Notes under the pieces: generated by a model | What the model was told of the DNA's origin: nothing | The model's database searches: none | The model's input: only the letters and a program-made list of their open reading frames with translations | Shown here: positions 1-39,384 of the stretch, piece by piece | Layout: each line of letters starts with the position of its first letter | How positions within the stretch are numbered: the stretch's first letter is position 1 | Position numbers and translations under genes: made by a program | Origin: Spirochaetaceae bacterium | GTDB lineage: Bacteria; Spirochaetota; Spirochaetia; Treponematales; Rectinemataceae | Direction of reading: 5' to 3' | Assembly (NCBI GenBank): GCA_025355995.1 | Contig: JANXYQ010000107.1 | Coordinates: 1 to 39,384 of the forward strand | Length of the DNA: 39,384 bases

Positions 1-729
1 ACGATCGAGTGGATAATAAATTGCGCGGCATATACTGCAGTAGAGAAGGCAGAGGATGAGGCTGGATATTGCCGTAGGCTAAATGCCGATGGTCCCGAGA
101 ACATCGCCAATTTGGCGTACGCGATTGGGGCCAAGCTTCTGCATATATCGACGGATTATGTATTCGACGGCTCAGGTCACCGACCTTACCTTGAGGATGA
201 TTCTGTTGCTCCTATCGGGGTTTACGGACGAACCAAGGCTGAAGGAGAAAACCGCATACGCGCTGCCTTGCCCGAACATGTCATACTTCGCACGGCCTGG
301 CTCTATGGGAAGCACGGCGCAAATTTCGTTCTTACCATGCTAAAATTGATGCGCGCAAAAGATAGGATCGGGGTCGTGGCTGACCAGCGCGGTACGCCTA
401 CCTACGCTGCCGACCTCGCCGCCGCGATTGTATCGATCGTGCGCTCGCCTCATACGGAATATGGTACCTTCCATTTCACCAATTTGGGCGAAACGAGCTG
501 GCATGGTTTCGCGGTAGCTATCCAAAAGCTCGGACGCGAGTACGGCATACTAGAGCGAGACTGTGCGGTGGATCCACTCACGACCGCGCAGTATCCAACG
601 AAGGTGCGCAGGCCTGCTTATTCAGTGCTGTCTAAAGAAAAATTAATCGCGATGTACAGGATTTCTATACCGACCTGGGAGGAGTCGCTTGCGACTTTCC
701 TTAGGGAAATCAAGAAGGAAGAAAAATAA
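1..729 (+). CDS. rfbD: dTDP-4-dehydrorhamnose reductase, 5' truncated
   Basis: The frame is open from base 1 to the TAA at 727-729 and gives 242 residues. The enzyme reduces dTDP-4-dehydro-L-rhamnose to dTDP-L-rhamnose with NADPH, the last step of rhamnose donor synthesis in the cytoplasm. Seen: the RmlD block NCAAYTAVEKAEDE at the extreme N-terminal part visible, then STDYVFDG, and the short-chain dehydrogenase Y-x3-K pair in GVYGRTKAEGE. The family is usually near 290-300 residues, so about 50 N-terminal residues, including the Rossmann glycine motif, lie off the window. The next gene, rfbB, starts one base after the stop, as expected for one operon. The GC content looks lower here than in the downstream genes. 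Function is secure; only the start is missing. Confidence 0.95.
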   Translation, partial: TIEWIINCAAYTAVEKAEDEAGYCRRLNADGPENIANLAYAIGAKLLHISTDYVFDGSGHRPYLEDDSVAPIGVYGRTKAEGENRIRAALPEHVILRTAWLYGKHGANFVLTMLKLMRAKDRIGVVADQRGTPTYAADLAAAIVSIVRSPHTEYGTFHFTNLGETSWHGFAVAIQKLGREYGILERDCAVDPLTTAQYPTKVRRPAYSVLSKEKLIAMYRISIPTWEESLATFLREIKKEEK

Positions 730-730
730 C

Positions 731-1804
731 ATGAACCGACGATTTCAGACAATTCTGGTGACCGGCGGAGCAGGGTTTATCGGCTCTAACTTCATTCATT
801 TCCTTCTGGAAAAGGCAGACTTCCAGGGCAGGATCGTAAACCTCGACACCCTAACCTATGCAGGCAATTTAGAGAGCCTGGCCGAGCTCGCGGTAAAATT
901 CAAGGGTACGCGCTATTTCTTCGAAAAGGCGGATATCTGCGATAGGGCGGCGGTGGAGAGGATCTTCGCGTCTTTCGCGCCCGACGCCGTCATCCACCTA
1001 GCGGCCGAGAGCCACGTGGATAGGTCCATCCTGGGCCCCGAAGCCTTTATAAAGACCAATGTCATGGGGACCTTCACTCTCCTCGATGTCGCGCGCAATG
1101 CGTGGAAGGGGCGACATGACGTTCTTTTCCACCATATCAGCACCGACGAGGTTTTCGGCTCTCTCGGCGATTCGGGCTACTTTACCGAGTCAACGCCGTA
1201 CGACCCTCGATCGCCCTATTCTGCGAGCAAGGCATCGAGCGATCATCTTGCGTTGGCGTACTACCATACTTATGGCCTGCCGATCACCCTCTCCAACTGC
1301 TCCAACAACTATGGACCCTTCCAATTCCCGGAAAAGCTCATCCCCCTCATGATCATGAACATGATCGAGGGCAAGAGCCTGCCCGTCTACGGCGACGGCA
1401 AGAACATCCGCGACTGGATCTATGTCGAGGACCACAACGCGGCAGTCTGGGAGATCATGAAGAGGGGCGAGGCGGGGCGGAGCTACAATATTGGCGGGGA
1501 GAACGAATGGGAGAACATACGCCTGCTGGATCGGCTGGTCGAGATCGTCGCCGAGGAATCGGGCAAGCCTTTGAGCCAGCTTCGGAGCCAGATAACTTAC
1601 GTTAAGGACAGGCCGGGCCACGACAGGCGCTATGCGATAGACTGCTCCCGGATAAAAAACGAGCTCGGCTGGAAGCAGAGCGTCGACTTCGACGACGGGC
1701 TGCGAAAGACGGTGCGCTGGTACCTATCCAATCCGCTGTGGACCGAGCATGTGCGCTCGGGCGAGTATCTGAATTGGATGGATCGCAATTACGCTGTGCG
1801 CTAG
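731..1804 (+). CDS. rfbB: dTDP-glucose 4,6-dehydratase
   Basis: A 357-residue NAD-dependent extended short-chain dehydrogenase that converts dTDP-glucose to dTDP-4-dehydro-6-deoxyglucose, an early step of dTDP-rhamnose synthesis. Seen: the nucleotide-binding motif GGAGFIG at residues 12-18, the catalytic STDE at 137-140 (Asp139 and Glu140 are the dehydration pair) and YSASK with Tyr163 and Lys167. Length matches the family. The frame is open upstream to 689, but the ATG at 731 is chosen because it has a purine-rich GAAGGA stretch just upstream, begins directly after the rfbD stop, and gives the usual N-terminus. It is co-transcribed with rfbD. The following 138 bases contain no firm promoter; a TATAGT at 1875 has no -35 box at the right distance. 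Confidence 0.96.
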   Translation: MNRRFQTILVTGGAGFIGSNFIHFLLEKADFQGRIVNLDTLTYAGNLESLAELAVKFKGTRYFFEKADICDRAAVERIFASFAPDAVIHLAAESHVDRSILGPEAFIKTNVMGTFTLLDVARNAWKGRHDVLFHHISTDEVFGSLGDSGYFTESTPYDPRSPYSASKASSDHLALAYYHTYGLPITLSNCSNNYGPFQFPEKLIPLMIMNMIEGKSLPVYGDGKNIRDWIYVEDHNAAVWEIMKRGEAGRSYNIGGENEWENIRLLDRLVEIVAEESGKPLSQLRSQITYVKDRPGHDRRYAIDCSRIKNELGWKQSVDFDDGLRKTVRWYLSNPLWTEHVRSGEYLNWMDRNYAVR

Positions 1805-1942
1805 ACATGCATCAAGCCTCTTGCGGGTTAGAACTTATTAAAAGATTTTCGTAGCCTATTGTCTTCCTAAAGGCTATAGTGTTTCGGTAATAGCTGCTCT
1901 TCGAATATGCATTAGTAATGACAAACTGAATCGGAGCATGCA

Positions 1943-3004
1943 ATGACGTTGGTCCTGGGTTTCGCCTGCTCTCTTCTCCTCTCCCTCGCATTAATGCCCC
2001 TAATCATAAAGGTTGCGCACAGGCGAAAGCTCTTCGACGCGGTGGACGAGCGCAAGATCCACACGGGGAACATCCCCCGCCTGGGCGGCCTGGGGATATT
2101 CCTGTCCTTCGTGTGCGCCCTCGCCATCGCCATCGCGTTTTCGGGCAGGGGACTGAACACAGGCGGCCGGTTTGTAGCCGTCGTACTCTGTACTCTAGGC
2201 GTACATGTCGTCGGGCTCATCGATGATTTCAGGAATTTACGCGCCCGCTATAAATTCCTTGTGGAGTTTGCCGGCGCATTCGTTCTGGTCGCCCTGGGAT
2301 TTCGCTTCTACTCCATCACCCTGCCCTTCGCCTCGGGCAGCCTCGCTCTTGGCGCCTTTAGCTATCCCCTGACGATATTGTGGATTATCGGCGTGACCAA
2401 CGCCCTCAACCTGATCGATGGTATGGATGGCCTGGCTGGCGGCATTTCGGCCTTTGCCGCCCTTACCTTCGGAGTACTCTTCATCTTGAATGGCGATTCC
2501 GGGGCTGCCCTCGCCTGCTTTGCGCTGGTGGGTGCCGTCGCTGGCTTCCTGGTCTTCAACCTCCCGCCCGCCAAGATGTTCATGGGCGATGGCGGCGCCC
2601 TCTTTCTGGGCTTTACCCTCGCCATCCTTCCCCTCATCGGACCAGCCGCCGGGAAGGCCGAGATCGGCTTCTTCCCCGCCGTCACCGTCCTCATACTCCC
2701 CATCTTCGACACCTTCTCAGCGATCATCCGCAGGACCAGGGCTGGCGTCTCGGCCTTCTCACCCGACAGGCTGCACCTGCACCATAAGCTCTTGGACTTA
2801 GGTCTCAGCGTCCACGGCGCCCTCGCCGTCATCTACTCCGCTCAAGCCCTGCTCTGCCTCGTCGCGCTCTCGGGCTTTGTCTTCTCTCGAAATGTCAGCT
2901 TTTTCCTCATCCTCGGGACCTGGCTGCTGTACGCGTTCCTGTTCTATGCGCTGAGCGCGGTAGCGAGTAGGCGCGCTGCCGAGAGGACTCCTTCGATCCT
3001 ATGA
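1943..3004 (+). CDS. WecA/MraY-type undecaprenyl-phosphate sugar-1-phosphate transferase
   Basis: A 353-residue multipass inner-membrane protein of the MraY/WecA family. These enzymes move a sugar-1-phosphate from a UDP-sugar onto undecaprenyl phosphate and so start O-antigen, capsule or wall-polymer synthesis. Seen: the DDF motif at 94-96, the NLIDGMDGLAGG block from about 156 (Mg/catalytic aspartates), a MGDGG block and the HLHH motif at 278-281 that is typical of WecA-like rather than MraY enzymes. About ten hydrophobic segments are visible. Start ATG has a GGAG six bases upstream. Its stop overlaps the next start in an ATGA, so the pair is translationally coupled. The exact sugar substrate cannot be read from the sequence; with rfbBD upstream, a surface glycan role is likely. 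Confidence 0.88.
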   Translation: MTLVLGFACSLLLSLALMPLIIKVAHRRKLFDAVDERKIHTGNIPRLGGLGIFLSFVCALAIAIAFSGRGLNTGGRFVAVVLCTLGVHVVGLIDDFRNLRARYKFLVEFAGAFVLVALGFRFYSITLPFASGSLALGAFSYPLTILWIIGVTNALNLIDGMDGLAGGISAFAALTFGVLFILNGDSGAALACFALVGAVAGFLVFNLPPAKMFMGDGGALFLGFTLAILPLIGPAAGKAEIGFFPAVTVLILPIFDTFSAIIRRTRAGVSAFSPDRLHLHHKLLDLGLSVHGALAVIYSAQALLCLVALSGFVFSRNVSFFLILGTWLLYAFLFYALSAVASRRAAERTPSIL

Positions 3005-4365
3005 AATCGTCACGGATGCTCCGGCAGTTACTGTTCCTCGTCGTGGATACGGGGATGCTTTTCCTGGCGCTCTTCTTGGGTCTCTTGGTGAGGAACGGCG
3101 AGGTACCCAGCCCGGGAACCTGGGGGTCCCACGCCGGGGCCTTCATCCTCATCTTCGGCGGCTGGCTCATCGTATTCTATATCGTCGGTCTTTACGACCT
3201 CGACAGGGGCAGGACGGGGCTCGAGTTCAGCGCGACGCTTTTCTGGGCCATCCTGATCGGCGTCCTGTCTGCCGTCCTCTACTTTTACCTGGTCCCCATC
3301 CTCATCAACCCCAAGACTACCCTGGGCTACATCGCCGTCTTCTGCTATGCCCTCATGTGGCTCTGGCGGCGAGGCTACGCCCTAGCCTCGAGCAGCCTCA
3401 TCCCGGCGAGGAATGTCGTCTTCGTAGGCGTCGATCCGATAGTCCCGGAGATCGTGGACGCCCTGCGAAGCAATCTTCGGTTGGGCTTTTGCGCGGAGGC
3501 GGTCTTCGAGGAGGCTCCCGGGGCTGAACGCATCGAGGGGCTCGAGTACTACAGCGACGCCGAGTCCTTCGTCTGGAACGCCGTGAGGCGGAACGTGCGC
3601 CTGGTAGTCATGGCCGACGAGAAGGAACTGTCAGAGCAGGCGAGGGGCGCGCTGTTCTCGCTCATCAGCCTGCCCGCGCGCTTCGTCCGGTTGCCGGAAT
3701 TCTACGAGACTATCTTCCAGAAGGTCCCCGTCGGAAGCATCAACGACCTCTGGTTCCTGGAGAATATCGATCTGCGCTCCAAGAAGCCCTACGAGGCGGT
3801 GAAGCGAGGACTGGACGTCCTGCTCGCCGTGATGGGGCTCATACTGACCCTTCCTTTTTTCCCTCTCATCGCGGCGGCGATACGGCTGGGAAGCCCGGGG
3901 CCGGCCTTCTTCAAGCAGACGAGGCTCGGCAAGGGCGGCAGACCCTTCGTGATACGCAAGTTCCGGACCATGCGATCGGATGGCAACGATTTCTCGCCGA
4001 CGGGCAAAAAGGACTCGCGGATCACGAGGTTCGGTAGCTTCCTGCGTAAGAGCCGCATCGACGAACTCCCGCAGATGGCGAATATCCTGCTCGGCGAGAT
4101 GAGCTTCGTGGGGCCCCGCCCCGAGCGGCCCGAGCTCGCCGAGGAGCTCGAGCGGCGCATCCCCTTCTACCGCCAGAGGCTGCTCGTGAAGCCGGGGGTC
4201 ACGGGCTGGGACCAGGTCTCGGGCGAATACCACTCGCCCTCGGTCGAGGACACCTTCAAGAAGCTCCAATACGATCTATATTACGTCAAGAACCTGTCGC
4301 CCTTCCTCGATCTTTCCATTCTGCTCAAGACCGTGATGACCGTGGTCAAGCGCGAGGGCAGGTAG
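3001..4365 (+). CDS. Polyprenyl glycosylphosphotransferase (WbaP/WcaJ type)
   Basis: A 454-residue initiating sugar transferase. The N-terminal half has four hydrophobic segments (roughly residues 10-110) followed by a cytoplasmic nucleotide-binding-like region; the C-terminal part from about residue 262 is the bacterial sugar transferase domain (PF02397). Seen there: a hydrophobic re-entrant helix after KRGLDVLLAVMG, then RKFRTM, SRIDELPQ, and the FVGPRPERPE active-site block. Such enzymes transfer hexose-1-phosphate to undecaprenyl phosphate. Having this next to a WecA-like enzyme gives two different initiators in one operon, so the region may feed two glycans or one enzyme may be a spare. 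ATGA overlap with the preceding gene. Substrate unknown. Confidence 0.9.
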   Translation: MKSSRMLRQLLFLVVDTGMLFLALFLGLLVRNGEVPSPGTWGSHAGAFILIFGGWLIVFYIVGLYDLDRGRTGLEFSATLFWAILIGVLSAVLYFYLVPILINPKTTLGYIAVFCYALMWLWRRGYALASSSLIPARNVVFVGVDPIVPEIVDALRSNLRLGFCAEAVFEEAPGAERIEGLEYYSDAESFVWNAVRRNVRLVVMADEKELSEQARGALFSLISLPARFVRLPEFYETIFQKVPVGSINDLWFLENIDLRSKKPYEAVKRGLDVLLAVMGLILTLPFFPLIAAAIRLGSPGPAFFKQTRLGKGGRPFVIRKFRTMRSDGNDFSPTGKKDSRITRFGSFLRKSRIDELPQMANILLGEMSFVGPRPERPELAEELERRIPFYRQRLLVKPGVTGWDQVSGEYHSPSVEDTFKKLQYDLYYVKNLSPFLDLSILLKTVMTVVKREGR

Positions 4366-4378
4366 TCCGGAGGTTCAC

Positions 4379-5884
4379 GTGCGCGCATCGCGAATGGCAT
4401 TAATAATTTCCCTGGTCGTAGCTTTATCGTCCCGCGGGGCCTTCGCCCTAGACCTTGGAGTCTCCGTCGCCGGCTCGGCGAGTACCGAGACCGAGCACGC
4501 CCTCTATCCGGAGATCGACTTCCGCGCCTCGCACGAGGGAGCCGACTTCGGCTTCCGCTGGGACATCAGCATGGACGGCTCGGGGGAATACGGCAGCCTC
4601 TTCGGCAGCCAATTCGGGTACGGGACCGTGCTCATCAAGGAGGGCGGAGTAAATTGGAAGGGCGGGAATATTTCCCTCGACCTCGGCAAGCTTCCCATCC
4701 GGGACGAGGTAGACTCGCCTTACTCGCTGGCCCTATCCTCGCTCGGCAACTCCGCCCTGACCGCCTCCTTCCGCTACGAGGACGACAGGTTCTTCTTCTC
4801 GGACCGATGGTTCGCCCTCAATTACGATTCCAACCAGACTTTTAAGGTGGCCGTCACCGACTCCGCCGGGACGGCGGTCCTGGACGCGGGCGGCAACCCG
4901 ACCTACAAGGACCAGGCCTGGCCCGATCGGAGCGCCGTGCTCAAGTCCTACGGTTTCAAGCTGGGCGAGCTGCGCCTCGGCTTCCAGGACGTGATCATCT
5001 ATACGAACCTGGACTATGGCACCGCCTCACAGAGGGGGCCGCTCTTCGACCTCGAGTATTTCATCGATCCGGCTCCGGGCTTCCTGGTCCAGTACGCCGA
5101 GACGAGCCTGGACGCTCCCTGGAAGAAGGCGAGCGCGATAAACGACAACTCCCTCATGGGCTTCTTCGGCGCTTGGAGCAGGGACGGCCTGACGGCCGAC
5201 GCGCAGTTCATCGTCGACGACTTCAACATGAACCGCTTCCTCCATCCCTCGAGCTACCAGAATCCGGACAAGCTGGCCTGGACCGTAGGCGCCTCGGCGA
5301 AGACCGAGTACGGGACCTTCCGCCTGGACCAGGCCGGGGCGACGAGGTACGTGTTCGGCTCCTCCGGCTACGGCGGGGAGGACAATCTGGCCTACGGCTA
5401 CACCTACTACCCCGACACCGAGTTCCTCCTCGGCGGGACGATGCGCGCCATGAATCCTGAGGACAACTACGTGGGCTACCTCCACGGGGAGAACAACCTA
5501 TCCTTCATGGGCTCCTGGGACGATCGCTTCGGGGAACTCTCCGCGACGGCAAGCCTGGAGCTCACGGTCTCGGGCTCGAAGAGCCCCGCGAATCCCTGGC
5601 TAACGGATACTTCATTCCCCAGCGGCACGAAGCTGTTGGATGAGAGCGTCCTCGAGAAGAAGTTAGTCCTCTCCGCCGCGGCCGAATGCATATGGCGCGA
5701 TTTTCGCTTCTTCGCATCCGGCAAGGTAGGCTACGTGTGGAACAGGCTCAAGCTGACGACCGCGGAGGCCTGGGGCGGCGTGGACAACGAGCTCGAGAAC
5801 GGGATCGCCATCTACAAGCCCTCGGACGAGAATGCCCTGATCGGCGCCATCACGCTCGGCGGGAGCTGGGCGCTGAAATACTGA
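4379..5884 (+). CDS. Predicted secreted outer-membrane beta-barrel protein
   Basis: 501 residues starting at a GTG that has GGAGG five bases upstream; an in-frame ATG at 4394 lies too far from that site. Residues 1-24 form a Sec signal peptide ending in AFA. The mature part is rich in alternating aromatic and glycine/serine residues with many short amphipathic strands, and the last residue is an aromatic tyrosine, as in many barrel proteins inserted by BamA. No family was recognised by eye. It is 13 bases after the sugar transferase and ends at an intrinsic terminator, so it is probably the last gene of the surface-polysaccharide operon and may help export or anchor the product. That role is inferred from position only. 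Confidence 0.7.
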   Translation: MRASRMALIISLVVALSSRGAFALDLGVSVAGSASTETEHALYPEIDFRASHEGADFGFRWDISMDGSGEYGSLFGSQFGYGTVLIKEGGVNWKGGNISLDLGKLPIRDEVDSPYSLALSSLGNSALTASFRYEDDRFFFSDRWFALNYDSNQTFKVAVTDSAGTAVLDAGGNPTYKDQAWPDRSAVLKSYGFKLGELRLGFQDVIIYTNLDYGTASQRGPLFDLEYFIDPAPGFLVQYAETSLDAPWKKASAINDNSLMGFFGAWSRDGLTADAQFIVDDFNMNRFLHPSSYQNPDKLAWTVGASAKTEYGTFRLDQAGATRYVFGSSGYGGEDNLAYGYTYYPDTEFLLGGTMRAMNPEDNYVGYLHGENNLSFMGSWDDRFGELSATASLELTVSGSKSPANPWLTDTSFPSGTKLLDESVLEKKLVLSAAAECIWRDFRFFASGKVGYVWNRLKLTTAEAWGGVDNELENGIAIYKPSDENALIGAITLGGSWALKY

Positions 5885-5921
5885 CAATAGCGCGACGCCT
5901 CGAGGGCGTCCGCGTCGAGCA

Positions 5922-5950
5922 AGCCCGGGGCCGTCGCCTCGGGCTTTTTT
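5922..5950 (+). terminator. Intrinsic terminator after the polysaccharide operon
   Basis: A nine-base-pair stem (5922-5930 with 5937-5945, one G-U pair) with loop CCGTCG is followed by a run of six T residues at 5945-5950. It lies 37 bases after the stop at 5884 and overlaps the stop codon of the convergent minus-strand gene. Confidence 0.85.
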
Positions 5951-7775
5951 ATTCCCCGAGCGACGCGACGACGGATAGGCTGGCGCTGATCCAGGACTTG
6001 TCGAGGCCGGGAGCGCAGCCGTAGTTGCTGGCCCAGGCGGCCTGGAAGGATCCCTTCGCGCGCAGCGAGAATCGGCCAAGGTCCCATCGGGGCGAGGAGG
6101 CCTCGAGGCCGAGCCTAAGGCGCCTCTCGGAAGCCTCGCCGTCCTTGACGTAGGCGAGGCCGTCGCGGTGGTAGTCCGCCTGATGGGCGTAATCCGAGCC
6201 CTCGCCGTAGCCGACCAGGGTGATCGAGCCGCTCTCGCGGTAGCCTCCGGTCAGGCTCGCTTCCCAGCCCTCGGGGCTTCCCAAGCCGAGGCGCAGGTCG
6301 AGGTCGGCGCAGTCGGGGCCGAAGTAGGGGCCGATGGGATAGTCGACCCATACGCGCTCCTCGGCGGAAGGCTCGACGAAGATGAAGCGGCTCGCGAATT
6401 GCCGCAGCGAATAGGCCTTGCCGTAGACCCAGGGATCGGTGAGGGTGGCCTCGGCGTCGAGGCGGAGGCGCTGCCCGGAGAGAGCGCTCGTCTCCGCGAA
6501 GCCGGCGTAGAGCCAGGTGAGCCCCGCCTGATAGGCCGAGGCGCCCGCGTTCTGGGTCGAGGAGGACTTCTCGTCGGCGACCACGGCGTCGTAGAGCATG
6601 TACTGGCCGTAGAACCTGAGGCCCTTGAGAGGCGTGAGGCTGGCCTCGAGCATGGCGGGGACGCCGTAGACGCCTTCCTGGAAGAGATTGTGCCAGATGA
6701 TTAGGGGGTTGAGGTCGCTGAGCTGCATGCCACGGCCGCCCACAAGATCGTGCTGGGTGAAGGCTAGCGTCGCCCAAGGGCAAATGCGCCAGGTTATGCG
6801 ACTAATTGCCAGGTTCTTCTCGGCCTCGCCGTGGATGAGCTCGTAGTAGTTGGTGCCGTAGTCGACCGCCAGCTTCGGATAGTCGTAGATCGCGCTCAAG
6901 TATCGGCGCTCGTCGTCGGTCATGTAGGGATTGAGCCGCACGTAGTACCAGGAGAGGGACACCGGCCCCGCCTCGACCGAGGCCTTGGCGTAGTCGGCCC
7001 AGGGTATAGCCGCGTTGTAGCTTAGGGTCGAGGCCCGGCCCGGGCCGAGCTGGAGCTTGTCGCGACCCATGCGGAGCTCGAAGGGTCCCGATAGAAGGCT
7101 CGCGAGGCCCCGGTACGGCACGTTGACGTCGATGCTCGAAGGACTGGCGATGAGGCCGTAATTCAGGTAGAGGGGATCGCCCGTCCTGTACCAATTTGAG
7201 GCGGGCCGGATCTCGGGGTCAATATCGAGCGCGACCGGGTCGACGAGGAGCCGCAGCCTCAGGTCGAGTACGCTCGGCTTGGCCAGGGCCTCGCCCATGG
7301 CCAGGGCGCTGCGGAAGATCCGATCCTCGGTGGTGCGCGCTCGGAAGACGGAGGCCAGGTCTCCGCTAGCTGCGGCCGCCGACAGCTGCGACGCGTCCTT
7401 CGTCTCGTCGAAGACGCGGGGCGGCGCGATCGTGGCGTCCCTGTCCGGCGAACCCGAATAGCCTCCGGACAGGCTCGTTGCGGGAGTGAAAAGGACTGGT
7501 CCGAGGGGGGCTTTGAGGTCGTCGGCTATCCGCGAAGACTCGGCTGTATCCAGGGCGAGGAGCTCGCGGCGTAGGCGTCCCGCGAGCGGCGGCTGCTCGA
7601 GCAATGGAGGATCCACTCCCGCTAATATGAAAGCCTCTTCCGCGGCCGTGGTCCTGGGGTCGCCCCAAAGCAGGACGGAGGCGTCCTCGGCTCGGGCGAG
7701 GGCGGAACCCGGTCCGAGATATAGGATTAAGACGAGAGCGGGGGCGATTCTTTTCGCGGCGGCTTTTCCGTTCAT
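5949..7775 (-). CDS. Wzi-like outer-membrane protein
   Basis: 608 residues. The frame is open further upstream, but the ATG at 7775 overlaps the stop of the upstream glycosyltransferase in an ATGA and is followed directly by a signal peptide (about residues 1-30, ending ALARA), so it is the better start. The middle contains a porin-like strand pattern with GRDKLQLGPGRASTLSYN near residue 245 and SDLNPLIIWHN near 375, which resemble the W/LGPG and loop blocks of the capsule assembly protein Wzi, a barrel that anchors capsule at the surface. Family assignment is by weak motif likeness. Coupling to a glycosyltransferase supports a surface-glycan role. A paralogue with a clearer Wzi motif lies at 11089-12705. 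Confidence 0.6.
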   Translation of the reverse strand: MNGKAAAKRIAPALVLILYLGPGSALARAEDASVLLWGDPRTTAAEEAFILAGVDPPLLEQPPLAGRLRRELLALDTAESSRIADDLKAPLGPVLFTPATSLSGGYSGSPDRDATIAPPRVFDETKDASQLSAAAASGDLASVFRARTTEDRIFRSALAMGEALAKPSVLDLRLRLLVDPVALDIDPEIRPASNWYRTGDPLYLNYGLIASPSSIDVNVPYRGLASLLSGPFELRMGRDKLQLGPGRASTLSYNAAIPWADYAKASVEAGPVSLSWYYVRLNPYMTDDERRYLSAIYDYPKLAVDYGTNYYELIHGEAEKNLAISRITWRICPWATLAFTQHDLVGGRGMQLSDLNPLIIWHNLFQEGVYGVPAMLEASLTPLKGLRFYGQYMLYDAVVADEKSSSTQNAGASAYQAGLTWLYAGFAETSALSGQRLRLDAEATLTDPWVYGKAYSLRQFASRFIFVEPSAEERVWVDYPIGPYFGPDCADLDLRLGLGSPEGWEASLTGGYRESGSITLVGYGEGSDYAHQADYHRDGLAYVKDGEASERRLRLGLEASSPRWDLGRFSLRAKGSFQAAWASNYGCAPGLDKSWISASLSVVASLGE

Positions 7776-8983
7776 CGTATGCCGCTCCGCAGCCTCAGGT
7801 TCCGCGCCCGCTGGGCGGCGACTATCTTGTAGAGCCGCTCCAGGCGCTCGGTCGTGCTCTCGACCCGGTACTGTTTCGCCCATTGGGCGGCCTCGGCCGA
7901 CTTGGCGGCGCGGAGCTTCGCATCGCCGAGTAGGCGCAGCACGGCGTCGGCGAACTCCTTCTTGTCGTTCCCGACCATGAAGCCCCCGTGGTCGCCGCGC
8001 ATGACGTCCAGCGTACCCATCTCGCCTATGGCAACGACGGGCAGGCCGGTACCCATGGCCTCTATGGTGCAGAGCCCCTGGGTCTCGGTCTTGGAGGGGA
8101 AGACGAAGACGTCGGCCGAGGCGTACACGAGGGGGAGTTCCGCCCAGGGGACGTAGCCCATGAACACCACTCTGTCGGCGAGCCCCGCGCGCTTGGCGGC
8201 AGCTTCGACCAGGGCCCTACCCGGGCCGTCCCCGGCCAGGAGCAGGACTACGTCGTCCCTGCAATATAGGATGCGGCGCAGCACGGGGATGAGGAACTTG
8301 ACGTCCTTCTCGACGGTGATGCGTCCCGCGAAGAGGAGGACGCGCTGGCCCGACAGGGCCGGGAAGCGCGCGTCCAGCGCCGAGCGGTAGGCCGAGACCT
8401 CCTCGGCCGGCTTGGGCGCGAAGGCGCCGGCTATTCCCGTGGGTATGACGACGAAACGCTTGCGGATGTGGTAGGCCTTGAGCTTCTGCTCCTGGGTGCG
8501 CGAGGGCGTTATAATCACGTCGGCGTTCCGGAAGACGAAGCGCATGAGGAAGCGGACGGCGGCCTTGAGGAGACTCGCGGGCACGTAGGTGATATAATTG
8601 CTGACGTAGTCTTCGTAGTCGGTGTGCGAGGTGATGAGTATCGGGTAGCCCCTGAGCTTGGCGTAGCTTCTCGCGGCGAAATAGGCCGTAAACTCGGTGT
8701 TGATGTGGATGACGTCCGGATTGAAGCGCTCGAGGGCCCTGACGAAGCGCGGAAAAGCTGAGGGGCGCAGCAGGCGGTCCTCTGTGGAGACCGCGTTGGC
8801 CATCGAATGGAAGCGCCGCACTGTGTCCTCGGCGGGGACGGCGCCGCGCGAGAGCGGATATTCGGGGCAGAGTATCATTACTTCGTGGCCGAGGCGGGTC
8901 AATTCGTCCCGGTAGGTCTGGACCGAGACTGTTACGCCGTTCACGCGCGGCCAATAGCAGTCGGATACGAGGGCGATCCTCAC
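7772..8983 (-). CDS. Family-4 glycosyltransferase (GT-B fold)
   Basis: A 403-residue retaining glycosyltransferase. Seen: the N-terminal MRIALVSDCYWPRVNGV block typical of the alpha-mannosyl/diacylglycerol glucosyltransferase-like GT4 subgroup, the HINTEFTAYF acceptor region, RITVEKDVKF (phosphate-binding R and K) and the donor-binding ETQGLCTIEAMGTGLPVVA with the E-x7-E pattern. Starts at GTG 8983 with AAGGAG about ten bases upstream. Its stop codon overlaps the start of the Wzi-like gene. Expected to act on the cytoplasmic face of the inner membrane on a lipid or lipid-linked acceptor. Donor and acceptor cannot be told. Confidence 0.9.
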   Translation of the reverse strand: MRIALVSDCYWPRVNGVTVSVQTYRDELTRLGHEVMILCPEYPLSRGAVPAEDTVRRFHSMANAVSTEDRLLRPSAFPRFVRALERFNPDVIHINTEFTAYFAARSYAKLRGYPILITSHTDYEDYVSNYITYVPASLLKAAVRFLMRFVFRNADVIITPSRTQEQKLKAYHIRKRFVVIPTGIAGAFAPKPAEEVSAYRSALDARFPALSGQRVLLFAGRITVEKDVKFLIPVLRRILYCRDDVVLLLAGDGPGRALVEAAAKRAGLADRVVFMGYVPWAELPLVYASADVFVFPSKTETQGLCTIEAMGTGLPVVAIGEMGTLDVMRGDHGGFMVGNDKKEFADAVLRLLGDAKLRAAKSAEAAQWAKQYRVESTTERLERLYKIVAAQRARNLRLRSGIR

Positions 8984-9039
8984 GTTTCAAACTCCTTGAT
9001 ACCAGGCGCTTACTATATCTCCGGGAGAGGGGCTAGGCA

Positions 9040-9657
9040 ATGATGCGGATGAAATCGCGGCTCGCTCGCGCCCTGCTACTCCTCTGCCTCGGCGCCGCGG
9101 GGGTCTCCGCCGCGCCCATGGACTCCCCGAGGCAGCTCAGCTTCGAGGTATCGGACTATCGCGACGCCCAAGGCAAGCGCTGGATCCGCCTGTCCTGCGA
9201 GTTCGAGTGCGCCTATCGCGAGAAAATGGCGAGCGTCGTCGCGACGCTCTGGGACTTTCCCGCCTCGACCAAGGTGTTCTCGCGCATCGAGGCCGTGCGA
9301 GTCCGGTCGGATGACGGCGCCAGGGCGGTGACGGAGCAGAGGACGGGAGTGCGCGTCCTGGGACTCGCCTTCATATCCAACCTCGTCTTCCTAAATACGC
9401 TGACCCGCCCCGGACCGTCGGCTGCCGTGCTGAGCTTCGAGACGATCGAGACGGACGACTCCTGCCTGTCGACCAAGGGAGCCTGGTACTTGGAGGAGCG
9501 CTCCGACGCCTCCGGACCCGTGACGGTCGCTAGGTACGTCCTGGACAGCTACGTCGAGCCCAGGTTCCCGGGCCAGGCCGTCATAATGCGGAGCTTTGGC
9601 GCCGGGGATATAAAGATGCTCATGCGCGAGCTCGGAGCCGCGATGACTCGCAGTTGA
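9040..9657 (+). CDS. Secreted START/SRPBCC-like protein, function unknown
   Basis: 205 residues. A signal peptide (residues 1-25, cleavage after VSA) precedes a soluble domain. A region near residues 60-135 with VATLWDFPASTKVFSRIEAVRV and later a long C-terminal helix (FGAGDIKMLMRELG) fits the helix-grip SRPBCC/START pattern, whose members bind lipids or other hydrophobic ligands in a cavity. This is a weak fold-level guess. The ATG at 9040 follows a purine-rich GGGAGAGG region; an ATG-ATG pair makes the start uncertain by one codon. The gene is divergent from the glycosyltransferase at 8983 and its TGA overlaps the -35 box of the next gene. Confidence 0.6.
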   Translation: MMRMKSRLARALLLLCLGAAGVSAAPMDSPRQLSFEVSDYRDAQGKRWIRLSCEFECAYREKMASVVATLWDFPASTKVFSRIEAVRVRSDDGARAVTEQRTGVRVLGLAFISNLVFLNTLTRPGPSAAVLSFETIETDDSCLSTKGAWYLEERSDASGPVTVARYVLDSYVEPRFPGQAVIMRSFGAGDIKMLMRELGAAMTRS

Positions 9658-9682
9658 CACCCGGCCCTCTAGGCTTCACTAT
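9654..9682 (+). promoter_or_regulatory. Sigma-70-type promoter for the TPR gene
   Basis: Perfect TTGACA at 9654-9659 (overlapping the upstream stop codon), 17-base spacer, weak CACTAT at 9677-9682. The -10 box ends seven bases before the ATG at 9690, so the transcript would begin at or next to the start codon. The weak -10 limits confidence. Confidence 0.5.
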
Positions 9683-9689
9683 TGATCGC

Positions 9690-11075
9690 ATGGGTTTGCT
9701 TCCCCTCGTCGTCGTTATACTCGTAATACTCATCTTCGCCATCGTGCTCACCGTGGCCTTCTCGTCCAAGAAGGACAAGGCATCGAGCGGCGGCAAGAGG
9801 AAAATAAAGGCCAAGGACAGGTCCCAGGTGCTCAAGGAGGCCAATCGCAGGCTAGCCTCGAACCCCAAGGACATTGAGGCCCTATCCGCCCTGGGCGCCA
9901 TAGCCTGGGAGGAGCAGGACTGGGAGCGAGCCTGCAAGCTCTACGAGACCATATCCGAGGCGGGGGCCGGCAACCCCGACGTCGACGAGTTCGAGGCCAA
10001 CTCGCGCTACGGCATCGCGGCCCTCAAGCTGGCCAGGGGCGACGACGCCTACCGGGGCCTGATGGTGGCCCGCACTCTCAAGCAGGACGATTTCGAGGTC
10101 AACTACAACCTGGGCATCCTCGAGTACCAGAAGAAGGCCTACGAGAAGGCCGTGGTCCTGCTCAAGCAGGCGACGAGCGTGCAGCCGGACCATGCGGCTG
10201 CCCTCCGCTACTTGGGCAATTCCTTCTTCAAGGTTAAGGCCTATAAGGAAGCACTGGGCGCGCTGCGTAAGGCGATCGATTTCGAGCCCGACGACAAGGA
10301 ATCCCTTTTCGCGGCGGCCGAGTGCTATTACGAGCTGGGCAACCTCGAGCAGTCGCTCAAGATTTTTTCCCACCTCCGCGCGGACCCCGTCCTCGGGCCC
10401 TCCGCCTCCCTCTTCGCGGGGACGGTGCACCTTAACCAGAGGCTCTACGAGCGCGCGATCGCCGATTTCGAGATCGGGCTCAAGCACCAGAACGTCAAGA
10501 TCGAGGTCGTAGTCGAGCTCAAGTACCGGCTCGCGGCTGCGGCGCTCAAGATGCAGGATATCGGCAAGGCGGTCTCCCTGCTCAACGAGATCCAGTCGGT
10601 CTACCCCAACTACAAGGACGTCCCCGCCCTCCTCGTAAAATACCGGGAGCTCAATTCCAACCGCAACCTCCAGGTCTTCCTCCTGGGCACGACGAGCGAC
10701 TTCGTGACCCTGTGCAGGAAGATCGCTCTCCTCTTCTTCCCCAAGGCCAAGGTCAAGATCACCGACATCTCCGTGCAGGGCAACGACTGGGCGGACATCC
10801 TCGCCGAGGTGGAGACCTCCAAGTGGTCGGACCTCATCCTCTTCCGTTTCATACGCAGCCAGGGCACGATCGGCGAACTCTCGGTGCGCGACTTCCACGC
10901 GAGGGTCAAGGACGTCAAGGCAGGCAAGGGCTACTGCATCACCGCAGGGATGTTCAGCGAGGAGGCCAAGCGCTTCGTCGAGGCGCGGCTCATCGACCTC
11001 ATCGAGAAGCAGGCCCTTATGCAGACCCTCAATTCCATCGACGCCCGCGCCAAGGGGATGCTCTCGAGCATGTAG
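9690..11075 (+). CDS. Membrane-anchored TPR-repeat protein
   Basis: 461 residues from the ATG at 9690; the frame is open to a TTG at 9654, but that TTG is part of a good -35 box. Residues 1-25 are a single membrane helix, followed by a basic linker (KKDKASSGGKRKIKAKDR), then tetratricopeptide repeats from about residue 45 to 325 (patterns such as YNLGILEYQKKAYEKAV and ALRYLGNSFFKVKAYKEAL). The last 120 residues form a separate alpha/beta region containing FVTLCRKIALLFFPKAKVK that I do not recognise. TPR arrays are protein-binding scaffolds; the orientation suggests a cytoplasmic repeat domain. There is no Shine-Dalgarno site, in keeping with a leaderless message. Ends 13 bases from the convergent Wzi-like gene. 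Confidence 0.75.
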   Translation: MGLLPLVVVILVILIFAIVLTVAFSSKKDKASSGGKRKIKAKDRSQVLKEANRRLASNPKDIEALSALGAIAWEEQDWERACKLYETISEAGAGNPDVDEFEANSRYGIAALKLARGDDAYRGLMVARTLKQDDFEVNYNLGILEYQKKAYEKAVVLLKQATSVQPDHAAALRYLGNSFFKVKAYKEALGALRKAIDFEPDDKESLFAAAECYYELGNLEQSLKIFSHLRADPVLGPSASLFAGTVHLNQRLYERAIADFEIGLKHQNVKIEVVVELKYRLAAAALKMQDIGKAVSLLNEIQSVYPNYKDVPALLVKYRELNSNRNLQVFLLGTTSDFVTLCRKIALLFFPKAKVKITDISVQGNDWADILAEVETSKWSDLILFRFIRSQGTIGELSVRDFHARVKDVKAGKGYCITAGMFSEEAKRFVEARLIDLIEKQALMQTLNSIDARAKGMLSSM

Positions 11076-11088
11076 GACCAGGCTCCGG

Positions 11089-12705
11089 TCAGAGGCGGTA
11101 GGATGCGCCGAGCTCCAGGTAGACGTTGCGGATGATCGCGCTCGCGTCGCCTACCGGGTCGTAGGTAGGGTTCCTATTGTCGCAGTAGGCGGCGCCCGCC
11201 GTGAGCGCCAGCGAATCCATGACGAAATACGTGCTCCGCAAGCCGAAGGCGAGCTCCGAGTTGAATTTGTATTCGTCGGAGCGCTTGTCCGAGTAGGCGC
11301 CGTAGAAGTGCAGGAAATAGACGTAATCATTGTTGCGATTGATCCTTTGAACATAGGTTTCCGCCGAGCCGCGCGGGTAGTAGAGAGTGAACCCCAGGTA
11401 TTGGCTGTTCCCGCCGGTGCCGATACCCGCTCCAAGGATCTGGCCGCGGTTCGTGTAACCCTGCGTGATGATGCCGTGCTCGTAGAAGGTGTTCGGACCG
11501 ATCATCTGGTAATCCTGGGAGCTCTCGGTATTCGTCAGCTCGGCGAGGACGCTGAGCCAGAGACTCTCCGAGAATCGCACGAGCTTCCTGGCCCCGATCG
11601 TGTAGGCCTGGGTATGGAAGGGGTAGCGGATGATGAAATCGAGGCTGGGGCTGAAATCGTTGCGAGCCCACTCGAAGTAGGTCTCGAAGCCGACGCCGGG
11701 TATCAAGTAATCGACCGATATCGACGCGCGCTGGTCCTCGGGGACGCTTTCGCCTATCGAGTTCATGAATGGCCAGAGCAGGGTCAGCATGCCCGTCCAG
11801 TCGTAATCGGTCCACCTCGAGAGCATGGTGCGATGGAGCGCAAATGTGAGCCCCGGCGTCCATGTGGGCGACCAGGCAGCTGCGAGGCAGGTAATCAGGT
11901 TGTGGTCGTTCGAGGTATCCGCATCGAAGTAGTCTGACTCCGTGAGCTTCCCCCAGAAGGCCCGGAATTCTATATCGCCGACGGGAGTCGGAGTCTTGTG
12001 AATCCCCAGGTCGAGCTTGGGGAAGGGCTCGGCGTTGTCCGATAGGATGATCGCGTTGTTGCGTCCCGGCCCCAGCCAGGCTGCCTGCTCGCCGAACCCG
12101 ATCGTGGCAGGGCCCAGGTCGTAGCGCAGCTCGCTGTTGCCCCAATCGTAGCCGAAGAGGCTGGCGTCCCCGAAACGCTGAGGTTGGTCGATGCCCCTCG
12201 TCCACATACTCGAGTAGGGATTAGGGTGAATCGTGCTTGTGACGGCGACAATGTCATAGTATCGGTTTTGCTCCCAGAGAACATCGGGGAGGAGGGAGGC
12301 GGAGAAGCCGAAGGCTTCGAGGCGGATGCCGACGTTCAGGTTCGTGTTGAGCCCAACGCCCTGGTAGAGGGCTCCGTCGTTCATCCCGTGGGGGTAGGCG
12401 GTGTTGTAGCTCGAGAAGCTCGTCGGGCCGTAGACCTTTAGCTCGATTGGGCCGGCCGATCGTGTCGCGCGTTTTTTCAGCATATCGGCCCAGGGGCTGG
12501 CTCCGGAGGGTTCTCCCCACTTCTGATCCGAGAGGCTGCGGTAGTCGAGGCTCGGCCGCTCTACAAGTCCGGCGAGGGCGAGCAGGTCGTAATAATCGTC
12601 GTCGAGGGAGTGCAGCGCATCCTGCGCGTGGACGAGGGGCGCGCAGGCCGAGGCGAGGGCTAGGGCCAGAATAAGGGTCGCTTTTCGCGTCGGTCTTATA
12701 TGCAT
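11089..12705 (-). CDS. Wzi-family capsule assembly-like outer-membrane protein
   Basis: 538 residues from the ATG at 12705; a further in-frame ATG at 12732 exists but places a polar stretch before the signal peptide. Residues 1-28 are a signal peptide ending in VHA. The mature chain is a beta-barrel type sequence with the diagnostic Wzi-like string AWLGPGRNNAIILSDNAEPF at about residues 195-215, matching the W-G-P-G...SDNA-P-P pattern of that family. Wzi is an outer-membrane lectin barrel that holds capsular polysaccharide at the cell surface. The C-terminus ends in ASYRL, close to a barrel end signal. A TACACT lies seven bases before the start, so this gene too may be leaderless. Second Wzi-like gene of the region. 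Confidence 0.75.
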   Translation of the reverse strand: MHIRPTRKATLILALALASACAPLVHAQDALHSLDDDYYDLLALAGLVERPSLDYRSLSDQKWGEPSGASPWADMLKKRATRSAGPIELKVYGPTSFSSYNTAYPHGMNDGALYQGVGLNTNLNVGIRLEAFGFSASLLPDVLWEQNRYYDIVAVTSTIHPNPYSSMWTRGIDQPQRFGDASLFGYDWGNSELRYDLGPATIGFGEQAAWLGPGRNNAIILSDNAEPFPKLDLGIHKTPTPVGDIEFRAFWGKLTESDYFDADTSNDHNLITCLAAAWSPTWTPGLTFALHRTMLSRWTDYDWTGMLTLLWPFMNSIGESVPEDQRASISVDYLIPGVGFETYFEWARNDFSPSLDFIIRYPFHTQAYTIGARKLVRFSESLWLSVLAELTNTESSQDYQMIGPNTFYEHGIITQGYTNRGQILGAGIGTGGNSQYLGFTLYYPRGSAETYVQRINRNNDYVYFLHFYGAYSDKRSDEYKFNSELAFGLRSTYFVMDSLALTAGAAYCDNRNPTYDPVGDASAIIRNVYLELGASYRL

Positions 12706-12767
12706 GCTGGTGAGTGTAGCGGAGTTATACATGCTGTTGAAGTGGGCGCGGGTAGACGTGGGCCATA

Positions 12768-13421
12768 CTAGATCGACGAGGGGCGCAGCACCACGACGCA
12801 GCGCTCGTCCTCGAGGAAGGGGACTTTGATCGGGAGTATCTCCGCGCTCGAATACAGGCCCTCGATCTCGGGGAGCTCGGCGCGGGCCTTCTCTGCCCTG
12901 CCTTTATAGGCGACGATCGCCCCGCCTGCGCCGCACAACGCGAAGACGTGTCTGAAGAGCTTGCGCTCGAAAGGCCGGAAGGCGCGGAAGGTCACGAGGT
13001 CGTATTCGCCGCGCGCGTGCTCGACTTGGGACTCGATGACCTCCGCGTTGCCGAGGGGTATCAAGTCGAGCATGCCGCGCAGGAAGTCCGTGCGGCGGGT
13101 CATGCGGTCGATCAGGGTAATTCGGGCTTCGCTCAGGACTATCGCCAAGGGGACGCCCGGAAGGCCGGCGCCAGTGCCGAGGTCGGCGATGCTGGGGCTG
13201 GGAAGGCCCGCGACGAGGCCCACGATGATCGATAGGGGGGCGAGGCCGTCGAGTATGTGCTTGACAATGAGCTCGTCCCCCGATGCCCCTACGAGGCCGA
13301 GGCTGGGGTTGAGGCGCTCGATCTCGGAGATGTAGAGCGCCAATTTCCTGTGGATGTCGCCGGAGGGCTCGAGGCCGAGGAGCGCGAGGCCGCGGGCCAA
13401 TAAATCTGGATCTTTGGGCAC
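12768..13421 (-). CDS. rsmG: 16S rRNA (guanine-527-N7) methyltransferase
   Basis: 217 residues, the usual size for RsmG (GidB), which methylates N7 of G527 in 16S rRNA using S-adenosylmethionine. Seen: the SAM-binding motif IADLGTGAGLPGVPLA at about 75-90, the acidic LIDRMTRRTDFL strand end, and the conserved N-terminal pattern LALYISEIERLNPSLGLVG. Starts with GTG at 13421; no Shine-Dalgarno site is visible, and a TACTAT hexamer ends seven bases upstream of the GTG. It is downstream of the flagellar operon on the same strand but separated from it by 99 bases, and probably has its own promoter. Confidence 0.93.
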   Translation of the reverse strand: MPKDPDLLARGLALLGLEPSGDIHRKLALYISEIERLNPSLGLVGASGDELIVKHILDGLAPLSIIVGLVAGLPSPSIADLGTGAGLPGVPLAIVLSEARITLIDRMTRRTDFLRGMLDLIPLGNAEVIESQVEHARGEYDLVTFRAFRPFERKLFRHVFALCGAGGAIVAYKGRAEKARAELPEIEGLYSSAEILPIKVPFLEDERCVVVLRPSSI

Positions 13422-13520
13422 GATTCACATAGTAGCGTTTATCCAGGCTAGCGGAAAGTGGAGATGATCGCGAAGCGTTTCCATTCTAGTTTCCCATGGC
13501 TGCCGAAATATCGGCGGGCC

Positions 13521-13862
13521 TCAAGCTTGGGCCAGCTGCTTGTAGAGCTGGTCGGCGAGGCCGAAGCCGGCGCTCTTGGCCATGGTCTTGGAGTATTGGT
13601 CGTCGAGCATGTCGGAGTAGATGTCCTCGGCCCAGCCGCCGGAAAGAAGGGAGTCGCTCTTGTCGACGCTGTTGCGCATCTCTTTCAGCATCATTTTGAC
13701 GAAGATCGATTCGAATTCCTGGCATTGTTCGAAGAGTTTGGATTTTTTGTCGACGTGGGAAGCGTCCGCGACGCGGGCCCCCGAACCCTGGACCTGGGAC
13801 GCGCCGGAGGGGACGCGCAGGGGCTTGTTGTTGTACTGAAGGAGGGCCGCGTCGATTTGCAT
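13521..13862 (-). CDS. flgJ: FlgJ-like rod-binding protein (N-terminal domain only)
   Basis: 113 residues matching the rod-binding domain of FlgJ: CQEFESIFVKMMLKEMRNSV near residues 47-65 and GGWAEDIYSDMLDDQYSKTMA near 75-95. It is thought to cap or chaperone assembly of the flagellar rod in the periplasm. The C-terminal muramidase domain found in proteobacterial FlgJ is absent, as in other spirochaetes, so wall digestion must come from another protein. Starts at ATG 13862 with GGGAGA upstream, 22 bases after flgG, and is the last gene of the rod operon. Confidence 0.88.
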   Translation of the reverse strand: MQIDAALLQYNNKPLRVPSGASQVQGSGARVADASHVDKKSKLFEQCQEFESIFVKMMLKEMRNSVDKSDSLLSGGWAEDIYSDMLDDQYSKTMAKSAGFGLADQLYKQLAQA

Positions 13863-13884
13863 TTCATTCTCCCGACTCTATCTC

Positions 13885-14679
13885 TTACCGCTTGAGGCCG
13901 GTAGCCGTGGCGAGCATGTTGTCGCTGGTCTGGATGGCCTTGGAGTTGAACTCGTAGGCTCGCTGTGCGACGATCATGTTCACCATCTCGCGCACCACCG
14001 ATACGTTGGACATCTCGAGGAACTTGTGCACGGTCTTGCCCATGCCGTCGAAGCCTGGGCGCCCCGCGATGGGGCTGCCGGAGGCGTTGGAGATCTTGTA
14101 CAGGTCGTCGCCAACGGAGGTCATGCCGACGGGGTTGGCGAAGCGGTAGAGCTCGAGCTGGCCGACCTGTATGGGATCGTCGCGGCCGGGCACCTTCACC
14201 GAGACGCGGCCGTCCTGGGCGATGGCGAGGGTCTCGGGGAGGAAGCCCTGGGGGAGGGTGAGCTCGGGCATCATCTTGTAGCCGTCGGAGGTCACGAACT
14301 GGCCGTTCGAGTCGATCTTGAAGGCGCCGTCGCGGGTGTAGGCGAAGCTGCCGTCGTAGGTCATGACGCGGAAGAAGCCGTCGCCCTGGATCGCGATGTC
14401 GGAGATGTTCTCGGTGTTCTGGAGGGCGCCCTGGAGGAACTCGCGCTGGGTGGCGGCGAGCTTGGAGCCGTGGCCCATCTGTATGGGCACGGGGACCACG
14501 GTGTCCTCGGTGGCGGGTGTGCCGGCGACCCGGGTGGTCTGGTAGATGAGGTCCTCGAAGTCGGCGCGCATCTTCTTGAAGCCGGGAGTGTTCACGTTTG
14601 CCAGGTTATTCGAGATAGTGTCGATGCTCGCTTGCTGGCCGATCATCCCGCTCGCGGCGGTCCACAGGCTGCTTACCAT
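13885..14679 (-). CDS. flgG: Flagellar distal rod protein FlgG
   Basis: 264 residues. The N-terminal rod signature MVSSLWTAASGMIGQQASIDTISNNLANVNTPGFKK and the C-terminal NVSVVREMVNMIVAQRAYEFNSKAIQTSDNM are the paired helical ends of the FlgG family, which form the distal rod of the basal body. The length agrees with the family. ATG at 14679 has GGGAG ten bases upstream. It follows the flgF-type gene by 29 bases and precedes flgJ by 22, all one operon. Exported by the flagellar type III system, so no Sec signal is expected. In spirochaetes the rod supports the periplasmic filaments. Confidence 0.95.
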   Translation of the reverse strand: MVSSLWTAASGMIGQQASIDTISNNLANVNTPGFKKMRADFEDLIYQTTRVAGTPATEDTVVPVPIQMGHGSKLAATQREFLQGALQNTENISDIAIQGDGFFRVMTYDGSFAYTRDGAFKIDSNGQFVTSDGYKMMPELTLPQGFLPETLAIAQDGRVSVKVPGRDDPIQVGQLELYRFANPVGMTSVGDDLYKISNASGSPIAGRPGFDGMGKTVHKFLEMSNVSVVREMVNMIVAQRAYEFNSKAIQTSDNMLATATGLKR

Positions 14680-14708
14680 ATGCTATATCTCCCTGCGCGA
14701 TAGGCTCA

Positions 14709-15560
14709 TCACCCTACCTTCGCTACTTCGTTTATGAGCTTTCCGAGCATGGAGTCCTCGGACTGAATGGTCTTCTGGTTGGCCTCGTAGGCGCGGTTGA
14801 CTTCTATCATCCGCACCATCTCGAGGACGGGGTTCACGTTGCTGGCCTCGACGAAGCCCTGCTGGACCTTGGGGCGCGAGCCGGCGGCCATCACCGACGC
14901 GTCGCCGGATTCCTCGGTGGAGCGCCAGAGGCTGGAGCCCTGCTTGGCGATGAAGCGTTCCTTGGGGAACTCGACGATCTTCAGGGTGTCGAGCTTCTGG
15001 AGGCCGTCCCAGGTGTTCTCCTCGAGGGAGACGAGGCGGAAGGGGTCGTCCTGGAAGTTCTTGTTGACGAAGACGTTGCCGTCCTTGTCGACCTTGAAGT
15101 TGTTCGCCTTGACCTGGATGGGGCCCTTCTCGCCGAGCACGGGGTAGCCTTCCTTGGTCTCCAGGAAGCCTTCCTTGCCCAGGATGAAGGAGCCGTTGCG
15201 TGTGTAGCGCTCGCCGTAGGGGGTCTGGATGGCCATGAAGCCCTTGCCGTCCATTGCCAGGTCGAAGTCGTTCTCGGTCTGCTTGAGGGAACCCTGCTCC
15301 TGCTCGGTGAAGATTTCGTTGTTCTCGACGCCGGTACCGATCTTCCCTATGACGGGGGCCGAGTCGCCGGAGCCGAAGGGGTTCAGGGTGACGCCGTCGT
15401 CGTTGGTGCGCCGGAGGAGGAGCTCGGCGAAGGCCTTGTGGACGGCCACGTCGCGCTTGTACCCGTCGGTGTCGACGTTGGCGAGGTTGTTCGAGATGGC
15501 GTCGAGCCGGATTTGCTGGGCGCTCATGCCGCTCGCCCCGGTATACAGGCCTCGGATCAC
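14709..15560 (-). CDS. flgF: Flagellar proximal rod protein FlgF-type
   Basis: 283 residues with the same paired ends as FlgG: MIRGLYTGASGMSAQQIRLD at the start with SNNLANVDTDGYKRD just after, and VLEMVRMIEVNRAYEANQKT at the end. Between them lies the extra beta domain of the rod/hook family (NDFDLAMDGKGFMAIQTPYG). As the gene immediately upstream of flgG and slightly more divergent, it is best called FlgF; some spirochaete annotations call both copies flgG. GTG start at 15560 with AAGGGGG upstream. Part of the operon that begins with the unknown gene at 16070. Confidence 0.88.
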   Translation of the reverse strand: MIRGLYTGASGMSAQQIRLDAISNNLANVDTDGYKRDVAVHKAFAELLLRRTNDDGVTLNPFGSGDSAPVIGKIGTGVENNEIFTEQEQGSLKQTENDFDLAMDGKGFMAIQTPYGERYTRNGSFILGKEGFLETKEGYPVLGEKGPIQVKANNFKVDKDGNVFVNKNFQDDPFRLVSLEENTWDGLQKLDTLKIVEFPKERFIAKQGSSLWRSTEESGDASVMAAGSRPKVQQGFVEASNVNPVLEMVRMIEVNRAYEANQKTIQSEDSMLGKLINEVAKVG

Positions 15561-15626
15561 GTTGATCCCCCTTCCTATCCATTGTCGGACGGGGGCGGGG
15601 CCCGGTTTAGGGCATTCCGCGGCGCG

Positions 15627-16070
15627 CTATATCGTGACGAGCTTGCCGGCGTCGATCTCCTTGACGAAGATGCGGTCGAAGCGGTGGGAGGTCTCGCCGC
15701 CGGCGCCGGCGCAGCTGGTCTCGACCAGGAAGTACATGACGTCGGCCATGTCGGCGAAGGACTCGCTATTGGTCCAGCGGTAGTAGATACGGTCCCGCCA
15801 CTTCACAAGGATAGAGAGCCGCCAGGGGTCCTTCTCGATTATCGGGTCGCAACGCTCGCGCAGGACGGCGCGCAGGCCGCCGTACCAGGAGCGCTGGAGG
15901 CAGAATAGGTTGAGCTTGCCCTCGCGGTCCCTGTAGTAGATCTCGGCGATGCCGCCGATGGCCGGCACGGAGCGGGTGATCTCGTACTTGTCGGCCTTGG
16001 CGAAGGGGGACCAGCGCAGGGTATAGTAGGCGTTGCCGCCCTGTTCCTGGCGAGTGATTACGTAGTCCAC
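15627..16070 (-). CDS. Unknown protein heading the flagellar rod operon
   Basis: 147 residues from GTG 16070. No signal peptide or membrane helix. The start YYTLRWSPFAKADKYEITRS resembles the first strands of a fibronectin type III-like fold (W...A..Y.I.R), followed by an aromatic-rich region (SWYGGLRAVLRE, WRDRIYYRWTN). I do not recognise the family. It is the first gene of the flgF-flgG-flgJ unit, 66 bases upstream of flgF, so a flagellar or envelope link is plausible but unproven. There is no Shine-Dalgarno site; a promoter with its -10 box seven bases before the start predicts a leaderless mRNA. Confidence 0.7.
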   Translation of the reverse strand: MDYVITRQEQGGNAYYTLRWSPFAKADKYEITRSVPAIGGIAEIYYRDREGKLNLFCLQRSWYGGLRAVLRERCDPIIEKDPWRLSILVKWRDRIYYRWTNSESFADMADVMYFLVETSCAGAGGETSHRFDRIFVKEIDAGKLVTI

Positions 16071-16077
16071 GAATCGG

Positions 16078-16107
16078 AGAATACCATGACTGCCCTTCGC
16101 GCCTCAA
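16078..16107 (-). promoter_or_regulatory. Promoter for the flagellar rod operon
   Basis: Read on the minus strand: TTGAGG (16107-16102), 18-base spacer, TATTCT (16083-16078), then seven bases to the GTG at 16070. The -35 box abuts the -35 box of the pyrG promoter with no base between them. Confidence 0.55.
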
Positions 16108-16136
16108 TTGACACCGCGAGCCCCTTCCGGGATACT
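16108..16136 (+). promoter_or_regulatory. Promoter for pyrG
   Basis: Perfect TTGACA at 16108-16113, 17-base spacer, GATACT at 16131-16136. The -10 box ends eight bases before the pyrG ATG at 16145, leaving at most a couple of bases of leader and no room for a Shine-Dalgarno site. Confidence 0.75.
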
Positions 16137-16144
16137 AAAAACCC

Positions 16145-17755
16145 ATGAAGAAGCTTATCTTCGTGACGGGGGGCGTATGCTCCTCCCTTGGCAAGGGAGT
16201 GGCCGCCTCCTCGATCGGCGCTCTCATGGAAGCGCGCGGGCTCTCCGTGCGCATGGTGAAGATCGATCCCTACCTGAACGTGGACGCGGGCACGATGAGT
16301 CCCTACCAGCACGGCGAGGTCTACGTGACCGACGACGGGGCCGAGACGGACCTCGACCTGGGCAACTACGGGCGCTACACGCACTCCCCGCTCTCCAAGG
16401 TCAACTCGATCACGACGGGACAGGTCTACCAGGCCGTCATCAACAAGGAGCGCGAGGGCCGCTATCTCGGGCGCACGGTGCAGGTGATCCCGCACATCAC
16501 CGACGAGATCAAGAACCGCGTCCTCGCGCCCGGCAAGGATCCCGAGGTCGACATCACGATCGTCGAGGTCGGGGGCACGGTAGGCGACATGGAGTCGATC
16601 CCCTTCCTCGAGGCGGCGCGCCAGATCATCCACGAGATGGGCCGCCAGAACGCCATCTCGGTGCACGTGACCCTGGTCCCCGCGGTCTCGGGGGGCGAGC
16701 TCAAGACCAAGCCGACGCAGCACGCGGTCAAGGAGCTCCAGGAGAACGGGATCCAGCCCGACGCCTTGGTGATCCGCAGCGCGGAGCCGATCGACGAGGG
16801 CATGCGCCGCAAGATCGCGAGCTTCACGAACGTCGAGTTCGAGGGCGTGATCTCGGGCCACGACGCCAAGACGACCATCTACGAGCTGCCCCTGCTCTAT
16901 CACTCGCAGGGCTTCGACACATTCCTCCTCAAGAAGATGGGGATCGAGTCCAGGCACGCCGACCTCCGGGAGTGGACGGAGGTGGTCCGCAAGTACCGGG
17001 AGCCGAAGTGCCGGGTGCGGATCGGGGTCGTGGGCAAGTACATGGACCTCACCGATTCCTACAAGTCGGTCTGGGAGGCCCTCTCGCACGGCGGCATAGC
17101 CAACGACGCGGCCGTCGACACCGTGAAGATTGACTCGAGCAAGCTCGAGGCCGACGGGGCTGACATGGCGCAGATCTTCGCCGACGTCGACGGCATACTG
17201 GTGCCCGGCGGCTACGGCCAGCGCGGCTCCAGCGGCATGGTCAAGGCCGCCCGCTACGCCCGGGAGCACAAGGTGCCGTATTTCGGCATCTGCCTCGGCC
17301 TGCAGATCATGGTGATCGAGTGGTCCCGCGACGTCCTCAAGTGGGACGACGCCGATTCCACGGAGTTCTCGCCCGACAGCGCCCACGGGGTCGTGAGCCT
17401 CCTCGAGGACCAGGTGGACGTGAAGAGCTACGGCGGCACCCAGCGCCTCGGCAAGAGCGAGAGCATGCTCAAGAAGGGCACGCTCATCCACAAGATCTAC
17501 GGGGCGGATTCCATCTGGGAGCGTCACAGGCATAGGTACGAGGTATCCAACGCCTTCAGGCCCGACCTCGAGAGGACCGGCCTCCTGGTGACCGCGCTGA
17601 CTCCCGACGGCAGCCTGGTCGAGGCGGTCGAGTGGCCAGACCATCCCTGGGGCCTCGGCGTGCAGTGCCACCCCGAGTTCAAGTCGCGGCCGGTGCAGCC
17701 GGCGCCCCTGTTCAAGAGTTTTATCGGGGCTTGCGTCAAGAATGCCAAAAGCTAG
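16145..17755 (+). CDS. pyrG: CTP synthase
   Basis: 536 residues, the normal length. It makes CTP from UTP, ATP and glutamine in the cytoplasm. Seen: the synthetase domain start KLIFVTGGVCSSLGKG, the UTP/CTP site block PYLNVDAGTMSPYQHGEV, and in the C-terminal glutamine amidotransferase domain the nucleophile Cys in FGICLGLQIMVIEW and the His-Glu pair of GVQCHPEFKSRP. The start ATG is supported by the exact family N-terminus and by the promoter directly in front. The last 14 bases overlap lptC, so CTP synthesis is tied to the lipid-export genes; CTP is also the precursor for CDP-diacylglycerol and CMP-Kdo. Confidence 0.98.
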   Translation: MKKLIFVTGGVCSSLGKGVAASSIGALMEARGLSVRMVKIDPYLNVDAGTMSPYQHGEVYVTDDGAETDLDLGNYGRYTHSPLSKVNSITTGQVYQAVINKEREGRYLGRTVQVIPHITDEIKNRVLAPGKDPEVDITIVEVGGTVGDMESIPFLEAARQIIHEMGRQNAISVHVTLVPAVSGGELKTKPTQHAVKELQENGIQPDALVIRSAEPIDEGMRRKIASFTNVEFEGVISGHDAKTTIYELPLLYHSQGFDTFLLKKMGIESRHADLREWTEVVRKYREPKCRVRIGVVGKYMDLTDSYKSVWEALSHGGIANDAAVDTVKIDSSKLEADGADMAQIFADVDGILVPGGYGQRGSSGMVKAARYAREHKVPYFGICLGLQIMVIEWSRDVLKWDDADSTEFSPDSAHGVVSLLEDQVDVKSYGGTQRLGKSESMLKKGTLIHKIYGADSIWERHRHRYEVSNAFRPDLERTGLLVTALTPDGSLVEAVEWPDHPWGLGVQCHPEFKSRPVQPAPLFKSFIGACVKNAKS

Positions 17756-18314
17756 GCACTGGCGCCTCGCCGCCGCCGCGATCGCCGCGGTAGGCCTCCT
17801 CCTCGGCTGCAGCCTGGCTGGCTACACGCCGCAGGCGGCGGAAGGGCTGGAAGAGGCGCCTACGGCCGTATTCACGAACTACTCGCACACCGTGGTCGTC
17901 CGGGGCAAGCGCAACTTCGTGCTCGCGGCGGCCCGGGCCGAACTCTACGAGTCGGCCAAGAGGACGACGCTCGAGGGCGTGACCTTCTCGGAGTACGATC
18001 CCGATTCGGGCGAGCTCCTCTCGCTCGGGCAGGCCGAGAGCGCCGTCTACCACACGGACACGAAGGACGCCGAATTCTCGGGGAGCGTCCGGCTGGAATC
18101 GAAGAGGCAGGACGCCGTCCTCCAGGGCGAGTACCTGCGCTGGATAGACAAGGACAAGAGGCTCGAGGGGCGGCTGGACCGTACCGTGACCGTCAGCCGG
18201 GCCGACGGCTCCCGCGTCAGCGGGGCGGGCTTCGAGGCCGACGCCCGCAAGCGCTCCTTCGCCTTCCGCGAGAGCGTCGAGGGAAGGATCGAGTCCAAGG
18301 CCGAGGCCAAGTGA
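17742..18314 (+). CDS. lptC: LptC-like lipoprotein of the glycolipid export bridge
   Basis: 190 residues. Residues 1-24 form a lipoprotein signal with lipobox LLLGC (Cys about residue 23). The rest fits the LptC fold: repeated short beta strands such as AARAELYESAKRTTLEGVTF, AESAVYHTDTKDAEFSGSV and GEYLRWIDKDKRLEGRLD. LptC hands lipopolysaccharide or a related glycolipid from the LptBFG transporter to LptA. Proteobacterial LptC has an uncleaved membrane helix, so the lipobox form differs. The start overlaps the end of pyrG by 14 bases, and the stop overlaps the lptA GTG. Identification rests on fold pattern plus the lptA-lptB neighbours. Confidence 0.8.
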   Translation: MPKARHWRLAAAAIAAVGLLLGCSLAGYTPQAAEGLEEAPTAVFTNYSHTVVVRGKRNFVLAAARAELYESAKRTTLEGVTFSEYDPDSGELLSLGQAESAVYHTDTKDAEFSGSVRLESKRQDAVLQGEYLRWIDKDKRLEGRLDRTVTVSRADGSRVSGAGFEADARKRSFAFRESVEGRIESKAEAK

Positions 18315-18985
18315 AGCGGCTAGTCCCCGCCTTATTTCTCTGCTCGGCCCTGACCCTGGCGGCGAGCGCCGACCCCATATCCTTCCACGCGGACAGCATC
18401 CAGGCGAGCCTCGCGAAGGGAAAGGAGAGGACGATCCTCTCAGGCAAGGCGAGCGTCAAGACCGGCTCCATCTCGATCGTCGCGGACCGCATCGAGCTCT
18501 TCGGCACGGACTACATCTACCTCGATTGCTCGGGCTCGGTCTCCGTCGTCGATACCGAGCGGCAGATACGCCTCGAGGCGCCCGCCCTCTACTACGACCG
18601 GTCGATCAAGCTCGCGAGGGCCCAGGGCCCCTCGATGCTCCAGGACGACAGGAACAAGTTGGTGCTCAAGGCCGAGTGGATAGAGAGCGACGGCGAGAAC
18701 GAGATCACCATAGCCGAGGTCGCGGTTCGCATCATCAAGGACAAACTGGCCTGCCGGGCGGAGTACGCGCTCTACCGCCGGAAGGAGAACACCCTCGAGC
18801 TCACGGGGGCGCCGACCGCCTACAAGGACGGGGACAAGTACGAGGCCTCGAGGATAGTGGTCAATACCGAGACCGAGGACATCCGGCTCGAGGGAGAGGT
18901 CAAGGGAAGCGTGGTCGAAAAGGCGAAGGACGCGCCCGCCAAGGACACGCCGCCCAAGGACGCGCCGCCGGAGGCCGGGAAGTGA
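18311..18985 (+). CDS. lptA: LptA/OstA-like periplasmic protein
   Basis: 224 residues with a signal peptide (1-20, ending ASA) and an OstA-type beta-jellyroll: FHADSIQASLAKGKERTILS, then GKASVKTGSISIVADRIELF, with more such strand pairs to about residue 200. LptA forms the periplasmic bridge that carries lipopolysaccharide to the outer membrane. The C-terminal tail is a low-complexity lysine/proline/alanine repeat (KDAPAK, KDTPPK, KDAPPE). Start GTG overlaps the lptC stop; stop overlaps the lptB GTG. Well-studied treponemes lack classical lipopolysaccharide, so the cargo may be another glycolipid. Confidence 0.88.
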   Translation: MKRLVPALFLCSALTLAASADPISFHADSIQASLAKGKERTILSGKASVKTGSISIVADRIELFGTDYIYLDCSGSVSVVDTERQIRLEAPALYYDRSIKLARAQGPSMLQDDRNKLVLKAEWIESDGENEITIAEVAVRIIKDKLACRAEYALYRRKENTLELTGAPTAYKDGDKYEASRIVVNTETEDIRLEGEVKGSVVEKAKDAPAKDTPPKDAPPEAGK

Positions 18986-19713
18986 CGCCGCACACCCTGG
19001 AGGCCTCGGGCCTGCGCAAGCTCTACCAGAAGAAGGTCGCCGTGGCCGACGTCTCCTTCTCGATGACGACCGGCGAGGTCGTGGGCCTACTCGGGCCCAA
19101 CGGGGCGGGCAAGACCACCGTGTTCTATATGATCGTGGGCTTCATCTCGCCCACGGCCGGCAGGGTCTCGCTGGACCATCACGTGATCAGCGGCCTGCCG
19201 ATGTTCAGGCGCGCCCGGCTGGGCATCGCCTACCTCCCCCAAGAGCCCTCGATCTTCCGCCGCCTCTCCGTCGAGGACAACGTCCGGGCCGTGCTGGAGA
19301 CGAGGGCGGACATCTCGGAGCACCGCAAGCGGGAGTTCCTAGAGGAGCTGCTGGACGAGTTCGGCATCGCCCGCCTGCGGAAGCAGAAGGCCTACACCCT
19401 CTCCGGAGGGGAGCGCCGCCGAACGGAAATCGCTCGCGCCTTGGCCCTCGAGCCGAAATTCCTGCTCCTGGACGAACCTTTCGCCGGCATCGACCCGATC
19501 GCCGTGCACGAGATCAAGAATATCGTCAGGAAGCTCTCCGAGGCGGGGATAGGAGTCTTGATCACCGACCATAACGTGCGCGACACCTTGGATATCACGC
19601 ACCGGGCGCACATCATAAACCTCGGGAATATCGTCGTCTCGGGCGACCGGGACCAGGTCCTGGCCTCGGATATGGCGCGTAGGATCTACCTAGGGGAGGA
19701 ATTCAGAATGTAG
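18982..19713 (+). CDS. lptB: ABC transporter ATP-binding protein LptB
   Basis: 243 residues from the GTG at 18982; the open frame extends much further upstream but only through lptA in another phase. Seen: Walker A GPNGAGKT, Q-loop in LPQEPSIFRRLSV, signature LSGGERRRTEIARALA, Walker B LLLDEPFAGIDP and H-loop ITDHNVRDTLDIT. The combination LSGGERRR and FAGIDP is characteristic of LptB, the ATPase that drives extraction of lipopolysaccharide from the inner membrane with LptF and LptG, which are not in the window. Last gene of pyrG-lptC-lptA-lptB. No clear terminator follows. Confidence 0.95.
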   Translation: MTPHTLEASGLRKLYQKKVAVADVSFSMTTGEVVGLLGPNGAGKTTVFYMIVGFISPTAGRVSLDHHVISGLPMFRRARLGIAYLPQEPSIFRRLSVEDNVRAVLETRADISEHRKREFLEELLDEFGIARLRKQKAYTLSGGERRRTEIARALALEPKFLLLDEPFAGIDPIAVHEIKNIVRKLSEAGIGVLITDHNVRDTLDITHRAHIINLGNIVVSGDRDQVLASDMARRIYLGEEFRM

Positions 19714-19733
19714 GGCAAATTCGCTCGCGTATA

Positions 19734-19763
19734 TTGACGCGTTCGAGCCCTAATTGGTATAGT
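19734..19763 (+). promoter_or_regulatory. Upstream promoter before tatD
   Basis: TTGACG at 19734-19739, 18-base spacer, TATAGT at 19758-19763. Transcription would begin near 19770, about 150 bases before tatD, and would include a small hairpin (six-base-pair stem 19781-19786 with 19790-19795, loop TCG). Confidence 0.6.
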
Positions 19764-19834
19764 TCTAGCGGAAAAAGCTCCGGGAGTCGCTCCCGTCCCA
19801 CACCTCCAGCCTTCGGGTCGTCCAAATGCCCATG

Positions 19835-19863
19835 TTGACGACGCGCCGGGCCCATGTTACATT
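19835..19863 (+). promoter_or_regulatory. Second promoter before tatD
   Basis: TTGACG at 19835-19840, 17-base spacer, TACATT at 19858-19863. Predicted start near 19870, giving a leader of about 48 bases that contains a GGAAG before the tatD ATG. Confidence 0.5.
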
Positions 19864-19917
19864 TACCATGCCCCGTTCGGGATTCCACATCACCACCAGT
19901 AGCCATACGGAAGACAG

Positions 19918-20709
19918 ATGCAGTATTTCGACACTCACGCCCACATCGGGCTCATCTACGATGACCCGATCGAACAACTTTTAGTTTGCCAAGAGGCGAA
20001 GCAGGCCGGAGTCACGCGGATAATAAGCATCTGCAATAGCCTCATGGACTTCAAGCAGGTCTACGAAAACCTGAAGACGATGGAACACATCTTCCATGCG
20101 GTCGGCGTCTCCCCGTCCGAGGTCCAGAACCCCGGGAAGGAGTGGCACCGCACGATCGAGGACGCGGTCAAGATGCCCCGCGTCGTGGCGATAGGCGAGA
20201 TAGGCCTCGATTACTACCATAAATTCGGTGACCGCAAGAGCCAGATCGAGCTCTTCATAGACCAGCTCGACCTAGCCGCGAGGCTGGACTTGCCCGTCAT
20301 CGTGCACAACCGCGAGGCCGGCAAGGACGTAATAGACATCCTCAGGGATCGTCTCCCGCCCTCCGGCGGCGTCCTGCATTGCTACTCCGAGGACGCGGAG
20401 TACGCGCGGCGGGTGCTCGCCCTCGACATGAACCTCTACTTCTCCTTCGCTGGCAACCTGACCTACCGCAACGCTAGGAATCTCCACGACACCGTGGGCG
20501 TCCTCCCCCTCGACCGCATTCTAATCGAGAGCGAGGCTCCCTTCATGGTGCCCGCGGACTTCCGCGGCAAGCGCAACAAGCCCGAGTACCTGCCCTCGAC
20601 CTGCGCCTTCCTCGCCGAGATCCTCGAAATGGATCCTGAGGAAGTGTCGAAGGCGGTCTTCGAGAACGCCTGCAAGTTCTTTAAGCTGCCCGTCCCGGTC
20701 TGGAGCTGA
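19918..20709 (+). CDS. tatD: TatD-family metal-dependent hydrolase/DNase
   Basis: 263 residues of the TatD amidohydrolase-fold family. Seen: metal ligands H7 and H9 in YFDTHAHIG, the GEIGLDYYHKFGDRKSQ block, VIVHNRE (metal His), HCYSEDAEYARR and the final LIESEAPFMVP with a Glu-Ala in place of the usual ETDAP, so the conserved catalytic Asp of ETD is Glu/Ser-shifted (IESEAP). Family members are 3'-5' exonucleases or D-aminoacyl hydrolases. This variation at the last motif is worth noting: activity may be altered. ATG start has GGAAG a few bases upstream. dusB follows after 14 bases and is likely co-transcribed. Confidence 0.88.
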   Translation: MQYFDTHAHIGLIYDDPIEQLLVCQEAKQAGVTRIISICNSLMDFKQVYENLKTMEHIFHAVGVSPSEVQNPGKEWHRTIEDAVKMPRVVAIGEIGLDYYHKFGDRKSQIELFIDQLDLAARLDLPVIVHNREAGKDVIDILRDRLPPSGGVLHCYSEDAEYARRVLALDMNLYFSFAGNLTYRNARNLHDTVGVLPLDRILIESEAPFMVPADFRGKRNKPEYLPSTCAFLAEILEMDPEEVSKAVFENACKFFKLPVPVWS

Positions 20710-20723
20710 CGGCCGAATAACGC

Positions 20724-21710
20724 GTGAGCCTCTACCATCCCGTCGCCGTAGGCGGCGTCGAGCTGCCGGGCAATATCTTCCTCGCGCCCGTCGCAGGCTA
20801 CTCCGACGCGGCCTTCCGGTCGGTCTGTTTCGGGCTGGGCGCGGACCTCTGCTACACCGAGATGGTGAGCTCCGAGGCTCTGGTCCGGAACCACCCCAAG
20901 ACGGGGCTCCTCATGGACAGGGCCGAGAACGAGACGCTCTTCGCCATCCAGCTCTTCGGCGCGAGCCCCGAGACCCTCGCGGCCGCGGCGCTCGTCGCGG
21001 CCGCTCGCGGACCCGCCCTGATAGACCTCAATTGCGGCTGTCCCGTGCCCAAGATAGTCAGGTCCGGGGCGGGCTCCGCGCTCATGAAGGACCCCGCGGC
21101 CATCCGCACCATCGTGGCGGCCATGGTTAGGGCGCTGGGGCCGGGCGGCCCTCCCGTTACGGTCAAGATCCGCTCGGGCTGGGACGAGGGCAGCGTCAAT
21201 TATCGCGAGGCGGCCGACGCGGCCGTGGAGGGTGGGGCGGCGGCGGTGACGCTGCATGCGCGGACTCGGGCCCAGGGCTATGCCGGGAAGGCCGACTGGG
21301 GCCACATCGCCGACCTCGCTACCCGCCTGAGCGTGCCCGTCTTCGGCTCGGGCGACGTGTCTGCCCCCGCGGACGCCGCTCGGATGATGCGCGAGACGCT
21401 CTGCGCGGGCGTGATGATAGCGCGCGGCGCGATGGGTGATCCCTTCATTTTCCGCATGGCGAGGGCCTGCATGGAGGGACGGGAGGCCGAGCCTCCGACG
21501 CCTGCCGAGCTCGTCGGGGCCATGAGGCGGCACCTGGCCCTCTCGGCACGCTTCCTCGGCGAAAGGAGCGCCTGCATCGAGTTCCGCAAGCAGTTCTGCT
21601 CCTATACCCGCGGCGCCCGCGGCGGGGCCGAGCTGCGCGCGGCGGGCGTCAAGGCCTGCAGCGTCGAGGAGTTCTCGGCCCTCTTCGAGCTCTACTTGAG
21701 CCTGCGGTAA
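20724..21710 (+). CDS. dusB: tRNA-dihydrouridine synthase
   Basis: 328 residues of the FMN-dependent Dus family, which reduces uridines in the tRNA D-loop with NADPH. Seen: FMN-site APVAGYSDAAFRSV, TEMVSS, IQLFGASPE, the catalytic block NCGCPVPKIVRSGAGSALM with the likely proton-donor Cys106, VKIRSGWD, LHARTRAQGYAGKADW, and FGSGDVSAPADA for phosphate binding. Bacteria outside the proteobacteria usually carry the DusB subtype, hence the symbol. GTG start at 20724 without an obvious Shine-Dalgarno site, so it probably depends on tatD translation. Its last 19 bases overlap the convergent lipoprotein gene. Confidence 0.93.
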   Translation: MSLYHPVAVGGVELPGNIFLAPVAGYSDAAFRSVCFGLGADLCYTEMVSSEALVRNHPKTGLLMDRAENETLFAIQLFGASPETLAAAALVAAARGPALIDLNCGCPVPKIVRSGAGSALMKDPAAIRTIVAAMVRALGPGGPPVTVKIRSGWDEGSVNYREAADAAVEGGAAAVTLHARTRAQGYAGKADWGHIADLATRLSVPVFGSGDVSAPADAARMMRETLCAGVMIARGAMGDPFIFRMARACMEGREAEPPTPAELVGAMRRHLALSARFLGERSACIEFRKQFCSYTRGARGGAELRAAGVKACSVEEFSALFELYLSLR

Positions 21711-22942
21711 TCGACGACGCGACCCGGGAGCTCGGCCAGCCTGGCGGCGACCGCGGCCGGGTCGGGGTTCGAGGTGGCCTCGATAGCCCAGGGAGCGAGC
21801 ACGGCCGAGACGAGGGCCGGCCAGTCCTGGGGCAGGGCGGGCGGGGCGACGATGGCGGCGGCGGGCGGCGCGTGCCCCACGAGCGCCGGGAAGAAGGACG
21901 GGAATATCTCCTCGTTGACGGAGCGCAACGAGCTGAATCCCCCCGCGACGCCGAAGGAAAAATCCGTCGCGCGCGATCGCCGGGACCGCTCGAGCACGGC
22001 TCGCTGCGCCTCGGGGCCGAGGAGCCAGCGCAGGAAGGACTCGGCCTTCGCGCGGCCCTTGGCGCCGCGGAGGATGCCGGCGAAAACCGCGCCGTCCGAG
22101 ATCCTCACTCGGCCGTCCCGAGCGAACCATCGGAAGTCGAGGGCGGCGCGGCTCTCCTCCGGGGCAAGGAAGAAGGCCGAGGAGTCGAGCGAGGCGAAAA
22201 GGGCGCGGCCCTCCCTCGCGAAGCGGTAGGGCGGGGCGAAGAGGTACTTGAACTGGAAGTCGTCCTCGAGGGAGGCGGACCCGTTGGCGCGGGAGACCCA
22301 GGCGGTTATTTCGCCCAACGCGGGCTCGAGTCCCCGGGCGCTCCACGACTGGTCCTTGCCCTCCGCGAAGGAGGCCCCGCCCGACTCGAGAGCGGCTATC
22401 AGGAAGCTGCCGTCCCAGCGCGGGGAGAAGCCCATCCTCGTATAGGCGCCAAGCTCCATACGGTTGTAGGCGGCAGCGGGAGCGGACATCTCCGCCAGGG
22501 AGAGCGTGAAGCCGTCGCCGATGGCGGGCGAGTCCCGGGCGAAGGCGATCAACGGCAGGTTGAAGGAGACGGGGAGGAGGATGCGCTTGCCCCCGAGGAC
22601 GCCGGCCGCGAGGAGCTCGGGATAGAAGGATTTCCCGTTGACTCCGCCGGCCCTTAGGAGGTAATCCAAGGAGGCGAAGAGGCTCCTGGATCCAGCGCTC
22701 CCGAGGTAGCGGCCTATCGCCAGGGCGGGCGGGCCCTTCGCCGAGCGGAGGGCCTCGGGCAGGTCCGGCTTCCAGTCGACCTCGAGGCCGCCGCCGGCGG
22801 GCAAGGCGTCGAAGAGCTCTACGGCGATGGCGAGCTCGGGGACGTCGGTCCATACGACCGCCCGGCCTCCGGAAGGATCGGCGCAGGATGAGAAGAGGGA
22901 GGCGAGCGATGCGGCGAGCAAGGCTGCCGCGATGCGGCGCAT
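21692..22942 (-). CDS. Extracellular solute-binding lipoprotein
   Basis: 416 residues from the ATG at 22942; longer upstream frames overlap the radical SAM gene and lack a signal. Residues 1-20 are a lipoprotein signal with lipobox LFSSC. The mature domain has the general layout of an ABC-type family-1 solute-binding protein: an early VVWTDVPELAIAVELFDAL strand-helix, KRILLPVSFNLPLIAFARD in the hinge region, and SFLRWLLGPEAQRAVLERS near residue 305, which resembles the 'Fl.fL.spe.Q..l' element of sugar-binding proteins. No permease or ATPase gene is nearby, so it is an orphan or serves another locus. Ligand unknown. Its start codon overlaps the start of the divergent radical SAM gene. Confidence 0.78.
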   Translation of the reverse strand: MRRIAAALLAASLASLFSSCADPSGGRAVVWTDVPELAIAVELFDALPAGGGLEVDWKPDLPEALRSAKGPPALAIGRYLGSAGSRSLFASLDYLLRAGGVNGKSFYPELLAAGVLGGKRILLPVSFNLPLIAFARDSPAIGDGFTLSLAEMSAPAAAYNRMELGAYTRMGFSPRWDGSFLIAALESGGASFAEGKDQSWSARGLEPALGEITAWVSRANGSASLEDDFQFKYLFAPPYRFAREGRALFASLDSSAFFLAPEESRAALDFRWFARDGRVRISDGAVFAGILRGAKGRAKAESFLRWLLGPEAQRAVLERSRRSRATDFSFGVAGGFSSLRSVNEEIFPSFFPALVGHAPPAAAIVAPPALPQDWPALVSAVLAPWAIEATSNPDPAAVAARLAELPGRVVDYRRLK

Positions 22943-23954
22943 GATGGACGACGATAATCCGGTCGGGGCCGAAGCGCAAGCCTCGGGCGCGCCGCCTAGG
23001 CCGCGGATCAACCGCCATGCCGACGCGCTGAAGGCCCGCCACGGCGACCGCGTCTGGCGGATCGGCCTGGACGGCGGCTTTTCCTGCCCCAACAGGGCGG
23101 GAGGGCGAGGCAGGGGAGGCTGCAGCTACTGCGCCCCCGGCGCCGCCAAGGCTATCTACCTCCCGGCGGGAAGGCCCTCTATCGAGGCCCAGGTCGAGTC
23201 GGGCATCGACTTCCTCGAGCGGCGCTACGGCTCCCTCCTCTATTTCCCATATTTCCAGGCCTTCAGCTCGACCTTCGCGCCCATTCCGCTCCTTCGCGGA
23301 CGCTACGACGAGGCCCTGCGCGCCGTGCGCGCGCGCGGAGGCCTCCGCGGCCTCGTCGTGTCCACCCGGCCCGACTGCGTCGACGGGGAGAAGGCGGCAC
23401 TGCTGGCGGAGTACTCGCGCTCCGGCCTGGAGGTCTGGGTGGAGCTGGGGCTGCAGAGCTCGCAGGACCGCACGCTGACGAGGATCCGCCGCGGCCACGA
23501 CTATGCGGCCTTCGTGCGCGCCCGGGAGACGCTCGGGGAAGCAGGCCTGAGGACGGCCGTCCACCTCATCCTCGGCCTGCCCGGGGAGACCAGGGCGGAC
23601 ATGCTCGAGACTGTTTCGCGCATCGCGTCGCTCGGGGTCGAGGGAGTCAAATTCCACGATCTTCTCGTTCCCCGGGCCAGCGCCCTCGCCTCCGAGTACC
23701 TGGCCGGGGAGCTCTCGCTGATGCACGCCTCCAGGCTCCCCGGGCTGCTGGCGGACTGCATCGAGCTGCTCGATCCGGCCTGCGAGGTGATTCGGCTCCA
23801 GTCCGACGCCCCGGCCTCGGAGCTCCTCGCCCCTCGGGGGCGGTCCGACAAGACCGTGCTCTACCTCGCGGTCGAGGCGCTCCTGGCCGCCCGCGGCACG
23901 AGGCAGGGCTCCTTTCGCGGCGACGGTGGCGGATCGCCTCGAGATGGGTTATAA
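22932..23954 (+). CDS. YhcC/TIGR01212-type radical SAM protein
   Basis: About 340 residues. The core pattern WRIGLDGGFSCPNRAGG followed by GGCSYC gives the C-x12-C-x2-C iron-sulfur arrangement of the YhcC (TIGR01212) family; further family blocks are FQAFSSTFAP, VVSTRPDCVD, WVELGLQSSQDRTL, RRGHDYAAF, HLILGLPGETRADML and GVKFHDLLV. The biochemical role of this family was long unassigned. Start chosen at ATG 22932 because AAGG lies eight bases upstream; ATGs at 22941 and 22944 are also possible. An even earlier open frame to 22827 runs through the divergent gene's signal peptide and is unlikely. The stop codon lies inside the TATAAT of the next gene. Confidence 0.87.
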   Translation: MRRMMDDDNPVGAEAQASGAPPRPRINRHADALKARHGDRVWRIGLDGGFSCPNRAGGRGRGGCSYCAPGAAKAIYLPAGRPSIEAQVESGIDFLERRYGSLLYFPYFQAFSSTFAPIPLLRGRYDEALRAVRARGGLRGLVVSTRPDCVDGEKAALLAEYSRSGLEVWVELGLQSSQDRTLTRIRRGHDYAAFVRARETLGEAGLRTAVHLILGLPGETRADMLETVSRIASLGVEGVKFHDLLVPRASALASEYLAGELSLMHASRLPGLLADCIELLDPACEVIRLQSDAPASELLAPRGRSDKTVLYLAVEALLAARGTRQGSFRGDGGGSPRDGL

Positions 23955-23955
23955 T
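23950..23955 (+). promoter_or_regulatory. -10 box before the 23965 gene
   Basis: Perfect TATAAT that contains the stop codon of the radical SAM gene and ends nine bases before the ATG at 23965. No good -35 hexamer is seen at 16-18 bases (TGGCGG at 17), so only the -10 element is claimed. Confidence 0.45.
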
Positions 23956-23964
23956 GCCAGACAC

Positions 23965-24450
23965 ATGCAGATAAAGAACCCCGAGATATTCGCGGCGGTG
24001 GAAGGGATAGGCGAGCACTTCCGCAGCAACATTTCCAATCGGTTCACGCGCCGAGGGATTTCCACCATGGTCCTGGACCCGGGGACCTGGAACCTCATCG
24101 AGGAGCTCACCGAGAAGGTAGAGAACTACCGGTACCAGGGCTATCACTTCGACGAGATCTACAGCCAGATCCTCGCCATGGCGAGGTTCGTCTACCAGGC
24201 CAAGCGCGATCTCCTGCCCAATATCCGCTTCCTCGCCTCGGGCGGCAACGATCACGTCGGAGCCTCGGACAAGGTATTCCGCGACATGGCCATCACCAAC
24301 TTCGGCCCCAACCTCAAGATCCTGGCCGACAAGGTGAACGAGCTGTACGTCAAGGTCGCGGCGATCGACAGGGAGAGCGCGGGATCCAAGAGCCCCGTCT
24401 TCAGCCAGATACCCGAGCTCAAGGAAATAGGCCGCTATCTGGTGGACTGA
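23965..24450 (+). CDS. Small helical protein of unknown function
   Basis: 161 residues from the ATG at 23965; 13 extra codons are open upstream but overlap the radical SAM gene's end and the -10 box. No signal peptide or membrane helix. It is mostly predicted helical, with an early IFAAVEGIGEHFRSNISNRF, a middle WNLIEELTEKVENYRYQGYHFDEIYS and a conserved-looking LLPNIRFLASGGNDH block, then a terminal helix region. I do not know the family; the composition and balanced codon use argue for a real gene. It is followed within 20 bases by the promoter of the tRNA cluster. Confidence 0.7.
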   Translation: MQIKNPEIFAAVEGIGEHFRSNISNRFTRRGISTMVLDPGTWNLIEELTEKVENYRYQGYHFDEIYSQILAMARFVYQAKRDLLPNIRFLASGGNDHVGASDKVFRDMAITNFGPNLKILADKVNELYVKVAAIDRESAGSKSPVFSQIPELKEIGRYLVD

Positions 24451-24466
24451 CGCCAGGCCGCGCTTA

Positions 24467-24495
24467 TTGACAACCACCCGACAATCGCGTATGTT
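24467..24495 (+). promoter_or_regulatory. Promoter of the tRNA/SRP RNA cluster
   Basis: Perfect TTGACA at 24467-24472, 17-base spacer, TATGTT at 24490-24495. Transcription would start about 11 bases before the first tRNA. No other promoter is obvious before 25146, so the five tRNAs and the SRP RNA may share it. Confidence 0.7.
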
Positions 24496-24512
24496 TTGCT
24501 ACCGCATTACAT

Positions 24513-24597
24513 GGAGCGGTGTCCGAGCGGTCTAAGGAGGCGGTCTTGAAAACCGCTGTGCCGAAAGGCACCGAGGGTTCGAATCCCTCCTGCTCCG
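24513..24597 (+). tRNA. tRNA-Ser (anticodon TGA)
   Basis: Seven-base-pair acceptor stem (one G-U), anticodon loop CTTGAAA giving TGA, long variable arm typical of serine, T-loop GGTTCGAATCC, discriminator G. CCA is not encoded. Reads UCA and, by wobble, other UCN codons. Confidence 0.95.
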
Positions 24598-24617
24598 CGA
24601 CGGATTTACCTGATTCT

Positions 24618-24705
<88 letters not shown>

Positions 24706-24709
24706 TCAC

Positions 24710-24783
24710 GAGGCTATAGCTCAGCTGGATAGAGCATCAGATTGCGGATCTGAAGGTCGGTGGTTCGAATCCACTTAGCCTCA
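24710..24783 (+). tRNA. tRNA-Arg (anticodon GCG)
   Basis: Perfect acceptor stem GAGGCTA/TAGCCTC, anticodon stem TCAGA/TCTGA around loop TTGCGGA, giving anticodon GCG for CGC/CGU. The D-loop has A at the position-20 arginine identity site, discriminator A. Short variable loop. Most bacteria use ACG (edited to ICG) for these codons, so GCG is uncommon. Confidence 0.93.
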
Positions 24784-24792
24784 TCGTTCATT

Positions 24793-24879
24793 GGAGAGAT
24801 GCGAGAGCGGTTGAATCGGGCGGTCTCGAAAACCGTTGAACCCGTAAGGGTTCCGAGGGTTCGAATCCCTCTCTCTCCG
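24793..24879 (+). tRNA. tRNA-Ser (anticodon CGA)
   Basis: Acceptor GGAGAGA/TCTCTCC, anticodon loop CTCGAAA giving CGA, long variable arm, T-loop present, discriminator G, no encoded CCA. Reads UCG. Confidence 0.95.
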
Positions 24880-24920
24880 GGTTCATGCACCGGGCAACGC
24901 AAGGTAAAAACGCGAACTTT

Positions 24921-25007
24921 GGAGAGATGGCCGAGCGGTCGAAGGCGCACGATTGGAAGTCGTGTTTACTCGTAAGGGTAACTAGGGTTCAAATCCCTAT
25001 CTCTCCG
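24921..25007 (+). tRNA. tRNA-Ser (anticodon GGA)
   Basis: Acceptor GGAGAGA/TCTCTCC, anticodon stem CACGA/TCGTG around TTGGAAG, giving GGA, long variable arm, T-loop GGTTCAAATCC, discriminator G. Reads UCC and UCU. Confidence 0.95.
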
Positions 25008-25021
25008 TATCCGTTTCCGTT

Positions 25022-25143
25022 CTTCGAGCGCCCGAAGCCAGGCACTGCGCTCGTGGCCGCCGCCTAACCCCGCCAGGTCCGGAAGGAAGCAACGGTAAGC
25101 GGTAGGCGCGGTTCGCAGAGCGCCTGGCTTCGAGCGCTCGAAG
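25022..25143 (+). ncRNA. ffs: 4.5S signal recognition particle RNA
   Basis: Contains the universal SRP core GGTCCGGAAGGAAGC (from 25076) and the partner AACGGTAAGC on the other side of the apical loop. The flanks 25022-25045 and 25120-25143 are almost perfectly complementary, closing the long hairpin of a small bacterial SRP RNA that binds Ffh and targets membrane proteins. It begins 14 bases after tRNA-Ser(GGA); ends are set from the stem. Confidence 0.93.
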
Positions 25144-25145
25144 TC

Positions 25146-25174
25146 TTTACGGTCCCCCCGCCTTGTGCTATTTT
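25146..25174 (+). promoter_or_regulatory. Promoter for dnaX
   Basis: TTTACG at 25146-25151, 17-base spacer, TATTTT at 25169-25174, only six bases before the dnaX ATG at 25181. The predicted transcript start falls on the start codon itself. It begins two bases after the end of the SRP RNA hairpin. Confidence 0.6.
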
Positions 25175-25180
25175 GACCCC

Positions 25181-27007
25181 ATGCCTTATGAGATCACGGC
25201 TACTCGCAAACGCCCCCAGAACTTCGAACAGTTCAAGGGCCAGGAATTCGTGTCCGCGACCCTCGAGGCTAGCCTCGCGAGCGGCCGTATCGCCCATGCC
25301 TACCTGTTCTCCGGCCCCCGCGGCTGCGGGAAGACGAGCGCCGCCCGGATCCTGGCGAAGGCCCTCAACTGCGAGCTCGGTCCCACGGCCAAGCCCTGCG
25401 GGACCTGCCGCTCCTGCGTCGAGATAGCGCGGGGCGCGAGCCTCGACGTGATCGAGATAGACGGTGCCTCGAACACCTCGGTCGACAACGTCCGCCAGAT
25501 CAAGGACGAGGTGCTCTTCGGCCCCAACGGCGGGCGCTACAAGGTGTACATCATCGACGAGGTGCACATGCTCTCGAACAGCGCCTTCAACGCGCTGCTC
25601 AAGACCATCGAGGAGCCGCCTCCCTATATCGTCTTTATCTTCGCCACGACCGAGCTCCACAAGGTGCCGGCGACGATCAAGAGCCGCTGCCAGCAATTCG
25701 CCTTCCGCCTCTTCAAGGTCGACCTGATCCGGGAGCTCCTCGCCTCCGCGGCGGCCGATCTCGGCGTCCAGGCCGAGGACGAGGCGCTGCTCTGGATCGC
25801 CAAGGAGTCGGGCGGGTCCCTGCGCGACGCCTACACGCTGTTCGACCAGGTCGTCTCCTTCGCCGAGGGCGCGATCACCTCGGACCTGATCCGGGACAAG
25901 CTGGGCCTGACCGGCCTCGACGCCCTGGGTGGCCTGTTCCGCGCCTGCGCCCAAGGCGCCGCCGGCGCCGCCCTATCCGCCCTGGACGAGATCCTCGCGC
26001 GCGGCGTGTCGCCCGAGCAGCTGGTCGCGGAGGCGGCGGAGTACTGCCGCTCCCTCCTCCTCATCCGCAACGGCGTCACCAAGGCCGGCCTGCTTGGCGC
26101 GCCCGCCTCCGCCTACGACTCCGTCGCCCTCGAGGCCTTCACTCCCGAGCGCCTCGAGCGCGCCCTCGCTGGCCTGCTCGACCTGTACCGCAACCTGCGA
26201 TACACGGTCGATCCCCGCTTCGAGCTCGAGCTCGCCTTCGCCAAGCTCTGCCGGCTCGCGGACTACGTGTCGCCTTCGGAGCTGGCGAAGGCCGTGGTTG
26301 CGCTCAGGCGCAGCCTCGGGGCCGAGCCGGCGGCCGCGAGGAAGGCCGCTCGCGCCGAGCCTCTTGCCTCCCTCCCGGAAGAAAAAAAAAAGCCTGAACC
26401 CGCGAACGAGCCGAGGGTCTCTCGGGAGCTGAAGCTCCCGCCGCAGCTGAGCGCCGCCTTCGACAGCCTCGCCTCGGCGGCGTCGCTCGCGGAAGACGAG
26501 GCCGAGGAGGCCGAGGCGAGCGCCCCGCAGCCCGCCGTGCCTCGCCCGTCCGCGCCGCGGGACGGGGGACGGCCGAACCTTATGCGCGACTCGGAAGTCG
26601 AGGGAGTGGAAGGGGACGAGGTCCCGGGGCGGGAGGCCGAATCGACCGACCCGATCCGGGCCGCGGTCATAGAGACGCTCGGACGCGCGAGCCCCATGCT
26701 GAGGAGCGGGCTCGCCGCTTCCCTGCCCTGGCGGATGGACGAGACCAAGATCGTCATTCCCTTCCGCTCTGGGATGGACGAGAGCGTCGTGCGGGCCAGC
26801 ATCGCGGACATCGCGGCCAAGGCCTCGGAAGTCGCGGGCCGGCCGCTGAAGATCGAGCTTAAGGTGGAGCCCAGGCAGAGCCCCGCGCAGGCCGGCGCGG
26901 CGGCGGCGAGCGCGTCCGGACCCGATCCCGTGGCCGTAGTCGAGAGAGTCTTCCGGGGCACGAGATTGCCCGAAGCCGGACGAGGAGCGATCGATGAACT
27001 TCGCTGA
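25181..27007 (+). CDS. dnaX: DNA polymerase III subunits tau/gamma
   Basis: 608 residues. The clamp-loader ATPase that opens the sliding clamp and joins the replisome. Seen: Walker A GPRGCGKT at 45-52, the zinc-binding C-x8-C-x2-C-x2-C (CELGPTAKPCGTCRSC), Walker B/DEVH box IIDEVHMLSNSAFNALLK, sensor 1 FATTELHKVPATIKSRC, sensor 2 region GGSLRDAYTLFDQ. Residues after about 390 are a charged, Ala/Pro/Glu-rich linker and a tau-type C-terminal domain. A ten-A run at codons 401-404 with a TGA right behind it in the -1 frame predicts a short gamma form of about 405 residues. Start at 25181 fits the family N-terminus. The end overlaps ybaB by 14 bases. Confidence 0.96.
   Translation: MPYEITATRKRPQNFEQFKGQEFVSATLEASLASGRIAHAYLFSGPRGCGKTSAARILAKALNCELGPTAKPCGTCRSCVEIARGASLDVIEIDGASNTSVDNVRQIKDEVLFGPNGGRYKVYIIDEVHMLSNSAFNALLKTIEEPPPYIVFIFATTELHKVPATIKSRCQQFAFRLFKVDLIRELLASAAADLGVQAEDEALLWIAKESGGSLRDAYTLFDQVVSFAEGAITSDLIRDKLGLTGLDALGGLFRACAQGAAGAALSALDEILARGVSPEQLVAEAAEYCRSLLLIRNGVTKAGLLGAPASAYDSVALEAFTPERLERALAGLLDLYRNLRYTVDPRFELELAFAKLCRLADYVSPSELAKAVVALRRSLGAEPAAARKAARAEPLASLPEEKKKPEPANEPRVSRELKLPPQLSAAFDSLASAASLAEDEAEEAEASAPQPAVPRPSAPRDGGRPNLMRDSEVEGVEGDEVPGREAESTDPIRAAVIETLGRASPMLRSGLAASLPWRMDETKIVIPFRSGMDESVVRASIADIAAKASEVAGRPLKIELKVEPRQSPAQAGAAAASASGPDPVAVVERVFRGTRLPEAGRGAIDELR
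26381..26440 (+). other. Probable slippage site and downstream hairpin in dnaX
   Basis: GA10G at 26381-26392, read GAA AAA AAA AAG in frame. A -1 shift (or one extra A) reads GCC TGA and stops at once; a +1 shift (one A fewer) meets TGA at 26430-26432. A perfect eight-base-pair hairpin (26423-26430 with 26433-26440) lies 30 bases downstream, farther than ribosomal frameshift stimulators usually sit, so transcriptional slippage is at least as likely as ribosomal frameshifting. Confidence 0.65.
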
Positions 27008-27338
27008 TATCATGGAGATGCTGAAGAACCCGCAGGCGATGCAGTCTAGGATGACCGAGCTGCGGGAGAAGACCGAGAGGATACAGGCGACGGGAAGCTC
27101 CGGCGGCGGCATGGTGCGAATCACCTTGAACGGCGCCCTGGAGATGCTCTCCTGCGAGATCTCGCCGGAGATCGTCGCCGGCGGGGATATCGCCCTCATC
27201 CAGGACCTGGTAAGGGGCGCCTTCAACGACGCGTCCGTCAAGGTCAAGGAATCGGTCCAGGCCGAGCTCTCCTCCGGCATGGGAGGCATGCCCTTCCCGG
27301 GGATGCCCGGCATCCCGGGGATGCCCGGGGGCATGTAG
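26994..27338 (+). CDS. ybaB: YbaB/EbfC nucleoid-associated protein
   Basis: 114 residues. Small DNA-binding dimer of the YbaB/EbfC family, found next to dnaX and recR in very many bacteria. Seen: the N-terminal helix MNFADIMEMLKNPQAMQSRM, the MVRITLNGALEMLSCEISPE strand region and the helix ALIQDLVRGAFNDASVKVK. The tail is a run of Gly-Met-Pro repeats (GMPGIPGMPGG), longer than usual for the family. Its start overlaps the dnaX end by 14 bases, and its stop shares a base with the recR GTG, so all three are coupled. Confidence 0.94.
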   Translation: MNFADIMEMLKNPQAMQSRMTELREKTERIQATGSSGGGMVRITLNGALEMLSCEISPEIVAGGDIALIQDLVRGAFNDASVKVKESVQAELSSGMGGMPFPGMPGIPGMPGGM

Positions 27339-27925
27339 TGAAGGCGCTCGACGAGCTCGTCGGCCTGCTCACGAGGCTCCCGGGCATCGGGCGCAAGAGT
27401 GCGCTCCGGGTGGCCTATTACATCCTGAAGACCGACTCGTCCTTCTCCGAGGCCCTCGCGGACCGGATTCGCGGCCTCAAGGGGGCGATTTGCTTCTGCT
27501 CCTCCTGCGGCGCCTACTCGGAATCCGATCCCTGCCCCGTCTGCTCCTCCCCGTCACGGGACCGCGCGGTCATCTGCGCCGTCGAGCAGCCGCAGGACGT
27601 CGTGACCATCGAGGCCTCGCGCGAATATCGCGGCCTCTACCACGTGCTCGGCGGCCTGATATCTCCCCTGGACGGAATCGGTCCCGAGGACCTCAAGATT
27701 CGGGAGCTCGTGGGGCGCGCCGGGAACGGGGAGGTGACGGAGGTGGTGGTCGCGACGAACCCCACGGTCGAGGGCGACACGACCGCGCTCTACCTGAAGC
27801 GGCTGCTGGAATCCACCGGCGTGGCGGTCACGAGGCTGGCCACCGGCATTCCCGTCGGCGGCGACCTCGAATACGCGGATCGATTGACGCTGGCGCGGTC
27901 CTTCCGCGGGCGGACGAAATTGTAG
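27338..27925 (+). CDS. recR: Recombination mediator protein RecR
   Basis: 195 residues, typical size. RecR acts with RecO (and RecF) to load RecA at single-strand gaps. Seen: the helix-hairpin-helix LTRLPGIGRKSALRVAYY near residue 10-27, the C4 zinc finger with CSSC and CPVC, and the Toprim domain from ICAVEQPQDVVTIE through YRGLYHVLGGLISPLDGIG to EVVVATNPTVEGDTTALYL. GTG start at 27338 overlaps the ybaB stop by one base. Third gene of dnaX-ybaB-recR. Confidence 0.97.
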   Translation: MKALDELVGLLTRLPGIGRKSALRVAYYILKTDSSFSEALADRIRGLKGAICFCSSCGAYSESDPCPVCSSPSRDRAVICAVEQPQDVVTIEASREYRGLYHVLGGLISPLDGIGPEDLKIRELVGRAGNGEVTEVVVATNPTVEGDTTALYLKRLLESTGVAVTRLATGIPVGGDLEYADRLTLARSFRGRTKL

Positions 27926-27935
27926 GGAGGCGGCG

Positions 27936-28706
27936 ATGAGCGACTGGAATCCCTCCGAGTACCTTCGCTTCGAGGCCGAGCGCACTCGGCCCGCCTTCGA
28001 CCTCGCGGCCAGGATCGAAGTCGAGGAGCCGAGGGCCGCCGTCGACATAGGCTGCGGCCCCGGCAACAGCTCCCGCGCCCTTCGCGCCAGGTGGCCGCTC
28101 TGCTCCATGCTCGGGCTGGACAGCTCGCCCGCGATGATCGAGAGGGCGAGGTCCGCCTATCCCGCGGACGAGTGGCGGGTCGCCGACGCCGCGGGCCTCG
28201 AAGCGGCGGAGGCCTTCGACGTGGTCTTCTCCAACGCGGCCCTGCAGTGGATTCCCGACCACGACTCCCTCGTGCCTCGCCTGTTCGCCGCCATTCGCCC
28301 CGGCGGAGCCTTGGCGGTCCAGGTGCCGCGGTTCGCGTCGATGCCCATGAGCGAGGCAATCGACGCCGTGGCCGCCTCGCCCCGGTGGAGGGGGAGCACC
28401 GCAGGCTGCGCGGACAACTTCACCTACCATGGCGCGGAGTACTACTACGACCTGCTTGCCCACCGCGCTTCGAGGATCGACCTTTGGGAGACCCTGTATT
28501 GCCACGTCCTGCCGTCTCCCGGCGCGTTAGTCGATTTCATCCGCAGCACGGGCCTGAGGCCCTATCTCGACGCCCTCTCCGGCGACGGTCTCAAGGCCGC
28601 GTTCGAGGCCGAGGTGCTGGCCGAGGTCGAGAAGTCCTACCCCCTCCGCGCCGACGGCAAAGTCCTCTTCCCCTTCCACAGGCTTTTCTTCATCGCGTAT
28701 CGATAG
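27936..28706 (+). CDS. tam: Trans-aconitate 2-methyltransferase-like protein
   Basis: 256 residues, close to Escherichia coli Tam. SAM-dependent class I methyltransferase: WNPSEYLRFEAERTRPAFDL at the N-terminus, motif I VDIGCGPGNSS near 42, LGLDSSPAMIERAR, DVVFSNAALQWIPDH and GGALAVQVPRF are all Tam-family blocks. Tam methylates trans-aconitate, a spontaneous inhibitor formed from cis-aconitate. GGAGG lies six bases before the ATG. It follows recR by ten bases and is probably in the same transcript, though not functionally related. Ends 24 bases before a convergent gene. Confidence 0.88.
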   Translation: MSDWNPSEYLRFEAERTRPAFDLAARIEVEEPRAAVDIGCGPGNSSRALRARWPLCSMLGLDSSPAMIERARSAYPADEWRVADAAGLEAAEAFDVVFSNAALQWIPDHDSLVPRLFAAIRPGGALAVQVPRFASMPMSEAIDAVAASPRWRGSTAGCADNFTYHGAEYYYDLLAHRASRIDLWETLYCHVLPSPGALVDFIRSTGLRPYLDALSGDGLKAAFEAEVLAEVEKSYPLRADGKVLFPFHRLFFIAYR

Positions 28707-28730
28707 ATGCCGCGGAACCGGCGAACCTAG

Positions 28731-30593
28731 CTATAGCTTCTTGAAGCAGGACTCGATGATCGGGCCGAGGCTGGGCATCGCGAACCCGAGAGCCTCGACG
28801 ACTTCCCGCTCGGCGGAATGCTCCCAATCCATGAAGGGGTCGTCGTAGTGCGCCGCGATGAAGCCGAAGACCTGGTCCTCCGCGTCGTTAGCGGCCGTAT
28901 CGAAGAGGCCGTGGCTCCTCGACTGGCTGGCGAGCAGGGCGCGGCGGATGTGGTCGCGCACCTTCTCGAGGAAGATCTCCTTGTAGACGTCGTAGCCGCG
29001 CCCGGAGAGCTTGCGGATAGAGTCGGAGATCGAGCCGCGCTTGGCCCTGATCTCGCGGAAGGGCTCGGGGCCGGAAGGAGCTCGATTTAGAAGGCGCGAT
29101 CCCGTGGCCTTAGCCGGCGCGGGGGCGCGGGGCGCGGGGCTGCGGGGCGCGGGGGAGCGGGCGGTTACGGGTGCCTGCATGGGCGGAGCCGGGATGCGGC
29201 GCACGGGTGGCGCCGCGGTGCGCGAGGCCGCGCGAAGGCCCAGGCCTTCCTCGCGGGGCGGCGCCGGAGGCTTGCGGTTTCCCTGAACCGAGGCCGCGCG
29301 GGAGGTTGCTTCCCTGAGGGCGAAAGTTGGCGGTCTGGCGAAGGGGCTCTTGGGGCCCGAGTCCCTCGCGAAGCGCGTCGGCGGCTCGTCGCCCGCGGGG
29401 GGAGGCGGTATCGCGCCTTCCTTGACGGCGGCCCGGACCGCGTCCTCGGCGGTGAAGGACGCCCGCCGCACGCGGACCCTCGACTCCGGCGAGGGCCCCG
29501 GGCCGGCCCGGGTCGTCGCCTCGGGCCCGGGAGCGGCGAGCCGCTCGGCGACGGCGCGGGCCTCCATGCGCGCGCGGAGGCGACGCCACATGATCTGCAT
29601 GTAGAGGTCGCCGCTGACGGAGTAGTTGTAGCTCGTGGTCAGGATGGCGGCGACCGCGCTCAGTATCTCGTCGTCGGTGGAGCCGCGCGCGCGGCCGATC
29701 TTGATCGCCCGGAAGACCTCGAAGTGCCTGCCTCCGAATTTCCGGGAGTAGAGGAAAACGACCCTCTCGAAGGCGGCGTCTCCCGCGTATGGCCAATACT
29801 TGGCGCAGAGCGCGAGGACTTTGTCCTCGCGCCTCGAGAGGTCGTTCGAGATCTCCACGCGCGCTTTCTCCGCCTCGGTGAAGTTGATCCGGGCAGGGTC
29901 GAAATAGCTATGCCCCTCGGCCTCGGAGCTCTTGCGCTTCCTCTCGAGGCGCGCGCTGCGCGAGACGAAGTCGTAGCTTTCCTCCGAGGCTCCCGCGGAT
30001 GGCGCCGGGCGCGAGGCCGAGCGGCGCCTTTCCTCTATCGCGGCGCTGCGCGCGACGAAGTCGTACTCGGAAGGCGCATCAGCGCGGCTCACCGCGTCGT
30101 ACTCCCGCACGAGCTCGAGGGCGCGCCGCACCAGGACCTCGCGATGCGCGAGGATAGCGGCGAACTTATCGTAGCGGGAGAGGAGATCGAGGGCACCCTC
30201 GCTCTCGCCGGGAAGGCGCGCGAGGACGGACTCCACCGCCTTTAATGCGCGCAACGCGTCCGAGAGATCGGCCTTCTCGAGGGGCGCGACGATGAGGTCG
30301 ATGTTGGAGCGTATCCTGGCGGAGAGCCGGGCGGCGAAGTCGAGGACGAGGCCGTCCTGGCAGGACGCGTAGCGGGGATCGTTCTCGCGATAGAGCTTGA
30401 GCAGGAGGATGCGCGAGGTATCGTCGGGATAGCGGACGCGGAGGGCGCCGTTGTAGACGGATAAGGCCTGTCCCAGGCTCCCCGCCTTGCGCAGCTCGAA
30501 GTAGCGCTCGACGTCGGGGTCGCCTCCGTAGCGGAGGTCGGGGAAGACCAGCTTGACGATCTCCCTTTTTCTCTCGGTGCTCAGGCTGTCCAT
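28731..30593 (-). CDS. Large unknown protein with Pro/Ala-rich linker
   Basis: 620 residues from the ATG at 30593, chosen because a TATAAT promoter ends seven bases before it; an open frame to 30719 is less likely. No signal peptide. The N-terminal 170 residues are helical. Two copies of a motif YDFVxRSAxxExxRxS occur near residues 180 and 210. A helical domain (about 235-360) is followed by a roughly 170-residue proline/alanine/arginine-rich disordered stretch, then a folded C-terminal domain containing YDVYKEIFLEKVRDHIRRAL and DPFMDWEHSAEREVVEALGF. I recognise no family. The layout (two domains joined by a long flexible linker) suggests a scaffold or adaptor role, which is only a guess. Confidence 0.65.
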   Translation of the reverse strand: MDSLSTERKREIVKLVFPDLRYGGDPDVERYFELRKAGSLGQALSVYNGALRVRYPDDTSRILLLKLYRENDPRYASCQDGLVLDFAARLSARIRSNIDLIVAPLEKADLSDALRALKAVESVLARLPGESEGALDLLSRYDKFAAILAHREVLVRRALELVREYDAVSRADAPSEYDFVARSAAIEERRRSASRPAPSAGASEESYDFVSRSARLERKRKSSEAEGHSYFDPARINFTEAEKARVEISNDLSRREDKVLALCAKYWPYAGDAAFERVVFLYSRKFGGRHFEVFRAIKIGRARGSTDDEILSAVAAILTTSYNYSVSGDLYMQIMWRRLRARMEARAVAERLAAPGPEATTRAGPGPSPESRVRVRRASFTAEDAVRAAVKEGAIPPPPAGDEPPTRFARDSGPKSPFARPPTFALREATSRAASVQGNRKPPAPPREEGLGLRAASRTAAPPVRRIPAPPMQAPVTARSPAPRSPAPRAPAPAKATGSRLLNRAPSGPEPFREIRAKRGSISDSIRKLSGRGYDVYKEIFLEKVRDHIRRALLASQSRSHGLFDTAANDAEDQVFGFIAAHYDDPFMDWEHSAEREVVEALGFAMPSLGPIIESCFKKL

Positions 30594-30600
30594 CGCGGGG

Positions 30601-30629
30601 ATTATAGTCGCGGGAGCCTCCCGCGGCAA
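30601..30629 (-). promoter_or_regulatory. Promoter with embedded palindrome
   Basis: Minus strand: TTGCCG (30629-30624), 17-base spacer, perfect TATAAT (30606-30601), then seven bases to the ATG at 30593. A perfect palindrome with eight-base arms and one central base (30609-30625) fills the spacer, placed like an operator for a repressor dimer. Confidence 0.7.
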
Positions 30630-30651
30630 TGCCAATAAAACGGCCGCGGCT

Positions 30652-30710
30652 AGTGGCGAACATCCTGTACGCCACTGGCCTTGAAGAACGCTTCGCGTTC
30701 TTTTTCTTCT
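30652..30710 (+). other. Two hairpins, the second terminator-like
   Basis: First: AGTGGCG/CGCCACT (30652-30658 with 30670-30676, 11-base loop). Second: AAGAACGC/GCGTTCTT (30684-30691 with 30695-30702, loop TTC) followed by a T-rich tail to 30710. This would be a plus-strand terminator, but no plus-strand gene precedes it. It may end a small RNA or an antisense transcript. Confidence 0.4.
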
Positions 30711-30738
30711 CCTCGCCATCCTGGCTCGACGGTAGTGG

Positions 30739-30773
30739 AAAAATAAAACGGCCGACCCTTATGGGCCGGCCGT
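30739..30773 (-). terminator. Intrinsic terminator of flaB
   Basis: On the minus strand an 11-base-pair stem (30773-30763 with 30758-30748, one G-U) with a four-base loop ATAA is followed by TTTATTTTT. It lies 20 bases after the flaB stop. Confidence 0.9.
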
Positions 30774-30793
30774 CGCGTCGTACGCCTCGGGGA

Positions 30794-31654
30794 TTACTGG
30801 AGGAGCGACATGACCTGCTGCGTTTTCTGATTGGCTTGGGCGAGCATCGCGTTTCCGGCCTGGGCGAGGATGCGGTTCTTGGTGTAGTTGACCATCTCGT
30901 TGGCCATATCGGTGTCCCTGATCCGGCTCTCGGCGGCCTGGAGGTTCTCCGCCCCCACGTCGATGCCCTTAATGGCGTGCTCGAGCCGGTTCTGGTAGGC
31001 GCCGAGGTCGGCGCGCTGCTTGTTGACCTTCTTGAGGGCCTGGTCCAGGGTGCCGATGGCGCGATTGGAATCGTCGGGCGACGCGACGTTCATTATCGTA
31101 TCGTCGCCGATATTCCTCACGCCGAGGGCCTTAGATGTCATCGTGCCGATGTAGACCTGCACTCGCTGGTCCATGTTGGATCCGATGTGGAACCACATGG
31201 AGCCGGTGACTTGATTCTGACCGTTGTCGCGCGCGAAGCGCCCGGTAAGAAGGTTGAGCCCGTTGAACTGCGCGTGGCTGGCTATCCGGTCGATCTCATC
31301 GACTAGCTGGCTTACCTCGACCTGGATCTGCATCCTGTCCTCGGACGTATACACGCCGTTGGATGCCTGGACCGCGAGCTCGCGGAGGCGCTGGATGATG
31401 TCCTGCGACTCCTGGAGATAGCCTTCCGTCGTCTGGATGAAGGAGATTCCGTCCTGCGCGTTCTTCGAGGCCCGCTCGAGGCCTCGGATCTGGCTGCGCA
31501 TTTTCTCGGAGACGGCGAGCCCTGAGGCGTCGTCCCCCGCGCGGTTGATCCGCATTCCCGAAGAGAGTTTTTCCATCCCCTTGGTCGTCTCGTCGTTAGT
31601 AACTCGGAGCGAACGATCCGCGAACATGGCGCTGAGATTGTGATTGATGATCAT
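30794..31654 (-). CDS. flaB: Periplasmic flagellar filament core protein FlaB
   Basis: 286 residues, the usual size for spirochaete FlaB. Seen: the flagellin N-terminus [18 protein letters not shown], then [20 protein letters not shown], the Toll-like receptor 5-type [21 protein letters not shown], and the C-terminal [20 protein letters not shown] ending in VMSLLQ. The central variable domain is absent, as expected for filaments enclosed in the periplasm. Made and exported through the flagellar type III system. AAAGGAG lies seven bases before the ATG, so translation is by the usual Shine-Dalgarno route. A sigma-28-type promoter is about 170 bases upstream. The best evidence for the phylum in this window. 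Confidence 0.97.
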
Positions 31655-31827
31655 GCCTTACTCCTTTAATGGCTCTACGGCGGCCTCGTAATGGCCGCCT
31701 CGGCTTCCCTGCCGGCTTTGAGCGCGCCGGTCCTTCGAACGTCCTCCGCGAATCCTTCCGCGGCGTCGACGCCAGGAAACCCCGGCCGTGCGCCGATCGC
31801 GCCCGCTCCGGTATTCCTACCATCCGA

Positions 31828-31854
31828 GTATCGGAACCGGGCCGCGGCCCTTTA
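31828..31854 (-). promoter_or_regulatory. Sigma-28 (FliA)-type promoter for flaB
   Basis: Minus strand: TAAA (31854-31851), 15-base GC-rich spacer, TCCGATAC (31835-31828), compared with the sigma-28 consensus TAAA-N15-GCCGATAA (six of eight in the -10). It predicts a leader of about 165 bases before flaB. The spacer is itself a near palindrome (GGGCCGCGGCCC). Confidence 0.65.
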
Positions 31855-31936
31855 GGGGAAAAGCGTGCGCCGCGCCGATTGACCGTATTGGCCGACGGCC
31901 GGCGCGCATGGTAGAGTGCCGGCCGAGGCTTATGCG

Positions 31937-32296
31937 ATGACCGTACGAAGAATGACCGAGATACTCGAGGCCAGGATCGCCTCCGGCGAGGACCAGATGG
32001 ACCTCGAGGTGAGCGCCGCCTGCGGTGCCGACCTGATGAGCGACGTGATGGCCTTCGTCAAGGAGAAGGTCGTCCTCCTGACGGGCCTCGTGAACCCGCA
32101 GGCGATACGCACCGCGGACCTCATGGACATCCGGGTCGTCGTGCTCGTACGCGGCAAGAGCCCGACCGAGGACATCGTGGCCATGGCCCGGGAGAACGGC
32201 ATGGTCCTGCTTTCTACCAAGTATTCGATGTTCCTCGCGTGCGGGAGGCTCTACGAGGCGGGCCTTCGCGGCGGGGGGATCAGGGAAATCGCGTAA
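31937..32296 (+). CDS. DRTGG-domain regulatory protein
   Basis: 119 residues from the ATG at 31937, with GAGG eight bases upstream. The whole protein is one DRTGG-like domain: MTEILEARIASGED, VSAACGADLMSDVMAFVKEK, LLTGLVNPQAIRTADLMDIR, VVLVRGKSP and a final MVLLSTKYSMFLACGRLYEAGL. DRTGG domains occur in front of serine kinases and CBS/phosphatase proteins and are thought to bind ligands; stand-alone copies are known beside hydrogenase-like genes in anaerobes. First gene of a three-gene operon with an anti-sigma-type ATPase and an [FeFe]-hydrogenase-like protein. Biochemical role unknown. Confidence 0.82.
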   Translation: MTVRRMTEILEARIASGEDQMDLEVSAACGADLMSDVMAFVKEKVVLLTGLVNPQAIRTADLMDIRVVVLVRGKSPTEDIVAMARENGMVLLSTKYSMFLACGRLYEAGLRGGGIREIA

Positions 32297-32311
32297 GCAG
32301 CGAGCGATCCC

Positions 32312-32722
32312 GTGAAGCTTAAATTCGAAGTCGGGGACGAGGACTTTTCCCTCGCCGGGAGGGCCAGCTCCGAGCTCAAGGGCGTGCTCAAGCGATTGGG
32401 CATAGGGCCCGACCTCGTCAGGAGGGCCTCGATCGCGATGTACGAGGGCGAGATCAACATGGTCATACACGCCGGCGGCGGCGTCGCCGAGGCGGAGATA
32501 GAGGCCGACCGGGTCGTCTTGACGCTGATCGACGCCGGGCCGGGCATACCCGACCTGTCCCTCGCCATGACCGAGGGCTGGTCGACCGCGCCCGACCGCT
32601 TCCGCGAGCTGGGCTTCGGCGCCGGGATGGGCCTGCCCAACATGAGGCGGAACTGCGACGAGTTCGACATCGAGAGCGAGGTCGGGAAGGGCACGAGCGT
32701 GCGTATGGTCATACGCCTATGA
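32312..32722 (+). CDS. Anti-sigma-factor-like ATP-binding protein (HATPase_c)
   Basis: 136 residues. A stand-alone GHKL ATPase domain of the RsbW/RsbT type: N-box YEGEINMVIHAGGG at about 45-58 (Glu-x2-Asn-x4-His), G1 DAGPGIPD at about 80, and G2 GFGAGMGLPNMRR at about 105. Such proteins are serine kinases that phosphorylate a partner or bind a sigma factor. No STAS partner or SpoIIE phosphatase is in the window. GTG start 15 bases after the DRTGG gene; its TGA overlaps the start of the hydrogenase-like gene, indicating tight co-expression. Confidence 0.86.
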   Translation: MKLKFEVGDEDFSLAGRASSELKGVLKRLGIGPDLVRRASIAMYEGEINMVIHAGGGVAEAEIEADRVVLTLIDAGPGIPDLSLAMTEGWSTAPDRFRELGFGAGMGLPNMRRNCDEFDIESEVGKGTSVRMVIRL

Positions 32723-34020
32723 GCGCCGAGGACTCCCCCGCCCCCCACTCGGTCCTTCTGGATCCCGAGAAGTGCGTCGGCTGCACGACCTGCATAAAGA
32801 AATGCCCCACCGAGGCCATACGCGTCCGCAAGGGCCGCGCCAGCATAATCGCGGAGCGCTGCATCGACTGCGGCGAGTGCATACGCACCTGCCCCCACGG
32901 CGCGAAGAGGGCCGTCTCCGATCCCCTGTCCATGATCGAAGGCTACCGGGTCAAGGTGGCGGTGCCGGCTCCTACGCTGTATAGCCAGTACGACGAGGGA
33001 CGCAGCGTGAACCGCGTGCTCTCGGGACTGCTCGAGCTCGGCTTCGACGAGGTATTCGAGGTCGCCGAGGCGGCGGAGATCGTGACCGCGGCCACCAAGG
33101 CCCTGCTCGCGCACGACGGCACCCTTCCCCGGCCGCTGATCTCGAGCGCCTGCCCCGCCGTGGTCAAGCTCGTGCAGCTGCGCTTCCCCAGCCTCATCCC
33201 CCACCTGGCCCCGCTGATCCCCCCGATGGAGGCGGCGGCTCGCATCGTCAAGGATAGGCTGCACGCCGGCGAGGACGGCGTCGGGGTTTTCTTCATCACG
33301 CCCTGCGCGGGCAAGGTCACCGTCACGCGGGCCCCGCTGGGCTACGCGCGCTCCGCCCTCGACGGGGTGATCGGGCTACGAGACATCTACCTGCCCCTGC
33401 GCGCGGCCATTGCGGCGGCGCCGGAGCGGGTCCTCGCCCACGCGGGGCGGATGGGCCTCGAGTGGGCGAGGACGGAGGGCGAATGCGAGGCGGTGGGCGA
33501 GCGGCGCTCCATCTCGGTGGACGGCATCGGCAACGTCATCGGGGTGCTCGAGGCGCTCGAGAACGGCAGCATGAAGGATCTCGTCTACATCGAGGCCCTC
33601 GCCTGCCCCGCGGGCTGCGTCGGAGGTCCGCTTACCGTAGAGAACCCCTATATCGCGAAGACGCGACTGCGCAACCGCGAGGAGAGCGCGCCGCCGCAAT
33701 CCGCCGGCCCGCGGCGCTACGAGAGCCTGGGGGATCTGGGCTGGACCGAGGCGGTGAAGGCCCGCTCGGCCCTCGTCCTCGACCCGGACATGCTGAAGGC
33801 CCTCGTGATGATGGAGGAGATAGAGTTCCGGGCGAGCGGCTTGCCGGGCCTCGATTGCGGCTCCTGCGGGGCACCGAGCTGCAAGGCCCTGGCCGAGGAC
33901 ATCGTGAGGGGCACCGCGATCGAGTCGGATTGCGTGTTCAAGCTCAGGGACAGGGTGCGCGAGCTCGCGAAGGAGCTCATGGCCCTAGAAGAGATACGGC
34001 CTCCGGGCCTGGATAGGTAG
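32719..34020 (+). CDS. [FeFe]-hydrogenase-like putative redox/H2 sensor
   Basis: 433 residues. Domains: two [4Fe-4S] ferredoxin motifs (Cys19/22/25/29 and Cys48/51/54/58), an H-cluster-like domain (about 80-310), and a C-terminal Fe-S domain of the PF04060 type (Cys380/383/388/405). The four cysteines that hold the H-cluster are present: Cys145 in SSACPA (motif L1), Cys196 in TPCAGK (L2), and Cys296 and Cys300 in ALACPAGCVGG (L3). The adjacent proton-relay cysteine of catalytic enzymes (TSCCP) is Ala144 here, as described for putative sensory hydrogenases. No accessory maturase genes are visible. Coupled to an anti-sigma-type ATPase, so signalling is more likely than bulk H2 turnover. Confidence 0.85.
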   Translation: MSAEDSPAPHSVLLDPEKCVGCTTCIKKCPTEAIRVRKGRASIIAERCIDCGECIRTCPHGAKRAVSDPLSMIEGYRVKVAVPAPTLYSQYDEGRSVNRVLSGLLELGFDEVFEVAEAAEIVTAATKALLAHDGTLPRPLISSACPAVVKLVQLRFPSLIPHLAPLIPPMEAAARIVKDRLHAGEDGVGVFFITPCAGKVTVTRAPLGYARSALDGVIGLRDIYLPLRAAIAAAPERVLAHAGRMGLEWARTEGECEAVGERRSISVDGIGNVIGVLEALENGSMKDLVYIEALACPAGCVGGPLTVENPYIAKTRLRNREESAPPQSAGPRRYESLGDLGWTEAVKARSALVLDPDMLKALVMMEEIEFRASGLPGLDCGSCGAPSCKALAEDIVRGTAIESDCVFKLRDRVRELAKELMALEEIRPPGLDR

Positions 34021-34303
34021 TCTGAGGCGCGATAGCGGGATCGGAACCTACGGAGACTCCCGAGCGAGTGAAGGTGTAGAGGATCTTGTAGCCGTCCCGG
34101 ACGCGCGTCGCGATTAGCCGGCGGATCATCTTGTCCCTGCCCAGGAGCGTTTGGAAGCGATGCAGCTTCTCGCGCTCCTTTCCCAGCCCGACGCGCCACG
34201 ATGCGCACAGGGCGTAGGGGGAGTCGAGCACGGGCTGGCGGTCATGGACGGTATAATAGTGGGTTTTCCCGTCCTTGCCGGCCTTGTACAAGGTAATGAT
34301 CAT
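33977..34303 (-). CDS. Small protein of unknown function
   Basis: 108 residues from the ATG at 34303, which has AGGA seven bases upstream. The first 80 residues look like a real compact alpha/beta domain (MIITLYKAGKDGKTHYYTVH, then FQTLLGRDKMIRRLIATRV and YKILYTFTRS), rich in aromatic and basic residues. No signal or membrane segment. The last 14 or so codons overlap the end of the hydrogenase-like gene on the other strand, which is unusual but possible. I do not recognise the family. Its promoter must lie within the 40 bases after a minus-strand terminator. Confidence 0.6.
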   Translation of the reverse strand: MIITLYKAGKDGKTHYYTVHDRQPVLDSPYALCASWRVGLGKEREKLHRFQTLLGRDKMIRRLIATRVRDGYKILYTFTRSGVSVGSDPAIAPQTTYPGPEAVSLLGP

Positions 34304-34345
34304 CTGAATATCCTATCGGCCGCCGGAGACGTGCAGTTGATGGCT

Positions 34346-34381
34346 AAAAAAAGGGGACCGTCGCCGTACGGCGGGGTCCCC
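34346..34381 (-). terminator. Strong minus-strand intrinsic terminator
   Basis: GGGGACC/GGTCCCC outer stem (34353-34359 with 34375-34381) with an inner GCCG-TA-CGGC stem, followed on the minus strand by seven T residues. It must end a transcript coming from the right; the only candidate there is the damaged small ORF at 34468-34693. Confidence 0.8.
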
Positions 34382-34467
34382 GTTAATAGCTTGCGCCGCG
34401 TTGAGGACCGAAGTCCGTCTAGCTTATCCGCGGCGAGCGAATGCTTTACAAAAAGCATTGCTGAGCT

Positions 34468-34693
34468 TTACGCAGCTCGATATTGAAAGCGCGGCACTCG
34501 AATAGCATCTTTTTCGCCGCGCTGCGCGAACCCGCCGCCCTTTCGGCGGCCGCGCCTACGGTAGTTCGCGGTCCTAAACCGACCCGCTAGGATCGGAAGG
34601 CCACCCATGATCAGGCTAATGATCGTAGCCGGTACCCCCAAGCGAATACTCTCCACTCGGGGCCGGCTCGGAACTCTCGGGCGGATTATCCAT
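34468..34693 (-). pseudogene. Possible small membrane protein with a frameshift
   Basis: An ATG at 34693 has AGGAGG six bases upstream and begins MDNPPESSEPAPSGEYSLGG, but stops after 25 codons. The adjacent frame carries LGVPATIISLIMGGLPILAG, a convincing membrane helix, then a basic tail to a stop at 34468. Removing one base from the G5 run (34635-34639) joins the two into one 74-residue protein. So this is either a broken gene, a switch at a G tract, or a sequencing error. A terminator follows 87 bases later. The 34304-35052 interval otherwise holds only hairpins (for example 34440-34459) and promoter-like sites. Confidence 0.35.
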
Positions 34694-34763
34694 GGCGGAC
34701 CTCCTATCCCTCTCGTCCCGGCATCCGATTGCCGTCCACGACGGGCGGTTCGGATCCTACGTA

Positions 34764-34788
34764 GTGTTTTGAAATTCCATCAAAACAC
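34764..34788. repeat. Nine-base inverted repeat
   Basis: GTGTTTTGA and TCAAAACAC separated by seven bases, in an AT-rich stretch. It overlaps a possible minus-strand promoter. It could be an operator or a hairpin. Confidence 0.5.
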
Positions 34789-34919
34789 AAAGGCTTCTTT
34801 CAATAAGTTACCATTTAAGCTGAAGAATGCAAGAGTAAAGCTCTCATGTAATATAACTTTTCAAAGTGCGGTATCTCCTTTGGAGGCATGGATAATGCTT
34901 ATTTGACATTCCATTCAAT

Positions 34920-34948
34920 TTGACAAAGATTAGAAAGGACACTATATT
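34920..34948 (+). promoter_or_regulatory. Strong sigma-70-type promoter for the glycoside hydrolase
   Basis: Perfect TTGACA at 34920-34925, 17-base spacer, TATATT at 34943-34948. A second TTGACA lies exactly 17 bases upstream (34903-34908). Predicted start near 34955, giving a leader of about 98 bases before the gene at 35053. Confidence 0.8.
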
Positions 34949-35052
34949 GACTCTCTAACCGTAAATTGTCGTTTCTCTGAAAAACGTAGAAAAGCCTGCG
35001 GTTCCTCGCGTACCTCGTGTGGAGGCAGCAGTCGGGTATAAGGGGTTCGTCC

Positions 35053-36525
35053 TTGAACAAACGGGATTTTCCGCGAGTGCATTTCTATGATCAAGACTTC
35101 GTCGAGGTGTATGATCGCACCTGGGCATGGATCGCGGACTGCTGGGCGTCTGGCGGCGTCGGGACGGCCATCGAGAAATCCAAGTATTTTCTATACAACG
35201 GCGAGAACGTCATCGACCTGATGGATCAGGTCTTTTCGTCATTTTTCCTCGTCTACTCCAACCGGATCTACGCCGCTTCGAGCGGCCTCGATACCCTCTA
35301 CGCGCTCCAGGAACCCAACGGCGCCATCCGCTCCCGTTACGACGCCGAGACGGGAAGCCCGATATTCCCCAAGGATAACCCCGAGGGCCTCGGGCTCCCC
35401 CTCTTCGCCTGGGCCGAGTACAACCTCTATCATAAGACCGCGAACAAGAAGCGCGTAAAGGAAGTGATGCCCTTCCTCCAGAAGCACTGGGCCTGGATGG
35501 AGGCGACGTTCAAGCGCGAGAATGGGCTCTACGCGGTCCCCGTCTCGGCGACGGGCATGGAGAACTCCCCGCGCGCCGGCGCGATTTTCCTCTCGGACTT
35601 CAACGCTGCGATGGCGATGAACGCCCTCTACCTTTCGGCCCTCGGCGATATACTCAACGACAAGGAAGCCTCCTTCCAGTTCAAACGGGCCTACTTCTCC
35701 CTGAAGACCCGCATCAACACCCTCATGTGGAACGTCGCGGACGGCTTCTACTACGACCTCGACAAGGACGAGAAGCAGGTTCCGACGAAGACGATCGGCG
35801 GCTATTGGCCTCTCCTCGCCGAGATCCCCAACGAGGAGCGCTCCGAGCGGCTCATCGCCCACCTCAAGGACCCGGGAGTCTTCGGCACGGAGCATCCCTT
35901 CCCCACCCTTGCCGCCGACCAGGCCGGCTACGACAAGCGGGGCATGGGCTACCGCGGGTCGGTGGTCCCGCCCTTCACGTACATGGTCATCAAGGGCCTG
36001 GAGAAATACAACCAGTACGAGCTGGCCCGCGACTGCGCTATCCGCCACCTCTACTTCGTCCTCGATTCGATGCACCAGGGCGGGGAAGAACGCGACGACG
36101 ACGGCGAGAGGCGAAGCGAGAAGGGCACGCCCGAGCAGAAGCCCACCGTCTGGGAGGCCTACCAGCCCCAGAACGAGGGGAAGGCGGTCTGGCCCGAGCG
36201 ACCGGATTGGCCGCGGCCCCAGTTCCTGGCCTACACGGGCCTCTCGACTATCGCCCTCATGATCGAGAACATAGTCGGCCTCTACATCTCCCTGCCGCGC
36301 AAGACGGTGGATTGGATCATCCCCAACCTCGAGATCATGGGCATCGAGAATCTATCGCTCAAGCGGAACCTCGTGACCATCCTCTCCAACAAGTCGGGAC
36401 GCGGCTGGGAGATCCACATGGAGAGCGAGAAGCTCTACTATTTCACGATCAATGTATTGGGGAAGAAGAAGAAGACCCTGCCGATACCCTCGGGCAAGTG
36501 CTCGATGCTGATCGATAAGATATAA
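35053..36525 (+). CDS. Trehalase-like (GH63/GH37 clan) glycoside hydrolase
   Basis: 490 residues. An (alpha/alpha)6-barrel glycosidase of the MGH1/GH63-like group. Seen: LDTLYALQEPNGAIRSRYD, the active-site element TGMENSPRAG near residue 175, IGGYWPLLAEIPNEE, and GMGYRGSVVPPFTYMVIKGL, which match the acid/base and substrate-loop blocks of the trehalase/GH63 clan. The C-terminal 90 residues form a small beta domain. No signal peptide, so probably cytoplasmic. TTG at 35053 is chosen because AAGGGG lies seven bases upstream; a GTG at 35017 is open but has no such site. Substrate (trehalose, glucosylglycerate, mannosylglycerate or an oligosaccharide) is unknown. Convergent with the response regulator, 11 bases apart. 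Confidence 0.8.
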   Translation: MNKRDFPRVHFYDQDFVEVYDRTWAWIADCWASGGVGTAIEKSKYFLYNGENVIDLMDQVFSSFFLVYSNRIYAASSGLDTLYALQEPNGAIRSRYDAETGSPIFPKDNPEGLGLPLFAWAEYNLYHKTANKKRVKEVMPFLQKHWAWMEATFKRENGLYAVPVSATGMENSPRAGAIFLSDFNAAMAMNALYLSALGDILNDKEASFQFKRAYFSLKTRINTLMWNVADGFYYDLDKDEKQVPTKTIGGYWPLLAEIPNEERSERLIAHLKDPGVFGTEHPFPTLAADQAGYDKRGMGYRGSVVPPFTYMVIKGLEKYNQYELARDCAIRHLYFVLDSMHQGGEERDDDGERRSEKGTPEQKPTVWEAYQPQNEGKAVWPERPDWPRPQFLAYTGLSTIALMIENIVGLYISLPRKTVDWIIPNLEIMGIENLSLKRNLVTILSNKSGRGWEIHMESEKLYYFTINVLGKKKKTLPIPSGKCSMLIDKI

Positions 36526-36536
36526 GCCGCGGAAGC

Positions 36537-36902
36537 CTAAGGACTCGATCCCCCGCCGAGGATGTCCTTGAATTTCTTCTTGTCGATCGGCTTGGTCATG
36601 AAGCCGAGGGGCTTCAGGGCTATCGCGCGGGATCGCGTCTCCGTATCGTCGTAGCCGGTCATGAAGAGAATCGGGATGGCCAGCTCGGCCGAGATCTTCG
36701 AGGCAGCGTCGATCCCATCCATGACGCCCGCCAGCCGTATGTCCATTACGACGATGTCCGGCCGGCTCGCCCTGGCTTCCAGGATGGCATCCTCCCCTGT
36801 GGTGATAATCCCGACGACCTGGTAATCCATATCCGCGAGCATCCGTTCCAGGGCCATCGCCGAGACGATCTCGTCTTCCACGATCAGGATTCTTTTCGCC
36901 AT
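36537..36902 (-). CDS. Single-domain response regulator
   Basis: 121 residues, a CheY-like receiver and nothing else. Seen: acidic pocket VEDE at 8-11, phospho-acceptor Asp54 in VVMDIRL, switch Thr in LFMTGYDD near 82 and Lys104 in FMTKPID. With no output domain it must act by protein contact or in a phosphorelay. AGGAG lies six bases before the ATG. It follows the sensor kinase gene by eight bases, so the two are a pair. Confidence 0.93.
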   Translation of the reverse strand: MAKRILIVEDEIVSAMALERMLADMDYQVVGIITTGEDAILEARASRPDIVVMDIRLAGVMDGIDAASKISAELAIPILFMTGYDDTETRSRAIALKPLGFMTKPIDKKKFKDILGGGSSP

Positions 36903-36910
36903 GCCCGCTC

Positions 36911-38491
36911 CTATACCCTCGCTTCGTAGAGGTTCGTCGGGATCCGAATCATATATCGCAGCCCCGAGCCCCGCTCGATCGATGCTGCGCCCTTCAACTG
37001 AGTCTCCGCGATCTTGAGGATGAGCCTGATGCCGAGAGTCTTCTGCCCGCGAAGGTCGAAGTCTTCGGGCACGCCTATCCCGTCATCGCGGTAGTCCAGC
37101 GAGATCCGGCACTCGCCCTCGGCCGCGAGTCCCAAGAATATCCGGCCCTTCCTTCCCTCGGGGAAGGCGTGCTTGATGGAATTCGTCACGAGCTCGTTGA
37201 TGATCAGGCCCAAGGGAATCGCGGTATCCAGGAGCAGCTTCAGGTCGTCGACGGCGAGGTCAACGGCCACTTGCCCTTCCCCGGGCGCGGCTCCCGCCAA
37301 CAGTAGCTCCATCAAGTCCTGGACGTACTCCCGGATCGCGATGCGCGACAGGTCGCGGGACCGGTAGAGCATGCCGTGGACCATCGAGATGGCATCGATC
37401 CGGTCCTCGGTCTTTCGGACGAGCCGATCGATATCCCCGGAAGGCTCGAGCTCGAGCGCCTCCAGCGTGATGAAGCTTCGGATCAGCTGGAGCGTATTCT
37501 TAGTCCGATGGTAAAGCTCGTGCAGAAGGGTCTCGTTCTCATGGAGGGACCGGGTTAGCCTCTCCTCGGACTCCTTGCGCTGCTCGATCTCGGCCCTGAG
37601 GTTCTCGGTCTTCTTCTTGACCTCGTGCCTGAGGATCATCGCGACCACGGCGAGCAGAAGGCCGAGGGACAGGACGACGGCGACCGAGACCCAGAGCCAG
37701 AGGGGCAGCTTGACGGGCTCGCGGCCCGTTATCCACTTCTCGAAGGATTTGCTATATGGCGACAGGGGATCGTCGAACATGCCTGCCATGATCCGATCGA
37801 TGCCGGTTATCAGGTCGGAGTTCCTTCCCTTTGGGACGGCGAATTCGAGGCCTATCGGTGAGAAGCTGATCGGAGTGATCGCGACAGGGAAGGACCTGGC
37901 GAGCTCGCTGCCGAGCGAATAGATGCAGACGCCCGCGAAGGCCTCGCCATCCGCGATCTTGCGCATCACCGATGCATTGTCCTCGACGAGGATGATGTCG
38001 CACTTGATATCGAAAGAGGCGATGAATTGGGCGAAGGCCGCGGTGAAGGTGCTGTCCCGGAGGCCCGCGATGCTCTTCCCCTCCAGGTCGAAGATCGTAT
38101 GGATGGCCGTGCCGCGGCGGGTGAACACCACGCCGCTGTCGATGAACACCGAACGGCTGCTGAAATCGTAGATCTTGGTCCTGGCCTCGGTGTAGCCGAC
38201 GGCCGGGAGCAGGTCGATCTCGCCTCTGCGCAGCATCTCCAATAACGGTCCCCAAGTCCCGCGGACGTACTCGACCTTCCAATCCAGTTCGCGCGCGAAT
38301 TCATCGACCAGGTCGACGAAGAGGCCATTCGGCCGGTCTCCCTCGACGATGACTAGAGGCGAGGCAGGGAATACTCCGACCTTGACCGTCCTCGGCTCGC
38401 CGAGCGCCCGAACCGACGGCAGGGCCAGGAGGATGAGGAGGATCGACAAGGCGATTCTTGGGCGACGCTTCTTCGGATTCCCTGAGGGCAC
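36911..38491 (-). CDS. Sensor histidine kinase with periplasmic solute-binding domain
   Basis: About 526 residues. A signal/anchor segment (residues 10-30), a family-3 solute-binding domain (about 35-255: KVGVFPASPLVIVEGDRPNG, LFVDLVDEFARELDWKVEYV, LRRGEIDLLPAVGYTEARTK), a membrane helix (about 262-287), a coiled coil, and a HisKA_2-type kinase with the phospho-His in ELYHRTKNTLQLI (about residue 328) and ATPase boxes NELVTNSIKHAF and DDGIGVPEDF. It should sense an amino acid or similar small ligand in the periplasm and phosphorylate the adjacent regulator. GTG at 38491 has AGGA nine bases upstream; GTG 38497 is also in frame but too close to it. Confidence 0.92.
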   Translation of the reverse strand: MPSGNPKKRRPRIALSILLILLALPSVRALGEPRTVKVGVFPASPLVIVEGDRPNGLFVDLVDEFARELDWKVEYVRGTWGPLLEMLRRGEIDLLPAVGYTEARTKIYDFSSRSVFIDSGVVFTRRGTAIHTIFDLEGKSIAGLRDSTFTAAFAQFIASFDIKCDIILVEDNASVMRKIADGEAFAGVCIYSLGSELARSFPVAITPISFSPIGLEFAVPKGRNSDLITGIDRIMAGMFDDPLSPYSKSFEKWITGREPVKLPLWLWVSVAVVLSLGLLLAVVAMILRHEVKKKTENLRAEIEQRKESEERLTRSLHENETLLHELYHRTKNTLQLIRSFITLEALELEPSGDIDRLVRKTEDRIDAISMVHGMLYRSRDLSRIAIREYVQDLMELLLAGAAPGEGQVAVDLAVDDLKLLLDTAIPLGLIINELVTNSIKHAFPEGRKGRIFLGLAAEGECRISLDYRDDGIGVPEDFDLRGQKTLGIRLILKIAETQLKGAASIERGSGLRYMIRIPTNLYEARV

Positions 38492-38542
38492 GGCCACTCT
38501 TCCTTTGGGCTACGGTCGAGGCGGGATGCCGCTTGAGGGATG

Positions 38543-38558
38543 CCTGGGCGCGCCCAGG
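38543..38558. repeat. 16-base perfect palindrome
   Basis: CCTGGGCGCGCCCAGG with no spacer, between the DMT exporter stop and the kinase start. It could be an operator or part of a weak terminator (no T run on either side). Confidence 0.5.
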
Positions 38559-38587
38559 GTCAAGTATCAGTCAAACGCCGCGGCAAT

Positions 38588-39384
38588 TCAAGGAACATCG
38601 GGCGTGGCGACCGCCTTCGGCGCCGGCTCGAGCTGGGAGACTATCATGCCTACCAGCATGAGGACGCCCCCGATCGCGAGGCGGAGCGTGAGGGCCTCCC
38701 CGAGCAGGATGATGCCGCCTATCGCCGCGAACAGGGACTCGAGCGACATGATGATGGAAGCGTGCGCGGGGTGGGCGGTCTTTTGCGCGTAGATCTGGAG
38801 GGTGAAGGCGAGGCCCGTCGAGAAAATTCCGCCGTAGAGTATCGGTACCGCCGCCGCGAGAGTCCCGGCGAAGGGGGCGCTCTCGAAGACGAGGGCTCCC
38901 CCCAGGCTCAGGAGGGAGCAGACGAAGTACTGGCCGATGGCCAGCTCGAGGCCGTCCATCTTGCTGCCGAAGCGCCCGACTACGAGGATGTGGAAGGTCC
39001 AGAAGAGGGCGCCCGCCAGCTCGAGGAGGTCCCCGCGCTTCATGCTGAAGCCCGCGCCCACGCTCAGTATGTAGAGGCCGAGGAGGGCGAGGAGGGCGCC
39101 GGCCCAGATGCGCGGTCCCGATCTCTTGCCGAAGGCGAAGCCGACGATGGGGACGAGGACGACGTAGAGGCAGGTGATGAAACCGGCGTTGCCCGCGGTC
39201 GTGGTGACCAGCCCGGTCTGCTGAAGGCTGGTGCCGCAGAAGAGGATCGCTCCCGTTATGCCGACGTAGGCGAGCTTCCTCGCGAGGCTCGGGCGCGGGC
39301 CGCCCGAGGGGCCGGCCCCTCGGGCGGCCCGCGCCCGAGCCTCGCGAGGAAGCTCGCCTACGTCGGCATAACGGGAGCGATCCT
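38588..39384 (-). CDS. DMT-superfamily (EamA) transporter, 5' truncated
   Basis: Frame is open to the window edge; the trustworthy part gives about 240 residues. Hydrophobic segments repeat in two EamA halves: LAYVGITGAILFCGTSLQQ, GNAGFITCLYVVLVPIVGF, WAGALLALLGLYILSVGAG, then ELAGALFWTFHILVVGRF, PILYGGIFSTGLAFTLQIYA and ASIIMSLESLFAAIGGIILL. Such proteins are inner-membrane drug/metabolite exporters of unknown substrate. The first membrane helices (about 60-70 residues) are missing. Codons beyond 39313 belong to a palindromic fold-back and read as an Arg/Ala/Gly-rich stretch, unlike any EamA N-terminus, so they should not be taken as protein. Confidence 0.88.
   Translation of the reverse strand, partial: DRSRYADVGELPREARARAARGAGPSGGPRPSLARKLAYVGITGAILFCGTSLQQTGLVTTTAGNAGFITCLYVVLVPIVGFAFGKRSGPRIWAGALLALLGLYILSVGAGFSMKRGDLLELAGALFWTFHILVVGRFGSKMDGLELAIGQYFVCSLLSLGGALVFESAPFAGTLAAAVPILYGGIFSTGLAFTLQIYAQKTAHPAHASIIMSLESLFAAIGGIILLGEALTLRLAIGGVLMLVGMIVSQLEPAPKAVATPDVP
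39243..39384. repeat. 142-base perfect palindrome at the window end
   Basis: 39243-39313 is the exact reverse complement of 39314-39384 with no spacer (centre GGGGCC/GGCCCC). It reaches the last base, lies inside a coding frame and replaces the expected coding sequence, so an assembly or amplification fold-back is the most likely cause. Confidence 0.95.

Follow-up and report, generated by a model that had tools for sequence, protein, structure and literature searches.

Three consecutive plus-strand genes at 31937-34020 of a 39,384-nucleotide stretch of Spirochaetaceae DNA (contig JANXYQ010000107.1, positions 1 to 39,384; hereafter the window) appear to form a stand-alone signalling operon of the group D (M2e) sensory hydrogenase (HydS) kind, a reading to which we give a probability of about 0.55. 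The first gene (31937-32296) encodes a single-domain DRTGG protein of 119 amino acids (DRTGG1; Pfam DRTGG E 2.2e-6, above the curated cut-off), the second (32312-32722, GTG start) a GHKL ATPase of 136 amino acids with a SpoIIAB/RsbW fold (HATPase_c 4.9e-9; HATPase_c_2 6.7e-9), and the third (32719-34020) a HydS-type [FeFe]-hydrogenase homologue of 433 amino acids (Fe_hyd_lg_C 5.2e-28; PF04060 FeS 5.9e-12; Fer4). These Pfam matches bear out the three protein identities proposed in the initial annotation. The translational coupling of ATPase and HydS that it described is likewise seen in the sequence itself, where the stop codon of the ATPase and the start codon of HydS overlap in an ATGA at 32719-32722 (plus strand), and a 4-base overlap is the commonest spacing among homologues (9/67).

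By its features the third protein belongs with TamHydS among the putative sensory hydrogenases of group D (M2e). Its H-cluster ligands are Cys145, Cys196, Cys296 and Cys300, with Ala144 at the proton-relay position, and it carries two N-terminal [4Fe-4S] motifs (Cys19/22/25/29 and Cys48/51/54/58) and a C-terminal Cx2Cx4Cx16C site (Cys380/383/388/405), confirming the H-cluster cysteines, the Ala144 and the three further Fe-S sites named in the initial annotation. With TamHydS from Thermoanaerobacter mathranii, through which M2e/group D enzymes were first characterised, it shares the domain layout, the replacement of Cys299, Ser/Thr in place of Met353, the C-terminal Cx2Cx4Cx16C site, the lack of a PAS domain and an adjoining HATPase gene (PMC8163306, PMC6984386). 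TmHydS of Thermotoga maritima (group C/M2f) also resembles the window protein, having Ala (A131) instead of the relay Cys and a C-terminal [4Fe-4S] cluster (PMC10055695, PMC13104023), but it bears a PAS domain at its C-terminus, as group C proteins do, whereas window HydS gave no Pfam match to PAS. In a 34-row tree, 19 HydS rows, including the window protein and the T. wiegelii orthologue (L077; 49% identical to window HydS, with the DRTGG-ATPase-HydS order shared), form one clade with support of 100/100 apart from group A; the tree has long branches, and the placement of a group C-like row on one of them is uncertain. Group D genes are 'often' located upstream of a group A hydrogenase (PMC8163306), a location that is usual for the group and does not define it. 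Whereas the TamHydS gene precedes those of a bifurcating group A hydrogenase, the window trio stands alone, hydABC lying on another contig (C59), and no HydE/F/G was found.

From a homologue scan with one genome per species, the best 80 of 570 confirmed relatives were kept. The conservation of these residues was followed across 111 homologous loci from Clostridia and Spirochaetes, in which some species are counted twice through the use of two collections. All four H-cluster ligand cysteines are present in 111/111 homologues, and position 194 (M353 in CpI) is Ser/Thr in 110/111, being Thr194 in window HydS. Since position 144, the Cys299 proton-relay position, is Ala in 100 and Ser in the other 11 homologues, Ala144 is a family trait, a hallmark of the subgroup and no peculiarity of the window copy. 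Nor, by analogy, is it the mark of a dead enzyme: group C/D enzymes with Ala at the relay position are active, and the A131C substitution lowers the activity of TmHydS (PMC10055695), which weakens the description 'proton-relay-less' as far as it suggests a non-catalytic protein. Group D HydS takes up a synthetic [2Fe] cofactor and turns H2 over slowly (PMC8163306, PMC13104023). For TamHydS, H2 is reported to alter the secondary structure and to leave the C-terminal cluster unreduced (PMC13104023).

The three genes belong together. Comparison of neighbourhoods, which the initial annotation had suggested, places the ATPase beside HydS in 108 of the 111 loci, DRTGG in 99 and both in 98, and at least two of the exceptions (L083, L095) sit at contig ends. 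The joint recurrence of the genes at roughly 45-88% identity across different phyla is far beyond chance. In Clostridia the trio usually precedes DRTGG2-PHP-HydC-kinase-2Fe2S-HydB-HydA, in line with the description of M2e genes as adjoining kinase-like genes and lying upstream of bifurcating hydrogenases (PMC3561251, PMC8163306). Another 25 loci from Spirochaetes, each with Ser144, keep the ATPase (25/25), and no DRTGG is detectable in them within about 1.5 kb of HydS. Because this subclade keeps the ATPase without DRTGG, the conserved core is the ATPase-HydS pair, with DRTGG as a usual third member that cannot be a universal partner. Fusion proteins of DRTGG, ATPase and HydS, sought as evidence of contact, were not found, and deviant gene orders at L057 and L134 were set aside as most likely artefacts of stop-to-stop ORF starts. 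We also observed a divergent HydS-like subgroup (L207-L216; e.g. L207, G227:C1:2493300-2496600) of about 35% identity, in which Phe/Tyr stands at the Cys299 position and the A-P pocket motif is broken, but every ligand cysteine is retained, as are DRTGG and ATPase as neighbours.

In the window the trio is solitary. A divergent flagellin gene (30794-31654, minus) lies upstream, and a convergent short ORF overlaps the end of the trio, with a glycoside hydrolase beyond. The flagellin-side and hydrolase neighbours are found again in related Spirochaete loci, and these recurring flanking genes are ordinary synteny; a 662-amino-acid protein (28731-30719, minus) with no Pfam match also recurs on the flagellin side. 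No sigma-70-like promoter was found upstream of the trio. A conserved TCCGA-N3-TCGGA upstream was considered as an operator of the trio and rejected, as the minus strand there reads TAAA-N15-TCCGATAC (31818-31860). This sequence precedes the flagellin gene, fits a flagellar promoter of the sigma-28 type and is for the most part kept in the related loci L056, L058 and L059.

The ATPase resembles the kinases of partner-switching systems. The nearest solved structure to its predicted model (pLDDT 94) is SpoIIAB (TM 0.82), followed by RsbW, which agrees with the anti-sigma type first assigned to it, and Glu45 and Asn49, both invariant, line up with the Glu and Asn of the SpoIIAB N-box, the ATP-binding motifs being invariant as well; its score against the NCBIfam anti-sigma F model is 45, below the cut-off of 135. 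From this similarity of fold, we infer that the ATPase may act by partner switching. The DRTGG model (pLDDT 87) is nearest to AF1212, the CBS-DRTGG region of the C. perfringens pyrophosphatase and the N-domain of HPr kinase (TM 0.65-0.78). The likeness to these proteins is one of fold, and the window DRTGG differs from them in being a protein of its own. Its D-L/M-M-S-D motif (DLMSDV; Ser35) is nearly invariant, Cys29 and Cys102 are near-invariant, and a DL[LM]S motif occurs in 97/99 DRTGG1 and in 38/44 DRTGG2 sequences; DLMSDV was not seen in the aligned AF1212 sequence.

In spoIIA/rsb operons the genes follow the order STAS-kinase-sigma. The window module is like SpoIIAB/RsbW with SpoIIAA/RsbV in ATPase fold, in the N-box Glu/Asn and in an analogous three-gene order; unlike those systems it contains neither a STAS antagonist nor a sigma factor, and none of the genes conserved next to the trio was seen to encode a STAS protein or a sigma factor. 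Judging from operon position and motif, the ATPase may have DRTGG as its partner or substrate where those systems have the STAS antagonist. The proposal that H2 or redox state is passed to a partner switch is supported in part: fold and gene linkage bear it out, but the conserved set includes no STAS or sigma factor gene, and the maturases HydE, HydF and HydG were not found in the genome.

In the stand-alone signalling operon that we favour, HydS would use its N-terminal ferredoxin-like domain and its H-domain to read the state of the reducing pool, and the state of the H-domain would be passed to the ATPase by a conformational change. DRTGG, at the gene position of the STAS antagonist in spoIIA/rsb operons, is the leading candidate for the partner, and its Ser35 for the acceptor. 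The operon probably serves to control redox enzymes of fermentation, for example HydABC, whose genes follow the trio in Clostridia; in the window genome hydABC is on another contig. Counting against this explanation, we know of no group D protein with a demonstrated sensing role, partner or target. The flow could also run the other way, with HydS as a client, a slow H2-cycling or electron-transfer enzyme whose activity or assembly is controlled by the ATPase and DRTGG much as SpoIIAB controls sigma-F. The DRTGG-ATPase-HydS order does mirror STAS-kinase-sigma, and TamHydS and TmHydS are catalytically active (PMC8163306, PMC10055695), but high H2 affinity, low rates and a position upstream of catalytic hydrogenases favour a sensor (PMC8163306, PMC3561251), and we regard this reversal as improbable. 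That the mechanism is not worked out, as the initial annotation remarked, agrees with the literature, in which the identification of HydS interaction partners is called for (PMC13104023).

What HydS would sense in the favoured signalling operon depends on the host. In hosts that make a full H-cluster the signal would be H2; in the window host, if HydEFG is truly absent, it would more likely be the redox or ferredoxin state. The window genome (G000; 4.50 Mb, 95.1% complete) gave no match to HydE or HydG, an absence that is strong and, at this completeness, not final, and for HydF it gave only GTPase-domain matches under the cut-off. This result partly refutes the earlier proposal, which had been tied to the presence of HydEFG. 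Because HydE/F/G were not found there, H2 as the signal in the window organism is doubtful, and no likelier than ferredoxin or redox state. When the window genome was taken together with 58 relatives, 15 of the 59 genomes had HydE, 17 HydF and 16 HydG, the positives being largely the same genomes and the genes often clustered. The search for maturases evidently works, since the three genes are found together in relatives. HydE/F/G were also missing from the same-genus G001 and from G002, G003, G009 (99% complete), G015, G017 and G048 (98%, 10 contigs); G001, G009 and G048 each bear a HydS.

A true H2 sensor with a complete H-cluster would place HydEFG in the unassembled 5% of the window genome, or among genes that were missed. 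One gap could remove all three, clustered as they often are in relatives, and the close relative G004, whose HydS is 79% identical, carries HydE, HydF and HydG; P85, K199, T194 and the four cysteines of HydS are conserved, and the HydA on contig C59 has an intact TSCC/MPCTAK/CRGGC site. Chance gaps, however, cannot account for every absence of HydE/F/G among the relatives. Two complete single-contig genomes of the same order (G031, G034; L147, L149) have an intact group A HydA and no HydE/F/G, so incomplete assembly cannot cover all cases, and we consider the complete H-cluster unlikely for this host.

The pattern extends across the class. Among 296 genomes at least 90% complete, in which HydG was the maturase searched for, 73 contain a HydS-like protein and 44 of these 73 lack HydG. 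For HydS of at least 41% identity, HydG was missing in 17 of 37 genomes of this class-wide sample, including all sampled members of the two lineages f15/g54 and f25. These absences, complete in some of the sampled lineages, would fit a HydS that in maturase-less hosts holds [4Fe-4S] clusters, including the H-domain cubane, and no [2Fe], and reports ferredoxin/NADH state via the ATPase, which is a variant of the favoured explanation for the window host. The Phe/Tyr subgroup with the broken A-P motif points the same way, keeping the trio and the ligand cysteines in complete genomes without detected HydG (G227, G241, G256, G314), but it is also present in the HydG-bearing genomes G079, G097 and G262. 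Furthermore, residues expected to serve [2Fe] alone (Pro85, Lys199 and Ser/Thr194 in HydS, in HydA also C299 and M353) are equally conserved without maturases: these HydS residues and the ligand cysteines are kept in 34/34 HydS sequences from genomes with no maturase found versus 21/21 from genomes with one, and the bifurcating HydA of maturase-less genomes keeps the equivalents of C299, C300, C355, M353, C499, C503 and K358. The HydS pocket of HydG-less genomes was also examined for relaxation, which would hint at cofactor loss, and none was seen. Equal pocket conservation with and without maturases suggests a [2Fe] site that continues to be filled or has been lost only recently, which leaves the cubane-only sensor a somewhat doubtful possibility, if a better one than the complete H-cluster.

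Several spirochaete lineages, that of the window included, appear to combine HydS (and HydABC) having an intact [FeFe] pocket with a lack of HydE/F/G. Tentatively, and at rather less than even odds, we take this combination to point either to another maturation route or to a HydS that senses redox state with its cubanes only and signals to a SpoIIAB-like kinase, DRTGG replacing STAS; as a third option, HydE/F/G may have been lost or missed repeatedly in such hosts. A literature search outside subscription papers, and hence weak as evidence of absence, found no published HydA without HydEFG in spirochaetes.

Two further loci of the window genome encode hydrogenase-like proteins. L023 (G000:C59:36000-47500) has the order HydC-kinase-2Fe2S-HydB-HydA and no adjoining HydS; no other intact operon for a bifurcating hydrogenase was found in the genome. 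L022 (G000:C119:17000-30000) encodes a homologue of HydA in which Ser occupies the position of the Cys300 ligand; its gene adjoins those of a 1279-amino-acid NuoF-GltD fusion and of another lone anti-sigma-like ATPase. This homologue was rejected as a client hydrogenase, given the Ser in place of the Cys300 ligand and the NuoF-GltD fusion as its partner, and we take the operon to be of the Sporomusa-type Nfn (Stn) kind and no hydrogenase.

The set of DRTGG, SpoIIAB-like kinase and HydS is widespread, little understood and already known, and the window copy adds a spirochaete member to it; a literature search confined to papers outside subscription yielded no published account of a DRTGG-HydS link, which is weak evidence of absence. 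The gene set itself is well conserved, and the interesting point of the window copy is its apparently maturase-less host. Group D HydS proteins are biochemically studied candidate H2 sensors, and the near-universal pairing of ATPase and HydS, usually with DRTGG, names candidate partners for them. Spirochaetes that bear HydS and lack the maturases make the need of HydS signalling for an H-cluster testable across hosts.
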